This document shows, one piece after another, positions 1 through 60,425 of a stretch of DNA of 60,425 nt. The notes beneath the pieces are model-generated. The model was not told the DNA's origin. It ran no database searches and worked only from the letters and a program-made list of their open reading frames with translations. How positions within the stretch are numbered: the stretch's first letter is position 1; the number at the start of each line of letters is the position of its first letter. The stretch is taken from NCBI GenBank assembly GCA_937923565.1, contig CALDTX010000099.1:1-60425 (forward strand), in the 5' to 3' direction. A program made the position numbers and the translations under genes. The stretch is from an uncultured Granulosicoccaceae bacterium. GTDB taxonomy: Bacteria > Pseudomonadota > Gammaproteobacteria > Granulosicoccales > Granulosicoccaceae.

Positions 1-92
1 TTGCGATATCGATGGGCGCTACTAAGTCACAGTTTGACGACACCGTTGCCATCCACCCAACAAGCGCTGAAGAACTGGTTACGATGCGATAA
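1..92 (+). CDS. gor: Glutathione-disulfide reductase, C-terminal fragment (partial)
   Basis: The window opens inside a coding frame (first full codon at base 3) that ends with TAA at 90-92. The visible 29 residues include AIHPTSAEELVTMR, the characteristic C-terminus of glutathione reductase; its HP pair carries the histidine that serves as acid/base at the partner subunit's disulfide. The enzyme reduces glutathione disulfide with NADPH in the cytoplasm. Only this tail is present, so cofactor motifs cannot be checked. It runs in the same direction as the pilin genes but is separated by about 230 bases. Confidence 0.85.
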   Translation, partial: AISMGATKSQFDDTVAIHPTSAEELVTMR

Positions 93-320
93 CCGGTTCA
101 CAAAGTTGCTTGTTGGCGTCGAGGGTGGTTAATTTTCAAAATGCCAATTTGATCACCCATTCGACGAAATTCCTAAGCAATATCCTCGATACAGCGCACT
201 GCTGCATCTAAAGTGCTTCCCTGCATTTAATCACCTTGATAGTTGGTCGATACCGTTTCATAGCGAAGGATAAATTCCTGCGTTAAGGCACACTTGTGCT
301 CATGACCGGACCGGCTGAAC

Positions 321-872
321 ATGCTGCAATTTGCTAAAAAAAATCAGGGTTTTTCACTGTTAGAGCTGCTTGTCACACTGGCTATTGCCGCCATTGTGTT
401 GGGTATTGGCCTGCCTTCATTCAAGCAGGTCATGGCAGATAGCCAAATGACGGCGGTGAGTAACGCACTTGTGTACTCAGTGCATACAGCCCGTTCAGAG
501 TCGGTTGAACGAATGCAACCAGTGGGTATTTGCACTAGCACGAATCCGATGGAGCTTGCTGCTGGTTGTGATAACGGTGTTGGTTATGATTCAGGCTGGA
601 TTGTATACGTTGATGAGGATGGCAACGGATCGCGTAATGGCAATGAAACGGTTGTGCATAGAGTAGAAGCACCCGGAGCAGCATTCAGTTTTACGCCAGA
701 CAACGTTTATGCAAATCAAATCTATTTTAACGCGTCGGGTAGCAGTGTGAATGTTGCTAATGTACCCCTCTCGGGCACTATCGTCATTGACTTTATGGGT
801 GGCGCAGAAAAAAGAGATATTTCGGTTTCTGCTAACGGACGTGTTAGTACAAAAGCTCATGATAATCCGTAA
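321..872 (+). CDS. fimT: FimT/FimU (GspH-type) minor pseudopilin
   Basis: 183 residues. The N-terminus is a class III prepilin signal: short basic leader, then GFSLLELLVTLAIA with Glu at position +5 after the cleavage glycine, followed by the hydrophobic helix that anchors the protein in the inner membrane. The region after the helix (SNALVYSVHTARSESVER) is typical of the GspH/FimT domain. Such proteins form part of the priming complex at the tip of type IV pili after processing by PilD. It is the first gene of a five-gene minor-pilin cluster. No strong ribosome binding site precedes the ATG. GspH of a type II secretion system is less likely given the pilV-pilW-pilX neighbours. Confidence 0.9.
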   Translation: MLQFAKKNQGFSLLELLVTLAIAAIVLGIGLPSFKQVMADSQMTAVSNALVYSVHTARSESVERMQPVGICTSTNPMELAAGCDNGVGYDSGWIVYVDEDGNGSRNGNETVVHRVEAPGAAFSFTPDNVYANQIYFNASGSSVNVANVPLSGTIVIDFMGGAEKRDISVSANGRVSTKAHDNP

Positions 873-894
873 TAACAACTTGATTGCACTCTAG

Positions 895-1446
895 ATGAAT
901 AGCAAAAAGAAACAGACTGGCATGGGCATAGTAGAAGTGCTTGTAGCATTGGTGGTTGTTTCCTTTGGTGTATTGGGAATGGCCAGTATGCAACTGACCG
1001 GCATGAAGCACAGCTCAGGTGGCTATAGTCGCTCGAAGGCGTTGTTGTTTGCGCAAAACATGACAACACGTATGCGCATTAATACCGCAGTAAAGCAAAC
1101 CTTCGATTACGATAATTTTGATTCAGACTCTATTTCGTGTAATGCACCACCAATGCCTTATTGCCAGGCAAGGCCGGGTGTTTCGGGTACTGCTGCCGAA
1201 TGTACGCCGCCGGAAATGGCGAACTTCGATTTATATACCGTAGCTTGTGGTGATGTTGGTTCCTCTGGTGCTGAAGATGGTGTGATTGGTACCTTGCCTG
1301 ATGGTCGCTTGACTGTTGAGTGTCTTGGTTCTCCCTGTACAGCAGATTCAGCTTATCAAGTGAGCGTTACCTGGTCTGAAGGTCGATTGCGCTCAGATGA
1401 CGACACACCTGATATAAAGCGTGTACAAGTTAGGTTGCGACCATGA
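895..1446 (+). CDS. pilV: Type IV pilus minor pilin PilV
   Basis: 183 residues. The leader is followed by GMGIVEVLVALVVVSFGVLG, a prepilin cleavage site with Glu at +5 and the PilV-type helix. Downstream ...SKALLFAQNMTTRMRIN matches the conserved PilV segment in which the protein contacts other minor pilins. Several cysteines (CNAPPMPYC, CGD, CLGSPC) suggest disulfides in the periplasmic head. The gene lies 22 bases after fimT and its TGA overlaps the ATG of pilW (ATGA), so translation is probably coupled. The role inferred from the family is assembly of the pilus tip complex. Confidence 0.9.
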   Translation: MNSKKKQTGMGIVEVLVALVVVSFGVLGMASMQLTGMKHSSGGYSRSKALLFAQNMTTRMRINTAVKQTFDYDNFDSDSISCNAPPMPYCQARPGVSGTAAECTPPEMANFDLYTVACGDVGSSGAEDGVIGTLPDGRLTVECLGSPCTADSAYQVSVTWSEGRLRSDDDTPDIKRVQVRLRP

Positions 1447-2159
1447 GTACAGCTAATATTCTTAAGCGGTTCAAGCCAATGCGACACAAACAATCGGGAT
1501 TGTCGCTGGTTGAGTTAATGATTGGCTTGGTGCTGGGCTTGGTTGTGGTTAGTGCCGTATTCAATACTTATGTTGGGTCTACGCGGAGTTCTAAATTTAG
1601 CGAAGGCTTGCAGCGCATGCAGGAAAACGGTCGCTATGGCGTTGCCACTTTACAGCAAGGTATTCGACTAGCGGGCTATGCACCTACCGGTGACCTTAAA
1701 CCGTTTGATATTGCGCTAAGCGATGAAAATACGCTTGTTGTTCAAACCATGCATTTGTACGACTGCAATGGAATTAGCACCGCTGCGAATGATGGCATTG
1801 CTGTTAACACCTATACGCACGATGATCAGGAAGATACTGTTACCTGCACGGGTAATGGGGTTGGCGCTGCGCCCATGCCGATTGTAGAAGGTGTTGAGAG
1901 TGTGCGCTTTTTATATGGCGTTAACACTAATTCTGATGATATTCCTGATCAATATGTTGTTTATGATCCTACGTTGAATCCGGACCAAATTATCAGCGTT
2001 CGTGTTGCTTTATTGATTAGCTCAGTGGATCCGATAAGAACGCGTGCCAGTGAAGAAACGCACGTATTGTTTGATCGTGAAGTTACCACTAACGACAAAA
2101 TTGCGCGCAATGTATTTACCAGTACGGTGTTGCTGCGTAACCGCAAAAAAGATATCTAG
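1443..2159 (+). CDS. pilW: Type IV pilus minor pilin PilW
   Basis: 238 residues. The prepilin site is SGLSLVELMIGLVLGLVVVS, followed by the PilW hallmark of helix plus QENGRYGVATLQQGIRLAGY. The C-terminal part resembles the PilW domain (VEGVESVRFLYGVNTN; ISVRVALLISS). It is rather short for PilW, many of which exceed 300 residues, so part of the variable middle is missing or reduced. It starts within the pilV stop codon and ends 13 bases before pilX. It probably acts in the periplasm as part of the minor-pilin priming complex. Confidence 0.9.
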   Translation: MSTANILKRFKPMRHKQSGLSLVELMIGLVLGLVVVSAVFNTYVGSTRSSKFSEGLQRMQENGRYGVATLQQGIRLAGYAPTGDLKPFDIALSDENTLVVQTMHLYDCNGISTAANDGIAVNTYTHDDQEDTVTCTGNGVGAAPMPIVEGVESVRFLYGVNTNSDDIPDQYVVYDPTLNPDQIISVRVALLISSVDPIRTRASEETHVLFDREVTTNDKIARNVFTSTVLLRNRKKDI

Positions 2160-2172
2160 GCGCGGATAAAAC

Positions 2173-2766
2173 ATGAATTCAAAAAACTCCAAGCTACAAA
2201 TGATACCTCTTCTAAAAAGCGTGCCGGCTCGTGCAAAACAGAGAGGCGTGGCGTTAGCGGTCAGTTTAATTTTATTAGTTGCTATGACCATTCTCGGTGT
2301 GGCCACGCTAAACGGAACTCGTTTGGCAGAAAAAGTAACCAGTAACGCGCAACAAAAAGCCATCACTTTTGAAGTGGCTGAATCGGCGATTAACGCTGTG
2401 TATTTGGTAGATAGATTTAAAGGTTCCATGCAAGGGTTCAGTGGTGCTGGAAATCAAGCTAACGCTGTTGAGCAAAATGATGTTGCAGCTATGCTGGCGG
2501 ATGAGTTTGATCAGCAAAACGGCTTGGGTAAAAGTGTGGACGTTAATGCGGTAGCCACCATTCAGTACTGTGGGGAAGGGCAACCATGGGGCACCGACCT
2601 GGATGCTAATTTAGGTGCCTCAAAACAGGTTTATCACCTGTTTGATGTTGTCGGTGATGCTCAAATAAACAATAGCAATGCGCGATCACGGCATGTAAAG
2701 CGGGCGGGTTACCCTCGACCAAGCATGGGCTTCACTGTAACTTGTACTACACCAGGCACAAATTAA
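2173..2766 (+). CDS. pilX: Type IV pilus assembly protein PilX
   Basis: 197 residues. The N-terminus has the PilX pattern: QRGVALAVSLILLVAMTILGVATLNGTRLAEKVTSN, a single membrane helix without the classic FTLIE motif, followed by AFEVAESAINA-type sequence (here TFEVAESAINAV). The periplasmic part is variable. PilX acts with PilV, PilW and FimU in pilus assembly and in many bacteria is followed by the large adhesin PilY1. Here the TAA stop overlaps the ATG of the next pilin gene by one base (TAATG), leaving no room for pilY1. Confidence 0.85.
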   Translation: MNSKNSKLQMIPLLKSVPARAKQRGVALAVSLILLVAMTILGVATLNGTRLAEKVTSNAQQKAITFEVAESAINAVYLVDRFKGSMQGFSGAGNQANAVEQNDVAAMLADEFDQQNGLGKSVDVNAVATIQYCGEGQPWGTDLDANLGASKQVYHLFDVVGDAQINNSNARSRHVKRAGYPRPSMGFTVTCTTPGTN

Positions 2767-3212
2767 TGAATAACAAAACCTTGGGTTTGTCTGTTCAAAA
2801 GAAGAATGCAGGCTTCACTCTGATCGAGCTGCTGATCGTGGTAGCGATCATTGGGATAATCGCAGCTATCGCTTTTCCAAGTTATTCGTCATACATGGAG
2901 AGATCCCGTCGTGCAGACGCTATCATTTTTCTGGAAGAAGCGGCAGGCATGCAAGCCCGCTTTTTTTCGGAGAATAATCGCTATGGTACAACCATGGCAG
3001 AAATTGGCTTGGGTAATGCCGCCACGAGTACAACAGAAAAGGGCTTATACACAGTTAGTATTGCGAACCCGGATCCAACCAGCTACGTGATGAGTGCTGT
3101 GCCTATGCCAGGAAGTCCGCAGGCTGATGACACGGCGTGCGCAACGTTTTGGGTTGAGTCCTCTGGCGCAAAAGGTGTTTCTGGCACCGATGGTGTGCAG
3201 GGCTGTTGGTAA
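2766..3212 (+). CDS. pilE: Type IV pilin-like protein PilE
   Basis: 148 residues from the ATG at 2766, which shares its A with the pilX stop; an in-frame upstream start at 2742 lies inside pilX and is less likely. The leader NAGFTLIELLIVVAIIGIIAAIAFPSYSSYMERSRRADA is a textbook prepilin signal and alpha-1 helix. The C-terminal pair of cysteines (ADDTACATFW... GVQGCW) marks the D-region loop of PilE-type minor pilins. It closes the minor-pilin cluster. The PilE label follows gene position after pilX; a role as a major pilin is possible but less likely in this context. Confidence 0.88.
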   Translation: MNNKTLGLSVQKKNAGFTLIELLIVVAIIGIIAAIAFPSYSSYMERSRRADAIIFLEEAAGMQARFFSENNRYGTTMAEIGLGNAATSTTEKGLYTVSIANPDPTSYVMSAVPMPGSPQADDTACATFWVESSGAKGVSGTDGVQGCW

Positions 3213-3281
3213 CACGGTTTACTGTGCAGTGACAGATTGTTTAGCCCTTTTTACGCTTTCTATTTTTCAACCTTCTGGCTA

Positions 3282-4874
3282 CTACTCTATTCCCTGACTT
3301 TCCAGGTAGTCTTCATAGTTGCCATGGTAATCGTTATAGCCATCTTCTTTTAGTTCGATAATACGCGTGGCTAAGGTGCTAACGAATTCTCTGTCGTGAC
3401 TAACAAATACCACCGTTCCCGGGTATAAATCTACTGCCAAATTAAGCGACTCTATAGATTCCATATCCAAATGATTGGTTGGCTCGTCGAGCAGCATAAT
3501 GTTCGGTGATTGCAGCATCAACTTACCAAACAGTAGTCGGCCCTGTTCGCCACCTGAGACCACGTTAACCGGTTTTTTGATGTCGTCTTTGTTGAATAGT
3601 AGTCGGCCCAGAATGCCACGAATTTCCTGCTCATCGTGTTCTTCTGATCCCCAACGGCTCATCCAGTCGATGATGGTGACATTGCTGTCGAACTCATCGG
3701 CGTGGTCTTGGGCGTAATAGCCTAACGCTGCGTTGTCGGTGAGTTTTACATGGCCCTTAAAGGGTTCAAGGTCGCCCACCAGTAACTTTAATAAGGTAGA
3801 TTTACCAATGCCATTTGGCCCTATAATGGCAACTTTCTCACCAGCCTCAATAATCAAATTAAATTTGTCCAAAATAATTTGATCGTCGTAACCGGCGTTT
3901 AGCCCCTCGATTTCAATGGCGTTTCTAAAGAGCTTTTTCTCTTGTTCAAAACGGATGTAAGGGTTCTGTCGGCTGGAAGGTTTTATCTTGGTAACTTGCA
4001 GTTTTTCAATTTGTTTCTGACGCGATGTAGCCTGCCGTGCTTTGGATTTGTTCGCTTTGAAACGTTGTACGAACGCTTGCAGTTCATTAATTTGCGCTTT
4101 CTTTTTAGCATTGTCGGCGTACTGGCGTTCGCGCGCTTGCGTTGAAGCCAGCATAAAGTCATCATAGTTGCCCGGATAGACTTTAATTTCGCCGTAGTCT
4201 AAGTCGGCCATGTGCGTGCAAACACTGTTTAAAAAGTGTCTGTCGTGCGAAATGATGATCATGGTTGAGTTGCGTTCGTTTAGAACGTCTTCTAACCAGC
4301 GAATTGTGTTGATATCAAGGTTGTTTGTGGGTTCGTCCAGCAGCAGTAAGTCAGGGTCAGAAAACAAAGCCTGCGCTAGCAGTACCCTAAGCTTTTCGCC
4401 GGGTGCCACCTCACTCATTGGGCCCGTATGTAGCTCTAACGGAATACCTGCGCCTAGTAAAATTTCACCCGCTTTGGCTTCCGCTGAATAACCATCGAGT
4501 TCAGCAAATTGCACTTCCAGCTCAGCAACCTGCATGCCTTCGTCTTCAGTCATTTCCGGTAGGCTGTAGATTCGCTCGCGCTCTTGCTTGATTTCCCACA
4601 GTTGCTGATACCCCATAATGACAGTATCGAGCACGGTACAGTCTTCGAACGCAAACTGATCCTGCTTAAGTGTTGCGAATCGGTTGTCTGGTTCGATCAT
4701 GACATTGCCATGAGAAGGTTCCAGGTCGCCACCCAGAATTTTCATGAAAGTCGATTTTCCGCTGCCGTTAGCACCAATGAGGCCGTAGCGGTTACCCTCG
4801 CCAAATTTAATTGAAACGTTCTCAAAGAGAGGCTTGGCACCGAATTGAATAGTGAGGTTTGCTGTTGAGATCAC
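3282..4874 (-). CDS. ybiT: ABC-F family ATPase YbiT
   Basis: 530 residues from the GTG at 4874, the same length as E. coli YbiT as I remember it, and homology begins just after this codon ([20 protein letters not shown]). An ATG 69 bases upstream would add a basic tail with no counterpart. Two ATP-binding domains are visible: Walker [10 protein letters not shown] and [13 protein letters not shown] signatures and [21 protein letters not shown] Walker B segments, with a charged linker ([18 protein letters not shown]) between them. There are no membrane segments. ABC-F proteins act on ribosomes, probably at the E site, to relieve stalled translation. It is convergent with pilE and has a 145-base upstream gap. 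Confidence 0.93.
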
Positions 4875-5019
4875 GATATTGCTTAATCTATGATTGGTAT
4901 TTTGAAATGGCGTCAGTTTATCTTTTTTACGATGTAAAAACACGAAAGCCAGCTGTAATGGGGTATTGTAACGGGTTTAGTGGCTAGCGGCTCGCGTTGG
5001 CGTATATCAGTGTGCCGAA

Positions 5020-5946
5020 ATGTCTAATTTTTCCCTTTATGTTTTAACGGTGCTCATCTGGGGTTCGTCATGGTTTGCCATAAGCTTTCAGCTGGGCTCA
5101 GTTGATGAAATGGTTTCCATTTTCTACCGGTTTGCGTTGGCTGCGCTATTGCTACTTGCGTTTTGTGTACTGAAAAAGAAACCGCTGCGTTTTTCATTGA
5201 AGAATCATGTGTTTTTAGCACTTCAGGGTATATGTCTATTCAGTTCGAATTACGTGCTTATTTACTATTGTACCGCTTACATAGCAACCGGTTTGGTCGC
5301 TGTAATTTTCTCCACAATGGTCGCTTTGAATATCATTAATAGTGCCTTGTTTTTAAAGCGCCCGATAAAGCCAGTGGTTGTGCTGGGTGCTATGTTTGGT
5401 CTAAGTGGAATTTCATTGGTTTTCGGGCATGAACTGTTGGCTGCCACGCAAGCGGTAGATAGTGAGCGTATATGGAAAGGATTACTGTTAGGGTTAGTGG
5501 CAACTTATTTTGCGTCCCTCGGTAATATAATCTCGGCCAGAAATCAGGCCAATGATATTCCGGTGTTACAGGCCAACGCGTTAGGTATGTTTTATGGCAG
5601 TTTGCTATTGGCTTTTGTTGCTGTCGCGCTCGGCGCTGAATTCAAAATGGATTGGTCTGTCAGTTATGTAGGGTCGTTGTTGTATCTAACATTTTTCGGA
5701 TCAATCGTTGCCTTTGGCGCTTATTTGAGTTTGATTGGAAAAATAGGCGCTGATAAAGCAGCCTATACAACAGTGCTTTTTCCAGTAGTGGCGTTATTAC
5801 TCAGTACAGCGTTTGAAGGTTTTGAATGGACGTGGCCATCGCTGTTGGGTGTGTTAATGGTGTTTGTTGGAAATTTGATTGTTGTGGGCCGGCACGCGTT
5901 AAGAGGCTTTTTTCAGGATGCGAAAAAACGCGTTTATTCTGCTTAA
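5020..5946 (+). CDS. DMT superfamily (EamA) transporter
   Basis: 308 residues with about ten hydrophobic segments arranged as two EamA repeats: residues about 5-140 and 150-295. The N-terminal LTVLIWGSSWFAISFQLG and the central LALQGICLFSSNYVLIYYCTAYIATGLVAVI are typical of the family, which exports amino acids, purines or other metabolites across the inner membrane. The substrate cannot be assigned. The gene stands alone between ybiT and dodecin. Its stop codon lies within the first copy of a perfect 14-base tandem repeat. Confidence 0.9.
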   Translation: MSNFSLYVLTVLIWGSSWFAISFQLGSVDEMVSIFYRFALAALLLLAFCVLKKKPLRFSLKNHVFLALQGICLFSSNYVLIYYCTAYIATGLVAVIFSTMVALNIINSALFLKRPIKPVVVLGAMFGLSGISLVFGHELLAATQAVDSERIWKGLLLGLVATYFASLGNIISARNQANDIPVLQANALGMFYGSLLLAFVAVALGAEFKMDWSVSYVGSLLYLTFFGSIVAFGAYLSLIGKIGADKAAYTTVLFPVVALLLSTAFEGFEWTWPSLLGVLMVFVGNLIVVGRHALRGFFQDAKKRVYSA

Positions 5947-5968
5947 TTAGTACTGCTTAATTAGTACT
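5941..5968 (+). repeat. Perfect 14-bp tandem duplication over a stop codon
   Basis: Two adjacent identical copies of gcttaattagtact, at 5941-5954 and 5955-5968. The TAA stop of the transporter gene (5944-5946) is inside copy one, so copy two supplies a second TAA in the same sequence context but shifted by 14 bases. It looks like replication slippage. Confidence 0.85.
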
Positions 5969-5975
5969 GATGCCT

Positions 5976-6022
5976 GCAAGCAGCTAGGTTAATCCGGAAG
6001 TAGATTCAGTTAAGCTGCTTGC
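5976..6022. terminator. Inverted repeat between convergent transporter and dodecin genes
   Basis: GCAAGCAGCT (5976-5985) is complementary to AGCTGCTTGC (6013-6022), a perfect 10-bp stem with a 27-base loop. It lies between two convergent genes. Neither side has a good T-run, so it could be a Rho-assisted or weak bidirectional terminator, or only an RNA-stabilising hairpin. Confidence 0.35.
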
Positions 6023-6052
6023 TGGCACTGGCTTAAAACGAGCGAAAAGTGT

Positions 6053-6256
6053 TTAGTCTTTTAATACGAAAGAAACTTTCATAGTTACGCGGTATTCAGA
6101 CACTTTTCCGTTGTCTACCATGGCTTTTTGCTCTTTGATCCAAACACTGCGAACATTTTTCAGTGTTTTGTCGGCGCGTTTTACACCTTCGTTAACGGCG
6201 TCATCAAAGCTTTTTGTTGAAGAAGAGATAATTTCGGTTACTTTTGCTACAGACAT
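6053..6256 (-). CDS. Dodecin family flavin-binding protein
   Basis: 67 residues, the usual dodecin length. It begins MSVAKVTEIISSSTKSFDDAV, continues with the single helix (NEGVKRADKTLKNVRS) and ends in the paired strands EYRVTMKVSFVL. Trp39 in the VRSVWIKEQ segment matches the tryptophan that stacks on flavin. Dodecins assemble as hollow dodecamers that store or buffer riboflavin, FMN or FAD in the cytoplasm. AAGGAGC is present just upstream of the ATG. The gene is monocistronic. Confidence 0.93.
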   Translation of the reverse strand: MSVAKVTEIISSSTKSFDDAVNEGVKRADKTLKNVRSVWIKEQKAMVDNGKVSEYRVTMKVSFVLKD

Positions 6257-6351
6257 GCTAGTAAGCTCCTTACATTTAACAGTAGAATAAATGACACGAA
6301 GAATGCATCAGTGCGTTTATTATATCAGCGGCTTTAGAATCGAATTGCAAT

Positions 6352-7521
6352 ATGAAAGATACAATTGACGTACAAAATACCGATCCGCTGTTCGATACGG
6401 TTATTTCACGGTTAAACACGTCCAGCATGAAGTGGGATAAATACCAAGGTCAGGACGTGCTCCCGATGTGGGTGGCCGACATGGACTTCGCCGTTGCCGC
6501 ACCTATCCAGCAAGCGCTGCAAGAACGTCTGGAACACCCGGTGTTTGGCTACACCACAGCACCTGAATCATTAAATGATGCCATCGCTGACCACCTGCTT
6601 GCTGAATACAACTGGACCATTGATAAACAGTGGCTTGTCTACTTACCGGGGGTAGTTACTGGTTTGGCCGTTGCCTGTAAAGGGTTGTGTGAAGACGGTG
6701 ACGACATCATGGTTAATCCGCCAATTTATCATCATTTTTACGACTCCCATGAAGACAAACGGCAAAACCTTATTAAGGTTCCTTTGCATAAAGCTGGAGG
6801 GCGCTGGACTTACAATGTGCCAGCAATGAGCGAGGCTGTTACTGATAAAACGTCGATGATTATGATGTGTTCGCCGCATAACCCAACGGGTACCGTGTTC
6901 AGTCATGATGAACTCAATGCAGTAGCGAAGATGTGCAAAGACAACAATATGTTAATGGTGTCAGATGAAATACACTGCGATTTAGTCATTGATAAAAAGA
7001 GTCGGCATATACCAACTGCCGTTGCTTGCCCAGAATACGCCGATCACATTATTACGTTAATGAGCGGCAGTAAAACCTGGAACTTAGCGGGTTTAAATAC
7101 ATCGTTCGCAATAATCAGTAACCCGGCAGTACGAGAAGCATTTTGTGCCGCTGCAAAGTCGATTGTTCCGTTAGTACCACCATTGGCTTATGTAGCCACG
7201 GAAGCCGCTTACAAAGATGCTCAGGAATGGCGTAGTAAGCTGTTAGATTATCTTGCCGGTAATTTTGAATTAATTAGTCGTGAAGTTGCGGCTATGCCAG
7301 GTTTGTCTTTAGAGCCACTTAGTGCCACTTATTTGGCTTGGATAGATGCCACAGAACTGGGCATGGATAACACTCAGCAATTTTTTGAAGAAAACGGTGT
7401 GGGTTTGTCCAGTGGAGAACAGTTTGGTCAGCCTCAATACCTTCGGCTTAATTTTGCGTGTCCGCGTTCAGTATTAAAAGAGGGTCTTGCCAGAATGGCT
7501 AAAGCGTTAGCCAAAAGTTAA
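6352..7521 (+). CDS. MalY/PatB family PLP-dependent C-S lyase
   Basis: 389 residues, full length for fold-type I class MalY/PatB. The N-terminal RLNTSSMKWDKYQGQDVLPMWVADMDFAVA is the family signature, CSPHNPTGTVF contains the PLP-contacting Asn, VSDEIHCDLV the Asp/His pair, and SGSKTWNLAGL the lysine that forms the PLP aldimine. Members cleave cystathionine, cystine or cysteine conjugates by beta-elimination; some act as aminotransferases. Cytoplasmic. It stands alone with about 95 bases on each side, so context does not reveal the substrate. Confidence 0.9.
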   Translation: MKDTIDVQNTDPLFDTVISRLNTSSMKWDKYQGQDVLPMWVADMDFAVAAPIQQALQERLEHPVFGYTTAPESLNDAIADHLLAEYNWTIDKQWLVYLPGVVTGLAVACKGLCEDGDDIMVNPPIYHHFYDSHEDKRQNLIKVPLHKAGGRWTYNVPAMSEAVTDKTSMIMMCSPHNPTGTVFSHDELNAVAKMCKDNNMLMVSDEIHCDLVIDKKSRHIPTAVACPEYADHIITLMSGSKTWNLAGLNTSFAIISNPAVREAFCAAAKSIVPLVPPLAYVATEAAYKDAQEWRSKLLDYLAGNFELISREVAAMPGLSLEPLSATYLAWIDATELGMDNTQQFFEENGVGLSSGEQFGQPQYLRLNFACPRSVLKEGLARMAKALAKS

Positions 7522-7620
7522 TTGGATGGAAGCTATTTAGAAAAGCTTCAGCGAAATATAAAGATAGTTCGATAAAGATAGCCCAATAAGTTTACGCGCC
7601 AAAACACAATCGCTTATGTA

Positions 7621-8253
7621 TTAAGAGGGCAACAATATGTTGCCTTCATCGACTGCTTTGATAAAGTTTATGGTCATGCGGGCTGTTGCCCCCCAAAGCG
7701 TTTCACCATCAAATTCGTTGTACACAATAATAGGGTGGCGTTTCGCTGACTGCGGATCTAATTCACTTCTGGCACGAAGCGTAAAATTGTTAGGGTCGCG
7801 TAGCCAGTTAAGCGGAATAAGAAAAGCTCGCGCAACTTCTGTTGGTTGCAGCTTTAAATTGGATGGCCACTGAATAATACCGATAACCGGTGTTACCTCA
7901 AAATGACTGACAGTTACGTATTGATCAATTTGCCCGATTACTTTAATACGACTGCTTTCCAGTCCGATTTCCTCATGAGTTTCTCTTAAGGCGGTGGCGG
8001 TTGCGTTGTTGTCGTCGGCTTCTTGTGATCCTCCTGGAAAGGCTACTTGACCGCTGTGCTTGTCAAGGTTGTTGGCGGCGCGACGAATATACAGAATATG
8101 CCATTGCCCTGCGGATTTAACCAGCGGTATAAGAACCGCTGCCTGCCGTTTACTGTTGTTTGAGGTTTGGTTGCTGTTCAGAGGGATGTCAGAATTCTTA
8201 TGCAAGCCTTCGTGGCTTTTGGATTTCAATATCTGAAGATCATCGATGCTCAT
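7621..8253 (-). CDS. CoA pyrophosphatase (NudL/YeaB-type Nudix hydrolase)
   Basis: 210 residues from the ATG at 8253; a longer frame to 8295 adds 14 residues and cannot be excluded. The segment HSGQVAFPGG is the extra motif upstream of the Nudix box that marks coenzyme A pyrophosphatases, and the box itself (LRETHEEIGLE) has the spacing of E. coli NudL, including the extra residue before LRE. The enzyme would split CoA or its derivatives into phosphopantetheine and 3',5'-ADP using Mg or Mn. It lies 81 bases downstream of the acetyltransferase gene on the same strand and may share its transcript. Confidence 0.88.
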   Translation of the reverse strand: MSIDDLQILKSKSHEGLHKNSDIPLNSNQTSNNSKRQAAVLIPLVKSAGQWHILYIRRAANNLDKHSGQVAFPGGSQEADDNNATATALRETHEEIGLESSRIKVIGQIDQYVTVSHFEVTPVIGIIQWPSNLKLQPTEVARAFLIPLNWLRDPNNFTLRARSELDPQSAKRHPIIVYNEFDGETLWGATARMTINFIKAVDEGNILLPS

Positions 8254-8334
8254 GATGGTTAGTATAAAACGCTCATTTTTTTGTACAGAGTACACAAATT
8301 AAGTGGCTTCGGTTTGTACGAATTTCAGACGCTT

Positions 8335-8922
8335 TTAGACTGCGTTAGTTTTATCTGATTTTAATCGGGCAAAAAGCTCTAGATCGTGTAGTTGGTCCTT
8401 GAAATAGATTTTTTGCCTCTGCCTGCCTTCGTGCTCGAACCCGTTGTTTTTTAAAACTTTCTGCGACGCTTTATTGGCGGTTGTTGTCCATGCTTCAATG
8501 CGGTTTAAATTCAGGGAGTTGTGAGCAAAGCCAACCAGAGTGTTTAGTGCCTCACTGGCGTAACCGTTGTTCCAATGTTCCGGGTGAATTTCGTACCCAA
8601 TGAGCGCGGAACCAATTTTTTTTTCAAAGCTATTGATCCTAATAGCACCGATCAATTCATTGTTTTGCTTTCGTTCAATAATCCATGCGCAACCGTTGCC
8701 GCGTGTGGATAGCTTGGACATCCAGCTAACAAATCGTTCTGAGCGTTTAAACGTAGGTGCGTGGGGAATGTCTGAATGTTCAGAAACTTCTGAAAAGCTT
8801 AACAACGCGTGGTAGTCGGTGGCATCGCTTAATTTCACCTGCCTGAGCGTTAGTCGTTCTGACGAGAGCTCCTTAAATATGTCCTGTTTAAGTGTGGCTG
8901 CCAATTTTCGCCAGCTATTCAA
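8335..8922 (-). CDS. GNAT acetyltransferase, RimJ/RimL type
   Basis: 195 residues from a TTG start at 8922 that overlaps the stop codon of the small upstream gene (TTGA). The protein opens with the RimJ/RimL pattern LSSERLTLRQVKLSDATDYHAL, contains IGYEIHPEHWNNGYASEAL (acetyl-CoA-binding motif A region) and RIEAWTTTANKASQKVLKNNGFEHEG, typical of N-terminal or side-chain N-acetyltransferases. The acceptor is unknown; ribosomal proteins or small amines are possible. Translational coupling to the small zinc-ribbon-like gene suggests a shared function or shared expression. Confidence 0.88.
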   Translation of the reverse strand: MNSWRKLAATLKQDIFKELSSERLTLRQVKLSDATDYHALLSFSEVSEHSDIPHAPTFKRSERFVSWMSKLSTRGNGCAWIIERKQNNELIGAIRINSFEKKIGSALIGYEIHPEHWNNGYASEALNTLVGFAHNSLNLNRIEAWTTTANKASQKVLKNNGFEHEGRQRQKIYFKDQLHDLELFARLKSDKTNAV

Positions 8923-9095
8923 GTGAGCTTATGTCGTTTCTTGCCACAACGATCACACTTTTCCACAGTAACCAGCTTGCCTGCTTTTACGTCGAACCTT
9001 TTTGTTTTTAAGATCAACCATTTATGATGATTGTTCGTGCATAGAATGCTTTGAACTTTAGGTTGTCTTTTTCTAAATTGCAGTATGTTTGACAT
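8919..9095 (-). CDS. Small zinc-ribbon-like protein (58 aa), hypothetical
   Basis: An ATG at 9095 opens a 58-codon frame ending in TGA at 8919-8921. The product is very basic, starts MSNILQFRKRQPKVQSILC and ends CDRCGKKRHKLT. It has a single Cys (residue 19) followed by paired His (CTNNHHKW) and a CxxC knuckle, which could bind one zinc ion. Its stop overlaps the TTG start of the acetyltransferase gene, a coupling arrangement that supports it being real and fills an otherwise empty 280-base gap. No strong Shine-Dalgarno site is visible. I do not recognise the family; nucleic-acid binding is only an inference from charge and the knuckle. Confidence 0.6.
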   Translation of the reverse strand: MSNILQFRKRQPKVQSILCTNNHHKWLILKTKRFDVKAGKLVTVEKCDRCGKKRHKLT

Positions 9096-9206
9096 GCTGG
9101 TAGTTATAATTGGAGATTGTGCAAATTTTCAGCATCCGTGATCGAGAAATTCTACACCGAAACTGTTTTCCATGGGGCGGCTGTGCGTGGCTTTGGTGCA
9201 TCCTTT

Positions 9207-9905
9207 TCACTTTTGTGGTTTCTTAGTCACTACGTGCTTTATCGGGCTAAGGTTTATCTCATCGATTATGGCGTGATCGGGTGAATCGATCAGTGTCAAT
9301 ACGGCATTGGCGACATCTTTGGCCTGAAGTGCCATATCGGCCTCTTTGCCCGGCTCAAACGAAAGCGAAGAAAAGAAGTCGGTGCGTACCAAGCCGGGAT
9401 TAACAATGCCCACATGGCAATTAGCATTTGCGCATTCATGTTTTAGCGCTTGTGTGGCCCCACGCAATCCAAATTTTGCAGCGCTGTACACACTGCCGTA
9501 GCGTCCACCTTGTAGGCCCGATTCTGAGCCAATGAAAATCAGATTACTGCGTGGCTGTGCTTTTAGTGTTGGCAGAAGCATCCGGGCGATCAGTAGCGGG
9601 CTGATCAAATTCAGTTGTATGCTGTTTTTAATTTGTTGGGGGGAAAAATTTTCCAGGGAACCGAACTGACCACACCCCGCGTTGCAGATGACATTGCTGA
9701 TGCCAAACGAGCTCATCACATCATTAATGTGCTTCTCTGTTTGCTCGAGATTATTTAAATCGGTGGCTACGTGTGTGCAGTTATCGAGTGGTTCACCGGG
9801 GCTGCGGCTAAGATAAACCACTGCTTGCTTTCTGGCATGCAAGCGTTCAACAATAGCGCGTCCGATACCTTTGCTACCACCTGTTACCAATGTACAGTTT
9901 GTCAT
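9207..9905 (-). CDS. Short-chain dehydrogenase/reductase
   Basis: 232 residues with the classical SDR plan: TGGSKGIGRAI (cofactor glycine motif) at residues 8-18, CNAGCG, and the catalytic YSAAK preceded by IFIGSESG, supplying the Ser/Tyr/Lys set. SRSP after the second strand suggests NADP preference. Substrate unknown. Its ATG overlaps the TGA of the radical SAM gene (ATGA), making it the third gene of a nucleosidase-SPL-SDR unit and suggesting it reduces or oxidises a metabolite connected with that unit. Confidence 0.9.
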   Translation of the reverse strand: MTNCTLVTGGSKGIGRAIVERLHARKQAVVYLSRSPGEPLDNCTHVATDLNNLEQTEKHINDVMSSFGISNVICNAGCGQFGSLENFSPQQIKNSIQLNLISPLLIARMLLPTLKAQPRSNLIFIGSESGLQGGRYGSVYSAAKFGLRGATQALKHECANANCHVGIVNPGLVRTDFFSSLSFEPGKEADMALQAKDVANAVLTLIDSPDHAIIDEINLSPIKHVVTKKPQK

Positions 9906-10897
9906 GACACACTCACACAGGGAAAGTATTGATCTGGCTTTACCGTTTTCAAAATACGAGTTTCACAAAATTTTAGCAAACTGTTTTCCGTTTCAGGGTC
10001 GTAGGAGAGCATGTTGTTGCTGGCCGTTAAATTGGTGGATAACAATTTTGATTCAGGGTAAAGGCGAATCATTTTTTTGTAAAACTGGGTGGGCAATCTG
10101 AACGGACCCAAGCTTATGGAATGTATTTTACTGGTTTCCAGTTGTTCAAAGACGGCGTCGAACATGTCTGCGTATAACGCCTGAGCATTTGTTGCTTTAA
10201 GAATTGGATCGAATCTTAAGCCAACTTTCCAGCCGTGATCTTGCAAAGCTTTTAACGCAGTAATGCGTTTTTCTAAGCTGGCTGTCTTGTGTTCTTCTGC
10301 GGCTACTATTGGTTCGGGCGATAAACTGTAGGCGATAACGCAGTTTGGAATAGCTTGCCGGCTCAGCAGTTGTCTTATTTGCGTGCTCTTCGTGCGGATT
10401 TCCAAATTAGCGCAAGGTAGTTTTTCGAACTGATCTAAGCAGGCAGCAATAAATTCTGTTACAGGCTCCAACGCTAAAGAGTCACAATCGTATCCAGAGA
10501 AAAACCAGCTTTCTTGTTCACCGTGCTGTTGCATTTGTTCGGCTATGTCGGTAAAGAAGTCTTCGTAATTAACAAATACCACATAGTTGGCCGAACGATA
10601 CATGCCTTGGAGAAAACAGTAACGACAATCGTAAATGCAATTGAGCATATGCGAAAAGTAGTAATTGTGGGCACCACCAATATGATAGTCCGGTGGTGTG
10701 GGCAGTACTTTGTTGCCATGTTTGTAGGCAAGTATGAGTGCCGGGTTTGCTTTTTGAGTGCGAAAATTTTGCGAGGGTGCATTGAATACGTCGGTATAGC
10801 GCTCAATTGCTATAACTCTGGCCTTAGGAAAGCGCGTTAATATCGTTTTTACACGGGCATGATGGGCTATCGCGTTTTCAACGTAAATAGTATCCAT
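9902..10897 (-). CDS. Spore photoproduct lyase-like radical SAM protein
   Basis: 331 residues. C87-I-Y-D-C91-R-Y-C94 is the CxxxCxxC motif that binds the 4Fe-4S cluster and SAM, inside NYYFSHMLNCIYDCRYCFLQG. Cys138 in SGYDCDSLALEP lies 44 residues after the last cluster cysteine, the spacing I recall for the hydrogen-donor Cys141 of Bacillus SPL (cluster C90/C94/C97). The protein thus retains the key SPL features although the other genes indicate a non-sporulating organism. SPL reverses 5-thyminyl-5,6-dihydrothymine lesions in DNA; whether this protein does so is unknown. It is 26 bases downstream of the nucleosidase gene and overlaps the SDR gene by 4 bases. Confidence 0.88.
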   Translation of the reverse strand: MDTIYVENAIAHHARVKTILTRFPKARVIAIERYTDVFNAPSQNFRTQKANPALILAYKHGNKVLPTPPDYHIGGAHNYYFSHMLNCIYDCRYCFLQGMYRSANYVVFVNYEDFFTDIAEQMQQHGEQESWFFSGYDCDSLALEPVTEFIAACLDQFEKLPCANLEIRTKSTQIRQLLSRQAIPNCVIAYSLSPEPIVAAEEHKTASLEKRITALKALQDHGWKVGLRFDPILKATNAQALYADMFDAVFEQLETSKIHSISLGPFRLPTQFYKKMIRLYPESKLLSTNLTASNNMLSYDPETENSLLKFCETRILKTVKPDQYFPCVSVS

Positions 10898-10923
10898 GAG
10901 TTTAGTTGGCTTGCGACATCATT

Positions 10924-11730
10924 CTAATAAGTAGGTGCAACACTTTCGAGCTTCGCGTCGAGGTGTGCGTGGATATTTTTTGCATTTTTTAAATTCAGTA
11001 GTGATGTCGCGCTAGGTGGTTCATCCAATAGGTTTGTTAGTCTTTGTAGTTTATCTTTTAGAGCATGCTGTTCTGTTTGCGTGAAATGCAGTGTTGATAT
11101 TAGCTCATCAAATAGTGCCGTTGTCGCTGCTTGATCGATGGTTTTGTTACTTGCCATTGCCAACAGTAGTTGATCGATACACGGAATGGTTTTAAGCATT
11201 AACTCCGGTACTTTATTTTTAGATAATGCCGTCCAGCTGTTTTGCACATTATCGGAAATAACTTTTACGCTGTGTACCAGTGCGGTGTTTAAACGCGGAC
11301 ATGCGGCACTGAAAATACCGGATGCTTCCATGTCGTAAACAAATTCGCTTTTGTATTCGTCGCAGGGCTTGTCAACCGTTAATATTTCTTTAAGTTCTGC
11401 TTTTGGGCTGTTCCGGCTTTCTGGTAAATGTGGATACCATTTTCGATTACTGCCTTTATCGCGTATCGTGTGAGCCATTACTACCGTGCCAATAGGGAGA
11501 TCTGCCCCGGCAATGCCAACATTTATAATGCTCGTTGTTTGCGGATATAGGTGTAAAAACAGGTTTACAGAGGCCGCTGCCGATAATTTACCTAATCCGC
11601 ATTGCAACAGTCGTACTTTATCGCCATCATAGAGGTTCAGGTTGGCCGTTTTTACAAAGCTTAAGCGGTAATTATCCACCAAGCATTTAGATTCAATTGG
11701 AAGGGCAGTTATGATACAAGGCTTGGTCAT
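10924..11730 (-). CDS. Nucleoside phosphorylase/nucleosidase superfamily protein
   Basis: 268 residues from the ATG at 11730 (MTKPCIITALPIESK); a longer frame to 11775 adds 15 residues that lack homology. INVGIAGA corresponds to the ribose/phosphate loop of the MTA/SAH nucleosidase fold, FVYDMEASG to the purine-site Met-Glu motif, and KVISDN to the catalytic Asp region. The last 80 residues are a helical extension (about 190-268) not usual for MTAN. It could cleave a nucleoside such as methylthioadenosine, SAH or 5'-deoxyadenosine. It is first in the unit with the SPL-like and SDR genes and divergent from the YbjQ-domain genes. Confidence 0.82.
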   Translation of the reverse strand: MTKPCIITALPIESKCLVDNYRLSFVKTANLNLYDGDKVRLLQCGLGKLSAAASVNLFLHLYPQTTSIINVGIAGADLPIGTVVMAHTIRDKGSNRKWYPHLPESRNSPKAELKEILTVDKPCDEYKSEFVYDMEASGIFSAACPRLNTALVHSVKVISDNVQNSWTALSKNKVPELMLKTIPCIDQLLLAMASNKTIDQAATTALFDELISTLHFTQTEQHALKDKLQRLTNLLDEPPSATSLLNLKNAKNIHAHLDAKLESVAPTY

Positions 11731-11795
11731 CTGAATATTGTAACCTGTGCACCCAAGCGATGCAGCTTTTAGCAATGAAGGAGAATGAATAGTCG

Positions 11796-12113
11796 ATGTT
11801 GGTCACTAATTTGGAAATACTTCCAGGGCACAAAATCGTACGGCATGTTGGTTTGGTGCAGGGAAGCTCCGTGAGGTCCAAGCATGTTGGTCGGGATATC
11901 ATGGCAAGCTTAAAAAATATCTTTGGTGGAGAATTGCAAGGGTATACCGAGCTATTGCAGGAATCCCGGGAGGAAGCCACCAAACGTATGATGTTACAGG
12001 CGGAGTCTATAGGTGCTAATGCAGTGCTTAACGTTCGCTACAGCACCTCAAGTATTGCAGCCGGCGCTGCTGAAATTTTTGTTTATGGCTCTGCTGTAGA
12101 GCTGGACATATGA
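11796..12113 (+). CDS. YbjQ/UPF0145 family protein
   Basis: 105 residues, the standard length for YbjQ (PF01906). It begins MLVTNLEILPGHKIVRHVGLVQGSSVRSKHVGRD and contains ESREEATKRMMLQAESIGANAVLNVRY, the most conserved stretch. The family is predicted to form a pentameric dodecin-like or MTH-type fold and is loosely annotated as heavy-metal binding; no biochemical role is established. GAAGGAG lies 11-17 bases before the ATG, a long spacing. The ATGA overlap with the next gene, a second YbjQ-domain protein, indicates a co-translated pair that may form a mixed oligomer. Confidence 0.9.
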   Translation: MLVTNLEILPGHKIVRHVGLVQGSSVRSKHVGRDIMASLKNIFGGELQGYTELLQESREEATKRMMLQAESIGANAVLNVRYSTSSIAAGAAEIFVYGSAVELDI

Positions 12114-12571
12114 TTCAGCTTGGCATTTTTATCAGTCTGTTGATTGTCGGATTTCTGTTCGGCCGTATCGCTGAAAAAAGACATTTCAAGTCGATTGTTG
12201 CGCGGGAATTAGCATCTAATTCTCTGGTTGCTGTTGCCAGTCGTTTTCCGCCCGAAAACGAAAATTACGAACAGCATTTGGTGGTTGGCAATGTGGTTGT
12301 AGCATCCGACTACTTTAAATCGGCGATGGCGAGTCTCATTAATTTCTTTGGCGGCAGGGTTACGCCGTTTGAGTCTTTGTTGGATCGTGCCAGGCGTGAA
12401 GCCATTTTACGGATGAAGCACGAAGCCAGTTTATTAGATGCAAAATTTGTATTTAATGTAAAACTTGAAACTTCGCGAATTGCCACTGGTCAGGTGGGTG
12501 CAGTTGAAGTCGTTGCCTACGGCACGGCTTTAACCAAACCGGCAATGCACGTCGAAGCCATAAGTTCATAA
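12110..12571 (+). CDS. Membrane-anchored YbjQ-domain protein
   Basis: 153 residues. An N-terminal membrane helix (IQLGIFISLLIVGFLFGRIAEKRH, residues 2-25) precedes a YbjQ-like domain at about 50-150: VVGNVVVASDYFKSAMASLINFFGG and RARREAILRMKHEASLLDAKFVFNVKLETSRI line up with the upstream paralogue. It is therefore probably held at the cytoplasmic face of the inner membrane and may recruit the soluble partner encoded just upstream. The start overlaps the stop of that gene. The following gene encodes a membrane M48 peptidase 67 bases away on the same strand. Confidence 0.82.
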   Translation: MIQLGIFISLLIVGFLFGRIAEKRHFKSIVARELASNSLVAVASRFPPENENYEQHLVVGNVVVASDYFKSAMASLINFFGGRVTPFESLLDRARREAILRMKHEASLLDAKFVFNVKLETSRIATGQVGAVEVVAYGTALTKPAMHVEAISS

Positions 12572-12638
12572 GCGGTTGCATTATTTAAAATTAAGGCGGT
12601 AAGTTCTGCTGCAAACAAACAATGACTGAGTAAAAACC

Positions 12639-13499
12639 ATGGAGTTTGAAAACAGGCAGCCTCAAGAAGGAATCAATACCGTGCGGGAAAACCCTTTGCT
12701 GGTGTTTTTCAAGCTTCTTGTTGGTGCGATTATCATTATCGTTGTCCTTGTGATAATCCTACAGTTCTCCGGTAGCTGGATTGCCAAGAAAGTTCCGTTT
12801 CGTTATGAGTTAGCGTTAATGGAAAAAGTCGATATGGAGTTTGGCACTACCGACAACTCAGCTGAATTGGAAGCCTATCTAAATGAATTAGGGGTAAGAG
12901 TTGCGCAGGCTTTATCATTACCGGAAACCATGTCGGTTCAGGTGCATTACGATAGCTCGGAAGTATTTAATGCGTACGCAACTATCGGGGGTAATCTTTT
13001 ATTCTATAAAGGCTTACTCAAAAAAATGCCCAATGAAAATACCCTGGCAATGGTCATGGCACACGAGATCGCTCATGTTATGCACAGAGATCCAATAGCA
13101 GGGCTTGGCGGTGGTGTTGCCAGCATGGTGGCTTTAATGGTTCTAACCGGGCAATCAGGTACCGGTGCAGCTGGCAATGTATTAAACCAAACTGGCATGC
13201 TGACCAGCACGCAATTTACACGGAAAATGGAAGAGGCTGCCGACAAAGCAGCCCTTGCGGCCATGGTAAATTTATACGGGCATACAAACGGCGCGAACAC
13301 ACTGTTTGAACTCATGGAAAATGTAGCCGGAGATAGTGCGGTCCCCAACTGGCTGGAGCGGTTTGCCGCAACGCACCCGTTAAGTGCCGACAGAGCTGAA
13401 TCAGTGGTGTTGCAATCCATTGAAAACAACTGGCCTACCGACGGTGTCTTAACAGCATTGCCTGAAAACTATTCTTTGTGGTTACGAGGTAATCTTTAG
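12639..13499 (+). CDS. M48 family membrane-associated metallopeptidase
   Basis: 286 residues. A helix at residues 21-43 (LVFFKLLVGAIIIIVVLVIILQF) anchors the protein. The zinc site is HEIAH at 142-146, and Glu in RKMEEAADKAAL near 198 is the likely third ligand. THPLSADRAE near the C-terminus is the conserved M48 segment. The layout resembles LoiP/YggG and BepA-type peptidases, but it has no lipobox and carries a cytoplasm-proximal N-tail. Possible role: quality control of envelope proteins. It follows the YbjQ pair. Its stop codon shares bases with that of the convergent nudC gene. Confidence 0.88.
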   Translation: MEFENRQPQEGINTVRENPLLVFFKLLVGAIIIIVVLVIILQFSGSWIAKKVPFRYELALMEKVDMEFGTTDNSAELEAYLNELGVRVAQALSLPETMSVQVHYDSSEVFNAYATIGGNLLFYKGLLKKMPNENTLAMVMAHEIAHVMHRDPIAGLGGGVASMVALMVLTGQSGTGAAGNVLNQTGMLTSTQFTRKMEEAADKAALAAMVNLYGHTNGANTLFELMENVAGDSAVPNWLERFAATHPLSADRAESVVLQSIENNWPTDGVLTALPENYSLWLRGNL

Positions 13500-14461
13500 G
13501 CTGCCGATGTAATCCAGCGTTCGACTAACATTCGAGCAATAGAATCTTTTCTTGGCAGTTTAAATTCGGCATCGTCGTCTCCCCAAGTACCGAATGTCAG
13601 TATTTGCTCACGCGTAAACCATCGTGCGTCCTCAATTTCGACGGGGTCGATGTTGATCTCATCGGTTTGCGCGGTAGATTCGAAGCCGAGCATTATTGAT
13701 CTTGGAAAAGGCCAGGGTTGGGATGCGACGTAACGTACATCGGAGGTAATGATGCCAACCTCTTCGAACACTTCCCTCTTCACGGCTTGTTCTAGGCTTT
13801 CTCCGGTTTCAACAAATCCGGCAAGTGTTGAATAGACGCCAGTAGGCCAAGCGCTATTTCTGCCCAATAAACAAGTGGCTGGCGAATGTTCAGTGGCGTC
13901 TTTGGTTACAAGCATAATGACTGCCGGATCGGTACGAGGGAATGTTTGATAGTTACATTGTTCGTTGCCGCAAATTTTTAAATGACCGGCGTTTTGTGAA
14001 TTAAGCCCTGCGCCGCAGCGGCTGCAGAAACGGCATTGGTCTTGCCAATGCACTAAACCTTTGGCGTAAACCAGTAGTGCACCATCTTCGTCAGATAAGG
14101 TTGGGCCGATGGCTCTAAGGTCTGCAAATTCGAGGGTATGCAGGTTTGGGTAGTGTGTTTGAGCAGCACCTATAACGTTATTAAGATCGTGCTCGTTAAG
14201 TGCAGACAGGCTGCGGGTAAACAGTGCTTTATTTTGCTCGAGACCAAGAAAAAAAAATTTATCGTGGTTTTTTTGATCTTCTGAACTAAGAGGTAAGGTG
14301 AGCAAGCATTTTTGTTGGTTATCTTCAGTTGTACCAACGAGCATTTTATCTCGCCAGACAGGTACATACCGAGATTTAGGATCGTTCAAAAAGAGCGATA
14401 ACTTATCTATACTGTTTCGTAAATGATCGGCTCGATCCAAATTGCCGTGACTATAGTGCAT
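13496..14461 (-). CDS. nudC: NAD(+)/NADH diphosphatase NudC
   Basis: 321 residues. The four-cysteine zinc ribbon is visible (CRFCSRCGAGL...CGNEQCNYQTFPR), followed by the Nudix box GFVETGESLEQAVKREVFEEVG and the NudC-specific motif SQPWPFPRS. The enzyme hydrolyses NADH to NMNH and AMP and removes NAD caps from RNA 5' ends. The N-terminal domain (about 1-135) is longer than in E. coli NudC (257 residues), as in other NudC proteins carrying the extra N-terminal NUDIX-like domain. Cytoplasmic. It is convergent with the M48 gene with a 4-base overlap and no obvious terminator. Confidence 0.93.
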   Translation of the reverse strand: MHYSHGNLDRADHLRNSIDKLSLFLNDPKSRYVPVWRDKMLVGTTEDNQQKCLLTLPLSSEDQKNHDKFFFLGLEQNKALFTRSLSALNEHDLNNVIGAAQTHYPNLHTLEFADLRAIGPTLSDEDGALLVYAKGLVHWQDQCRFCSRCGAGLNSQNAGHLKICGNEQCNYQTFPRTDPAVIMLVTKDATEHSPATCLLGRNSAWPTGVYSTLAGFVETGESLEQAVKREVFEEVGIITSDVRYVASQPWPFPRSIMLGFESTAQTDEINIDPVEIEDARWFTREQILTFGTWGDDDAEFKLPRKDSIARMLVERWITSAA

Positions 14462-14580
14462 ACTGCTCTCGAAAATGTATATTACCGTGAATAGTATTGC
14501 ATAAATAAGAAAGATACATGGTGCAAATCGGCACGTTCCGAACGGTCGAAACTCTCCGTGTTAAGAGAAAAATAATTTTA

Positions 14581-15552
14581 ATGAAATTGAAGAATTGCCA
14601 AAATTTTAGGGCACATGTGCTTGCTTTTTCTCTGCTGTGTATTCTCTCGATAACGTCGTTTTCGACTCAAGCCCAAACCCAGTCTCAGTCCGGTTCACAA
14701 CGTGAATCAGAGGCTGCATCTGAAGGCCTGTCGCTGCCAACGCTACAAGATAAAACATTTGTTCTTGAAAGCAAACCCAAATGGGAGGCTGGTGTCGGTG
14801 CAGGCTATATTAAAGGCTTTGATTATCCAGCCTCTACCGATCCCAATAACGTTGGCTTGGTGTTGCCTTACGTGGTTTATCGAAGCTCCCGTTTACGTTT
14901 AGGCGGTGGCGGCATGGGCGCTGTTGCGTTGGAGGAACCCAGGTTGCGTATCGACATGGCGCTTGGTGGTTCTTTGCAAGCCACGTCAGAAGGTAATAGT
15001 GCGCGTGCAGGTATGCCCGATTTAGACTTTATCTTCGAACTGGGTCCCCGTATTAACTATAAGTTGCTTACCCATGATTGGCCCAATGCCGGCACCAGCA
15101 GAGTTTCCGTGTCTGCCAAGCTGCGCGCTGCGTTTTCAACAGATTTCGGGCACCTTGATGCGCGTGGCGTTGTGTTGACAACTGGCGTTCAGTTTATTCA
15201 AAAAAATGCTTACGGACCTAAATGGGACTATCTGATTCAGTTCGAGTCAACCTTTGCGACAGAGCGCTTTCAAGATTATTTCTATCAGGTAGACGCATCT
15301 CAAGCAACGGCTACACGTAGCGAGTATGATGCAAAAGGTGGTTATTTGCGATCCAACCTTTTTGCAGGCTTTGCATACCGACCAACCCGTTCGCTAAGAA
15401 TTTTTACCGGACTGGTATCCGGCTTCTACAGCGGCGCTGCAAACGAACAAAGCCCGCTTTATGAAACAAGTAATAGCACCGGTTTTGCTTTGGGTATGGT
15501 TTGGAAGCTGTATGAAAGCAAGAAAAATATACTGGTTAACGAAGCAGAGTAA
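14581..15552 (+). CDS. MipA/OmpV family outer-membrane protein
   Basis: 323 residues from the ATG at 14581, chosen because a signal peptide follows (VLAFSLLCILSITSFSTQAQ, cleavage near QAQ); the longer frame from 14518 would put 21 residues before it. The mature part begins with WEAGVGAGYIKGFDYPASTDPNNVGLVLPYVVYRS, the MipA/OmpV hallmark, and continues as alternating beta-strands ending in a short strand near the C-terminus. MipA links murein enzymes in E. coli; other members are channels or adhesins. It is 5 bases upstream of an enolase-superfamily gene, so it might act as a porin for that enzyme's substrate. Confidence 0.85.
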   Translation: MKLKNCQNFRAHVLAFSLLCILSITSFSTQAQTQSQSGSQRESEAASEGLSLPTLQDKTFVLESKPKWEAGVGAGYIKGFDYPASTDPNNVGLVLPYVVYRSSRLRLGGGGMGAVALEEPRLRIDMALGGSLQATSEGNSARAGMPDLDFIFELGPRINYKLLTHDWPNAGTSRVSVSAKLRAAFSTDFGHLDARGVVLTTGVQFIQKNAYGPKWDYLIQFESTFATERFQDYFYQVDASQATATRSEYDAKGGYLRSNLFAGFAYRPTRSLRIFTGLVSGFYSGAANEQSPLYETSNSTGFALGMVWKLYESKKNILVNEAE

Positions 15553-15557
15553 TTTCT

Positions 15558-16748
15558 ATGAAAATTCGACAGCTTGATACCTACGTTGTTGGAAATCCGC
15601 CACCGCATTATGGTGGGCGTTACTTCATTTTTGTCCGGTTAATTAGCGACGATGGCATAGAAGGTTTCGGTGAGGTATACACCGCTACCTTTAGCCCACA
15701 CGTTGTGGAAGCGATGATTAAAGACGTCTTTGAACATCATTTTCTGGATGCGAATCCGTTTGAAATAGAAAAATTATGGCGAAGGGTTTACGGGCGAGGC
15801 TACACACTGCGTCCGGATATTTCGCTAATGAGTGTTCTAAGTGGTTTGGAAACCGCTTGCTGGGATCTCGTGGGAAAGGCTGTCAACAAGCCGGTATACC
15901 AATTACTGGGTGGGCAGGTACACGACCGTTTGCGTAGCTACACTTATATATACCCTCGTTTAGGCGAAGATGACGCCGTATACCGAGAGCCAGAATTGGC
16001 CGCTGCACGTGCTTTAGAATATATTGACATGGGCTTTACAGCCCTAAAGTTTGATCCTGCAGGGCCATACTCTGTTTACGATGGCCGTCAACCTTCGTTA
16101 ACCGAGTTGGATCGATCAGAGAAAATGGTGACCACTTTGCGTAAGGCCGTAGGCAACCGCGCCGATCTACTGTTTGGTACACACGGCCAATTCACAGCAT
16201 CGGGCGCTATTCGCTTAGCGAAACGTATCGAAGCCGCCGACCCTTTATGGTTCGAGGAACCCACACCTCCTGAAAACCCATCGGAGATGGCGCGAGTGGC
16301 AAGGCAAACGTCCATACCGATTGCAACGGGTGAAAGGCTCACAACAAAATACGAATTTGCCAAAGTGCTGGAGGCGCAAGCGGCCTCTATTCTGCAAATG
16401 GCGCTGGGTCGTGTGGGCGGAATATTAGAAGCGAAAAAAATCGCAGGCATGGCGGAAACCTATTACGCTCAAATTGCCCCACATTTATATTGCGGGCCAA
16501 TAGAAGGCGCTGCGAATGCACAGCTTGCCACTTGCACGCCCAATTTTTTGATATTGGAGAGCATTGAAAACTGGCAAGGTTTCCATGCTGATATTTTAAG
16601 AAAGCCAATGCGGTGGGAGGAAGGCTACGTCATTCCTTCAACAGAACCCGGTATTGGTGTGGAGCTGGATATCGAGGTGGCACTGGCTAACCCGTACAAC
16701 GGCAAGGCTTTGCATTTAGAAATGGCACAAGATCCTGTACAGCCTTAG
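15558..16748 (+). CDS. Mandelate racemase/enolase superfamily enzyme with altered metal site
   Basis: 396 residues with an N-terminal capping domain (1-125) and a TIM barrel. Identifiable barrel residues are Lys164 (TALKFDP), EEP at 233-235, GER at 258-260 and a C-terminal His309 (APHLYCGP). In galactonate dehydratase-type relatives the first metal ligand is Asp in DFHG; here the segment is FGTHG, giving Gly207 at that position while His209 is kept. This may be a family feature. Sugar-acid dehydration or cycloisomerisation is likely, substrate unknown. Immediately follows the MipA-like gene and is convergent with the transglutaminase gene, the stop codons overlapping. Confidence 0.87.
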   Translation: MKIRQLDTYVVGNPPPHYGGRYFIFVRLISDDGIEGFGEVYTATFSPHVVEAMIKDVFEHHFLDANPFEIEKLWRRVYGRGYTLRPDISLMSVLSGLETACWDLVGKAVNKPVYQLLGGQVHDRLRSYTYIYPRLGEDDAVYREPELAAARALEYIDMGFTALKFDPAGPYSVYDGRQPSLTELDRSEKMVTTLRKAVGNRADLLFGTHGQFTASGAIRLAKRIEAADPLWFEEPTPPENPSEMARVARQTSIPIATGERLTTKYEFAKVLEAQAASILQMALGRVGGILEAKKIAGMAETYYAQIAPHLYCGPIEGAANAQLATCTPNFLILESIENWQGFHADILRKPMRWEEGYVIPSTEPGIGVELDIEVALANPYNGKALHLEMAQDPVQP

Positions 16749-18772
16749 AACGAATACTTGATTCTTCTCAGCTGCTTCGTAAGTGTCCGATTTAAATGAT
16801 CTGCTTTGTCCTTGCTTAGCGGTTCAAAACGTAAGCGGATTAGCTGCAGGCCCAATTGCAATATTTTGTCGTGTTTAGAGCCTGATTGCTTGGCTGCCCG
16901 ATAAACAAATTGATGTGCGGTTTCATCGGGTAGTCGTTGTATGCCTTGCTGGTTCAGAACAGCGCAATATTTGTCCCATAGTTTTTCTACGCCCGACTTA
17001 GTTTGCCCCGAATTCCGCAGCGGTAAGCCCAGAATAAAAACGCACCATACGCCGCTAATGAGTAGCACCAATAACGTGAGGTGCCAGAGTTTCGGTTTAG
17101 GAAACCCCAGTTTTTCCCAAAGCTCTGTTTGAGAATGGTTGTTAAAGTCAACCACCATACGTTGCCACTGATGGTTAAACTTATCCATACTAAGCTGAAA
17201 GTTCTTCAGCCAGTTGGCATTGTTACGCGCCATTCGTGGAACCGGTTCGTCGTCGGGTAGTGCTGCTGCCATGCCTTGTTCAACCCGTTGTGGTGCTACG
17301 GCGGCGGTTGGATCGTAGCGTTGCCAGCGCCCGTTAATGTAAGCTTCTGTCCAGGCGTGCGCATCCGATTGTCGAACGATCATGTAGTCGCCGTTCATTT
17401 CGCCGCCAAGATAGCCGGTGACCACTCTGGCTGGAATAGAGGCTGCGCGTAGCAACACCACAAAAGCCGATGCATAGTGTTCGCAGAAGCCACGTTTTGT
17501 ACCGAATAAAAACTCATCAACAGGCGTATCGCCGAGTAGTGAAGGTTGTAAGGTGTAGTGAAAGTCTTCCTGGTTAAACCATTCAAGCACGGCATTAGCA
17601 TAAGCGGTATCCGATCTGTGTTTCTTCCTTAGTTTGTTCGCAAAAGCTTCTGTTTTAACATTCACTCCTGCGGTTTGAGTCATTAAGTCTGTTGGAGCGA
17701 AGGCCGGGCGATAAGCGCTACTCAGCGATGACTGTTGTCGATACTGCATAACAGACGACACCTTGTTTAAACTTAACAGTTGATGATCGCCAGTCAGTCT
17801 ACCGAGCACTCTTTGTTGATTGGGGTCGTCTGTGTTGCTACTTGGCAGAGTGGTAGGGTGGTCCAGTGCAAACAGCCAGTTTTGCTGATTGGGTTGTAAC
17901 GTAACCGTGTAATCGAGCGTTGTGCCCACAGACTCTGGCGGTATCACGTCAACAGATCTTTCACCTTTCTGCCATTTTCTACCGTCGAAATCGCTGAGCA
18001 CGGGTCCGCGCCAATAGCGTTGCGCAGGCGTTGGAATACCGTTTTGGAAATCGACTCGAAATGCCACGGCATCCGATAAAGACAAACTACTGATGGTGCC
18101 GGGTGCCATTGAATCGGAAAGCCCGGTTTTTGCGGTAGCATCGTCAGGTAATGACCACAAAGGGCCGGGAAGCCGAGGAAACAACAAGAATAAAAATAAG
18201 GCCAACGGTGCGCCTTGTAAAAGCAGTTTTACAACCAGCTGAATATTTTGTTGAGCTGGCCGGGCATCGCGAGGGTCGCGTACCACGGCTAAGGCATTGC
18301 CTAACGCAAACACAGCAGGCAGTGTAATGAGTGCCGATAAAAACGATTGCGAATAAAAGTATTGTGTTAACAGTAAAAAGCACGCTAAGCACATCAGCAA
18401 AACAGCGTCTGATGTTTTACGAATTTCTGCAAATTTTGCCGACACAAGAATGAACAGTAACGCCACGCACGGGTCACGGCCCAGCATATACCCAAAGTGT
18501 AGTTTTATCAGCACCGCTCCAAGTATGGCGACGACCGTCATGCCGGCAGATGACAACACAAGTTTTTTTACCAATTTAGGTAGTTTTTCTTCAAACAGTT
18601 TTAAGGCAACGACCCCGCATCCCATTATGCTTACCCATAAAGGTAAATGCAGAACATGAGGTAACTGTGCCAGCAGAATGAGTATCGCAAGTGCTCTGAT
18701 ACTGCGTGGGTTCATTGCATCGGTTTGCAGCTTTGCTGCAGCGCGTTTTTTTTTAAAGAAAGGAATATTCAC
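16745..18772 (-). CDS. TgpA-type membrane transglutaminase (DUF3488)
   Basis: 675 residues from a GTG start at 18772 that overlaps the stop of the DUF58 gene (GTGA). Six or so membrane helices occupy residues 25-200 (DUF3488), followed by a periplasmic domain with the transglutaminase triad: Cys in GFCEHYASAF, His in SDAHAWTEAY and Asp in RYDPTAAV. A final helix near 560 and a cytoplasmic tail (DUF4129-like, ending RTLTKQLRRIKYSF) complete it. The family includes essential P. aeruginosa TgpA; the substrate is unclear. Third gene of the MoxR-DUF58-TgpA operon. Confidence 0.93.
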   Translation of the reverse strand: MNIPFFKKKRAAAKLQTDAMNPRSIRALAILILLAQLPHVLHLPLWVSIMGCGVVALKLFEEKLPKLVKKLVLSSAGMTVVAILGAVLIKLHFGYMLGRDPCVALLFILVSAKFAEIRKTSDAVLLMCLACFLLLTQYFYSQSFLSALITLPAVFALGNALAVVRDPRDARPAQQNIQLVVKLLLQGAPLALFLFLLFPRLPGPLWSLPDDATAKTGLSDSMAPGTISSLSLSDAVAFRVDFQNGIPTPAQRYWRGPVLSDFDGRKWQKGERSVDVIPPESVGTTLDYTVTLQPNQQNWLFALDHPTTLPSSNTDDPNQQRVLGRLTGDHQLLSLNKVSSVMQYRQQSSLSSAYRPAFAPTDLMTQTAGVNVKTEAFANKLRKKHRSDTAYANAVLEWFNQEDFHYTLQPSLLGDTPVDEFLFGTKRGFCEHYASAFVVLLRAASIPARVVTGYLGGEMNGDYMIVRQSDAHAWTEAYINGRWQRYDPTAAVAPQRVEQGMAAALPDDEPVPRMARNNANWLKNFQLSMDKFNHQWQRMVVDFNNHSQTELWEKLGFPKPKLWHLTLLVLLISGVWCVFILGLPLRNSGQTKSGVEKLWDKYCAVLNQQGIQRLPDETAHQFVYRAAKQSGSKHDKILQLGLQLIRLRFEPLSKDKADHLNRTLTKQLRRIKYSF

Positions 18773-19734
18773 GATGCTAGTTGATACTTTGCTAAACGGC
18801 GCAATGCGTTAGTAAGATTTGCACTATCACTTTGTTCGGCAGCGCTATTGGCATTAAGCTCCAGCTGATAGTTTATGTTTTGTTTGTCTGCTTCTATTAT
18901 CCAGGCTGTTAGTCTCGAGAGCTTTTCCTCTAAATCGAACAGCTTTGTTGATTCCAGGCTTAGTACTAAGTCGCCACCGCTTGCTTCATCTTCAAAGGTT
19001 TTTACAAAAATACCCTGACCACGCGCCATTTGTTTCCAGGCAATAGCGTTCTGACTATCACCTGGCTGATAGTTTCTCAAACCGGCGATATCGCCGGATA
19101 GGCGAGCGATCGATTTATCGCCATCGCTATTCATGGCTTGTGTTGGCAGTACCGGAGCGTCAACTTCCGGCTTGGGATAAATCAGCGCCTGTGAATCTGA
19201 ATGAACATAACACCAGGTGCGCCATAAGCCTAAAGGATAGCTGCTCGTTAGCGTAATCCTTTCAATAGATTCAAAGCCTCTGGTAAGCGTGTTTTTTTGT
19301 AACTGCGCAACGCTACTGGCGTTAGCGTCAACAGCAACGGAAGTTGCGTAATATTTTGTTTTAAGTTGGATACCATACCGAGGGAGGTCGGTGGCATTAA
19401 AAACTTCGACGTCAAAAACGGCGTTTTGACCAGCAAAGCATTCTTGCGGCCTTATTTTTTTGATGCCTATGCCTGCCAAATTTTTGTAGGTGTGCAGTAA
19501 GGATGCTGCAAATAATCCTGTGAGTAGAAAACACAAGGCGTAACCGAGGTTTAATGCGTAGTTAATCGACGCCACCAGCATCAGTAACAGTGATATCAAG
19601 TAAGCAATGCCGCAGCGTGTTGGCAAAATATAAACACGCTGGTGCTCAATGGTAATAGGTAGTTCGTCGAGCGCGCGAGAACGGAACAAGCGTTGCCTGA
19701 CTTTATTGTTTACGGCGGCGGGCGTTGCGCTCAT
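18769..19734 (-). CDS. DUF58 domain protein
   Basis: 321 residues. Two membrane helices near residues 38-85 (TRCGIAYLISLLLMLVASINYALNLGYALCFLL) precede an immunoglobulin-like strand region and the DUF58 core: RNYQPGDSQNAIAWKQMARG and LVLSLESTKLFDLEEKLSRL, the latter resembling the start of a von Willebrand-type fold. Such proteins work with MoxR ATPases in maturation of membrane or metalloprotein complexes. The ATG is one base after the moxR stop and its own stop overlaps the start of the transglutaminase gene. Confidence 0.92.
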   Translation of the reverse strand: MSATPAAVNNKVRQRLFRSRALDELPITIEHQRVYILPTRCGIAYLISLLLMLVASINYALNLGYALCFLLTGLFAASLLHTYKNLAGIGIKKIRPQECFAGQNAVFDVEVFNATDLPRYGIQLKTKYYATSVAVDANASSVAQLQKNTLTRGFESIERITLTSSYPLGLWRTWCYVHSDSQALIYPKPEVDAPVLPTQAMNSDGDKSIARLSGDIAGLRNYQPGDSQNAIAWKQMARGQGIFVKTFEDEASGGDLVLSLESTKLFDLEEKLSRLTAWIIEADKQNINYQLELNANSAAEQSDSANLTNALRRLAKYQLAS

Positions 19735-19735
19735 G

Positions 19736-20665
19736 TTAGGGCTGTTTCACCTCTGCCAGTATGGCTTTTGCCGCTTGTTCCCCCGACAGTACTTGGCCGG
19801 TAAGTCTGTGCCCTGCCAATGCTGGGAAAACGGCTGCAACGTCTTCCGGTAAGACGTGGTCTCTCTTTTTGACAAAAGCGATGCTTCGTGAAAGTTTGAC
19901 TAACGCAAGTCCGGCACGCGGGCTTAAGCCAGCACTGTCTGTTCTGGACGCCGTTAGTAATGCCTGTATGTAATCGAGTACTACATCAGATACGTGAATC
20001 GATTGCACTGCCTGAATCCATTGCTGCAGTTGTCTGGGGTTTGCTACAGCGTTCATGGTCGCGATTTGCTCGCGCTTGTCGCCACTTTGCAGCAATGCTC
20101 GTTCTACCTCGGGTGCAGGGTAACCAAGGTTAAGCCCCACAAGAAAACGATCCAGTTGCGATTCAGGCAATGGATATGCACCGAGTTGATCGGTTGGATT
20201 CTGTGTTGCAATAACGAAAAAATCTTTTGGTAAAGCGCGTGTCTGGCCGTCGGCTGATACTTGACGCTCTTCCATGGCTTCAAGTAGTGCGCTTTGTGCT
20301 TTGGGCGGTGCTCGGTTGATTTCATCGGCCAGAAGTACTGATGTGAATACTGGGCCTTCCCTGAACTCAAACTGTTGAGTCTGAGAATTAAATATCGACA
20401 CGCCAACGATATCCGCGGGCAGTAAATCGTTAGTGAACTGCACTCTTTTCCATGGCAAACCTAAGCTTGCACCTAAGGCTTGGGCCAAGGTTGTTTTACC
20501 GGTGCCGGGTACGTCTTCTATTAAAAGATGCCCTTGAGCAAGAAGACACGCTACTGCAAGCTCGATTTGCCAGCGTTTGCCAAGCAATACAGATTCGAGT
20601 TGCGTGAGTACCTGATCCAGGTCGCCCAATGTGGTCAATGGGGTCGCGTGTACCTGTGTTGTCAT
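19736..20665 (-). CDS. MoxR family AAA+ ATPase
   Basis: 309 residues. Walker A is EDVPGTGKTTLAQALG, Walker B VLLADEINRAPPKAQSALLEAMEERQVS, sensor 1 FFVIATQNPTDQLGAYPLPESQLDRF and sensor 2 in LSPRAGLALVKLSRS. MoxR proteins are chaperone-like ATPases acting with VWA or DUF58 partners, here encoded directly downstream. Cytoplasmic. The 280-base region upstream is shared with the divergent DUF349 gene and contains an 8-bp inverted repeat very near the ATG. Confidence 0.94.
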   Translation of the reverse strand: MTTQVHATPLTTLGDLDQVLTQLESVLLGKRWQIELAVACLLAQGHLLIEDVPGTGKTTLAQALGASLGLPWKRVQFTNDLLPADIVGVSIFNSQTQQFEFREGPVFTSVLLADEINRAPPKAQSALLEAMEERQVSADGQTRALPKDFFVIATQNPTDQLGAYPLPESQLDRFLVGLNLGYPAPEVERALLQSGDKREQIATMNAVANPRQLQQWIQAVQSIHVSDVVLDYIQALLTASRTDSAGLSPRAGLALVKLSRSIAFVKKRDHVLPEDVAAVFPALAGHRLTGQVLSGEQAAKAILAEVKQP

Positions 20666-20671
20666 AATTGC

Positions 20672-20696
20672 CAGTAGATTGCATGAATATCTACTG
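20672..20696 (-). promoter_or_regulatory. Inverted repeat in the moxR leader
   Basis: CAGTAGAT (20672-20679) and ATCTACTG (20689-20696) form a perfect 8-bp dyad with a 9-base centre, ending 6 bases before the moxR ATG. No conventional Shine-Dalgarno site is seen between it and the ATG. It could be an operator or an RNA hairpin near the translation start. Function is an inference. Confidence 0.3.
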
Positions 20697-20904
20697 TTTA
20701 TCGGCCGAAAGCGCAGCTGCTAAGCATCGCAAACTACAGCGCAGCATCGATCAAGGGTGCCGAAGCTCAGTTTTGTGATAAAACCCTCAGAACACATCAA
20801 AACGGACTTTTGCGTAGCTAATTGTGTCCAGTTATCAATTCAACGTTAAATTCGGTTACCGGAAGCATACCGTCGAAACTATGGGGTCGTTGAATCAGCA
20901 CAGT

Positions 20905-20913
20905 TGGTATACT
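20905..20913 (+). promoter_or_regulatory. Candidate extended -10 promoter for the DUF349 gene
   Basis: TGGTATACT combines a TGn extension with TATACT, five of six matches to the sigma-70 -10 consensus, 32 bases before the ATG. No good -35 hexamer lies 16-18 bases upstream, which is usual for extended -10 promoters. Confidence 0.4.
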
Positions 20914-20945
20914 GCGAACTTTCAATACAGATTGCTTGCTAGCGC

Positions 20946-23774
20946 ATGCGTGTAACAAATTTTCTGAAATCAGATCGACTGGCCCATAAAGACCCAGACG
21001 TCCGAAGATCGGCTATCGAGGCACTCGATATGACCACTGAGGGGGCCAATCAGCAAATGCAATCGATTGCGCTTCACGATGACGAGTCGAAAGTAAGGCT
21101 AAGTGCTATTGCCAAAATAACGAGTGCCGAAAGCCTAATAGCACTTTATGCTGATGATCTAACCAATACGTCGGCGTTGCGCGATGCAGTTCTGGCTAGA
21201 TTATGCCAGCTTATGTCTGATGATCAGTTGGATACGGCTGAACTGAATCAATGCTTGCAAGCTAGCATTCCAGATGCTGCCACCCTTTTAGTAACACATA
21301 GCGCAAACAGCGACTTTCGTGCAAAGACGTTACAGCAGATAAACGACGAAACTCAATTGTTGTCAGTAATCAACAATTCGCGATTTCACGATACCAGACT
21401 CGCTGCTGCGGAAAACTTAAAAGACGACAACTTGATTCGACAGGCTGCCGCTGCTTGTCGTTCACGCGATAAAGTGGTTGCAAAATTTCTGCAACAAAAA
21501 ATTGATGAAAAAACTGCGATTGCAGAGCAACACAAACACAATGTGCAAACTGCCACCGATACGGTAGACGCGGTAGAGCAGTTAGCCACCAGTGTTTGGT
21601 CGCCTCAGTCCGAAGGAAAATTTAATGCGCTCAATGCAAAATGGAATGTGTTGGCTGATCAATATAAGCAACCCCTTAGCGCTCGGTTCGATAAGGCAAG
21701 CAACACAATAAAAGCGCAACTTGAAGAACGCGTGAAAGCGGCACAAGAACAAGCAATCCAGGAAGAGGGCACTAACACCGCTGCCATTAAGCAAAACGAA
21801 CAATTACAAAGCGACTCTGAAGCTTCCGCAGATATTAAGGCTGCTCAGCCTCAAGTTGAGATCGATCCAGCCTTAACAGAACTTATAAACGCTTTAGCGC
21901 CAGTGGCCATTGCTGATGTTCCCGGTTTTGTAACAGGTAATAGTGTACCCAACGCATCGCTAGCAGAGAAAGTTTTAGCGCACGCCTCTGCTGTTGCCGT
22001 TATGTTTGATCCACCGTATGAAGTAAACAAAGGCCGACCATCAGCGGTTGAACAGCGCATTAAACGTGTCAAAACACTGCTAGATACAGACTCCCTGTTA
22101 CCTGGCGTGCCCGTGCAGCAATGTCGTTACGTCACTGAGCTTGCCGAGCATCTAGCGCAGCTGGAAGATCGCCTTGGAAAAGCTAAACAGGAAAGTAGCG
22201 ACAGAGTTAAAGCCACGCACAAGCAGTTTGCAGCGCTAGCGGCTACTGTGAAAGAAGGCAAATGGGGGCCCGCTAGTAGCATGTTTCGTCGGCTGCATAA
22301 GAAAGTCGAAGCAATGGAGCCGGCTGAGAAAAACGTATTTGCAGACAAACTGAGTCGGGCCGAAAAAGAGCTCGATGAAATGGCCGATTGGCAAGACTTT
22401 GCTGCTAAGCCAAAGCTTGAAGCGCTGTGTGTAGAGATGGAAGCGCTGCCAGAAAACGAGCTAAAGCCAGAAGAGCTGGCCAAACGCATTAAAAAGTTAC
22501 AAGCGAATTGGAAATCTTTAGGCGTAAGTAGAGCCGCTAATGAGTTGTGGGCGCGCTTCAAAACTGCCGGTGATACAGCGTATGAGCCGTGCAAAGCTTA
22601 TTTTGAAGAAAAGCAGACAGAACGCCAACTTAAATTAGATGCCAAGCATGCTTTGTGCGAGCAGCTTAATCAGACCTACGAAAGCGCGGACTGGGAAAAT
22701 CCCGATTGGCGCAACTTACAACGTGCAGTCAACAATGCAAAGCGAGACTGGTCGCGTAACCGTGTCCCGGATCGAAAGCCCGACAGAGCATTGGAGCAGA
22801 AGTTCTCTGACGCTTTAAAGCCACTGGAAGAAAAGCTGGCTGAGCAATACGATGTTAATGCCGAGCTAAAACGCGAGTTAGTTGAAAAAGCCGAAAAGCT
22901 GGCAACGTCAGAAATAACCCAACACTCTGTTAATCAGGCGAGAAGCTTGCAAAGTGCCTGGAAGCAAGTGGGCATTATGCGCAGAAAAGATGATCAAGCG
23001 CTATGGGAACTGTTTAACGGCCACTGTAAGGTTATATACAAACATAAGCACGATACTGAAAAAGAAAAATACAAGGCCAGTATGAGCCATGTATTCAGAG
23101 CCAGAGACATCATTAAAACGTTGCGTTCCATGGCTAAGACGGCTGATATTGATGAGCCAAAGTTACAAGCATTGCAAAGCGAATTTCAGGCACTGGAGGC
23201 GTTCCCAGATAAAGATAAAAAATTCCTGTTGAAAGACTTCAGAGCGGCTATTGATGCTTGTCAAAGATCGCAAGAGAATCTTTCCAAAAAACGTGTGTTG
23301 GCTGAGAGGGACGAAATTCAAAGACGAATCGGCCTGTGTGAGCAGCTAGAAGCAGGGGTTGAATCGCCGCAACTTATCGATGCCAACCAGTTAGAAGATA
23401 TTGAACATGCTTGGGATAGCAGTGATGCACCCATTAGCCGCGACGTACTCGCGTTGTTAAGTTCACGACGTAACGCTGCTTTGGAACATCTAAAAACCGG
23501 CACTAAATATGATTACGAAAAGAATGAAGTTGCGCGTCGGGAACTGTTAATCCAAATGGAAATTCTGACAGAGAAAGAAACACCGGCTGAAGATAAAGCC
23601 CGACGCATGCAATATCAATTGTCGAATCTTACAATTGGAATGACGTCGTCAGCTGTTATTGATAAGCGGGCTGAGTTACAGGACTTACAGTTAAAGTGGT
23701 ATGCCGCTGCACCCGTTATGCAGAGCGTTAAGGATAATTTGCAATCTCGTTTTCTCAATATTATAAATAAATAG
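20946..23774 (+). CDS. Large DUF349 repeat protein
   Basis: 942 residues, acidic and lysine/glutamate-rich, no signal or membrane segment. Residues 1-180 look like HEAT-type helical repeats (DVRRSAIEALD, KVRLSAIAKI, DTRLAAAENL). From about 420 onward it has several DUF349 units, recognisable by their W-K-x-G and F-x-x-A patterns (NWKSLGVSRAANELWARFKTAG; AWKQVGIMRRKDDQALWELFNG). The architecture is long-helical, probably an extended coiled scaffold. Function is unknown; the family often neighbours RNA or surface-related genes. It is 8 bases upstream of the EAL gene, implying one transcript. Confidence 0.88.
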   Translation: MRVTNFLKSDRLAHKDPDVRRSAIEALDMTTEGANQQMQSIALHDDESKVRLSAIAKITSAESLIALYADDLTNTSALRDAVLARLCQLMSDDQLDTAELNQCLQASIPDAATLLVTHSANSDFRAKTLQQINDETQLLSVINNSRFHDTRLAAAENLKDDNLIRQAAAACRSRDKVVAKFLQQKIDEKTAIAEQHKHNVQTATDTVDAVEQLATSVWSPQSEGKFNALNAKWNVLADQYKQPLSARFDKASNTIKAQLEERVKAAQEQAIQEEGTNTAAIKQNEQLQSDSEASADIKAAQPQVEIDPALTELINALAPVAIADVPGFVTGNSVPNASLAEKVLAHASAVAVMFDPPYEVNKGRPSAVEQRIKRVKTLLDTDSLLPGVPVQQCRYVTELAEHLAQLEDRLGKAKQESSDRVKATHKQFAALAATVKEGKWGPASSMFRRLHKKVEAMEPAEKNVFADKLSRAEKELDEMADWQDFAAKPKLEALCVEMEALPENELKPEELAKRIKKLQANWKSLGVSRAANELWARFKTAGDTAYEPCKAYFEEKQTERQLKLDAKHALCEQLNQTYESADWENPDWRNLQRAVNNAKRDWSRNRVPDRKPDRALEQKFSDALKPLEEKLAEQYDVNAELKRELVEKAEKLATSEITQHSVNQARSLQSAWKQVGIMRRKDDQALWELFNGHCKVIYKHKHDTEKEKYKASMSHVFRARDIIKTLRSMAKTADIDEPKLQALQSEFQALEAFPDKDKKFLLKDFRAAIDACQRSQENLSKKRVLAERDEIQRRIGLCEQLEAGVESPQLIDANQLEDIEHAWDSSDAPISRDVLALLSSRRNAALEHLKTGTKYDYEKNEVARRELLIQMEILTEKETPAEDKARRMQYQLSNLTIGMTSSAVIDKRAELQDLQLKWYAAAPVMQSVKDNLQSRFLNIINK

Positions 23775-23782
23775 GTTGCCTC

Positions 23783-24949
23783 TTGGTTAAGCTAACTCTT
23801 CAGGCTTTGGAAAGAGCAATCGCGAACGATGAACTTGTCTTATTTTATCAACCTAAAATCAGCCTGATTACCGGCGAGGTAGTCGGTGCAGAGGCGTTAG
23901 TTCGCTGGGATGACCCGGAAAGCGAAATTATCCCACCCAATGTGTTTTTACCTTTGGCTGAGAAGTCTGGCTTATTACAGGAAATTTCACTGCGCTTACT
24001 CGACCTGGTTGTCGTTGATATTGCATCTATTCGATCCGTTAAAAGCGGGTTGTCAGTTTCAATGAATGTAGCGCCAACCGATCTTCAATCGCACACGCTT
24101 AGTAGACACATAGAGCAATACCTTCATAAAGAGCTGCTTCACGCAAACGAACTGCAAATAGAAATTACCGAAAGTGCGGTAATGGGAAATTTCGAACGCA
24201 TTCGCGACAATGTTTATGGCTTAAGCGAATTGGGTATCCAAGTGTTGATGGACGACTTCGGCACGGGTTATTCGTCTATCGACAGGCTTAGTCAGTTACC
24301 GTTTTCCGCGTTGAAACTCGATCAAGGCGTGGTTCAACGTATGGGAACGTCGCGCCAGAATTTAAACGTGGTCAAAGCCTCTTTATCGATGGCGCGTGAA
24401 CTTTCGATGACGTCCATTGCCGAAGGAGTAGAAAGTGCTGCCACTTACCATTTTCTAATGGCCAATGGCTGCTCCGAGGCGCAAGGCTTTCATATCTGTC
24501 CTCCGTTATCTCTGGCCGAGTTTAAGCAGTTTGTGGCAAAAGAGCATAACTTCAGCGGATCGCATTTGGGTTGTGTGCATCAGGCGATTCTTAATGCGCA
24601 CTATTTTAGAAAATGCCTGTTAGACCTTGTATTTTGTACACGGCACGGTACTGATGGTTGTTTGCCTTCTATCATCGACCCTGATGTGCACAAAAACGTT
24701 AAAGAAGCTCGCATTGGTAAATGGTATTTTGGGTCGGGTTGTCAGCTGCAAGGCATAGTGGAGTACAACAAACTAGAGCCCGCTATCCTTGAGCTACATA
24801 ACTTGGGTATCAGCACGTTAAGTCTTGTGCACTCTGGTGCTATTGATCATGAGAGCATTATTGCCGAGTTAAATGTAAAAACTGATAATTTAGTGGTTTT
24901 GTTGGAAAAGCTGGAAAGCACTTTGTTATTGGGTGAAAATAGTAGTTGA
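23783..24949 (+). CDS. EAL cyclic-di-GMP phosphodiesterase with degenerate CZB-like C-terminal domain
   Basis: 388 residues from a TTG start. The EAL domain (about 5-250) keeps its catalytic residues: YQPK, AEALVRW, MNVAP, IEITES, MDDFGTGYSS, LKLD and AEGVES. Active hydrolysis of cyclic-di-GMP to pGpG is expected. Residues 260-388 include ARIGKWYFGSG and LELHNLGI, which resemble the chemoreceptor zinc-binding (CZB) domain, but the ligand Cys before R-x-G-K-W is Ala309 and the second His of HxxxH is Ile343. His273 and His339 remain. The domain assignment is from motif memory. Cytoplasmic. It lies between the DUF349 and M48-TerB genes in one run. Confidence 0.85.
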   Translation: MVKLTLQALERAIANDELVLFYQPKISLITGEVVGAEALVRWDDPESEIIPPNVFLPLAEKSGLLQEISLRLLDLVVVDIASIRSVKSGLSVSMNVAPTDLQSHTLSRHIEQYLHKELLHANELQIEITESAVMGNFERIRDNVYGLSELGIQVLMDDFGTGYSSIDRLSQLPFSALKLDQGVVQRMGTSRQNLNVVKASLSMARELSMTSIAEGVESAATYHFLMANGCSEAQGFHICPPLSLAEFKQFVAKEHNFSGSHLGCVHQAILNAHYFRKCLLDLVFCTRHGTDGCLPSIIDPDVHKNVKEARIGKWYFGSGCQLQGIVEYNKLEPAILELHNLGISTLSLVHSGAIDHESIIAELNVKTDNLVVLLEKLESTLLLGENSS

Positions 24950-24968
24950 TGTAATTGGAGATTCACAG

Positions 24969-26168
24969 GTGAAAGCTGACGACTTACGTTATAGAAATGA
25001 CAAGCAACAATGCGAGGCTTTGTTGGAAGAACGCAGTGTCATCCGAGTTAACGATGCTCTTGAGAAGCAGGAAGCCGAAGGCCCTAGTGGTTTACGTCGG
25101 CGATTGCTATCGACATCGGTACGTCTAAGTCGAAAGATGGCGCCAGATATTTATAAACTCTCTGATGAATGTGTTGAACGGTTATCCATGGATATTCCGT
25201 TGGAGTTGTATGTGTACGCAAGCCCACAGTTTAATGCTATGTGCTTTAAACCTGAGGAAGGACGCTTGTTCGTTATGTTCTCGTCAAGCTTACTTGAAAG
25301 TTTCACTCCTAAAGAGTTGCAGTTTGTAATGGGCCATGAGTTTGGGCACCATGTTTATAACCATCACGCAATTCCTATTGGTTACATTGTTAAAGGTCCG
25401 CAAAGGCCAGACCCTAAACTCGCGTTACGTCTATTTGCATGGTCGAGGAATGCCGAAGTGTCAGCTGACCGAGCAGGTGCTTATTGTGCGCAAGATATGC
25501 ACTCGGTTGCCAGTGCTTTATTCAAGCTCTCATCAGGCTTAACCGGCACTGCTGTTAAATTTGACTTAGATGAGTTTCTTCAACAAGTGGACGACATGCA
25601 GGAAGAGGCGTCTGAGCCCGGTCAAGGTTCGCCACAAGGCGACTGGTTTTCCACGCACCCGTTCAGTCCATTAAGGGTAAAAGCCTTACGTTTATTTTTT
25701 CAATCGAACTTAATGAAGGAAGACGGTACTTCGTTAGATGAACTTGATGTTGGCGTGCAACGTTTAATGAGCATGATGGAGCCTAGCTATCTCGATGCTC
25801 GAACCGATGTTGCAATTGCGATGCGACACTTGTTATTCGCAGGTTCAGTGGTTGTTGCTTCTGCTGAAGATGGCGTTTCTGAAAAAGAAATAGCAGTTTT
25901 CGAACAGTTTTTCGAGAAAGGTGAATACAGCGAAAAGCTTAATGCTGAACGTATAGAGCAGCAACTACCACAACGTATCGAGCGTGTGAAAGAAAACGCA
26001 ACAGAGACGCAAAGTATGCAAGTTGTTAGAGACTTATGTGTTGTTGCTATGGCCGATGGTGATGTAAAGCCAAAAGAGCGTGATGTATTGAATCGTATTG
26101 CTGATGGTTTAGGTGTGTCGCGTACCTTTGTATGTCAAACCATTGAGCAAGAAGTAGATCCCGATTAA
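24969..26168 (+). CDS. M48 metallopeptidase with C-terminal TerB-like domain
   Basis: 399 residues from the GTG at 24969, preceded by GGAG at the right distance (24957-24960); an upstream GTG at 24933 lies inside the EAL gene and lacks this. The peptidase domain has HEFGH at 123-127 and Glu163 in NAEVSADRAG as third ligand, and WFSTHPFSPLRVKAL. From about 270 a TerB-like helical domain follows (HLLFAGSVVVASAEDGVSEKE; LCVVAMADGDVKPKERDVL). There is no signal peptide or clear membrane anchor, unlike most M48 proteins, so it may act in the cytoplasm. Third gene of the DUF349-EAL-M48 run. Confidence 0.88.
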   Translation: MKADDLRYRNDKQQCEALLEERSVIRVNDALEKQEAEGPSGLRRRLLSTSVRLSRKMAPDIYKLSDECVERLSMDIPLELYVYASPQFNAMCFKPEEGRLFVMFSSSLLESFTPKELQFVMGHEFGHHVYNHHAIPIGYIVKGPQRPDPKLALRLFAWSRNAEVSADRAGAYCAQDMHSVASALFKLSSGLTGTAVKFDLDEFLQQVDDMQEEASEPGQGSPQGDWFSTHPFSPLRVKALRLFFQSNLMKEDGTSLDELDVGVQRLMSMMEPSYLDARTDVAIAMRHLLFAGSVVVASAEDGVSEKEIAVFEQFFEKGEYSEKLNAERIEQQLPQRIERVKENATETQSMQVVRDLCVVAMADGDVKPKERDVLNRIADGLGVSRTFVCQTIEQEVDPD

Positions 26169-26196
26169 CAATTAATATATGTTGTACTTATGCGCA

Positions 26197-26213
26197 TGCA
26201 CTCATGCGGTGCA
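26197..26213 (+). promoter_or_regulatory. Putative NtrC-binding site upstream of amtB
   Basis: TGCACT-CATGC-GGTGCA is a 17-base dyad that fits the NtrC enhancer consensus TGCACC-N5-GGTGCA with one changed base. It lies 209 bases before the amtB start, a normal distance for an NtrC enhancer. A partial copy of the left half (TGCACTCATG) recurs at 26364-26373. I could not find a convincing sigma-54 -24/-12 element between these sites and the gene. Confidence 0.55.
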
Positions 26214-26324
26214 AGCGCACTTATATGGCGCAACTTCATGCCAATATTGCGTAAAAACAGGCGTTTTATAGCTGCTTTTTAGCTCTTTTTGTATTTTATT
26301 GGTGCTTCCCGATTTCTTTTTGCT

Positions 26325-26359
26325 ATCATGCTGAGCGTTCGATATCTGCTCAGTATGAT
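26325..26359 (+). promoter_or_regulatory. 12-bp imperfect palindrome upstream of amtB
   Basis: ATCATGCTGAGC (26325-26336) pairs with GCTCAGTATGAT (26348-26359) with one G-T mismatch and an 11-base loop. It lies 62 bases before amtB. No T-run follows, so an operator or leader hairpin is more likely than a terminator of the upstream peptidase gene. Confidence 0.35.
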
Positions 26360-26421
26360 CATATGCACTCATGGCTGTCAGATAATTCTAATCAGTCATA
26401 TAAATTAATCTGGAATTTTCA

Positions 26422-27621
26422 ATGGATTCAACCGATGCTTTGTTGGCGGGCAGCAATGTTTTATTTGTATTGTTGGGCGCTATACTTGTTTTGTTCATGC
26501 ACGCAGGTTTTGCGTTTCTTGAAGTAGGTACAGTTAGAGAAAAAAATCAGGTTAATGCTCTGGTTAAAATATTTTCTGACTTTGGCATCTCAACCATCGC
26601 TTATTTCTTTATTGGTTATCAAATTGCCTATGGTATGGACTTCTATGCCGCAGCCTCCGACTTAGCCGTTAATAATGGCTATGAGCTGGTTAAATTCTTT
26701 TTCTTACTCACGTTCGCAGCTGCAATACCTGCAATCATTTCTGGCGGTATAGCGGAGCGTGCGCGTTTTTATCCGCAGTTGTTTGCATCGTTCGCCATTG
26801 TTTCTTTGGCGTACCCGCTTTTTGAAGGCATTGTTTGGGCTGGTAACTTTGGATTGCAAGATAAAATCGAGGCAATGACAGGTGCATCGTTTCACGATTT
26901 TGCCGGTTCGGTGGTTGTTCACGCAGTGGGTGGCTGGATCGCATTAGCAGCGGTTATGTTACTCGGCGCCAGAACAGGGCGTTACCGCTCGGATGGTTCC
27001 ATAGGTGCATCTTTTGCGCCGTCAAGTATTCCATTTCTTGCTTTGGGTGCCTGGATATTGACCGTCGGTTGGTTTGGTTTTAATGTAATGTCTGCACAAG
27101 AAGTTGAAGGCATTAGCGGGCTCGTTGCAATCAACTCACTCATGGCCATGGTTGGTGGTTTGCTGGCAGCCTTATTTGTGGGTAAAACAGATCCTGGCTT
27201 TGTACACAATGGTCCGCTAGCGGGTTTGGTTGCTGTTTGTGCCGGCTCTGATGTTATGCACCCGATGGGTTCGTTGGTCGTTGGTGCAATAGCTGGTGTG
27301 TTATTTGTTTGGTTTTTTACTTGGGCTCAGAACAAATGGCGTATTGATGATGTTCTGGGTGTTTGGCCGTTACATGGAATATGCGGTGCTTGGGGTGGTA
27401 TTGCCGCGGGAATATTCGGCTTGGAGCAATTCGGTGGCATGGGTGGTGTAAGCCCAATGGCTCAGGTTATAGGTACTTTAGCGGGTGTTGTTTACGCGTT
27501 TGTCGCTGGCCTGGTCATTTACGGTATTGTGAAAGCGGTAGTTGGGATAAGACTCAGCGAAGAAGAAGAATACAACGGCGCAGATCTCAGTATCCATAAG
27601 ATTTCAGCAACACCTAAATAA
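26422..27621 (+). CDS. amtB: Ammonium transporter AmtB
   Basis: 399 residues with eleven predicted membrane helices. The first helix begins almost at once (NVLFVLLGAILVLFMHAGFAFLEVG) rather than after a cleavable signal. The twin pore histidines are in VVVHAVGGW and WPLHGICGAWGG. AERARFYPQ and GAWILTVGWFGFNVMSA are further Amt signatures. AmtB conducts ammonium/ammonia through the inner membrane and is blocked by the P-II protein encoded 45 bases downstream. Gene order amtB then P-II is the reverse of the common glnK-amtB order. An NtrC-like site upstream suggests nitrogen control. Confidence 0.95.
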   Translation: MDSTDALLAGSNVLFVLLGAILVLFMHAGFAFLEVGTVREKNQVNALVKIFSDFGISTIAYFFIGYQIAYGMDFYAAASDLAVNNGYELVKFFFLLTFAAAIPAIISGGIAERARFYPQLFASFAIVSLAYPLFEGIVWAGNFGLQDKIEAMTGASFHDFAGSVVVHAVGGWIALAAVMLLGARTGRYRSDGSIGASFAPSSIPFLALGAWILTVGWFGFNVMSAQEVEGISGLVAINSLMAMVGGLLAALFVGKTDPGFVHNGPLAGLVAVCAGSDVMHPMGSLVVGAIAGVLFVWFFTWAQNKWRIDDVLGVWPLHGICGAWGGIAAGIFGLEQFGGMGGVSPMAQVIGTLAGVVYAFVAGLVIYGIVKAVVGIRLSEEEEYNGADLSIHKISATPK

Positions 27622-27645
27622 CTCGCACCTTTGCATTATTAATGA

Positions 27646-28005
<360 letters not shown>

Positions 28006-28122
28006 GGTTTTACCGTACTGCGTTAGAGGTTGATCATGAGGGAGACCATTTTTTCGGATACTTGACATCAATAAAGACTCAACTAACACTAAGGGTAACT
28101 TTTTAACTGTTGAGCATTGATA

Positions 28123-28776
28123 ATGCGAAGAATGAGTCTTCCGGTTTTATTTTTAGTGGTGGCCGCTTCCCAAGCCTTAACCGGCTGTGTTGTGGGAACG
28201 CGGTCCATCGATTTAAACGCTCCAGTGATAGAATCGCGCGGGGCCGATAAAGGTCAGTACAGAATTGAATACGTCAATGATAAGCGCGTATTTGAGCAAT
28301 CCCCTCGTAAACCTTCAACTCCCTCCATTCAAGGTGATCTAAGCCAGGCTTCAGCGGAGTCACTGTCCAATTATATCGGCCGTCAGCGCAATGGTTACGG
28401 CAAAGCCATGGGCGTTGTCCGTTTACCCGAAGGCGGTACGATTCAACAAGAAATGCAAGATGTGCTTGAAGCAGGGTTTGCCGCACGTGGTTATCAACTC
28501 AGTGATGATGAGAATGCACCGCTTACTGTCCGCGTTGACGTTACTCGGTTTTGGGCGTGGTTCTCCCCAGGTTTTATCGGCGTACGCTTTTTTGGAAACG
28601 TTGAAACCGAGCTTACTCTGGATTCTGCCGGGCAGCAGGTGAGCGTTACCGTTGAAGGAGAAGGGCGCAATCTGGGTCAGGTGGCCAGCAATGCAAACTG
28701 GGCCTTGGCTTACGATCGCGCGTTCCTGAATTATCTGGAAAATCTGGATAAAACGTTGGATGAAAACGGGCTTTAA
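28123..28776 (+). CDS. YajG-like lipoprotein
   Basis: 217 residues from the ATG at 28123; a TTG two codons upstream is also in frame. The N-terminal MRRMSLPVLFLVVAASQALTGCVVG is a lipoprotein signal with lipobox LTGC. The mature part (GGTIQQEMQDVLEAGFAARGYQLSDDENAPLTVRVDVTRFWAWFSPGF) resembles the YajG family of outer-membrane-directed lipoproteins with a mixed alpha/beta domain. Function unknown. A perfect TTGACA at 28062-28067 may be part of its promoter, though no good -10 follows at 17 bases. Confidence 0.8.
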   Translation: MRRMSLPVLFLVVAASQALTGCVVGTRSIDLNAPVIESRGADKGQYRIEYVNDKRVFEQSPRKPSTPSIQGDLSQASAESLSNYIGRQRNGYGKAMGVVRLPEGGTIQQEMQDVLEAGFAARGYQLSDDENAPLTVRVDVTRFWAWFSPGFIGVRFFGNVETELTLDSAGQQVSVTVEGEGRNLGQVASNANWALAYDRAFLNYLENLDKTLDENGL

Positions 28777-28810
28777 ATTAGCGCTTCAACGCTTAATGCT
28801 GGCTTTTGGA

Positions 28811-28842
28811 TAGACCCTGCAAACTTAGCGTTGCAGAGTCTA
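28811..28842. terminator. Hairpin between convergent lipoprotein and LysR genes
   Basis: TAGACCCTGCAA (28811-28822) pairs with TTGCAGAGTCTA (28831-28842) with one mismatch and an 8-base loop. It lies 35 bases after the lipoprotein stop and 43 before the LysR stop. There is no strong T-run on either side, so termination is likely but not certain. Confidence 0.45.
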
Positions 28843-28884
28843 TGTGATGTGCGCCTACTATCGTTTATTGTTGCAGGTACTGCA

Positions 28885-29811
28885 TCAAGCGTCACTTGAG
28901 GTGTCAGCATTTTCCCAAGGTGGGTGAGGTGTAAATTTACTGACCATAAAGTCGGTAAATACTCGTACCTTGTTGCTTAAATGCCTTCTGTGCGGGTACA
29001 CCAATTGAATGGTTGAAGTATCTACCGCATGATCAGTTAACAACGGCTTGATCAATCCTTTTTTCAACGACGGTTGTACAACATAGCTTGCCAATCGTGC
29101 GATACCAATGCCTGCTTTAACCGCTTCATGCAAAGCGGAAGCGCTATTGGTATGAAAATTACCCTTCACCCGTTGTACGCTAATACCGCTATCGGTATTA
29201 AATTCCCAATCGTTAAAGTGCTGTATGTTGGAATGCGTTAGGCAATTGTGTTCCATTAAGTCGTCTGGTGTGCGCGGTGTACCGTATTTGGCAAGGTACT
29301 CCGGAGATGCGCAAATAATTCGCTTGTTCACTGCCAGCCGACGCGCTACTAATGATTCGTCGGTTAAGCCATCGCTGAGCACGATCGCGACATCCACAGC
29401 TTCGCCGACTAGGTCGACTTCTCTTTCGCTGAGCTCGAGCTCTACGCGCAGTTCAGGGTACTGCGACATAAATTCGGGCATCAGTTTGATCATCTGGATG
29501 CGCGCAAAAGCTGAAATGGTTGTAATACGAAGCGTGCCGGTTACGCGGTCGTGCAGTGCCATAACGGCATCTTCTGCTTGTTGAATTTCATGCAGAATTG
29601 CACCGCAGCGATCCTGGAACGCATGGCCCTCTGCCGTTAGGCTCAGCTTGCGGGTGGTGCGTTGGAACAATCTGGCACCTAGACGATCTTCAAGACGAGT
29701 AATAAGCTTGCTGACGGCGGAAGGTGTTAAGTCGAGCTCGCGGGCGGCTGCCGAAAAACTGCCCATGTCGGCAGCCTTCGAAAAAACCAGCATTTCTGTG
29801 TATTTATCCAT
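28885..29811 (-). CDS. LysR family transcriptional regulator
   Basis: 308 residues. The N-terminal winged helix is standard (MLVFSKAADMGSFSAAARELDLTPSAVSKLITRLEDRLGARLFQRTTRKLSLTAEG, residues 7-62), followed by the periplasmic-binding-like effector domain (about 90-295; GTLRITTISAFARIQMIKLMPEFMSQYPELRVEL). The CrgA/AaeR-like subgroup fits best. It is divergent from the ABC exporter gene with 173 bases between, and a dyad lies in that gap near its own start, so autoregulation and control of the exporter are plausible. The effector is unknown. Confidence 0.92.
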   Translation of the reverse strand: MDKYTEMLVFSKAADMGSFSAAARELDLTPSAVSKLITRLEDRLGARLFQRTTRKLSLTAEGHAFQDRCGAILHEIQQAEDAVMALHDRVTGTLRITTISAFARIQMIKLMPEFMSQYPELRVELELSEREVDLVGEAVDVAIVLSDGLTDESLVARRLAVNKRIICASPEYLAKYGTPRTPDDLMEHNCLTHSNIQHFNDWEFNTDSGISVQRVKGNFHTNSASALHEAVKAGIGIARLASYVVQPSLKKGLIKPLLTDHAVDTSTIQLVYPHRRHLSNKVRVFTDFMVSKFTPHPPWENADTSSDA

Positions 29812-29838
29812 TTTTAAGTATTAGTGCTTTGGCATCAC

Positions 29839-29862
29839 AATATATGTAATTGAGGATATATT
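29839..29862. promoter_or_regulatory. Dyad in the LysR-ABC exporter intergenic region
   Basis: AATATAT (29839-29845) and ATATATT (29856-29862) are inverted copies separated by 10 bases, 27 bases upstream of the LysR start. The size and AT character suit a LysR-type operator, but the sequence is simple enough to arise by chance. Confidence 0.3.
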
Positions 29863-29984
29863 ATGTAGACCAGAATAACAAATTCATTTCAAACTAAAAC
29901 AGTAATTTTTTTGCAAATATTTTTGCAACGGCGATTCATTGCTTCAGGCACAATCAATTGTAATCGCCCTAAAAATTTGGACCT

Positions 29985-31826
29985 GTGTATACCTTTTTCG
30001 AACGTTTGATCGACCCACTGCGTAACGTCTCTGTAGAGCGTCCACCGAATAACCCCTATCAATTTATTTGGCACTTCATCAGCCCTATGAAAGGGGTGGT
30101 TTTTTTTACGTTGTTGGTCACCGGTGTGTCCACAGTGTGTGAGCTGTATCTTTTTGCTTATCTGGGTCGCATTATCGACTGGATGGGCGACACCGAGCGT
30201 TCCGATTTCTTGGCGGTGCACGGCACAACGCTACTTTGGATGTTGTTTGTTGCCGGTATTCTAAGGCCCGCCTCTATGCTGGCATCTCGCAGCATGATCG
30301 CGCTAGCGTTGGTTCCGGGTATCACCGATAGCACCCGCTGGCAAAACCATCGCTATGTGCTGCGTCAAAGTATGCATTTTTTCCAGAACGACTTTGCCGG
30401 GCGTGTTGCACAAAAGGTGATGCAAACCGGCAACGCGGTTCGGGAAGTGATCATCAATATTGTTGAAGGTGTTTGGGTATTGATCATTTACCTGTTCGGC
30501 ATAACTGTGCTGCTACTTGATATCAACCAGATGCTGATGATTCCGATCATTCTTTGGATCATTGCGTATGCAGCCGTGGTGTATTTCAAAGTACCCCCGG
30601 TGCGTTATAAATCGGCCGACCTATCTGAAGCCCGTTCGGCGTTAACCGGAAGAGTGGTCGATAGCTACACTAATATTCAGTCGGTAAAGCTGTTTGCGCA
30701 TCATGAGCTAGAAGAGAATTTTGCCCGTGCGGCCATTGCGCGACACATCAGTTCGTTCCGCACACTAATGCGCGCCATCATCGGCATGACCGTCACACTA
30801 ACGGTTCTGAACACCATTCTGATTTTATTTGTTGCAGGTCTGTCGGTTTATTTGTGGCTACATGAAGCGATAACGGTGGGTGAAATTGCCATAGCAAACG
30901 GATTGATAATCCGTCTTAATCAAATGTCCGGGTGGATTCTGCGTACGCTCACGTCTTTGTTCGAAAATATGGGCACCGTAGAAAACGGTGTGGATACGAT
31001 CTCTCAAGCCACGCAAGTGCTCGACGTACCCAATGCCCAAGCACTTAACGTCAGCGAAGGTCGGGTGCAGTTTAATAATGTGTCTTTTCGTTATGACAAA
31101 GCGGGCGACAAATCAGAGCTGCCGATTATCGATGGTTGCACTATCGATATTGCTGCCGGTGAAAAAGTGGGTTTGGTTGGGCGCTCGGGTGCTGGAAAAT
31201 CCACCTTAATCAATTTGCTCATGCGGTTTCATGATCTGAATGAAGGCACTATCAGCATCGATGGGCAAGACATCAGTCAGGTAAAACAAACCACCTTGCG
31301 ATCCAATATTGCGGTAGTCACACAAGATACTTCCTTGCTGCATCGTTCCATTCGCGACAACATACGTTATGGCAAAGCCGATGCCAGCGATGGGCAAATC
31401 GTAGAAGCTGCCAAACGCGCTGAAGCGTTCGAGTTCATGCAATCGTTATCTGACATAAAAGGGCGTGTTGGGCTGGATGCTTTGGTGGGTGAGCGCGGTG
31501 TGAAATTGTCGGGTGGTCAGCGGCAACGTATCGCGATAGCTCGGGTTATCCTCAAAGATGCACCTATTCTGATTCTCGACGAGGCAACATCTGCGCTGGA
31601 CTCTGAAGTGGAAGCCGCTATTCAGGATCAGCTTAATAACCTGATGGCCGGCAAAACGGTACTCGCTGTGGCTCACCGTTTGTCCACGATTGCCGAGCTG
31701 GATCGGCTGATCGTGCTGGATCAAGGCAAAGTTGTGGAGGTGGGCTCACATAAAGAGCTGTTAGCGCACAACGGCATTTACGCGCGGCTTTGGCATCGGC
31801 AATCTGGTGGGTTTTTGGGTGGCTAG
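29985..31826 (+). CDS. ABC exporter, fused permease and ATPase
   Basis: 613 residues from a GTG start. Residues 1-330 form the six-helix type IV permease domain (FISPMKGVVFFTLLVTGVSTVCELYLFAYLGRIIDW; EGVWVLIIYLFGITVLLL), residues 350-600 the ATPase: Walker A GRSGAGKSTL, Q-loop TQDTSLLH, signature KLSGGQRQRIAIAR, Walker B ILILDEATSALD and H-loop AHRLSTI. It probably works as a homodimeric lipid, peptide or drug exporter in the inner membrane; the substrate is not evident. Divergent from the LysR gene. Confidence 0.93.
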   Translation: MYTFFERLIDPLRNVSVERPPNNPYQFIWHFISPMKGVVFFTLLVTGVSTVCELYLFAYLGRIIDWMGDTERSDFLAVHGTTLLWMLFVAGILRPASMLASRSMIALALVPGITDSTRWQNHRYVLRQSMHFFQNDFAGRVAQKVMQTGNAVREVIINIVEGVWVLIIYLFGITVLLLDINQMLMIPIILWIIAYAAVVYFKVPPVRYKSADLSEARSALTGRVVDSYTNIQSVKLFAHHELEENFARAAIARHISSFRTLMRAIIGMTVTLTVLNTILILFVAGLSVYLWLHEAITVGEIAIANGLIIRLNQMSGWILRTLTSLFENMGTVENGVDTISQATQVLDVPNAQALNVSEGRVQFNNVSFRYDKAGDKSELPIIDGCTIDIAAGEKVGLVGRSGAGKSTLINLLMRFHDLNEGTISIDGQDISQVKQTTLRSNIAVVTQDTSLLHRSIRDNIRYGKADASDGQIVEAAKRAEAFEFMQSLSDIKGRVGLDALVGERGVKLSGGQRQRIAIARVILKDAPILILDEATSALDSEVEAAIQDQLNNLMAGKTVLAVAHRLSTIAELDRLIVLDQGKVVEVGSHKELLAHNGIYARLWHRQSGGFLGG

Positions 31827-32032
31827 AGCTGTTCCCGCCCTACATGAACAGTTAGACAGGCGGGATTAGTACCGTTTTCAGCAGTAAGCACCCGTATAAA
31901 CTATAAATATACTGTGCTCTGGATCACTGTGTGCTCGCAGCTGAGTCGTGATCTTTTGGCAATGGACGCTAATACAGTTATAGGTTTGGGCACGTCGTCG
32001 AAACCGGAAACTGTCACTGGAATCGTGAAGCG

Positions 32033-33001
32033 GTGAAACTTCTAATAACATCGGCTTATGAAACGCACACCATGCTGGACGAACTCGGCGTGCTTGCAAG
32101 CATCGATAGTGTTGGTCGCCATACCACGGTGGACTCGGCTGAAGAGGCTGATGCTATTCTGTTTGTCGAGGATGCGCAATTCGATGATTATCTTTACAAG
32201 CGCTTAAGAAAGCACCCCTTAGTTCAGCAGTACCCTGAAAAAGTGTTTATGTACAACGAGGTGGACAAACCTTGGTCGGTACTCCCCGGGCTCTATTGCT
32301 GCATGCCCAGTCGTTTTTATCAGGCTTCCAAACAGGTGCCTTTTCCGTACTTGTTAACACCCAATGAGTTTATTAAGGACGTTCACACATGGGAGGTGGA
32401 AAGGCGTTGGTTGTTCTCTTTTGTGGGCTCGGCCAGTCATCGCTGTCGGCGGGATGTCGTCGCACTTGCCGACAAAAGTAAGGGCGTACAAGACACCAGC
32501 GATTTCAATGTGTGGGACTGCACCGATGACATCAAAGCAGCGCAAGGGATGAATTTTGCGCAAACCATGGCTGAAAGCCACTATATGCTTTGCCCAAGAG
32601 GCATTGGCCCATCTTCGTTCAGACTGTTCGAAACCATGGAAGCTGCCCGTGCGCCGGTCATTATATCGAACCAATGGGTGCCAACTCCTCACATCGACTG
32701 GGATTTTGCTATCCGTGTTGATGAGAGTGATATCGCTAATATTCCTACCTTGCTACGTTCGATGACAGACGAAGCAGAAGATCGTGGCAAAGCTGCTCGC
32801 CAAGCGTGGGAATCGGCTTATCGGCGCGAATTGTTGTTCGACACGGCGGCTGAATCGGTGTCGTGGTTGCTTGAAGAGAGCCGCAGTCGGGCGCATTCCA
32901 AGCCTTCAGTGATGCTACGAAAGCTGTATATTCTGAGCGAACTCAAAGCCTTGAGCACGTACCGCAGTTTGCGTGATCAGTGGCAACAGGCGTTGTTTTA
33001 G
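32033..33001 (+). CDS. Exostosin-family glycosyltransferase-like protein
   Basis: 322 residues from a GTG start. The central and C-terminal parts match the exostosin/GT47-like domain: RRWLFSFVGSASHRCRRDVV, MAESHYMLCPRGIGPSSFRLFETMEAARAPVIISNQWVPTPHIDWDFAIRVDESDI. This last block resembles the GT-B C-terminal nucleotide-sugar-binding region. No membrane segment or signal is seen, so action in the cytoplasm on a surface glycan precursor is inferred. No other glycan-synthesis gene adjoins it; the ABC exporter upstream is about 200 bases away on the same strand. Confidence 0.8.
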   Translation: MKLLITSAYETHTMLDELGVLASIDSVGRHTTVDSAEEADAILFVEDAQFDDYLYKRLRKHPLVQQYPEKVFMYNEVDKPWSVLPGLYCCMPSRFYQASKQVPFPYLLTPNEFIKDVHTWEVERRWLFSFVGSASHRCRRDVVALADKSKGVQDTSDFNVWDCTDDIKAAQGMNFAQTMAESHYMLCPRGIGPSSFRLFETMEAARAPVIISNQWVPTPHIDWDFAIRVDESDIANIPTLLRSMTDEAEDRGKAARQAWESAYRRELLFDTAAESVSWLLEESRSRAHSKPSVMLRKLYILSELKALSTYRSLRDQWQQALF

Positions 33002-33094
33002 GGCTAAAAAACGTCCATTACGCTTTATTCCTGAGTATTTATTGTGTTATACATACAGAGCTAAATAATCCAATAAAGCAAAGAACGGCTCGTA

Positions 33095-33646
33095 ATGAAC
33101 GCGAAAGTACTACGTCTGAATAAGGCCGGTACTCCGATAGCCTGGCTAAGCTGGCAAGAAACAGCAACGCTTTTGGTCAAGGAACAGGTTATTTGGAGTT
33201 TGGGTGAAGTAGTTCACACCCTGCACGGTGGATACAACAAGCAAGGTGAACGTTCACAACTAAACTTGCCCAGCATCATTGCGTGCGATGGCCGAGTCGA
33301 TAGCAAAGCGTTCACCCCGCCACTCACTAATTCTTTACTCTTCGCCCGCGATCAATACGTTTGCTTGTATTGCGGGGTAGAGCATAGCTCCCGCGACTTA
33401 TCCAGAGATCATGTAAAGCCAACATCGCGTGGTGGTCGGGATCGCTGGACCAACTGCGTTACCGCCTGCAGGCGTTGTAACAATCGCAAAGGTAGTAAAA
33501 CACCCGAAGAGGCAAAAATGGAGCTGTTAGCAGTGCCGTTCGCACCGAATCGTTATGAGTTTTTCTATCTCTCAAACAGAGATGTTTTAGCGGATCAAAT
33601 GGAGTTTTTGAAAGCGCGTTTTTCGTCGCGCGTTAGTTGGTCTTAG
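33095..33646 (+). CDS. HNH endonuclease domain protein
   Basis: 183 residues. The HNH core at about 90-135 has two CxxC pairs and the catalytic residues: CLYCGVEHSSRDLSRDHVKPTSRGGRDRWTNCVTACRRCNNRKGSK, with Asp-His, Asn and the C-terminal Asn-Arg-Lys segment. The N-terminal region (VLRLNKAGTPIAWLSWQETATLLVKEQVIW) is the conserved partner region of a widespread chromosomal HNH family of unknown role. It is not near restriction or phage genes, which argues against a mobile nuclease. Confidence 0.9.
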   Translation: MNAKVLRLNKAGTPIAWLSWQETATLLVKEQVIWSLGEVVHTLHGGYNKQGERSQLNLPSIIACDGRVDSKAFTPPLTNSLLFARDQYVCLYCGVEHSSRDLSRDHVKPTSRGGRDRWTNCVTACRRCNNRKGSKTPEEAKMELLAVPFAPNRYEFFYLSNRDVLADQMEFLKARFSSRVSWS

Positions 33647-33663
33647 CGCGTTCTTTACACCCA

Positions 33664-35151
33664 TTAGCTGTTGGTGTTTTTACGGTGCAATTGCAGCAAT
33701 AACTTGTTGGTGTAATCTACAAACAACGTTGATGAATTTCCATACCCGGAAATTTGTACCACATAATTTCCTGCCGAAGCCACTACCGTGAAGTATCGAT
33801 TGTTAGTGTCACTGAGTACATCGCCAACAACGTCGGTGATATAGCGATCAATAGCGAATGGTTGCGATTGATTGTTGGAAACCTTGGCGACTGAATTACG
33901 CATTATCGCATTGGGTTCTGCGGTGTTGTCATGCAGTGTTTGCGCAAAAAGGGCTGCAGTTTCTGCATTGTCTGTGCTGATCAACATCAGTTCGTTCGGT
34001 GGGCGTTGTGGTTGGGTTTGATCATACTGTTGCACCGCTACCATCGCTGTAATGAGTCGTGTAAAACCGTCAACGGCTGCATCGCGCTTAGAGGGGTCGG
34101 CGCGTAAGTTCACACCTTTTAAGGGTGAAGTTTGAACGTTGGCCCAAGCGCCTTGCTGCCAAGGGTGGCGAACGCTTGCGTTTGTTTGTAGCAGATGTTT
34201 ATTGCGTGCTTCGCGCTCAGTGTCCGGGTAGCTTTGTGGATCCAGAATCTGAATGGGATCTTGAGGCGGGTTAGTGAGCACGTGATCGATTAGCGCCTTA
34301 CCATTTGGCCGACTGGCCAGGTTGTTCATGAAGCGCTCACCTTCAATATAAGAGTATTCCAATACATTACGACTTATCGCTTGCACAGATTGTGTTAATT
34401 GATTGGGTGGGTTTGGTCGGCTAAACATAAATTCATCCAGCGCTTTTAATCCGTGTAAACAATTTGCTTTAGCGCAAATATTACGGGTAACGTGCTGTGC
34501 GTGACCTTCAAAGGCCGCTGATTGCGCAAACGATGCACGAAAGTTTAGTTCTCTGTTTTCATGGATGCCGTAGCGAACATCATCGGCTGCATGTACCAAC
34601 TCATGAATCAGTAAAGCCAGTAGTGCTGCATCCTGAATATCAACATCATTGGGCAGGGAGCGTTGGTAGTTGTCGAGCAAACCCTTCGATAACATGACTT
34701 CTTTTTGTCGTGTTGAATACAGCGCTGCATAGGTGCCAGACTGACTATTCATGACCGTTGATAAAAAGTGCTGCGCAAATTGTTTGTTAGAAAATTGCTT
34801 ATTGATCAGCCTGCCGGTTTCGAAACCAACTTCAGTGGATATTTTTGCATCCTGAGCCAATGAAACTTTAACGTGCCCTAGCGGTATGTTGGTTTCTTGC
34901 TCTACCAGCAAACGAGCTTTTTCATATAATGGAAAAACCCGCTGTTGCCAATTGATTCCTCTGCTTAACGCCGGCGTGGCAGTCGCTTTTGGGGCTGTGC
35001 TTTGTTCGGTGCTGATGCTTGCGGTGAGGTCTCGATCAATGACACGGATGGGTGCGGGTTGTGGGGTGCTTGTTTGACAACCTGTGACTGCGAGCGTACC
35101 TAGAATTAGCAATACGCGGAAAGGGTAGGTAGAACGGTTTTGGAGCGACAT
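33664..35151 (-). CDS. Lipoprotein with HELVH metallopeptidase-like motif
   Basis: 495 residues. Lipobox AVTGC with Cys25 at the end of a hydrophobic signal marks an outer- or inner-membrane lipoprotein. HELVH at 183-187 and a downstream EGHAQH (Glu215) form a plausible zincin site; flanking ALLALLIHELVHAADD suits a helix. The C-terminal part (about 370-495) is a separate domain with LMLISTDNAETAALFAQ and a strand-rich end. I do not recognise the family. It probably acts in the periplasm as an endopeptidase or a catalytic-like binder. It is downstream of, and codirectional with, the GH16 gene but separated by a strong terminator. Confidence 0.8.
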   Translation of the reverse strand: MSLQNRSTYPFRVLLILGTLAVTGCQTSTPQPAPIRVIDRDLTASISTEQSTAPKATATPALSRGINWQQRVFPLYEKARLLVEQETNIPLGHVKVSLAQDAKISTEVGFETGRLINKQFSNKQFAQHFLSTVMNSQSGTYAALYSTRQKEVMLSKGLLDNYQRSLPNDVDIQDAALLALLIHELVHAADDVRYGIHENRELNFRASFAQSAAFEGHAQHVTRNICAKANCLHGLKALDEFMFSRPNPPNQLTQSVQAISRNVLEYSYIEGERFMNNLASRPNGKALIDHVLTNPPQDPIQILDPQSYPDTEREARNKHLLQTNASVRHPWQQGAWANVQTSPLKGVNLRADPSKRDAAVDGFTRLITAMVAVQQYDQTQPQRPPNELMLISTDNAETAALFAQTLHDNTAEPNAIMRNSVAKVSNNQSQPFAIDRYITDVVGDVLSDTNNRYFTVVASAGNYVVQISGYGNSSTLFVDYTNKLLLQLHRKNTNS

Positions 35152-35246
35152 GGGTCGAGCACAAGCTGATATAAGATGTCAGCCAGTCTACCGATCTTGG
35201 ATGCCATTGCGATAGCGTCAGGGGTGGTTTTTGATCTATGGTAGGC

Positions 35247-35273
35247 AAAAAAAAGGCGGCCTATGAGGCCGCC
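35247..35273 (-). terminator. Rho-independent terminator of the GH16 gene
   Basis: On the minus strand GGCGGCCT-CAT-AGGCCGCC, a perfect 8-bp GC-rich stem (35255-35273) with a 3-base loop, is followed by eight T residues (complement of the A-run 35247-35254). It begins 20 bases after the GH16 stop codon. Confidence 0.9.
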
Positions 35274-35293
35274 CTGTGATCGTTGTCCAATTT

Positions 35294-36751
35294 CTAATTT
35301 TTCTCGTATGCCCGTATGTAATCAATTTGGTAACGAGCCGGAAACGGCGTGCTGCCATCCGGGTCGCCGGGCCACCATCCTCCAACCGCCAGATTCACCA
35401 GCAGATACATGTCTTCCCACGAAACATTACCGTCGTTGTGGGTGTTTCTCAATTCGCCGTCGACATACCAAGATAGCTTGCCGGGTTCCCACTTAACTGC
35501 GTAAGTGTGGAAATCTTGAGAGTAATCAGGGCCCCAAGCCTCGTAGGAGGGTGAGGAGCGGAGCGACCAATTGTCGTAGTAGTGATAAGTGTTGTAAGCA
35601 ACTGTGGGCTTATCACCGATGTACTCTACGATGTCGATTTCTGGCCGACGGTCGTTATCGTTTTGATGCAGTAACCAGAGCGCCGACCAAAGCCCTTTGC
35701 CTTTGGGCAGCTTTGCGCGCATTTCCACATAGCCGTAACGCATTTTGAATTTGTTGAATGTGGTTAGGGCACCCGACAAATACGGTTTGTTGTTTGCACT
35801 GCTCTTGAGGTGGTCGGGTGTGCGAATGGCCGTTATGGTCAGGTGATTGCCGTCGAATTCAAACGGTGAGTGACCGAAATCCGGGTTGTTGATTCGGTCC
35901 ACATAGTATTGCTGTTCGCCATTGATCGTCCAGTTAGCACCCCAACGGTAGTTTGAGTTCCATTTGGATGTATCCAGACTGAAGTCGTTGAATTCATCGG
36001 AAAACACTAAGCTGTATCCGTCTGGGGCATTGCCATTACTGGCTGCACGCAGAACCGATTCATCGTTTTGAATGACTGCCGTCGTTGATTGCTCGGCTGC
36101 GTTGTTAGCCGCAGTATTAACAACAACTTCTTCAGATTTGGCGGAGTACAAGCCATTGTGAGTGGCCGCAACAATTTGGAAGTGGTAGTCCTGATTCCAA
36201 ACTAAGCCTTCGCTTAAAAATTCATTTTGAGTGACAAACGCGATGTAGTTGTTGTCGCGATAAATGTTATAGCCCTTGATGTTATCGCTGGCGCTAGCTT
36301 GCCAAAATAGTTTCGCTGCGTTGCCGTTCTGCACTTCGGCGCGAAGGGCTGTTGGCGCTGCAGGTGGCGCAGAAGGGTCGGTAGCGGGTGGTGGCGCTTG
36401 CGTGCTTGGCGCGTTCGCTGCGGCCAACGTGACGCTACTGGTGGCAGAAACCGTGTTGAAGTTCTTGGCTGCGTCGAAAGCGACTATGCCGTAGTCGTAG
36501 GTTTGACCGGACGATAGGTTTGTATCGATATATTGCGTGCTAAATACTGTGACGTAGTAGACACCGTTGCGGTAGATGTTGTAGCCGAGAACGCCAACAT
36601 CGTCCCAAGGCTTGTTCCAGCTAACGCGAACTGAGCTGCTGTCGATCGCCAAAGCACGAACATTATTAACGGTGGACGGCTTCTGTGTATCTGCAAGCAG
36701 AGAAGTGCTGGCCAAACAAAGGACCAAGCCAAGCGCAAAAAGTCGATTCAT
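35294..36751 (-). CDS. Secreted GH16 beta-glucanase with two N-terminal fibronectin type III domains
   Basis: 485 residues. Signal peptide MNRLFALGLVLCLASTSLLA is followed by two FN3-like domains (about 25-110 and 128-213; VRALAIDSSSVRVSWNKPWD and ALRAEVQNGNAAKLFWQASA), a linker, and a GH16 domain from about 245 to the end. The catalytic motif EIDIVE is at 371-376, with Glu371 the nucleophile and Glu376 the acid/base. The presence of the extra residue in the motif points to laminarinase or agarase-like GH16 rather than lichenase. It is exported and degrades beta-glucan or galactan. A LacI-type palindrome lies about 200 bases upstream. Confidence 0.93.
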   Translation of the reverse strand: MNRLFALGLVLCLASTSLLADTQKPSTVNNVRALAIDSSSVRVSWNKPWDDVGVLGYNIYRNGVYYVTVFSTQYIDTNLSSGQTYDYGIVAFDAAKNFNTVSATSSVTLAAANAPSTQAPPPATDPSAPPAAPTALRAEVQNGNAAKLFWQASASDNIKGYNIYRDNNYIAFVTQNEFLSEGLVWNQDYHFQIVAATHNGLYSAKSEEVVVNTAANNAAEQSTTAVIQNDESVLRAASNGNAPDGYSLVFSDEFNDFSLDTSKWNSNYRWGANWTINGEQQYYVDRINNPDFGHSPFEFDGNHLTITAIRTPDHLKSSANNKPYLSGALTTFNKFKMRYGYVEMRAKLPKGKGLWSALWLLHQNDNDRRPEIDIVEYIGDKPTVAYNTYHYYDNWSLRSSPSYEAWGPDYSQDFHTYAVKWEPGKLSWYVDGELRNTHNDGNVSWEDMYLLVNLAVGGWWPGDPDGSTPFPARYQIDYIRAYEKN

Positions 36752-36953
36752 GGGTATGTTTGCTTAGTTGTTTCTATTGGGCGATGGTGTTTGTATGAGT
36801 CTAAGAATAAGCAATGTATTTTGCCGCTGTTATCTTAGTAAGCATAGTCGCATCACCTTAAATAAAGCTGAAAAATACAGTGGAGACATGTTGAAAGTTT
36901 CATTTAATTCAACAACATGCGCTTCACTGTGTTACGCCGGGTCGGAAATATAG

Positions 36954-36965
36954 TGAACCGGTTCA
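36954..36965. promoter_or_regulatory. LacI/GalR-type palindromic operator candidate
   Basis: TGAACCGGTTCA is a perfect 12-bp palindrome with a central CG step, as found in many LacI-family operators. It lies 203 bases upstream of the GH16 start, within a 283-base intergenic region bounded on the other side by the end of the AcuI gene, so GH16 is the only gene it could control here. No LacI-family regulator is encoded in this window. A second dyad, TGTTGAA-N12-TTCAACA, occurs at 36889-36914. Confidence 0.45.
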
Positions 36966-37034
36966 GTCAGTCAAAGCGAGAATCGGGCCCAGACGCTGCT
37001 CTATTAGCGCTAATTTGATTGCCGAATATTAACG

Positions 37035-38021
37035 TTAACTTACCTTGACCACAGTGCGGCCTTGTACTTCACCGTTGATAATCGGTTTAGCCAATGCGGG
37101 TACTTCGCTTAAAGCCACTTCATTCACCATTTCTTCCAGTTTTGCCATTGGCAGCTCATTGGCCAAGCGTTGCCAAGCCAGTTGTCGACGGCTGGTTGGG
37201 CACATTACAGAGTCGATGCCGAGCAAGCTTACGCCTCTGAGTAAAAATGGAATAACGGTGGTTTCCAGCCCTGCGCCACCGGCTAAGCCAATCGCAGCAA
37301 CCGATTTACCGTATTTCATTTGGGTCAGAATGTTTGCCAGCATGCTACCGCCGACTGAATCGACACAACCGGCCCAGCGCTCTTTGTTCATGGGTTTGCC
37401 ATTTGGCGTGCTGATATCTTCTCTGGCAATGATGGTTTTAACGCCCATGGAGTGAAGGTAGTCGGCGCTGGCTGCTCTGCCCGTTACCGCGTCCACTTCA
37501 TAGCCGTTAGCAGCCAGAATGGCGCAGGCGACAGAACCGACGCCACCGGCAGCGCCGGTGACCAGCACAGGCCCGTCGTCTTTGTGCATGCCTTGGTCTT
37601 CGAGCGCCATAATGCCGAGCATGGCTGCCATGCCTGCTGTGCCTACTGCCATGGCTTGACGAGTCGAGATGCCGGCAGGCAAAGGAACCAACCATTCGCC
37701 TTTCACACGGGCTATTTCTGAATAGCCACCCCAATGCACTTCACCCACGCGCCAACCGGTTAAAACGACCTCATCGCCTTCTTTGAAATTCGGGTTATCG
37801 CTTGCGCTGACTTTTCCGGAAAAGTCGATACCGGGCACATGTGGGTAATTTCTGACCAAACCACCCAGCCCGTTCAGAACCAAGCCGTCTTTGTAATTGA
37901 GTGTGGAGTATTCCACGGCAACCGTTACATCGCCTTCGGGTAAGTCAGCTACGGTGATATCAATCAGATTGGCTTCAACCTTTCCGTCTGCGTTTTTATC
38001 AATCTGAATTGCTTTTGTCAT
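37035..38021 (-). CDS. acuI: Acrylyl-CoA reductase AcuI / YhdH-type quinone oxidoreductase
   Basis: 328 residues, the length of AcuI/YhdH. The N-terminal region has EYSTLNYKDGLVLNGLGGLVRNYPHVPGIDFSGKV, the YhdH/YhfP signature, and there is an NADPH-binding segment VTGAAGGVGSVACAIL. No zinc-binding cysteines of the classical dehydrogenase are present. AcuI reduces acryloyl-CoA to propionyl-CoA with NADPH and is used in DMSP degradation and in detoxification of acrylate. No other DMSP gene is nearby, so detoxification or an unassigned quinone reductase role is equally possible. Confidence 0.9.
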   Translation of the reverse strand: MTKAIQIDKNADGKVEANLIDITVADLPEGDVTVAVEYSTLNYKDGLVLNGLGGLVRNYPHVPGIDFSGKVSASDNPNFKEGDEVVLTGWRVGEVHWGGYSEIARVKGEWLVPLPAGISTRQAMAVGTAGMAAMLGIMALEDQGMHKDDGPVLVTGAAGGVGSVACAILAANGYEVDAVTGRAASADYLHSMGVKTIIAREDISTPNGKPMNKERWAGCVDSVGGSMLANILTQMKYGKSVAAIGLAGGAGLETTVIPFLLRGVSLLGIDSVMCPTSRRQLAWQRLANELPMAKLEEMVNEVALSEVPALAKPIINGEVQGRTVVKVS

Positions 38022-38178
38022 CGTTCACCTGTTCGATAGAGGACGGAATTGAGGGAAGCGCTGGTAAGCGCGAATTAACTAGCATGAGATGCTAGCAAAA
38101 CTGAGTATCAAAGGATACTTATTCGACTAAAACAGATGAGCACGCGCTGCGAAAAGCAATTCGTGAAACCCCGGAAAA

Positions 38179-38553
38179 TCAGGGTTGAAACTGAACCATG
38201 CGAACGATCGGGCTGATCATTACATACACAATAAAGGCGCAGAAAGCGAAGACCAAAACGCTAATAAGCGGGCGTTTGGCAATAGCTGCCCAAAGGCCAG
38301 GTTCTTTGCCTTGAGCACGGCGTTCTTCGTATTGCCTGCGCATGTTCACTGCGCGCTCTTTTTGGTATTCGTTGATCAGTGTTTTGCCGCGTTGGAGGTC
38401 TTGTTCATCGTGAACCCAAATCCCCGGCATGGATATACCCCAATTACCGGCGTTAGTTTCGTAAAAGTCGATGTGTTTTAACGTGAGTAGCTCGCGTATT
38501 TCGTCGGCTTCGTCGTCAGGCACATTGCGCAGTTTAAAAAGTAAGGCTGGCAT
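38179..38553 (-). CDS. DUF6164 family small membrane protein
   Basis: 124 residues. The N-terminal half (LLFKLRNVPDDEADEIRELLTLKHIDFYETNAGNWGISMPGIWV) is the conserved soluble part of DUF6164, which recalls a DUF2007-like signal-transducing fold. Basic residues precede a single C-terminal helix (RPLISVLVFAFCAFIVYVMISPIVRMV, about 93-119), so it is tail-anchored in the inner membrane. Function unknown. It stands between the AcuI gene and a glycosyltransferase gene on the same strand, 27 bases after the latter. Confidence 0.87.
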   Translation of the reverse strand: MPALLFKLRNVPDDEADEIRELLTLKHIDFYETNAGNWGISMPGIWVHDEQDLQRGKTLINEYQKERAVNMRRQYEERRAQGKEPGLWAAIAKRPLISVLVFAFCAFIVYVMISPIVRMVQFQP

Positions 38554-38580
38554 CGCGGGAATTGAGCGTATTGAGTTGGC

Positions 38581-39414
38581 CTAGTATAGCGCTGTTATAT
38601 CGTTGTACAACGCTTCGAGTTCAGTTACCCGTTCCGCGTTGCCGCGTTTGATAGCGCCTTGGCACAGGATATTGAATTTTTGTTCGAAGACGGCAAGCGT
38701 AAGCGCTGTTTGCGTTTCGCTGAGCACGTTCTGGCGCAAAAGTTTGGCCAAGGCCTGCAGTCGGAATCTGTCCATGCCCCAATATTTCTTTGACAGCTGG
38801 TCTTCGTGGCCGCCGGTTTTTTGCAGTAATGCTTCATCAATATAAAGCACTGGTTCGTTCGCGCAAATGCGCAACCAAAGGTCATAGTCTTCGCAGGCTG
38901 GCAAAGACTCGTCAAAAAGCCCAACTTCATCCAGTAGTTCTTTTTTTATAATCGTGGCAGAAGGAGAGATAGCACAGAGGTGTAACGATTGTTCAAAGAT
39001 ATCGCCACCGCGCTTTTTGTGTTTGTTCATAGGATTCACGCGCTTGCCATTTCTTATCCAATGTTCGTCACAATGACAAAGGCGGTAGTTTGGGTTAGCC
39101 AGAATAGCGTTAGCTTGTGTTTCCACTTTATGGGTAAACCATTGGTCGTCTGAATCCAGAAAAGCAATCCAATGGCCGGTTGCTTGTTTAATGCCTGTGT
39201 TTCTGGCATGCGAAACGCCGTTATTGGTTTGCGTTATTAGCGTAACGGTTGGGAAGTGCTTTTTGATGTGCGCGGTTGTACCGTCTTCTGATCCGTCATC
39301 TACGACGATTATTTCATGCAAGGGCTGTGATTGTGAGAGTGCAGATTGTACGGCCAGGCTTAATGATTCACATCGATTTAACGTAGGAATGATTAATGAA
39401 ATTTTTAGCGGCAC
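38581..39414 (-). CDS. Family 2 glycosyltransferase
   Basis: 277 residues. The GT-A fold is clear: ISLIIPTLNRCESLSLAVQSALSQ, the nucleotide-binding EIIVVDDGSEDGT and the metal-binding AFLDSDDQW, with CEDYDLWLRI as acceptor-site helix. Proteins of this type add sugars to surface polysaccharide or lipid carriers on the cytoplasmic side. No neighbouring glycan cluster gives the donor or acceptor. Confidence 0.92.
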   Translation of the reverse strand: MPLKISLIIPTLNRCESLSLAVQSALSQSQPLHEIIVVDDGSEDGTTAHIKKHFPTVTLITQTNNGVSHARNTGIKQATGHWIAFLDSDDQWFTHKVETQANAILANPNYRLCHCDEHWIRNGKRVNPMNKHKKRGGDIFEQSLHLCAISPSATIIKKELLDEVGLFDESLPACEDYDLWLRICANEPVLYIDEALLQKTGGHEDQLSKKYWGMDRFRLQALAKLLRQNVLSETQTALTLAVFEQKFNILCQGAIKRGNAERVTELEALYNDITALY

Positions 39415-39448
39415 AGCGTGTTTGATTCTGTTGTCGTGAACGCTTAGT

Positions 39449-40354
39449 TTAGAGCGTTAACCATGAATCTAAAATAAGGCCATAGCTCGCTGCCACTAAC
39501 ATTAAGCGATCGTTGTTTGATAAATCAGGGGAAAGCCAAATAACGTTGTTGCCTTCAACTAAAGACACAGCGGCTAATTGTTGCGTATCGTTTTGTATGC
39601 TGATACCGGGGATTTTGTCACCAACAATAGCTGCTGCAGGTACCGTTGGTGTTCGACCTGCCGTGCTAATGCTATTTGTTGATGATTCCGCAACGGCAAC
39701 AACGTTAAGTGCAGAGCCTGGCCGAGTAATACTTAACTTTGGCGTACCTTCCGCCGTTTTATAATACTCAAGCGTCCAGCTTTGATCGGCGTCATTGATC
39801 GTGCAGATGAGCCTTGATGCCAACCAATCGCCGTAGTATTCGACCTTGCTGGCTTTGTCATTACCTGAAAGCCCGATTTGCGTGCGGGAAACTTCGCTAT
39901 TTTCCAAAAATACCGAATTGGTGACGCATGTCGAATTAATGCTTGGACCGTTGCTTTGTGCTATCGCATAGGAAAAACCGCCTTGGTCTTCAATGCGGTA
40001 TTGATCGTAAGTCACTTTTTCAATATTGAATTCTTGATTAAGTATGAGGTTCCAGAATGTGTTGTCGACGGTCTTTCTTCTAATAGGCTCTTGCTCGGTC
40101 TCTGACGCTCTGGTGCTTACGGTTTTCTCGATGGCTACGTTTGTTGACTGATATTCTCCAAGCGGAACATTGTAGAACTTAGCCTTGTAGCGTCGAACCG
40201 GCGCTTTGACCTCAATTTTACTGGCGCGCAACTCAAACCCTTCGTCTAATACAATTGTGCGGTATTCCCCACGAGTCACAACACAGGCCGACAGCAAAAT
40301 CGGCGTTAGCGTTAACACAGTAAGAAATGGGAGACTTTTTTTCATTGGCGTCAT
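39449..40354 (-). CDS. Hypothetical lipoprotein
   Basis: 301 residues from the ATG at 40354; another ATG at 40345 (MKKSLPFLTVLTLTPILLSACVV) is equally possible, whereas a longer TTG frame to 40465 would place 37 extra residues before the signal. LLSAC is a good lipobox. The mature part is beta-rich with a conserved-looking segment about residues 150-260 (FLENSEVSRTQIGLSGNDKASKVEYYGDW). I do not recognise a family. It is divergent from the TerB-like gene with about 180 bases between and downstream genes run away from it. Confidence 0.75.
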   Translation of the reverse strand: MTPMKKSLPFLTVLTLTPILLSACVVTRGEYRTIVLDEGFELRASKIEVKAPVRRYKAKFYNVPLGEYQSTNVAIEKTVSTRASETEQEPIRRKTVDNTFWNLILNQEFNIEKVTYDQYRIEDQGGFSYAIAQSNGPSINSTCVTNSVFLENSEVSRTQIGLSGNDKASKVEYYGDWLASRLICTINDADQSWTLEYYKTAEGTPKLSITRPGSALNVVAVAESSTNSISTAGRTPTVPAAAIVGDKIPGISIQNDTQQLAAVSLVEGNNVIWLSPDLSNNDRLMLVAASYGLILDSWLTL

Positions 40355-40532
40355 TGGAAAAGTGGATCTCAAACTATAGCTTAGAAGGATGGAGTGGGTA
40401 TGAATTGCTGGTGAGTATATACAGCTAGCGCTTAACGATGGCTGAATGTTACGTGATCGGCGCAATGTGGTCTTGGAAAGCTCGAATACCTTCTGAAAAA
40501 ATTCGTTAATTGGGATCCAGAGGCAATACTAA

Positions 40533-41216
40533 ATGAACGCAAAAGATATTTTGAACAACTTACTGCAGAATTCTCAGCAGGCCACACAAAAAGGTTTAGA
40601 GCTCGCTGAAAATAAACTCGGTGTGCCGGAATCTGGCCCAGAGCGCGATGCAATGCTAGGCGGTATGGGAAAAGGTGCATTGGCCGCAGGCGCGGTTGCT
40701 TTATTGCTAGGTACCAAAAGCGGACGTAAGTTAACTGGCAGCGCTGTAAAAGTGGGTGGTTTGGCAGCGGTTGGTGGGCTTGCTTACAAGGCGTTTACCG
40801 ACTGGCAAAATCAACAAGCAAAGCCGGTTGAAGATATCGGTACTCCTGTTGCTCAACTACCCGATGCCGCCGCACAGAAACGCAGCGAAGTGTTGGTTCG
40901 AGCCATGATAGCCGCTGCAAAAGCTGATGGGCATATCGATCAAAACGAACAAGAAACCATTACAAAGCAAATTAATAGTTTGGGTCTAGAACAAGATTTT
41001 TCATCTTTCTTGTTGGCCGAACTGAATGCACCTGTGAATGTTGCTGAATTAGCCAATGCGGCTGACTCACCGGATGCTGCGGCTGAAATATATTTGGCTT
41101 CGGCTATGGTCGTTGATTTGAATAACGCTACTGAGCGAGCGTATATGGACGCTTTAGGTAAAGAGTTGAAGCTCGATCCTGCATTGCTCAAGCAATTAGA
41201 GGACGCTTTGGTTTAA
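40533..41216 (+). CDS. DUF533/YebE-type protein with TerB-like domain
   Basis: 227 residues. The N-terminal part has the DUF533 pattern (AKDILNNLLQNSQQ; MLGGMGKGALAAGAVALLLGTKSGRKLTGSAVKVGGLAAVGGLAYKAF), a glycine/alanine-rich membrane segment around 45-90. The C-terminal TerB-like helical domain (VRAMIAAAKADGHIDQNEQETITKQI; YLASAMVVDLNNATERAYMDALGKEL) spans about 115-227 and carries acidic residues that could bind metal. E. coli YebE is induced by envelope stress. No partner is evident in the neighbourhood. Confidence 0.9.
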   Translation: MNAKDILNNLLQNSQQATQKGLELAENKLGVPESGPERDAMLGGMGKGALAAGAVALLLGTKSGRKLTGSAVKVGGLAAVGGLAYKAFTDWQNQQAKPVEDIGTPVAQLPDAAAQKRSEVLVRAMIAAAKADGHIDQNEQETITKQINSLGLEQDFSSFLLAELNAPVNVAELANAADSPDAAAEIYLASAMVVDLNNATERAYMDALGKELKLDPALLKQLEDALV

Positions 41217-41246
41217 GGCCTTTAGTTTAGGCCTATAACTTAGGCG

Positions 41247-41280
41247 TTTAACGTAGATTTTTAACGTAGACTTTTAACGT
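41247..41280 (+). repeat. 13-bp tandem repeat overlapping a stop codon
   Basis: TTTAACGTAGA occurs at 41247-41257 and 41260-41270, and TTTAACGT again at 41273-41280, a period of 13 bases. The third copy contains the stop codon (minus strand TAA at 41274-41276) of the AstE-like gene. This resembles the tandem duplication over the stop codon at 5941. Confidence 0.8.
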
Positions 41281-42284
41281 TGCACTTCATCAGCTAACAA
41301 AGCAACGCATTCACCAGCACTGATATGTCCGCCGTAATGGCGGGCAAGTAAAACACCGTTTCGGTTGGCTACAATGGTTTGTACTGGCGAGCCCGATGTT
41401 GTCGGGTCCACAATATAGGCAATTGGGTTACCACGATAAACCTCTTCGCCCACTTCTTTGCAGGGCTGTAGTAGCCCCATAGTCGGTGCCAGTAAGTAGC
41501 AGTTTTCGTTATTCACTTCCAGCATGCGGGTAGAGCACAACTGCAGCTCTGTATTGAGTAATCCCAATTGAAGCAAGGCATTGTTACAGCCGGTAAGCGC
41601 AAGATTCACAAGCGTTGCTGATGCTGTACCGCCGCCACCTAATAAAGTAGTGATAAACGGTATGTTGGCTTGTTGGGTAGCAAAAGCCAGGGACCCTGGC
41701 AAACAAGGAAGCAGCCTGACGCTATTGGGGGCGCCAAATGCAATCATGGTTTGTTCCGCTGTTTCCTGTAGCGACCGGTTTTCCGGGTTTTGGTAAATTG
41801 CCGCGCTTGCAGCGTAACTGCTTGTTGCATCCCCCGCCCGTAGCTCAATAACTGCATCTGAAATACCGATAATGTTTTCGCTGAAAAAAGCGGCAATCTG
41901 TTCAGTGACGCAGCCCTGCAGATTTCCCGGAAAACTGTTGTTGAGTGATTTTTCGTAATTAGCCCATCCAATGCGGCCCGATTGCTGAGCCAGCGGGTTT
42001 GCTGTGGGTAGCAGTATCAGCCTGCCAGAAACATCTTGGATTTCAATCTGCCGGGCCAATTGTTGAACAGCCAGTGTGCCATTGAATTCACAATCTTCAA
42101 CGCTCGCAATCAGCGTAACCGTAGGGCCTGAGCCGTTACTGATAACAGTCAGCGGTATTTGCACAATGCCCAGCGCAGAGCTTGGCTGCGCCGTGGGAAC
42201 GCTAATAAAGCCATTTTGTTTGCCTGGTGCGTCAAAATCGATGGTGCAACTGATGCTGCGGGGTTTTAAGGCATTGCTTTTCAT
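41274..42284 (-). CDS. Succinylglutamate desuccinylase/aspartoacylase-family pseudoenzyme
   Basis: 336 residues from the ATG at 42284. Fold-defining blocks of the M14-like AstE/AspA family are present in order, but the metal site is gone. The usual GxHGDEYEG is ASVEDCEFNG (His to Glu63, Glu to Asn68), the usual DLHSGG is ELRAGD (His to Arg149), and the substrate-binding NMNRAFPG is SLNNSFPG (Arg to Asn116). The C-terminal beta domain (YRGNPIAYIVD; GGHISAGECVALL) is intact. It cannot work as a zinc deacylase as seen; a binding or regulatory role is inferred. Divergent from the SLC13-type transporter gene. Confidence 0.82.
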   Translation of the reverse strand: MKSNALKPRSISCTIDFDAPGKQNGFISVPTAQPSSALGIVQIPLTVISNGSGPTVTLIASVEDCEFNGTLAVQQLARQIEIQDVSGRLILLPTANPLAQQSGRIGWANYEKSLNNSFPGNLQGCVTEQIAAFFSENIIGISDAVIELRAGDATSSYAASAAIYQNPENRSLQETAEQTMIAFGAPNSVRLLPCLPGSLAFATQQANIPFITTLLGGGGTASATLVNLALTGCNNALLQLGLLNTELQLCSTRMLEVNNENCYLLAPTMGLLQPCKEVGEEVYRGNPIAYIVDPTTSGSPVQTIVANRNGVLLARHYGGHISAGECVALLADEVQR

Positions 42285-42390
42285 GGTGTTACCATTGTAT
42301 GTCCGCATTGGGAGCCGCTAGGCTGAGAACAGCCCGATACGGCAGTGCCCCAGTAGAATGCAAAAGGCGTGCAACAGGCTCAATTTACGT

Positions 42391-44169
42391 ATGACTAACG
42401 AACAAATCTTTATTAGCGCTATATTAGGCGTTGCCATGCTGATGTTTGGCTGGGGTCGGTGGCGTTACGATCTGGTGGCCATGGCCGCACTACTGGCGTG
42501 CGTGCTACTGCAGCTGGTTCCCGCCGAAAAGGCATTTCTGGGGTTTGGGCATCCGGCCGTGATTACCGTTGCTGCCGTACTGATCATTAGTAGCGCGCTG
42601 AAAAATGCCGGAGTGGTGGATGAAATAGCCAGTCGCATTAGCCATTTGACCGAAACACCAATTATGCATATTGCGGCCTTAACGGCCGTGATTACCGTTG
42701 CGTCTGCATTTATGAATAATGTCGGTGCGCTGGCCTTGCTGTTACCTATTGCCTTGTCCACCTCTAGAGAGCGCAACCGATCACCGGCTCTTATTCTTAT
42801 GCCATTGGCGTTCGGTAGTTTACTCGGAGGCATGATGACGCTCATTGGGACGCCGCCGAACATTATTGTGGCCAGCATTCGTGCTGAACACACAGGCGAA
42901 GCGTTCGGGATGTTTTCTTTTGCCCCGGTTGGTTTGCCTATCGCTATTGTGGGTGGACTCTTCATCGTGTTTGTTGGGTGGCGATTAATTCCGAAAGAGC
43001 GTTTGGAGAACAATGCCTCAGAAACCCTGTTTGAGGTTGGTTTGTATTTAACGGAAGTGCGCGTGCCAAGCGACTCTCCGTTGGTTGGAAAGAGCCTGGG
43101 AGAAACAGACGGGCTCGAACAAGACTTAGTCGAAATTATTGGAGTGGCAGGCAAGCGCCGATTTGCCCGAGCGGTAAGGGCTGAGTATGTTATTGCCGAA
43201 CAAGACATTCTCATACTCAGAGCCGACCCCAATGAGCTGCGTAATTTCCTTGATGCACATAATTTAGAGTTGCTTAGTTCTGCAACTCCTGCGTTCGTTG
43301 AGCCGGATCCTCAGAACGTGGTAATGATCGAAGGTGTCATTAACAATGAATCGGTATTGGTTGGGTCGGGTGTGGAAACCATCCGACGCATTACAGGCCG
43401 AACGTTAGCTCTAGTGGGTGTGGCACGACATGGCAGGCCAGTCACTAAGCGACTACGGCAACAAGTGTTTCGCGCTGGTGATGTACTGCTACTTCGGGGT
43501 GATTCTGAAAACACCGATCAACATTTTAAAGAGCTCGGTTTGTGGCCTTTGGCTGCGCGACCAATCGATTTAAACCGATCACGTCGTGTAATGCTTGCGG
43601 GTGGCATTTTTGCAGTGGCCATCGGTGCAGGCATTGCTGGCATTACATCACTTACCGTTGCGTTTTTACTGGCGGTTATGGCGTATGTGCTAACCGGTAT
43701 TTTATCGCCACGGCAAATCTACGATGATATTAACTGGCCAGTTATTGTGTTGTTGGCTGCAATGATTCCAGTGGGTAACGCGTTAACGACAACAGGCACA
43801 ACACAACTGGTTGCTGATTCATTAATAGAGTGGACAGACGGCTTGCCCATATTTTTAATACTAACGATGTTGTTGGTGGTTACCATGTTGTTGTCTGATG
43901 TCATTAACAACGCTGCAACCGCATTGGTGATGGCACCGTTAGGCATTGCAATGGCCACGGCGTTGAATGTTAATGCCGATCCGTTTCTGATGAGCGTAGC
44001 GGTTGGTGCGTCTTGCGCATTTTTAACCCCCATTGGCCATCAGTGCAATACTTTGGTGATGGGGCCGGGTGGTTATAAATTTGGTGACTATTGGCGAATG
44101 GGCTTGCCGCTCGAAATCATTATCACCGTGGTTAGCGTGCCGTTAATTCTGTTTTTCTGGCCGCTTTGA
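42391..44169 (+). CDS. SLC13-type permease with two TrkA-C domains
   Basis: 592 residues from the ATG at 42391 (MTNEQIFISAILGVAMLMFGWGRWRYDLVAMAALL); a longer frame from 42358 is possible. Five or six helices form the first half, with the family segments NNVGALALLLPIAL and LIGTPPNIIVA. Two TrkA-C/RCK_C-like cytoplasmic domains follow at about 205-290 and 300-385, then the second set of helices with TTTGTTQLVADSLIEW, DVINNAATALVMAPL and LTPIGHQCNTLVMGPGGY. Proteins of this architecture move dicarboxylates, sulfate or other anions with sodium. Substrate unassigned. Divergent from the AstE-like gene and convergent with the OmpA-like gene. Confidence 0.92.
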   Translation: MTNEQIFISAILGVAMLMFGWGRWRYDLVAMAALLACVLLQLVPAEKAFLGFGHPAVITVAAVLIISSALKNAGVVDEIASRISHLTETPIMHIAALTAVITVASAFMNNVGALALLLPIALSTSRERNRSPALILMPLAFGSLLGGMMTLIGTPPNIIVASIRAEHTGEAFGMFSFAPVGLPIAIVGGLFIVFVGWRLIPKERLENNASETLFEVGLYLTEVRVPSDSPLVGKSLGETDGLEQDLVEIIGVAGKRRFARAVRAEYVIAEQDILILRADPNELRNFLDAHNLELLSSATPAFVEPDPQNVVMIEGVINNESVLVGSGVETIRRITGRTLALVGVARHGRPVTKRLRQQVFRAGDVLLLRGDSENTDQHFKELGLWPLAARPIDLNRSRRVMLAGGIFAVAIGAGIAGITSLTVAFLLAVMAYVLTGILSPRQIYDDINWPVIVLLAAMIPVGNALTTTGTTQLVADSLIEWTDGLPIFLILTMLLVVTMLLSDVINNAATALVMAPLGIAMATALNVNADPFLMSVAVGASCAFLTPIGHQCNTLVMGPGGYKFGDYWRMGLPLEIIITVVSVPLILFFWPL

Positions 44170-44199
44170 TTTTTACTCACCTGTTATGCACAAATGAGA

Positions 44200-44220
44200 A
44201 GGGCTGCATAAAGCAGCCCT
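44200..44220. terminator. Hairpin between convergent SLC13-type and OmpA-like genes
   Basis: AGGGCTGC (44200-44207) pairs perfectly with GCAGCCCT (44213-44220) around an ATAAA loop. It is 30 bases after the transporter stop and 12 bases after the OmpA-like stop on the other strand. A T-run is absent on the plus strand and weak on the minus strand (TTCTCATTTG). Confidence 0.55.
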
Positions 44221-44232
44221 AAGCAGTGCGAT

Positions 44233-44922
44233 TTACTGTACGGCTAAAGGCGAACGGTAAGCATCGCTTTCTCGACCCTCCACAAACGGTTTCAAGTAAA
44301 TTTCTACTCGTCTGTTTTGGCTACGTCCGCTACTGGTTTTATTATTTGCAATGGGTCGTAATTCCCCCATGCCAGCGGCTCGTAGTCTGGTGCGTTCTAC
44401 ACCGTTGCGGTTTAAGTAACGGGCAACGGATGCCGAACGTTTTTCTGAAAGTTGTTGGTTATAACTCACCGAACCGGTATCGTCTGTGTGTCCAATAATA
44501 TGCACAGCCGTTTTATCGAATTCGCTAATTACATTGGCAACTTTGTTTAAACTGTCTTGAAAACTACTTTTTATGCTTGCTTGGTTAACATCAAATGAAA
44601 CTTCACTGCTAACGTCCAGTTTGAGTGTTTCTTCATCAATGCGCGTTAGTGACACTTCATTGGCCAGTTTTTCAGCAGCCAGTTGCTGTTCCATACGACG
44701 CTGTTGTTTATCCATGTAGTTACCTACAGCTGCGCCGGTTAATGCGCCAACCGCTGCTCCTACATATTTTCCGTTCTTACTGCTGGTTTGATTGCCAAGT
44801 ACCGCACCTGCGATAGCACCAATTGCTGCTCCCGACTTCGCTTTCCTGTTCGGGTCGTCAGTGGCGCAACCAACAGCGATTAATGACGCTGTGGCTAGTA
44901 ATGTCAGTTTTACAAAATGCAT
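44233..44922 (-). CDS. OmpA-family lipoprotein with glycine zipper
   Basis: 229 residues from the second ATG (44922), which has GTGAG six bases upstream; the first ATG at 44928 would sit directly on that site. The signal peptide ends in the lipobox AVGC. A glycine-zipper helix (SGAAIGAIAGAVLGNQ; VGAAVGALTGAAVGNYMDKQQRRM) follows, then the OmpA-like peptidoglycan-binding domain (VHIIGHTDDTGSVSYNQQLSEKRSASVARYLNRNGV and the motif NRRVEIYL). It anchors the outer membrane to peptidoglycan and resembles YiaD. The gene is transcribed alone from a 400-base intergenic region. Confidence 0.93.
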   Translation of the reverse strand: MHFVKLTLLATASLIAVGCATDDPNRKAKSGAAIGAIAGAVLGNQTSSKNGKYVGAAVGALTGAAVGNYMDKQQRRMEQQLAAEKLANEVSLTRIDEETLKLDVSSEVSFDVNQASIKSSFQDSLNKVANVISEFDKTAVHIIGHTDDTGSVSYNQQLSEKRSASVARYLNRNGVERTRLRAAGMGELRPIANNKTSSGRSQNRRVEIYLKPFVEGRESDAYRSPLAVQ

Positions 44923-45334
44923 AGTCATCTCACTTTTAGTGAATTATTATTATTTTCGAGATGTGTACACAACGCCATTGTGGGAGATGCGCACAGTGTA
45001 GGTCTTGAAACATGTTTCGGCATTTTTAGGCTTTTATAGATTGCAGTTTTTGTAAACTGAGTGTCCTATTGCAATTCTTTAGCTAAGCGAGTAATACCCT
45101 GCATTTCCTTACAATAGGAGCGTGATCAGCTGCACGAAACTTTGTTGTGCATCGCTCAAGCAGTTGTATTGGTTCTCATAAAAAGCACTGTTGAATGACG
45201 ATTAACGTTGGGTTCACTATGACTGTCTGTTAACAATGGCTGTTTCGTGATTTTTCGCTAAATCACATGTTCGGCATTTTTCACGTATTATTGCTCGGGC
45301 ACTAATTTAACGTTTTGTTTTTAGAGGGTACAAA
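44923..45334. other. 412-base intergenic region between divergent OmpA-like and csaA genes
   Basis: No convincing open frame or RNA gene was found. It must hold the two divergent promoters. A weak sigma-70-like pair occurs on the plus strand: TTGCAA (45069-45074), 17 bases, TAATAC. The immediate csaA leader carries GAGGG 10 bases before its GTG, and the OmpA-like leader carries AAAAGTGAG. Nothing else stands out. Confidence 0.4.
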
Positions 45335-45673
45335 GTGAATTTAATAGACTGGGCTGACTTCGAGAAAGTTGAACTGAGAGCAGGCACGGTAGTGTCGGTT
45401 GATGAATTTCCGGAAGCTCGCAAACCTGCTTATAAGTTAACGATCGACTTTGGTGATGAAATTGGCCAACGTCGCTCCAGCGCTCAGATTACTGATATTT
45501 ATTCTGCTCAAGCGCTGGTGGGTACGCAAGTGGTAGCGGTTGTGAATTTTCCCAAAAAACAAATTGGCCCGTTTATGTCTGAATGTTTGGTCACCGGGTT
45601 TTCACGAGAAGACGGCGCTATCGTTCTGGTGCAGCCAACCGAAGCTGTTCCCAATGGCAGCAAGCTATGTTGA
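45335..45673 (+). CDS. csaA: tRNA-binding domain protein CsaA
   Basis: 112 residues, full CsaA length, from a GTG with GAGGG upstream. The OB-fold tRNA-binding signature is present: DFEKVELRAGTVVSVDEFPEARKPAYKLTIDFG, the conserved QITDIYSAQALVGTQVVAVVNFPKKQIGPFMSECLVTGF, and VPNGSKLC at the end. CsaA is a dimeric export-related chaperone/tRNA-binding protein of the cytoplasm. The gene is isolated. Confidence 0.94.
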   Translation: MNLIDWADFEKVELRAGTVVSVDEFPEARKPAYKLTIDFGDEIGQRRSSAQITDIYSAQALVGTQVVAVVNFPKKQIGPFMSECLVTGFSREDGAIVLVQPTEAVPNGSKLC

Positions 45674-45698
45674 TAGCGTCAAACGGTGCAAGCTGTAT

Positions 45699-46802
45699 TT
45701 AACTGATTTCAGAAACCTGATGTGTGGAGTTGCTTAACCATTCCGGATTAACTTCTACACCCCAGCCGGGTAAGTCGGTGACTGTGGCTTTGCCGTTTGT
45801 TATTTCGAAGGGTGATTCCACAAATAGATTGTGTTGCCACGGGTAATAGTCTAAGCCTTCAATGGAAAATTCCAAGTATTTTCCGGCATTGGGTATGGCT
45901 CGTAGTAGATGCATTGTAAATAACGTCACCATGGACAGGTTGGCACAATGTGGCGTAACAGGAAGGCCAGCTTGTTGCGCCATTTTTGCAACCCGCAGTG
46001 TTCTGCTTAAGCCGCCCAGATAACATATGTCTGGTTGCACAATGTCAACAGCTCGCATGTTAATCATATGTTGCCAATTTTGCAGCTCGCAGTCTTGTTC
46101 ACCACCAGTAACATCAATGCTTAGTGCGTCTGTAACCTGTTTGGTTTGATCGTATTCCCAGTACGGGCAGGGTTCTTCAAAATGTGAGATATCGTTCTCG
46201 ATGAGTAACGCTCCAACCTCCAACGCTCGGCTTACTGAAAAACCAGAGTTGCCATCGACCAGCAAGGCCACGTCATTGCCGAGAGCCTTGCGAATGGTAG
46301 GTACTATTTCTTCCGTGCGTCCAGGCCATTCGTCGATATCATGACCACACTCAGCGCCAACGCGAAATTTAAAGGCGTCGAACCCGAATTGATGACGTAA
46401 TGCTTCGAATCTTTTTGCTTCCGCCTCTGGTGTGATGTCGCGCTTCATTGAAGACGCGTAAGCTCTTATATCACCCGGTGTGCCACCAATTAGCTCGCAC
46501 ACACTTTTGTTTTCCAGCTTCGCTTGCAGATCCCAGAGCGCGGTGTCCACACCCCCAATGGCGCGGCGTAAAAAAGAACCGGGAAACTTATGCTCTTTTT
46601 CCGTCACCAGATCTGCAATAGCGTTGATATTGAGAGCGTCCATGCCAAGTATGTGTGGCGCTACCATGCGGTGCAGTACGGTTGCGGTTATATCTGCATA
46701 ATAGGGTGCTACTTGACCCCAGCCTTCACTGCCGTCGTCGGTGCTTATTTTGGTGAAACACACAAATTCATTGGTAAACGATTCGATTTTTTGAATTTTC
46801 AT
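45699..46802 (-). CDS. Mandelate racemase/muconate lactonizing enzyme family protein
   Basis: 367 residues from the ATG at 46802 (MKIQKIESFTNEF); the longer frame adds 13 residues without homology. Barrel residues are all in place: KFR at the second strand, VDGNSG (metal Asp), HFEEPCP (Glu), GGEQD (Glu), QPDICYLGG (Asp) and TPHCANLSM (His). This is the set expected for a racemase, epimerase or acid-sugar dehydratase. It is divergent from the polyamine-type ABC importer across a 190-base region, so it may act on the imported compound or a derivative. The specific substrate is not determinable. Confidence 0.9.
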   Translation of the reverse strand: MKIQKIESFTNEFVCFTKISTDDGSEGWGQVAPYYADITATVLHRMVAPHILGMDALNINAIADLVTEKEHKFPGSFLRRAIGGVDTALWDLQAKLENKSVCELIGGTPGDIRAYASSMKRDITPEAEAKRFEALRHQFGFDAFKFRVGAECGHDIDEWPGRTEEIVPTIRKALGNDVALLVDGNSGFSVSRALEVGALLIENDISHFEEPCPYWEYDQTKQVTDALSIDVTGGEQDCELQNWQHMINMRAVDIVQPDICYLGGLSRTLRVAKMAQQAGLPVTPHCANLSMVTLFTMHLLRAIPNAGKYLEFSIEGLDYYPWQHNLFVESPFEITNGKATVTDLPGWGVEVNPEWLSNSTHQVSEIS

Positions 46803-46918
46803 GAGCGCGTAATTTATCCAAATTATTTTAGCGTTAGCCAATGCGTTTCATAGCTGGTATGGTTATATTCGCTTCCACAAGATACTTGATAATATTAATT
46901 CAATTTGCAAACAATTTT

Positions 46919-46939
46919 CTTGATACAAGCTTAATCAAG
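46919..46939. promoter_or_regulatory. Dyad in the divergent promoter region of the ABC importer
   Basis: CTTGAT (46919-46924) and ATCAAG (46934-46939) are inverted copies separated by 9 bases, midway between the racemase-like gene and the solute-binding protein gene. A further copy of CTTGAT occurs at 46885-46890. A regulator-binding site controlling both directions is possible. Confidence 0.3.
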
Positions 46940-46994
46940 CCTACCTCGAATCGGTTTTCTCGGGGCAAGCAATTACAGAATAATGGAGAGTACA

Positions 46995-48071
46995 ATGCTA
47001 CGTAAACCATTTATAGCCGGTGCAATTGCCGTCTTCGCTTTAAGCCATGCTCAGTTTGCATCGGCAGAAACACTTCGCTTACTCACCTGGGGCTCCTACG
47101 CACCCGACAACGTAGTGAAGATGTTCGAAGAAAAATACCCTGACATCACCGTTGAAGTGACATTCTCAAACAATGAGGAAATGGTCGCTAAGCTCAGAGC
47201 AACAGGTGGTGCAGGCTTCGATCTGGCCCAACCGAGCCACGATCGCATCTATGCCGCTCAGTTAGAGTACGACATTTACAAACCCATGGACTTATCGCAA
47301 ATTGATATGTCCAATATGGAAGACAGCTTACTTGAAGGCGTAAAAGCGAACACCACGATAGAAGGTGAGGTTTATTCGGTACCGCATCAGTGGGGTACAT
47401 CGGGTTTAATGGCTGATAAAAGTAAAGCGCCGGATTTTGCCAGCTGGGATGACTTGTGCGATCCAATGTACAAGGGAAAAACTTCCATGCGCCTAAAGCG
47501 CACTATTTTGTTAGGTACTGCTTTTGCAATGGGTGAAGATCCGTTCGCAGCTTACAGTGATCTTGATAAATACCAATCTATTCTCGATAAAGTAGCTGAT
47601 AAGCTTATTGCTTGTAAAGAGAATATCAAAGCGTACTGGAAAGGCGGCGATGACTTATCAGCGATGATGTTGTCAGGTGAAATCGTTGCTTCTGAAACCT
47701 GGGACTCCACGGCTTACAAACTGTTCGGCGAAAACGAAAACATTGTGTTTATTCCGCCAAGCACAGGTGCAATTGCCTGGATCGACACCTTCACGTTGCC
47801 ACGTAAAGGCAAGGCAGATGATGCCGCCTATAAATGGATCAACTTTGTGTTGCAGCCTGAGATTGTAGAGCTGATGTCCGCCAGCACGGGTGCTATGGCT
47901 GCGGTAAAAGGTGCAAAAGATCTTCTGCCTGCGGATAAAAAAGCGGCGGTTAACGCTGCATTCTCAGATGAAGATATTGCTAACCTAAAATTCTTTGCAA
48001 ACATTCCACCGGGTGTTGAAGATATGGAAGGTAAAACGTTGGAGAAAATCAAAGCGGCAACTGGCGGCTAA
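46995..48071 (+). CDS. Polyamine-type ABC transporter substrate-binding protein
   Basis: 358 residues from the ATG at 46995, with GGAG six bases upstream; the in-frame ATG at 46983 forms part of that ribosome site. Signal peptide RKPFIAGAIAVFALSHAQFASA is followed by ETLRLLTWGSYAPDNVVKMFEEKYPDITVEVTF, typical of the PotD/PotF family. SVPHQWGTSGLM and WIDTFTLPRKG are further family blocks. It captures its ligand in the periplasm for the importer encoded just downstream. Ligand may be a polyamine or another cationic/gamma-glutamyl compound. A hairpin follows the gene. Confidence 0.9.
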   Translation: MLRKPFIAGAIAVFALSHAQFASAETLRLLTWGSYAPDNVVKMFEEKYPDITVEVTFSNNEEMVAKLRATGGAGFDLAQPSHDRIYAAQLEYDIYKPMDLSQIDMSNMEDSLLEGVKANTTIEGEVYSVPHQWGTSGLMADKSKAPDFASWDDLCDPMYKGKTSMRLKRTILLGTAFAMGEDPFAAYSDLDKYQSILDKVADKLIACKENIKAYWKGGDDLSAMMLSGEIVASETWDSTAYKLFGENENIVFIPPSTGAIAWIDTFTLPRKGKADDAAYKWINFVLQPEIVELMSASTGAMAAVKGAKDLLPADKKAAVNAAFSDEDIANLKFFANIPPGVEDMEGKTLEKIKAATGG

Positions 48072-48090
48072 TTTTTCAATGTTAATGATG

Positions 48091-48120
48091 CAACAGGCTA
48101 TGGCTTCTAATAGCCTGTTG
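48091..48120 (+). terminator. Intra-operon hairpin after the substrate-binding protein gene
   Basis: CAACAGGCTA (48091-48100) pairs perfectly with TAGCCTGTTG (48111-48120), a 10-bp stem extendable by one A-T pair, followed by TTTATAAATG. It lies 19 bases after the binding-protein stop and 54 bases before the ATPase gene. Such structures often give partial termination or protect the 3' end, raising binding-protein expression over that of the membrane parts. Confidence 0.6.
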
Positions 48121-48174
48121 TTTATAAATGTCTCGTATTTACCTGCCTTGCATTAAAGTTCTAGGGGTTTCAAA

Positions 48175-49290
48175 TTGAACACCAGCGAGTTCGATCTTCA
48201 GTGTGAGAATCTGACGAAACATTTTGCATCGGTACGCGCTGTCGATGGTGTTTCGTTCGATATACCTGCTGGTACCTTTTTCTCCATTCTTGGGCCTTCT
48301 GGCTGTGGTAAAACCACCTTAATGAGAATGATTGCCGGTTTTGAATCCCCGAATTCTGGGGATATCAAAATAAAAGGAAAATCAGTTCTCGATACACCAC
48401 CCAACAAACGCAATGTCAAAATGGTGTTTCAGCATTTAGCGTTATTTCCCATGATGAATGTGTATGAAAACATAGCCTATGGTTTGCGTTGCAACGGTGC
48501 GTCAAAGTCGGTAATAAAAACAAAGGTTGCCGATGTTCTGGAACGGGTTGCGTTGCCTGATGTAGCGAAACGCGAAATACATCAGTTATCAGGTGGGCAA
48601 AAGCAACGCATCGCGATAGCGCGTTGCATGGCTCTCGATCCGGATGTTCTGTTATTGGATGAGCCGCTGGGTGCACTCGATCTCAAACTTCGGGAAGCCA
48701 TGAAAATTGAGTTGAAACTGCTGCAACATCAATTCAATACCACGTTTGTGTACATCACACATGATCAATCCGAAGCGTTGGTTATGTCGGATCATGTGGC
48801 AGTAATGAATGAAGGTAAGTTTGAGCAAATTGGCACACCGCAAGAGCTTTATCATGAACCCGTGTCTGCTTTTGTTGCAGGCTTTGTTGGCGATGCCAAT
48901 CGCTGGTCGGGTACGGTTAGCGCAGTCCACGATGGGCGAGTGCAGTTTACAACGGCACAGGGTTTAACGTTAAACGGTATCAACAAAGGTGATGCTCACG
49001 CAGCCTCTGACACCGTTAGCGCATTTGTTCGCCCAGAGTTTATAAAATTAAGCGACGCAAACTTAACAAATACAAACACAACCGCTGGTAACAATAATGA
49101 AGGGCATAACAGCATCAGCGGCAGAATCGACAGCTTGCTGTTTAATGGCGCGAATAGCCGTTTGCTGGTTAGGGTAGATTCTAACGAACTTATAGAGGCT
49201 GACGTTACCTTAACAGGCGGCTTGAACGATCCCAAGGCAGGCGAGAATGTCACCTTGGTTTGGCCTCACGAACAAACCATGTGCTTTTAA
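48175..49290 (+). CDS. ABC importer ATPase, PotA-like
   Basis: 371 residues from a TTG with AGGGG upstream. The ATPase has Walker A GPSGCGKTT, Q-loop FQHLALFPMMNVYENIAYG, signature QLSGGQKQRIAIAR, Walker B VLLLDEPLGALD and HDQSEAL. The C-terminal 120 residues form the TOBE regulatory domain. With the permeases downstream it powers import by the polyamine-type system. The region about 290-330 is enriched in Asn/Thr/Gly and probably a flexible loop. Confidence 0.93.
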   Translation: MNTSEFDLQCENLTKHFASVRAVDGVSFDIPAGTFFSILGPSGCGKTTLMRMIAGFESPNSGDIKIKGKSVLDTPPNKRNVKMVFQHLALFPMMNVYENIAYGLRCNGASKSVIKTKVADVLERVALPDVAKREIHQLSGGQKQRIAIARCMALDPDVLLLDEPLGALDLKLREAMKIELKLLQHQFNTTFVYITHDQSEALVMSDHVAVMNEGKFEQIGTPQELYHEPVSAFVAGFVGDANRWSGTVSAVHDGRVQFTTAQGLTLNGINKGDAHAASDTVSAFVRPEFIKLSDANLTNTNTTAGNNNEGHNSISGRIDSLLFNGANSRLLVRVDSNELIEADVTLTGGLNDPKAGENVTLVWPHEQTMCF

Positions 49291-49293
49291 CCG

Positions 49294-50163
49294 ATGATGG
49301 TCAGCGACGGCAAAAAACTAGGTCTGTTTTTACTGTTTACGCCATTTGCGTTGTGGATTGGTTTGCTTATTATTTTGCCGCATGTTGGCATGTTCATATT
49401 ATCTTTAAAAGAAAAGGTAGCCCCTCGCGTTTACGAGTATGGTCTCGATAACTACATCAATTTCATTCAAGAACCAATCTATTGGAATACCTTGTTGCGC
49501 ACGGGTGTTATGTCTTTACTGGTTACGGTGCTTACTTTACTGATCGGATTTCCGGTAGCGTACTACATTGCTAAAATTGCCGGCAAGCGATCAAAGGGTG
49601 CTTTATTTCTGTTATGTCTTATACCGCTTTGGGTAAGTGACCTTATCCGGGCTTTTGGCTGGATATTATTGTTACGTGAAACCGGTGTGGTTTCCAAGTC
49701 TTTGCAGTCGGTTGGTTTAATCGACACGCCAATTGAGTTTTTATATAACGATGCAACCGTGGTTATGGGTTTGATATACACCGTTGTGTTGTTCATGATT
49801 GTGCCGCTGGTGTCTACCTTAGATGGCATGGATAACGAGATGATTGAAGCTGGTTATAATCTGGGCGGCTCAAGGCTAACGGTGCTTCGTAGAATTATTG
49901 TTCCGTATGCCATGCCTGGCATTGTGGCAGGGTGCATTGTTGTATTTATGCTCACTGCCGGTAGTTATTTAACCCCGATTCTATTGGGTGGTAAAAATTC
50001 GAGTTGGTTTACAGAGCAAATTTACGACCAGTTTATTACGCGGTATAACTGGGAGTCTGGTGCTGCGTTCGGTTTCGTGCTACTCACATTCACATCCTTT
50101 GTGGTTTGGGCCGGTTTGCGTTTGTCTGGGCAAACACTGTCCAGTACAGTGGCGAAGAGTTAG
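49294..50163 (+). CDS. ABC importer permease, PotB-like
   Basis: 289 residues with six membrane helices. The coupling-helix EAA motif is visible as EAGYNLGGSRLTVLRRIIVPYAMPGIVAG. The first helix starts at about residue 14 (LFTPFALWIGLLIILPHVGMFILSL). It lies 3 bases after the ATPase stop and would pair with the PotC-like permease to form the channel. Confidence 0.93.
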   Translation: MMVSDGKKLGLFLLFTPFALWIGLLIILPHVGMFILSLKEKVAPRVYEYGLDNYINFIQEPIYWNTLLRTGVMSLLVTVLTLLIGFPVAYYIAKIAGKRSKGALFLLCLIPLWVSDLIRAFGWILLLRETGVVSKSLQSVGLIDTPIEFLYNDATVVMGLIYTVVLFMIVPLVSTLDGMDNEMIEAGYNLGGSRLTVLRRIIVPYAMPGIVAGCIVVFMLTAGSYLTPILLGGKNSSWFTEQIYDQFITRYNWESGAAFGFVLLTFTSFVVWAGLRLSGQTLSSTVAKS

Positions 50164-50172
50164 TGAATTATC

Positions 50173-51030
50173 ATGGTTAGCGGCGCTACAAACAGAATAA
50201 TGCTAAGTGGTTATCGCGTATACATGGCGCTGTTTTTTCTGTTTCTGGCAGCGCCACTGTTTTCGGCGGCCTTATTCGCTTTTAACGATTCCTTATTTCC
50301 ATCATTGCCGTGGAAAGGTTTTACGCTCGACTGGTTTTTCAACGATACCGAACCAAAGCTTGGTATGTTCAACGACAGACGCTTGCTGCGTGGTTTGTAT
50401 TATTCTTTTGTTATAGCCAGTATGGTCTCTTTATTGTCTATTTTTGTGGGTACGTGCAATGCGTTCCTGTTTGTTCGTTGTGAATTCCGGGCAAAGAATT
50501 TTTTCTACATTCTGATGGTGTTGCCTTTAATTATTCCTGGTGTCATCTTAGGCATTTCCATTTTGGTGATGGCCAGCAATATGGCAAACGGCGTGGAAAA
50601 CAGTACAGGTATTGAATTGGAGTTTTTACGTCCAGGCTTGTTATTAGTGGTGTTAGGGCAGTTCTCCTTTATTGCCACTATATGCTCATTGGTCATTATT
50701 GCTCGTCTAAAGAAGTTTGATATCGCCATGGAAGAGGCCGCTTTTAATCTGGGCGCTAGTCGTACCCGTGTACTTCGTACCATCACCTTACCTTTTTTAC
50801 GGCCGGCGCTTATCGCTGCTGGTATCGTTGCGTTTCTGGTGTCTTTTGAAAACTTTAATACCACCTTGTTTCTCGTGGGTTCGGAAGCGCCCCTCACCAT
50901 TACGATGTATGATCGCATGGTGAAGGTTGGTTCAACGCCTGTGCTCAACGCTGTTTCGTTTGTGCTCATTTTGGGTTCGGCTTTGTTGGCCGTATTGTCT
51001 ATCGCTGTTCAACGAGATCCAGATAAATAA
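50173..51030 (+). CDS. ABC importer permease, PotC-like
   Basis: 285 residues with six helices, EAA motif EEAAFNLGASRTRVLRTITLPFLRPALIAAG. The periplasmic loop (ALFAFNDSLFPSLPWKGFTLDWF) is the PotC signature. It lies 9 bases after the PotB-like gene and 3 bases before the oxidase gene, so the operon continues into a catabolic enzyme. Confidence 0.93.
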   Translation: MVSGATNRIMLSGYRVYMALFFLFLAAPLFSAALFAFNDSLFPSLPWKGFTLDWFFNDTEPKLGMFNDRRLLRGLYYSFVIASMVSLLSIFVGTCNAFLFVRCEFRAKNFFYILMVLPLIIPGVILGISILVMASNMANGVENSTGIELEFLRPGLLLVVLGQFSFIATICSLVIIARLKKFDIAMEEAAFNLGASRTRVLRTITLPFLRPALIAAGIVAFLVSFENFNTTLFLVGSEAPLTITMYDRMVKVGSTPVLNAVSFVLILGSALLAVLSIAVQRDPDK

Positions 51031-51033
51031 TTT

Positions 51034-52353
51034 ATGTCTGCTTCTTTTTTCACCGATGATTTTAAAAACACATCCTATTGGTGGGATAGAACACCACTTG
51101 TTGCAAAATCTTCCTTACCGCTCGCTGATTCGGTAAATTCAGATACTGTTGTCGATGTTTTGGTTATTGGTGCTGGCTACACTGGTTTACATGCCGCTAT
51201 TCAAACAGCCAGAGCCGGAATGAGTACGGTTGTACTCGATGCAGAAGCAGCTGGTTACGGGTGTAGCACCAGAAACGGCGGTCAAATATCAACATCCATT
51301 AAATACGGGTACAAAGCGCTGAGTCAGAAGTTCGATGATGCAACGGCCAAAGATATTTTAGCAACAGGTCAGGCATCGCTGGATTATATTGGCGAGTTTA
51401 TACGCACAGAAAATATTGATTGTCATTATCAAACCTGTGGTCGATTTCACGGTGCCCATTCTGCAAATGCATTTCAAACTTTGCGCAAAGAAATTGATGC
51501 CTACAACCCAGTATTTGATAATCAGGCTTATATGGTGTCTGAACAGGATCAGCGTAATTATCTAGGTACTGACGCCTACTTTGGCGGTGCCATGTTTCCT
51601 ACCTTTGCCAGCGTTGATCCGGGTCGTTACCATCAAGGCTGTTTAGCTGTTGCGCAAAAGGCGGGTGCTAAAGTGATCAGTTATTGTCCTGTCATAGATT
51701 ATAAACGCCGTAATGGCGTATTCACCGTGCAGTCTACACAGGGCGTAGTAAGGGCCAAACAACTGATTGTTGCTACAAACGGATACACAGGGTCATTAAC
51801 GCCCTGGCATAGGCGTCGGGTCATTCCTATTGGCTCTTATATTATCGCCACCGATGAAATTGATGATCAGCTAATGCATAAAATTATGCCCAGCGACAGC
51901 ATGCTAACCGACTCTCGAAAACTGGTGTACTACTATCGTCCGTCACCGGATAGAAAGCGCGTACTATTTGGCGGGCGTGTATCGCTAAATGAAACAAACG
52001 CGAAAAAAAGTGCTGTGTTGTTGCGTGAAGAGCTGGTTCGTTTGTTTCCTGAGCTATCAAATACACGTGTATCTCATTCGTGGTCGGGTACGGTGGCTTA
52101 TACATTCGACAGCCTTATGCACTGCGGAGAAAACAGCGGTGTGCACTTCGCTATGGGTTACTGTGGTTCAGGCGTTGGAATGGCCGGGTATCTTGGCAGG
52201 TGTATCGGAGAAAGTGTTGCGGGCGTGTCTTCAGAACACACAAAGCTACCACTGGCGAAAATCAATTTTCCTACCAAACCTTTTTATACCGGCGTGCCTT
52301 GGTTCCTTGCGGCTTCTGTGTGGCTTTACCGGCTAAGAGACAAACTAACGTGA
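51034..52353 (+). CDS. FAD-dependent amine oxidoreductase, PuuB/DAO type
   Basis: 439 residues. Dinucleotide-binding motif VLVIGAGYTGLHAAIQTARAG at about 44-65, followed by GYGCSTRNGGQIS, the D-amino-acid/PuuB-like FAD-contact region, and a C-terminal ALGYCGSGVGMAGYLG-type block (here FAMGYCGSGVGMAG). The family oxidises amines such as gamma-glutamylputrescine to an aldehyde. Its place in the importer operon suggests it oxidises the transported compound. Cytoplasmic. Its TGA overlaps the GTG of the HD-domain gene. Confidence 0.9.
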   Translation: MSASFFTDDFKNTSYWWDRTPLVAKSSLPLADSVNSDTVVDVLVIGAGYTGLHAAIQTARAGMSTVVLDAEAAGYGCSTRNGGQISTSIKYGYKALSQKFDDATAKDILATGQASLDYIGEFIRTENIDCHYQTCGRFHGAHSANAFQTLRKEIDAYNPVFDNQAYMVSEQDQRNYLGTDAYFGGAMFPTFASVDPGRYHQGCLAVAQKAGAKVISYCPVIDYKRRNGVFTVQSTQGVVRAKQLIVATNGYTGSLTPWHRRRVIPIGSYIIATDEIDDQLMHKIMPSDSMLTDSRKLVYYYRPSPDRKRVLFGGRVSLNETNAKKSAVLLREELVRLFPELSNTRVSHSWSGTVAYTFDSLMHCGENSGVHFAMGYCGSGVGMAGYLGRCIGESVAGVSSEHTKLPLAKINFPTKPFYTGVPWFLAASVWLYRLRDKLT

Positions 52354-52922
52354 AACGACTGGAACAACAGTTGGCCTTTTTGATTGAGGCCGATAAATTA
52401 AAGTCGACGTTACGGGCAACGCAATTGTGTGACGGCTCCAGAAAAGAAAATTCTGGTGAACATTCCTGGCACATCGCGCTGTATGCCATGACCTTGGCTG
52501 AGCATGCTAATAGACCCATCGATATATCCCGCGTTATACGTATGTTGTTGATTCACGATCTGGTTGAAATCGATGCCGGGGATGTGCCTATACACAGTCA
52601 ACACGATCAAAGCGCACAGGCTTTGGTTGAACAAGCTGCAGCTGATCGTATTTTCGGTTTATTGCCTAGCGAGCAAGGCCGTGAATTTCGTGATCTTTGG
52701 GATGAGTTTGAAGCGGCCGAAACCGATGATGCCGTGTTTGCGAAATCGATAGACCGCGTGCAACCCGTGATATCTAATTTGGAAACCAATGGAGGCACCT
52801 GGCCAGAGTTTAATGTGACAGCAGAACAACTTGAACAACGTGTCGGTGTGAAAGTCAGTCGGGGTGCACCGGCGGTTTGGCAAATATTGCAAGCACGAAT
52901 TGCTGAATGGTTTGCCCGTTAA
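52350..52922 (+). CDS. HD domain phosphohydrolase, YfbR-like
   Basis: 190 residues from the GTG at 52350, which overlaps the oxidase stop (GTGA); the frame is open further upstream but that part is inside the oxidase gene. The HD metal site is visible: ENSGEHSWHIALYAMTLAEH and LLIHDLVEIDAGD, with Asp in the C-terminal half (KSIDRVQP). HD_3/YfbR proteins dephosphorylate deoxynucleotide monophosphates. Its coupling to an amine-catabolic operon is not explained by that activity. Confidence 0.88.
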   Translation: MKRLEQQLAFLIEADKLKSTLRATQLCDGSRKENSGEHSWHIALYAMTLAEHANRPIDISRVIRMLLIHDLVEIDAGDVPIHSQHDQSAQALVEQAAADRIFGLLPSEQGREFRDLWDEFEAAETDDAVFAKSIDRVQPVISNLETNGGTWPEFNVTAEQLEQRVGVKVSRGAPAVWQILQARIAEWFAR

Positions 52923-53021
52923 TTAGCCTAATATTATTTTGTAACCTATCAGAGAAACATAGAGACGCTTGACACAACACTTAAGAGCAGAAGAGTATCG
53001 TTATTCAACGGAGGATTTATC

Positions 53022-54779
53022 ATGCAAGGTATATTTAAGGTTACAGCGATAGCATTAGGTATTGGCTTATTGGTTTCGGTCAATCAGGCCCACGCGAAAG
53101 AAGCCAGCGATAGTGTTGCGCCTGAGGAGGCCACCGCAACATCGCAGCAAAGTATGCAGTTAGCCAGTCAGTATATGGTTGCCGCGGCAAACCCGCACGC
53201 AGCAAGAGGTGGCTTGGCGGTGTTGGAAGATGGTGGCAGCGCCATCGATGCCATGGTTGCTACCCAGTTAATACTTGGCTTGGTAGAGCCGCAGTCTTCA
53301 GGGCTTGGCGGTGGCGCATTTTTAGTTTATTACGATGCCAAGCAGGAACGCATTACCACTTACGATGGCAGAGAAACAGCACCGCTTGCGGCAACTCCAC
53401 GTTTGTTTCAAACCGAAGACGGTGAGAAACTTAAATTCTGGGATGCTGTTGTGGGTGGACGCTCAGTCGGTACGCCGGGGACGATTAAGTTGTTGTTCGA
53501 CACCCATGCTAAGTATGGCAAGCTCGAATGGGCTAGCTTGGTGCAACCGGCTATTGATCTAGCCGAGCAAGGGTTTGAAGTGTCAGAACGTCTACACACG
53601 ATGATAAGCAATGATGTTGAAAGGCTTAGTGTTCACCCTGATACCAAAGCCTATTTCTTTGATATAGATGGCAATGCGCACCCAGTTGGTCATGTATTAA
53701 AGAATCAGGCTTATGCCGACACCTTAAAACAAATTAGCAGTGGTGGTGCCGATGCCTTCTACAGCGGCCCGATCGCTCAGGCCATTGTTGATAAGGTACA
53801 AAACGCGGGTAATCCGGGTGTGCTTAGCATGGCCGATCTCAGCTACTACAGCATTAAAGAGCGGGCACCTGTTTGTGTTGATTACAGATCATATGATGTC
53901 TGTGGTATGGGGCCGCCTTCGTCTGGTGCGTTAACGGTCGGGCAAATTCTCGGTTTGGTGCAACCTTTTGATCTAGCTCAGCTAGGGCCTAATTCAGCTG
54001 ATAGTTGGCGGATTATTGGTGATGCTTCCCGGTTGGCCTTTGCTGATCGTGGCCGTTACATGGCCGATAGCGATTACGTACCTATGCCAACTGAAGGTTT
54101 GGTTAGCCCGGATTATTTAGCGCAAAGATCAGAGCTGTTAAACACAGATAAAGCACTTGAGTCTGTGAGTGCCGGGTCGCCCGAATGGGATCATGCGATG
54201 TTGCTGGCCAACGATGAAAGTATCGAATTCGATTCAACCAGTCACTTCTCTATTGTTGATGCTGAGGGTAACGTAGTTTCGATTACCACAACTATAGAAA
54301 ATGGCTTTGGTTCACGTTTAATGAGCGGCGGTTTTTTGTTGAATAATGAGCTTACCGACTTCTCTTTCGCTACCCATAAGGACGGTGTGCCTATCGCTAA
54401 CCGGGTAGAACCTGGTAAACGGCCGCGATCGTCTATGTCGCCTACTATTGTCAGTAAAGACGGTAAACCCTACATGGTGGTTGGGTCGCCAGGTGGTAGT
54501 CGTATCATTGGTTATGTGGCTAAAACCATTATTGCGCACCTCGACTGGGGGTTGGATGTTCAAGAAGCAATTAACCTACCTCATGCAGTTAACCGGTTTG
54601 GCACCTATGATCTTGAGAAAGATACCAGCGCAGCTGCCATGCAAGGTGAGCTGGACGCGCTTGGATTTAAAGTTAATGTTAGAGACCTAAACTCCGGTTT
54701 GCATGCGATCGTTATCGATAATGAGCAATTGATGGGCGGTGCGGATCCGCGACGGGAAGGTGTCGCGTTAGGTAAGTAG
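53022..54779 (+). CDS. ggt: Gamma-glutamyltransferase
   Basis: 585 residues with signal peptide (IALGIGLLVSVNQAHA) and GGAGG upstream. The large subunit carries ANPHAARGGLAVLEDGGSAIDAMVATQLILGLVEPQSSGLGGGAF. The autoprocessing site lies in FDSTSHFSIVDAEGN; Thr406 is the predicted nucleophile and new N-terminus. FGSRLMSGGFLLNNELTDF and RPRSSMSPTIV complete the substrate site. The periplasmic enzyme cleaves glutathione and gamma-glutamyl amines. It follows the importer-oxidase-HD genes by 100 bases and could release the imported ligand. Confidence 0.95.
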   Translation: MQGIFKVTAIALGIGLLVSVNQAHAKEASDSVAPEEATATSQQSMQLASQYMVAAANPHAARGGLAVLEDGGSAIDAMVATQLILGLVEPQSSGLGGGAFLVYYDAKQERITTYDGRETAPLAATPRLFQTEDGEKLKFWDAVVGGRSVGTPGTIKLLFDTHAKYGKLEWASLVQPAIDLAEQGFEVSERLHTMISNDVERLSVHPDTKAYFFDIDGNAHPVGHVLKNQAYADTLKQISSGGADAFYSGPIAQAIVDKVQNAGNPGVLSMADLSYYSIKERAPVCVDYRSYDVCGMGPPSSGALTVGQILGLVQPFDLAQLGPNSADSWRIIGDASRLAFADRGRYMADSDYVPMPTEGLVSPDYLAQRSELLNTDKALESVSAGSPEWDHAMLLANDESIEFDSTSHFSIVDAEGNVVSITTTIENGFGSRLMSGGFLLNNELTDFSFATHKDGVPIANRVEPGKRPRSSMSPTIVSKDGKPYMVVGSPGGSRIIGYVAKTIIAHLDWGLDVQEAINLPHAVNRFGTYDLEKDTSAAAMQGELDALGFKVNVRDLNSGLHAIVIDNEQLMGGADPRREGVALGK

Positions 54780-54799
54780 GCTGGTGTTTTATACGCTGA

Positions 54800-55438
54800 T
54801 CACCAGTGAACAATGAGTGGAATATTGGGGCGAAAATCTTGATGCTTGGATAGCCGATTGTTGTCCAACACTATTTCCATAAGATGTTCTTTGCCGGTAC
54901 GAATGGTCAAGCCGCAGGCTTTGCTTGCGGCTTGCATTTCCGGTGATAATACCGATGTGGCAATTTGGATTGTTACATTGCTAATCGATTGGAAAAGCCC
55001 AGTTTCAGGTTTGTTTTCTTTAGGTTTTATAAATGGCGCAAATATGCACAAAGGTTCATCGAGCTTTGTTGAATTGTTGCCGATATGAAACGCCATCGGA
55101 GGCTTAAAGTAGTCTGGCTGATAAGCCCAGCCGGGGTAAGGTAAAAACTCGCTTTGCGTATACGCGCTGCATAAAATAATACCAAATGGCGATGCGGCAG
55201 ATTCGCTCGCTCTTTTTGGAAACTGAAGATCTCTAGCTGGACCGTTTTCAGCTTCATCGCTGTCTCTTACCCATAAAAACTCCAACATGCTATTGGAAAA
55301 TTCGAATCGTCGATTCGATGTGCCTTGGCCGCTATGGTCGCGACTAAAACTTTCCTTTAAACCAAGCGATACCAGCGCGTCGGCAACGTGTGCAAATTCG
55401 TCAGTGAGTATAAACACATGATCCAGAATCAGTTTCAT
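54800..55438 (-). CDS. VOC/glyoxalase-like domain protein
   Basis: 212 residues. It begins LILDHVFILTDEFAHVADALVSLGLKESFSRDH, the first beta-alpha-beta of a VOC fold, and GTSNRRFEFSNSMLEFLWV supplies the matching strand. His and Glu at the usual metal positions (DHVFIL; MLEFLW) are present. A second half follows (LMEIVLDN near the C-terminus). Substrate unknown. It is convergent with ggt and upstream of nothing obvious. Confidence 0.82.
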   Translation of the reverse strand: MKLILDHVFILTDEFAHVADALVSLGLKESFSRDHSGQGTSNRRFEFSNSMLEFLWVRDSDEAENGPARDLQFPKRASESAASPFGIILCSAYTQSEFLPYPGWAYQPDYFKPPMAFHIGNNSTKLDEPLCIFAPFIKPKENKPETGLFQSISNVTIQIATSVLSPEMQAASKACGLTIRTGKEHLMEIVLDNNRLSKHQDFRPNIPLIVHW

Positions 55439-55514
55439 GGAACGACTCGATACGTCGGCAGTGTTGCAGTTCTATGAGACGATGTTTGCGTCATTAATAA
55501 ACGCAGTGTGCTTG

Positions 55515-55877
55515 TTAGGTAAAAAACAAACTCAATATGCCGAGTGCAGCCGGTATTACCTGAACAAACAGTATTTTTTTAGATGCGGTGAATGTGCCGT
55601 AAATGCCAGCGGTCAACACAAACAGTAAAAAGCATAAAGCGACATTGTGTTGCCAAGCTGCATCGCTGATGAAAACCGACCAGATTAAACCAGCTGCTAA
55701 AAATCCGTTATAAAGACCTTGGTTTGCTGCCAGAATTTTGGTTGGTGCGAAAAGTTCTTTTGGAAAATCTGAAAATACTTTCGGGCCGCGTGACTCCCAA
55801 CGAAACATTTCAAACCAAAGGATGTACAGGTGTAGCAGTGCAATGAGAATGACTATAACCAGCGAAATAGTAGACAA
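55515..55877 (-). CDS. DUF1304 family membrane protein
   Basis: 120 residues, four predicted helices (ISLVIVILIALLHLYILWFEMF; QGLYNGFLAAGLIWSVFI; VALCFLLFVLTAGIYGTF; QVIPAALGILSLFF). The EMFRWESRGPKVF block is the DUF1304 signature. Function unknown; members are small integral inner-membrane proteins. It lies 37 bases downstream of the next membrane-protein gene and may share its transcript. Confidence 0.9.
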   Translation of the reverse strand: MSTISLVIVILIALLHLYILWFEMFRWESRGPKVFSDFPKELFAPTKILAANQGLYNGFLAAGLIWSVFISDAAWQHNVALCFLLFVLTAGIYGTFTASKKILFVQVIPAALGILSLFFT

Positions 55878-55914
55878 GAGTATCTCCTTCTCAACAATGC
55901 AGTTGTCGTGCGGT

Positions 55915-56439
55915 TTATTGGTTGTTAGATCGCACTATACCCCAGTTTCTGACGATTTTGCCGATTAGCAAGATCCAGCCAAGCATTCCGGCAGCATGTG
56001 AAGCGATAGACGCGTTTTCTAAAAGTAACCATAAATCTAGGTAGTCGCTCCAAGGCAAGAGCCTTTGAACCACCCATTGTTGCGGTAGATTATCGAAAAC
56101 AAACCAATAATAAAGATAAAAGAACTGTGGAGATAACGACAATATTAACCAATACAGCAGGAACCCGATGACGATATCTGCCAGTAGTAAATAGCGGCCC
56201 TGAAGTTTACCGATGCGTTCAATTGCCCGAGATTGCCACCGCGAAATAAGCAGCATCATCGTTATGCCGATGGCGGCCACAATACAAAGGCCAATGGCAC
56301 TGAAAGGCTGTAGTGTGTGGAAAGAATCGTTAGGGTATCCGGCCACGAGTTGTGGCCAGATTCTCGATAGAATGATGGAGCCTACAAGCAGGCTAACGGC
56401 TGTACAACGTGCGAAAGCTCGTATTGCCGTTGACGACAT
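55915..56439 (-). CDS. Hypothetical four-helix membrane protein
   Basis: 174 residues. Hydrophobic segments at about 12-30, 45-66, 84-105 and 150-168 make it an integral inner-membrane protein. I do not recognise the family. Its ATG overlaps the stop of the DM13 gene by one base (TAATG), so it is translated together with that protein, and DUF1304 follows. A shared envelope function is an inference. Confidence 0.78.
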   Translation of the reverse strand: MSSTAIRAFARCTAVSLLVGSIILSRIWPQLVAGYPNDSFHTLQPFSAIGLCIVAAIGITMMLLISRWQSRAIERIGKLQGRYLLLADIVIGFLLYWLILSLSPQFFYLYYWFVFDNLPQQWVVQRLLPWSDYLDLWLLLENASIASHAAGMLGWILLIGKIVRNWGIVRSNNQ

Positions 56440-56843
56440 TACTGATTGAGTGCGGCCACGCCCAATCCTACTGAATATTTCTCACACCAGATATAAACTT
56501 CATTGAACTGCGTAGCATCTATGGAGGCGGGTATCAGATAGCTTTGTTTACCTTTGTTGGATTTTAACGGTGCCAGTAAGGTTGAAGAGTCGTATTTTCC
56601 ATCGTTGCCCAATGCCACTTTTGGATCGGGTGCGCCGTCAAAACTAAAGTTATCCTGCAAGGTAATGACATAGCCTTCGTCGGTTTTCTCAACGGTTACA
56701 TTCCCGTTTGTACTGTGATTGCTCAGGCCAACAAATTCACCGGTTCTGGCTGAGCCGTCTGCACGAACACCAATAGAAAAAGACAGCGCCAATACCAGTA
56801 GGGCGGTTGTCATTAAAGCGGAATGTTTGAGTAGTTTGGTCAT
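56439..56843 (-). CDS. Exported DM13-domain protein
   Basis: 134 residues from the ATG at 56843, which has AAGGTGA six bases upstream; the longer frame to 56939 lacks it. Signal peptide LMTTALLVLALSFSIGVRA. The mature protein is one DM13 domain (GEFVGLSNHSTNGNVTVEKTDEGYVITLQDNFSFDGAPDPKVALG ... QFNEVYIWCEKYSVGLGVAAL) with the characteristic conserved Cys in the WCEKYSVGLG end motif. DM13 is thought to bind or carry electron-transfer groups extracellularly. First gene of the DM13-membrane-DUF1304 run. Confidence 0.88.
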   Translation of the reverse strand: MTKLLKHSALMTTALLVLALSFSIGVRADGSARTGEFVGLSNHSTNGNVTVEKTDEGYVITLQDNFSFDGAPDPKVALGNDGKYDSSTLLAPLKSNKGKQSYLIPASIDATQFNEVYIWCEKYSVGLGVAALNQ

Positions 56844-57012
56844 ACGGTTCACCTTGTCAGTATTACATCTAATTTTTATCGTGGTACACAACGTGTGTCG
56901 GTTAAAAGCGTTAGATAGGCTAAGAGAGGTAAGGTTCAACTATTTTTAGGTGTTTCCAGCGGTGAGTCGTTAGTTTGACTGAAGCCCGTTTGTGCGACTG
57001 CAGCGGTTGTGA

Positions 57013-58203
57013 TCAACTGGCATTCGATGAGCGCAACGTGTCGTTAAACCAACAAAATTGCTCGCGTCCGTGTTGTTTGGAACTGTAAAGAGCCAGGTCT
57101 GCATTTTCTGTCCAGTGGGCGATATTTATGGGCCCGGAATAGGGGCTTAATGCTATTCCAATGCTTGCTCCAATTTTGCAGGGTTTGCCTTCAACTGAAT
57201 TTATAGCGCTAACTTGGTTAATTATATTTTGCGCTAAATGGGAAATGCCTTTTTCGCCAGAGATAAATGGCGTTAGTACGCAAAATTCGTCACCGCCAAT
57301 TCTAGCGGCAAGATCATATCGTCGGATGCTGGATTTTAATATGTCTGAAACTTTAACCAAAAGCGCATCGCCTGTGGCATGGCCTAAAGTGTCGTTAATG
57401 GCTTTGAAGTAATCTAAGTCGATATGCAGCATGGCATGCTGTGCACTGTTAGCGTTCGGATCCTCTAACAGGTTTTTGATATAACGGTTAAGCCCACGTC
57501 GGTTTGCTAAGCCGGTTAGCGGATCTTCATTGGCGAGTCTTTCCAGTTTTCGACTGCGTCGTTCAGCATCGATTTGCAGGAATTGCCTTTCTTTGTCACC
57601 TAGTTGGCTTAAATACAGATTAACCAAGGCTTTGATCGGTTGTGGGATGGGGTCGCTTGACTCTATAAAAAGATGAAAAGGCTCCGATTGACAAAAATAC
57701 AATTCACCGTCGAGCACTCTAACACTGCCTTGGCCACTAGCCTCGGAATGCTTAATACAGGAGCCTAATGCAAGCTCTGTAAAGCCCTTATTGAATAACG
57801 TTTCGCCATTTTTAAGTAGCGCGTATTTTGCGCTAGGCATGAGTGGTTCTATGAGTTGAGAAACACTCAAGTCCGCTTCAGAGTAGTTGATCATTGCAGA
57901 AGAAATCAACGATAGTGTGTCGTCTCTCGATTGCAGCTCTTTACTGGTTTGAGCCAATTGCATGCTGGAACTTAGCATGTCTTGAAATGCTTCTTTTAAA
58001 GCCAGTACGGTCGTTGTTTCGGTCTCTTTGTGGCAGACAAGCTTAAGCGTAGAGTTCGCCAATGCATAAGCGGTCTCATGCTCATGTACGGATGCTCCTG
58101 CGCTAATTAGACGAACCTCACTTACGCACTCAAGCAGCTTTTCAAATAAGGTTTGTTCTCTGGCTTTAGTCGAAGACCGACGTGACGATTCTTGTAAAAA
58201 CAT
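57013..58203 (-). CDS. GGDEF diguanylate cyclase
   Basis: 396 residues. An N-terminal sensory or coiled-coil region (about 1-225, no membrane helix) is followed by a GGDEF domain: LANEDPLTGLANRRGLNRYI, HIDLDYFKAINDTLGHATGDALL, and the active-site RIGGDEFCVL. Synthesis of cyclic-di-GMP from two GTP is expected. The start lies 38 bases inside the end of the dehydrogenase gene, so the two are coupled or co-transcribed. No RxxD inhibitory site is obvious before GGDEF (LAAR). Confidence 0.9.
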   Translation of the reverse strand: MFLQESSRRSSTKAREQTLFEKLLECVSEVRLISAGASVHEHETAYALANSTLKLVCHKETETTTVLALKEAFQDMLSSSMQLAQTSKELQSRDDTLSLISSAMINYSEADLSVSQLIEPLMPSAKYALLKNGETLFNKGFTELALGSCIKHSEASGQGSVRVLDGELYFCQSEPFHLFIESSDPIPQPIKALVNLYLSQLGDKERQFLQIDAERRSRKLERLANEDPLTGLANRRGLNRYIKNLLEDPNANSAQHAMLHIDLDYFKAINDTLGHATGDALLVKVSDILKSSIRRYDLAARIGGDEFCVLTPFISGEKGISHLAQNIINQVSAINSVEGKPCKIGASIGIALSPYSGPINIAHWTENADLALYSSKQHGREQFCWFNDTLRSSNAS

Positions 58204-59209
58204 CGCGATCTAATTCAGCCTGATAGTAGCCTTTCTCTATAATTTGATCGAAAGGAATTCTGGTGATCATGGATGCAAAATCCAATTCTAGCGCTGTAAT
58301 GTTTTTGGCTAGGGTTGCAACATCTGCAGACGTATAGGCAAACGAGGGAATAATCGTTTTCTCAGAAAACAGAAAACGGGCGGGTAATAAGTCCAACGTG
58401 ATGAAGTAGGTGCCAATGCCCACTATGCTGCCACCTGGTTGGCAAATATCAATAGCCAAATCCAATGGTTGTTTCCCGAATTGCAGTTCTTTACCGGCTG
58501 CATCAAATACGATGTTGGCGGAACCGGCGCTTTGCTCTACGTCTTCAACAGACATTGTTTTAAAGCCCATGCCGGCGGCTCTGGCGAGTCGGTTTTCTCG
58601 TGGGTCGGATAAGGTCACGTCTAATTTATGAATTTGTTGCAGTATTGCTGCTGTGCAGATACCAATACAACCTGCGCCCAATACATGCACCGTTCCTGAT
58701 AACTCAGCTTTGGCTTTTGTCATAGCAATAGCGTGTGTGGCCACCAACATTGGTTCCACTAGATTAAGTAGCGTTGCGTCTTTAACAGGAAAAAGATCAC
58801 TGGTTTTTACAGTAAGATATTCAGTAAACCCGCCGTGTGCGCCTAATAGCCCTCGATAGGCTAATTTCTCACACAGATTATCTTTACCTGACTTGCAGTT
58901 TGCGCACTCGTTACAACGTATTGCCGGTAGCACTGCTGCGAAAGTGCCTATTAATGTGTCGTCTACGCCTTCACCAACCGCTTCTACTTCGCCTCCAAAC
59001 TCCTGACAGGGAATAAAGGGCAAAGCCAGACCCGTTAGCGGGTGAGGTTCTGCGTTTGCAATGAATGGCCCTTCAATAAACTCTGCAACAGTGCCTTGGC
59101 TTAACCCCGCATCAGTTACGCGAAGTAACACTTCATCAGGCCTGGGAGTTGGTTTGGGTATGTCGACAAAGCGAAGATCTCGGTTGCCGAAGAACTGCAA
59201 AGTTTTCAT
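58166..59209 (-). CDS. Zinc-binding medium-chain alcohol dehydrogenase
   Basis: 347 residues. The structural-zinc cysteines CNECANCKSGKDNLCEK are present, with the GroES-like N-terminal domain and a Rossmann domain (HVLGAGCIGICTAAIL) that indicates NAD or NADP use. The catalytic-zinc region reads PCQEFGGEVEAVGEG, lacking the classical GHE signature, and position 1 of the zinc site is not the usual Cys-x-T/S-D-x-H. It may thus belong to a sorbitol/threonine dehydrogenase-like branch with a modified site. Upstream of and overlapping the GGDEF gene. Confidence 0.87.
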   Translation of the reverse strand: MKTLQFFGNRDLRFVDIPKPTPRPDEVLLRVTDAGLSQGTVAEFIEGPFIANAEPHPLTGLALPFIPCQEFGGEVEAVGEGVDDTLIGTFAAVLPAIRCNECANCKSGKDNLCEKLAYRGLLGAHGGFTEYLTVKTSDLFPVKDATLLNLVEPMLVATHAIAMTKAKAELSGTVHVLGAGCIGICTAAILQQIHKLDVTLSDPRENRLARAAGMGFKTMSVEDVEQSAGSANIVFDAAGKELQFGKQPLDLAIDICQPGGSIVGIGTYFITLDLLPARFLFSEKTIIPSFAYTSADVATLAKNITALELDFASMITRIPFDQIIEKGYYQAELDRDVFTRIVTSVFD

Positions 59210-59276
59210 TAGACGGTCATTTTACGATGGTGGTTAAACTATCGTCCGACCTTAAGAGCTACTTAAATTTGAAGGG

Positions 59277-59307
59277 TATAACAGGGCAACTTAAATACCC
59301 TGTTATA
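59277..59307. terminator. Hairpin between secreted-protein and dehydrogenase genes
   Basis: TATAACAGGG (59277-59286) pairs perfectly with CCCTGTTATA (59298-59307) around an 11-base loop, 34 bases after the stop of the secreted-protein gene on the minus strand. An overlapping alternative pairing exists (GGGTAT/ATACCC). No clear T-run follows. Confidence 0.45.
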
Positions 59308-59340
59308 TGGAGTTTTCTGTGAGTTGGTATAACCGTTACT

Positions 59341-60279
59341 TTATTCGGGTAGTTCGTAGCCGGCTAACAGCCCGGCCTCTGTGCAAACAAACCTGTGTGG
59401 TGTACGAGCGACAAGCTCACCACCGCCAGCACTACTAAGTACTTGGCTGCCATAGCAGGCGTTAGTGATATTGTTTGAGTCGATTTTCTGTACTTGAGTC
59501 GCGATTTCTATCGCGCCGGCATCAGTGACACCATCGATTAACGCTGAATTAATTTTATAGCCATCCAACACCTCCACGTTACTTGCTAAAGGCGCTAACT
59601 TAGCGCGCGTATTCCATGAAACACCATCGTCTTCAATAACGTGAGTTTGGTCGCGGGCATCACTACCATCTAAAGCGGACAGAAAAAATTGGATAACCAG
59701 TGTGCTTGGCGAGTGTATTTGCAGTGCTTTTTTGTCGCTACTAAGCTGCATACTTGCACTGGCATTAGCGCGTTGGCTTGCGGCAACCTTAACGCCTGAG
59801 ACGGCTAAAGGTGGATTGGCTTCAGCACTGGATGCCATCAGAAATTTTAGCTCTGCGTCCAGAATGGTTCGTTGGCGAACAGATAAAGCGCTGATACCGT
59901 CGTGATCGGGCCATTGCTCGCAGCTAAAACCCCACTGTTCTTCATATTTCGTGGTGAGCTCAATTATTTTATCGCTGCAAAATAAAGTGTCGTGATTGGC
60001 GTACCACATAACTCGACGCTCTTCGTCGCTGGTTACGCTAACTTCGCATAGGTGTGCTTCGCCGGGAAGTTCAAGGCGAATGTAGCGCGTTTCAGCTTCT
60101 GATTTGCACTCATACTCAGCCGCATGGCTAACACCTGTAGTGATGCTTGCCAGTAACGCGGCTGCGCAGGCTGCCATAGCCAAAACTCTGTTTTTGTGGG
60201 CATGGCTTACGTGATTGTTCGCAGAGTTTGCCCGCTTTAAGCCTTTGACTTTATTATTTGAAATCACCGCGTTTTCCAT
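59341..60279 (-). CDS. Hypothetical secreted protein
   Basis: 312 residues from the ATG at 60279. A longer frame to 60408 overlaps the dehydrogenase gene that ends at 60326, so this start is preferred. A long basic N-region precedes the signal segment VLAMAACAAALLASITTGVSHA, with cleavage before AEYECK. The mature protein has six cysteines spaced in pairs (YECK, HLCEV, LFCSD, FSCEQW, NACYG, FVCTE), suggesting three disulfides and a periplasmic or extracellular location. The sequence is not one I recognise. Confidence 0.75.
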   Translation of the reverse strand: MENAVISNNKVKGLKRANSANNHVSHAHKNRVLAMAACAAALLASITTGVSHAAEYECKSEAETRYIRLELPGEAHLCEVSVTSDEERRVMWYANHDTLFCSDKIIELTTKYEEQWGFSCEQWPDHDGISALSVRQRTILDAELKFLMASSAEANPPLAVSGVKVAASQRANASASMQLSSDKKALQIHSPSTLVIQFFLSALDGSDARDQTHVIEDDGVSWNTRAKLAPLASNVEVLDGYKINSALIDGVTDAGAIEIATQVQKIDSNNITNACYGSQVLSSAGGGELVARTPHRFVCTEAGLLAGYELPE

Positions 60280-60325
60280 TTGTTGCAAAATTGTGAATAC
60301 GCTGTCGCTTACGTTCGTTGGGCGG

Positions 60326-60425
60326 CTAGTGCTCAGGATGCAGGACAATTTTGGGTGAAGCGGTCTCTCCGGTGTGAATGGCGTTAAATGCATTTGCACC
60401 ATCTTCAAGAGGCCGTGACTCTACC
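60326..60425 (-). CDS. Medium-chain dehydrogenase, C-terminal fragment (partial)
   Basis: A frame entering from the right edge encodes 32 residues ending ...TASPKIVLHPEH and stopping with TAG at 60326-60328. The PLEDGANAFNAI-x5-ASPKIVL pattern is the typical C-terminus of zinc-type medium-chain dehydrogenases, where the last strand carries the KIVL motif. Cofactor and zinc sites lie beyond the window. It is 46 bases upstream of the secreted-protein gene and codirectional with it. Confidence 0.75.
   Translation of the reverse strand, partial: VESRPLEDGANAFNAIHTGETASPKIVLHPEH

Follow-up and report, generated by a model that had tools for sequence, protein, structure and literature searches.

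A spore photoproduct lyase-like radical SAM protein of Gammaproteobacteria linked to a nucleosidase, a reductase and a glycosyltransferase: a possible biosynthetic unit

The window analysed here, a stretch of 60,425 nucleotides, belongs, as contig C99, to a genome of the Granulosicoccus group that is 74.8% complete. Its minus strand carries three consecutive open reading frames encoding an MTAN-like nucleosidase of 268 aa (11730-10924; ATG at 11730, with an alternative in-frame TTG at 11775), a radical SAM protein of 331 aa resembling spore photoproduct lyase (SPL; 10897-9902) and an SDR oxidoreductase of 232 aa (9905-9207). The first two genes are separated by 26 bases and the last two overlap by 4 bases, as reported in the preliminary description. 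The family assignments made there also hold: the nucleosidase matches PF01048 (28 bits), the SPL-like protein PF20903 (69.2 bits, above the gathering score of 27) and the SDR PF00106 (118 bits). A fourth gene lies on the same strand, at a distance of about 27 kb. It encodes a family-2 glycosyltransferase (GT2) of 277 aa (38581-39414) that matches the alignment of operon-borne GT2 proteins with an E value of 2.4e-123 and PF00535 with 105 bits. This partner did not figure in the preliminary description, although it is found within the same window.

The SPL-like protein scores below the cut-offs of two dedicated families, TIGR04070 (spore photoproduct lyase, NCBIfam; 83.8 bits, cut-off 400) and TIGR03886 (SPL family protein; 64.7 bits, cut-off 437.55), and no match to TIGR04167 (ArsS) was listed at E 0.1. 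An AlphaFold2 model built from 55 relatives (mean pLDDT 92) matches solved SPL with a Z score of 34.8 and an rmsd of 2.5 over 322 residues, at 16% identity. The next-best radical SAM folds reach only Z 15.5. The protein thus has the SPL fold over its full length, and we call it SPL-like rather than SPL. The three cysteines of the CxxxCxxC [4Fe-4S] motif (C87, C91 and C94; residues 87-94, followed by Phe95, at 10616..10639, minus strand) are invariant in the 55 relatives. SPL and the SPL-like protein also have in common the residues that in the Geobacillus enzyme are Y96, D143, T173, K174, S195, E206, R215 and P235.

Besides the CxxxCxxC motif, the preliminary description had rightly pointed out the presence of Cys138, and had taken it for the counterpart of the hydrogen-donating Cys141 of Bacillus SPL, on the grounds that both stand 44 residues from the cluster. 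The cysteines of B. subtilis SPL are C91, C95, C98 and C141 (PMC3742179), and the actual spacing in that protein is 43. The equivalence did not survive alignment. Single-sequence, profile and multiple alignments all place C140 of Geobacillus SPL (141 in B. subtilis, the hydrogen-atom donor) opposite Tyr136, two residues off, and Cys138 opposite Geobacillus Ser142, with a one-residue gap in the residue alignment (Tyr136 and Cys138 fall within an SGYDCDSLA motif, at 10484..10492, minus strand). Tyr136 is invariant in clade I, the clade to which the window's protein belongs, and is a Gln in clade II. In L063, L084, L103 and L105, all of clade I, Cys138 gives way to Gly or Ala; the residue is Ser in clade II, Gly in clade III and Thr in a Fusobacterium relative. 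At the position of the tyrosine that acts as a relay in SPL (99 in B. subtilis, 98 in Geobacillus), each of the 55 clade I proteins aligned has Phe95. Another cysteine, Cys327 (9917..9919, minus strand), is kept in 53/55 clade I, 7/7 clade II and 2/2 clade III proteins and is missing in Fusobacterium. Because the donor position is occupied by Tyr136, the relay position by Phe95, and Cys138 is variable, the alignments make SPL-type hydrogen donation through a Cys141 equivalent unlikely.

These replacements bear directly on whether the protein could be a genuine lyase of spore photoproduct or another UV lesion, engaged in DNA repair. Its PF20903 score above the gathering threshold would fit such a role, as would the fact that its best structural matches are the solved SPLs. 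We consider this very improbable, given the wide shortfall against TIGR04070, the changes at the donor and relay positions and the poor conservation of Cys138. The unit is, moreover, found in gill symbionts of mussels living in the dark deep sea (L078, L079) and is tied to a glycosyltransferase. The SPL-like protein occurs in non-spore-forming Gammaproteobacteria, together with a nucleosidase, a reductase and GT2; in both respects it differs from SPL (SplB; TIGR04070, PF20903), with which it shares the fold and the cluster motif. The earlier suggestion that the unit either repairs DNA or handles a modified nucleoside can thus be divided. Repair of UV lesions agrees poorly with the GT2 partner, with the exchanges of reductase described below and with the gill symbionts; the building of a modified nucleoside-derived compound comes near to what we regard as the best reading.

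The nucleosidase also scores below established families (TIGR01704, 24.4 bits for a cut-off of 73.8; NF004079, 29.3 bits for a cut-off of 169), and its top NCBIfam match, futalosine hydrolase, lies far under the cut-off. Residues 1-199 of its model match MTA/SAH and futalosine/aminofutalosine nucleosidases with Z scores of 21-23 and the short Chlamydia MTAN, CT263, with a Z score of 22. Residues E13, E135, S159 and D160, invariant in 55 relatives, align with the catalytic Glu, Glu, Ser and Asp of MTANs, a set characteristic of adenosine-type nucleosidases. The helical tail singled out in the preliminary description is real: AlphaFold2 places helices from about residue 196 to residue 268 (10927..11145, minus strand), past the end of the MTAN fold. 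The tail was matched in all 38 clade I genomes searched and in none of 7 clade II genomes (Fisher p 2e-8, kinship ignored). One genus includes both states, G075 having a clade I protein and the tail, G201 a clade II protein and no tail. In G084, the reading frame between GT2 and the SPL-like gene retains the tail alone, the nucleosidase domain being gone. The tail is linked to clade I SPL-like proteins and, therefore, probably serves the partnership with them.

Neighbourhood clustering covered 80 loci, and positions within operons were counted on 78. Most of these loci are from metagenome assemblies; two titles, Myxococcales (L041) and Planctomycetota (L092), perhaps reflect binning errors. 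Of the 78 related loci, 56 have the nucleosidase gene immediately upstream of that for the radical SAM protein, and 51 have the SDR gene immediately downstream of the latter. Recurrence of the nucleosidase-SPL-like-SDR order was the preliminary description's own test, and the order is found in dozens of Gammaproteobacteria, so the unit is not due to chance. The SDR carries the TGxxxGIG motif (as TGGSKGIG) and has the residues of a classical SDR (PF00106); among 71 relatives, at least 99% keep each of Asn99, Ser127, Tyr140 and Lys144. At some loci the SDR gene is replaced. In L049, L069 and L107 the gene after the SPL-like one encodes an aldo-keto reductase, and a different kind of aldo-keto reductase takes this place in L227 and L229; the aldo-keto reductase encoded after the clade III SPL-like gene of G102 and G217 likewise differs from that of L049, L069 and L107. 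Since two kinds of aldo-keto reductase replace the SDR, the slot is defined by a function and not by one particular gene. The occurrence of two reductase folds in the same slot argues for a carbonyl reduction step.

Other neighbours were considered as partners and set aside. The YbjQ/M48 genes upstream and the GNAT/NUDIX genes downstream in the window stand next to the unit in Granulosicoccaceae only; genes for dihydrouridine synthase, a PTP-like phosphatase, glutaredoxin and DUF1820 are restricted to particular lineages. None of the four proteins matched a defence system in PADLOC. Around TIGR03886-type SPL-family genes of Roseomonas and Gloeothece, no annotated nucleosidase was present in the stretches viewed.

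At 41 of the 78 loci GT2 comes first in the operon, either directly upstream of the nucleosidase gene or with a small phosphatase-like gene in between. Operon GT2 genes mostly overlap or nearly abut the next gene. The separation seen in the window is shared by other Granulosicoccus genomes; in two other genera of the same family (G029, G033), GT2 sits beside the nucleosidase. The gene lies elsewhere in the genome in G215, G098 and others. The three aspartates of its DxDD motif (D97, D99 and D100 in L038 numbering) are invariant in alignment A3. GT2 gives 71 bits with TIGR04283, for a cut-off of 182; this small protein resembles glycosyltransferases of the cell envelope and of secondary metabolism.

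Co-occurrence was assessed in 232 evenly drawn Gammaproteobacteria. An SPL-like protein is present in 40 of them (31 of clade I, 7 of clade II and 2 of clade III) and GT2 in 37. Every one of the 37 GT2 genomes also carries an SPL-like protein (Fisher p 8e-40, kinship ignored; 24 families involved); conversely, GT2 is missing from three of the 40 genomes with an SPL-like protein (G095, G213 and G255). Only clade I loci went into the GT2 profile, so the occurrence of GT2 alongside clades II and III stands as an independent finding. The association persists where GT2 is unlinked, as at L244-L248 and in the window. In a 300-genome sample of the phylum, neither an SPL-like protein nor GT2 was found outside the window's own genome, the entries shown all belonging to one class, so that this sample has little bearing on other classes. 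A plasmid collection contained no GT2 relative at E 1e-30.

The three clades of SPL-like protein differ in how their genes are arranged. A clade II operon typically consists of genes for GT2, a tail-less nucleosidase and the SDR; the SPL-like gene of these genomes (411-476 aa) is found at another site or is encoded on the other strand. Clade II is scattered on the GT2 tree, requiring 6 changes, of which at least 3 are forced by well-supported branches. Clades I and II have thus been swapped for one another while GT2 stayed in place. Gene fusions were found as well. In G102 and G217, nucleosidase and GT2 are joined in a protein of 493 aa; in Fusobacterium vincentii, a 623-aa protein combines nucleosidase and SPL-like domains and is encoded beside an SDR gene. 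No GT2 match was found in the 17-kb F. vincentii stretch. Conservation of flanking genes within Granulosicoccus could be taken to mean that the gene order is passive synteny, devoid of shared function. This is hardly credible for genes that overlap across many families, co-occur where they are unlinked, have undergone two kinds of natural fusion and have retained GT2 through at least three supported exchanges of SPL-like clade.

What is observed is the linkage and co-occurrence of the genes, their fusions, the folds of the proteins, the conservation of catalytic residues, and the exchange of the reductase and of the SPL-like clade. Such a unit could constitute a small biosynthetic pathway of adenosylation, adenine removal, reduction and glycosylation. 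We hold this to be possible, with a likelihood a little short of even. We infer each chemical step, the order of the steps and adenosylation itself from the partner enzymes and by analogy. In the proposed scheme, the SPL-like enzyme would cleave SAM and add the 5′-deoxyadenosyl radical to an unsaturated acceptor, giving a 5′-adenosylated intermediate. The shortened MTAN-like nucleosidase would then remove adenine, and the 5-deoxyribosyl adduct left behind would have its anomeric carbon free. The SDR, or the aldo-keto reductase in some lineages, might reduce the ring-opened aldehyde or otherwise adjust the sugar, and GT2 would glycosylate the product. The nucleosidase-GT2 fusion of G102 and G217 suggests that base removal is tied to sugar transfer. 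Overall, the product of the unit is most likely a sugar-bearing compound rather than repaired DNA.

Three known pathways offer points of comparison. The futalosine pathway (MqnE-MqnB, CT263) uses the same enzyme classes as the unit, and the nucleosidase fold matches MTANs, futalosine/aminofutalosine hydrolases and CT263. It differs in that the unit is without an MqnE-like gene and has, in addition, the helical tail, GT2 and the SDR. Synthesis of the hopanoid side chain follows the same logic with the same classes of enzyme (radical SAM, nucleoside phosphorylase superfamily, reduction, glycosyltransferase): HpnH adds a 5′-deoxyadenosyl group to diploptene, HpnG takes adenine off, ribosylhopane is reduced and HpnI glycosylates (PMC12583986). 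HpnH belongs to a radical SAM family different from that of the SPL-like protein. It still gives product when Cys106 is changed to Ala (PMC12583986), which makes the variable Cys138 compatible with adenosylation. HpnH was above the cut-off in only 6 of 43 unit-bearing genomes, so the acceptor is not generally a hopanoid. In the arsenosugar pathway, ArsS adenosylates arsenic by a radical reaction (PMC12159101), and the glycosyltransferase, TIGR04283, is related to the unit's GT2; ArsS itself differs in belonging to TIGR04167. ArsS was above the cut-off in 29 of the 43 unit genomes, a count confined to genomes with the unit, and in none of the Granulosicoccus genomes searched. We retained neither the hopanoid nor the arsenosugar pathway as the identity of the unit.

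Several observations count against the pathway reading. SPL abstracts hydrogen and does not add a radical, and neither HpnH nor ArsS is a close relative of the SPL-like protein. Furthermore, GT2 is lacking in G255, G095 and G213 and near the Fusobacterium fusion, the G084 "nucleosidase" is a tail only, and the clade II SPL-like gene usually lies outside the operon.

In another interpretation, the SPL-like protein would abstract a substrate hydrogen (as a lyase, or for a rearrangement or C-C bond chemistry), the nucleosidase would clear inhibitory 5′-deoxyadenosine, and SDR and GT2 would tailor the product. 5′-Deoxyadenosine is a known substrate of MTAN-type nucleosidases. In the incomplete genome under study, the only other PNP-family genes found are those for methylthioinosine phosphorylase and a 493-aa AMP-nucleosidase-like protein, which makes a dedicated enzyme plausible. 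The nucleosidase-SPL-like fusion of Fusobacterium and the coupling of tail and clade I protein fit this interpretation equally well. What speaks against it is the layout in clade II, where the nucleosidase stays by GT2 and SDR with the SPL-like gene elsewhere, and the fusion to GT2 in clade III; these tie the nucleosidase to the sugar of the product and not to a by-product. The fusion and adjacency to GT2, together with independence from the clade II SPL-like locus, favour cleavage of an adduct over clearing of 5′-deoxyadenosine, without amounting to proof. On balance, by-product clearing strikes us as rather unlikely.

Modification of a nucleic acid, for instance of a pyrimidine or dihydropyrimidine in tRNA or DNA, with the SPL-like enzyme acting on the base and with GT2 and the reductase completing a hypermodification, seems less likely still. 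SPL has a 5,6-dihydrothymine lesion of DNA as its substrate (PMC3742179) and its whole fold is kept; a tRNA-dihydrouridine synthase gene directly follows the unit in both clade I and clade II genomes (L103, L105/L239, L216). This adjacency, however, is confined to one genus. MTAN-type nucleosidases act on small nucleosides, and the resemblance of GT2 to glycosyltransferases of the envelope and of secondary metabolism likewise points away from nucleic acids.

In the open literature searched, we found no paper on this unit, on SPL in non-spore-formers or on SPL with partner enzymes. SPL-like proteins of non-spore-forming bacteria are annotated as DNA repair proteins; at the gene level, the clade described here is firmly tied to three partners: a nucleosidase, a carbonyl reductase and a glycosyltransferase. 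With the fusions, and with hosts available in culture, the question lends itself to direct testing. It may be, although we set the chances somewhat below even, that about one in six of the sampled Gammaproteobacteria possesses SPL-fold 5′-deoxyadenosyl transferases working in a new pathway, in which a metabolite or lipid would undergo adenosylation, base removal, reduction and glycosylation, with three divergent clades serving the same GT2 and a fused version in Fusobacterium. If this is true, the SPL fold would gain a biosynthetic role, and a glycosylated, sugar-extended compound would be predicted to be common to many Gammaproteobacteria, marine Granulosicoccus among them.

Several genes keep company with the nucleosidase–SPL-like–SDR unit in particular lineages. 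In one genus (L103:4908-5870, L105:5981-6937 and L216:4241-5206), the gene immediately after the unit encodes a tRNA-dihydrouridine synthase (PF01207), a placement seen with SPL-like proteins of either clade I, the group of the window's protein, or clade II. At ten loci (L042, L051, L055-L057, L060, L061, L073, L081 and L091), the gene for GT2, the family-2 glycosyltransferase that is the unit's fourth partner, is set apart from the nucleosidase gene by a small PTP/DSP-like phosphatase gene. Genes for glutaredoxin and a DUF1820 protein are found directly upstream from GT2 in one group, again with either SPL-like clade (L050, L095-L097, L108-L110 and L213).

In the window, an M48 peptidase gene and a tandem pair of YbjQ-like genes (11796-13499) are divergent to the unit. 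Locus comparison showed conservation of this arrangement to be confined to Granulosicoccaceae. Neighbourhood comparison identified GT2 (38581-39414) as part of a gene block conserved in Granulosicoccus genomes, which spans 33095-42308 in the window and includes an HNH gene (33095-33646), an ORF at 33664-35151, a GH16 gene (35294-36751), a 124-aa ORF (38179-38553) and an AspA-like gene (41274-42308).

In G084, GT2 and the SPL-like gene flank an ORF (L240:5396-6058) that matches the nucleosidase in the C-terminal helical tail only, unrelated sequence taking the place of the catalytic part. In Fusobacterium vincentii, a 623-aa nucleosidase-SPL-like fusion (L254:7098-9898) is followed by an SDR; the 2.1-Mb record that carries it is filed as a plasmid and is probably the chromosome.

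Finally, the arsenosugar radical SAM enzyme ArsS (TIGR04167) scored above its cut-off in 29 of 43 genomes with the SPL-like unit, versus 1 in a control set of 14 genomes.
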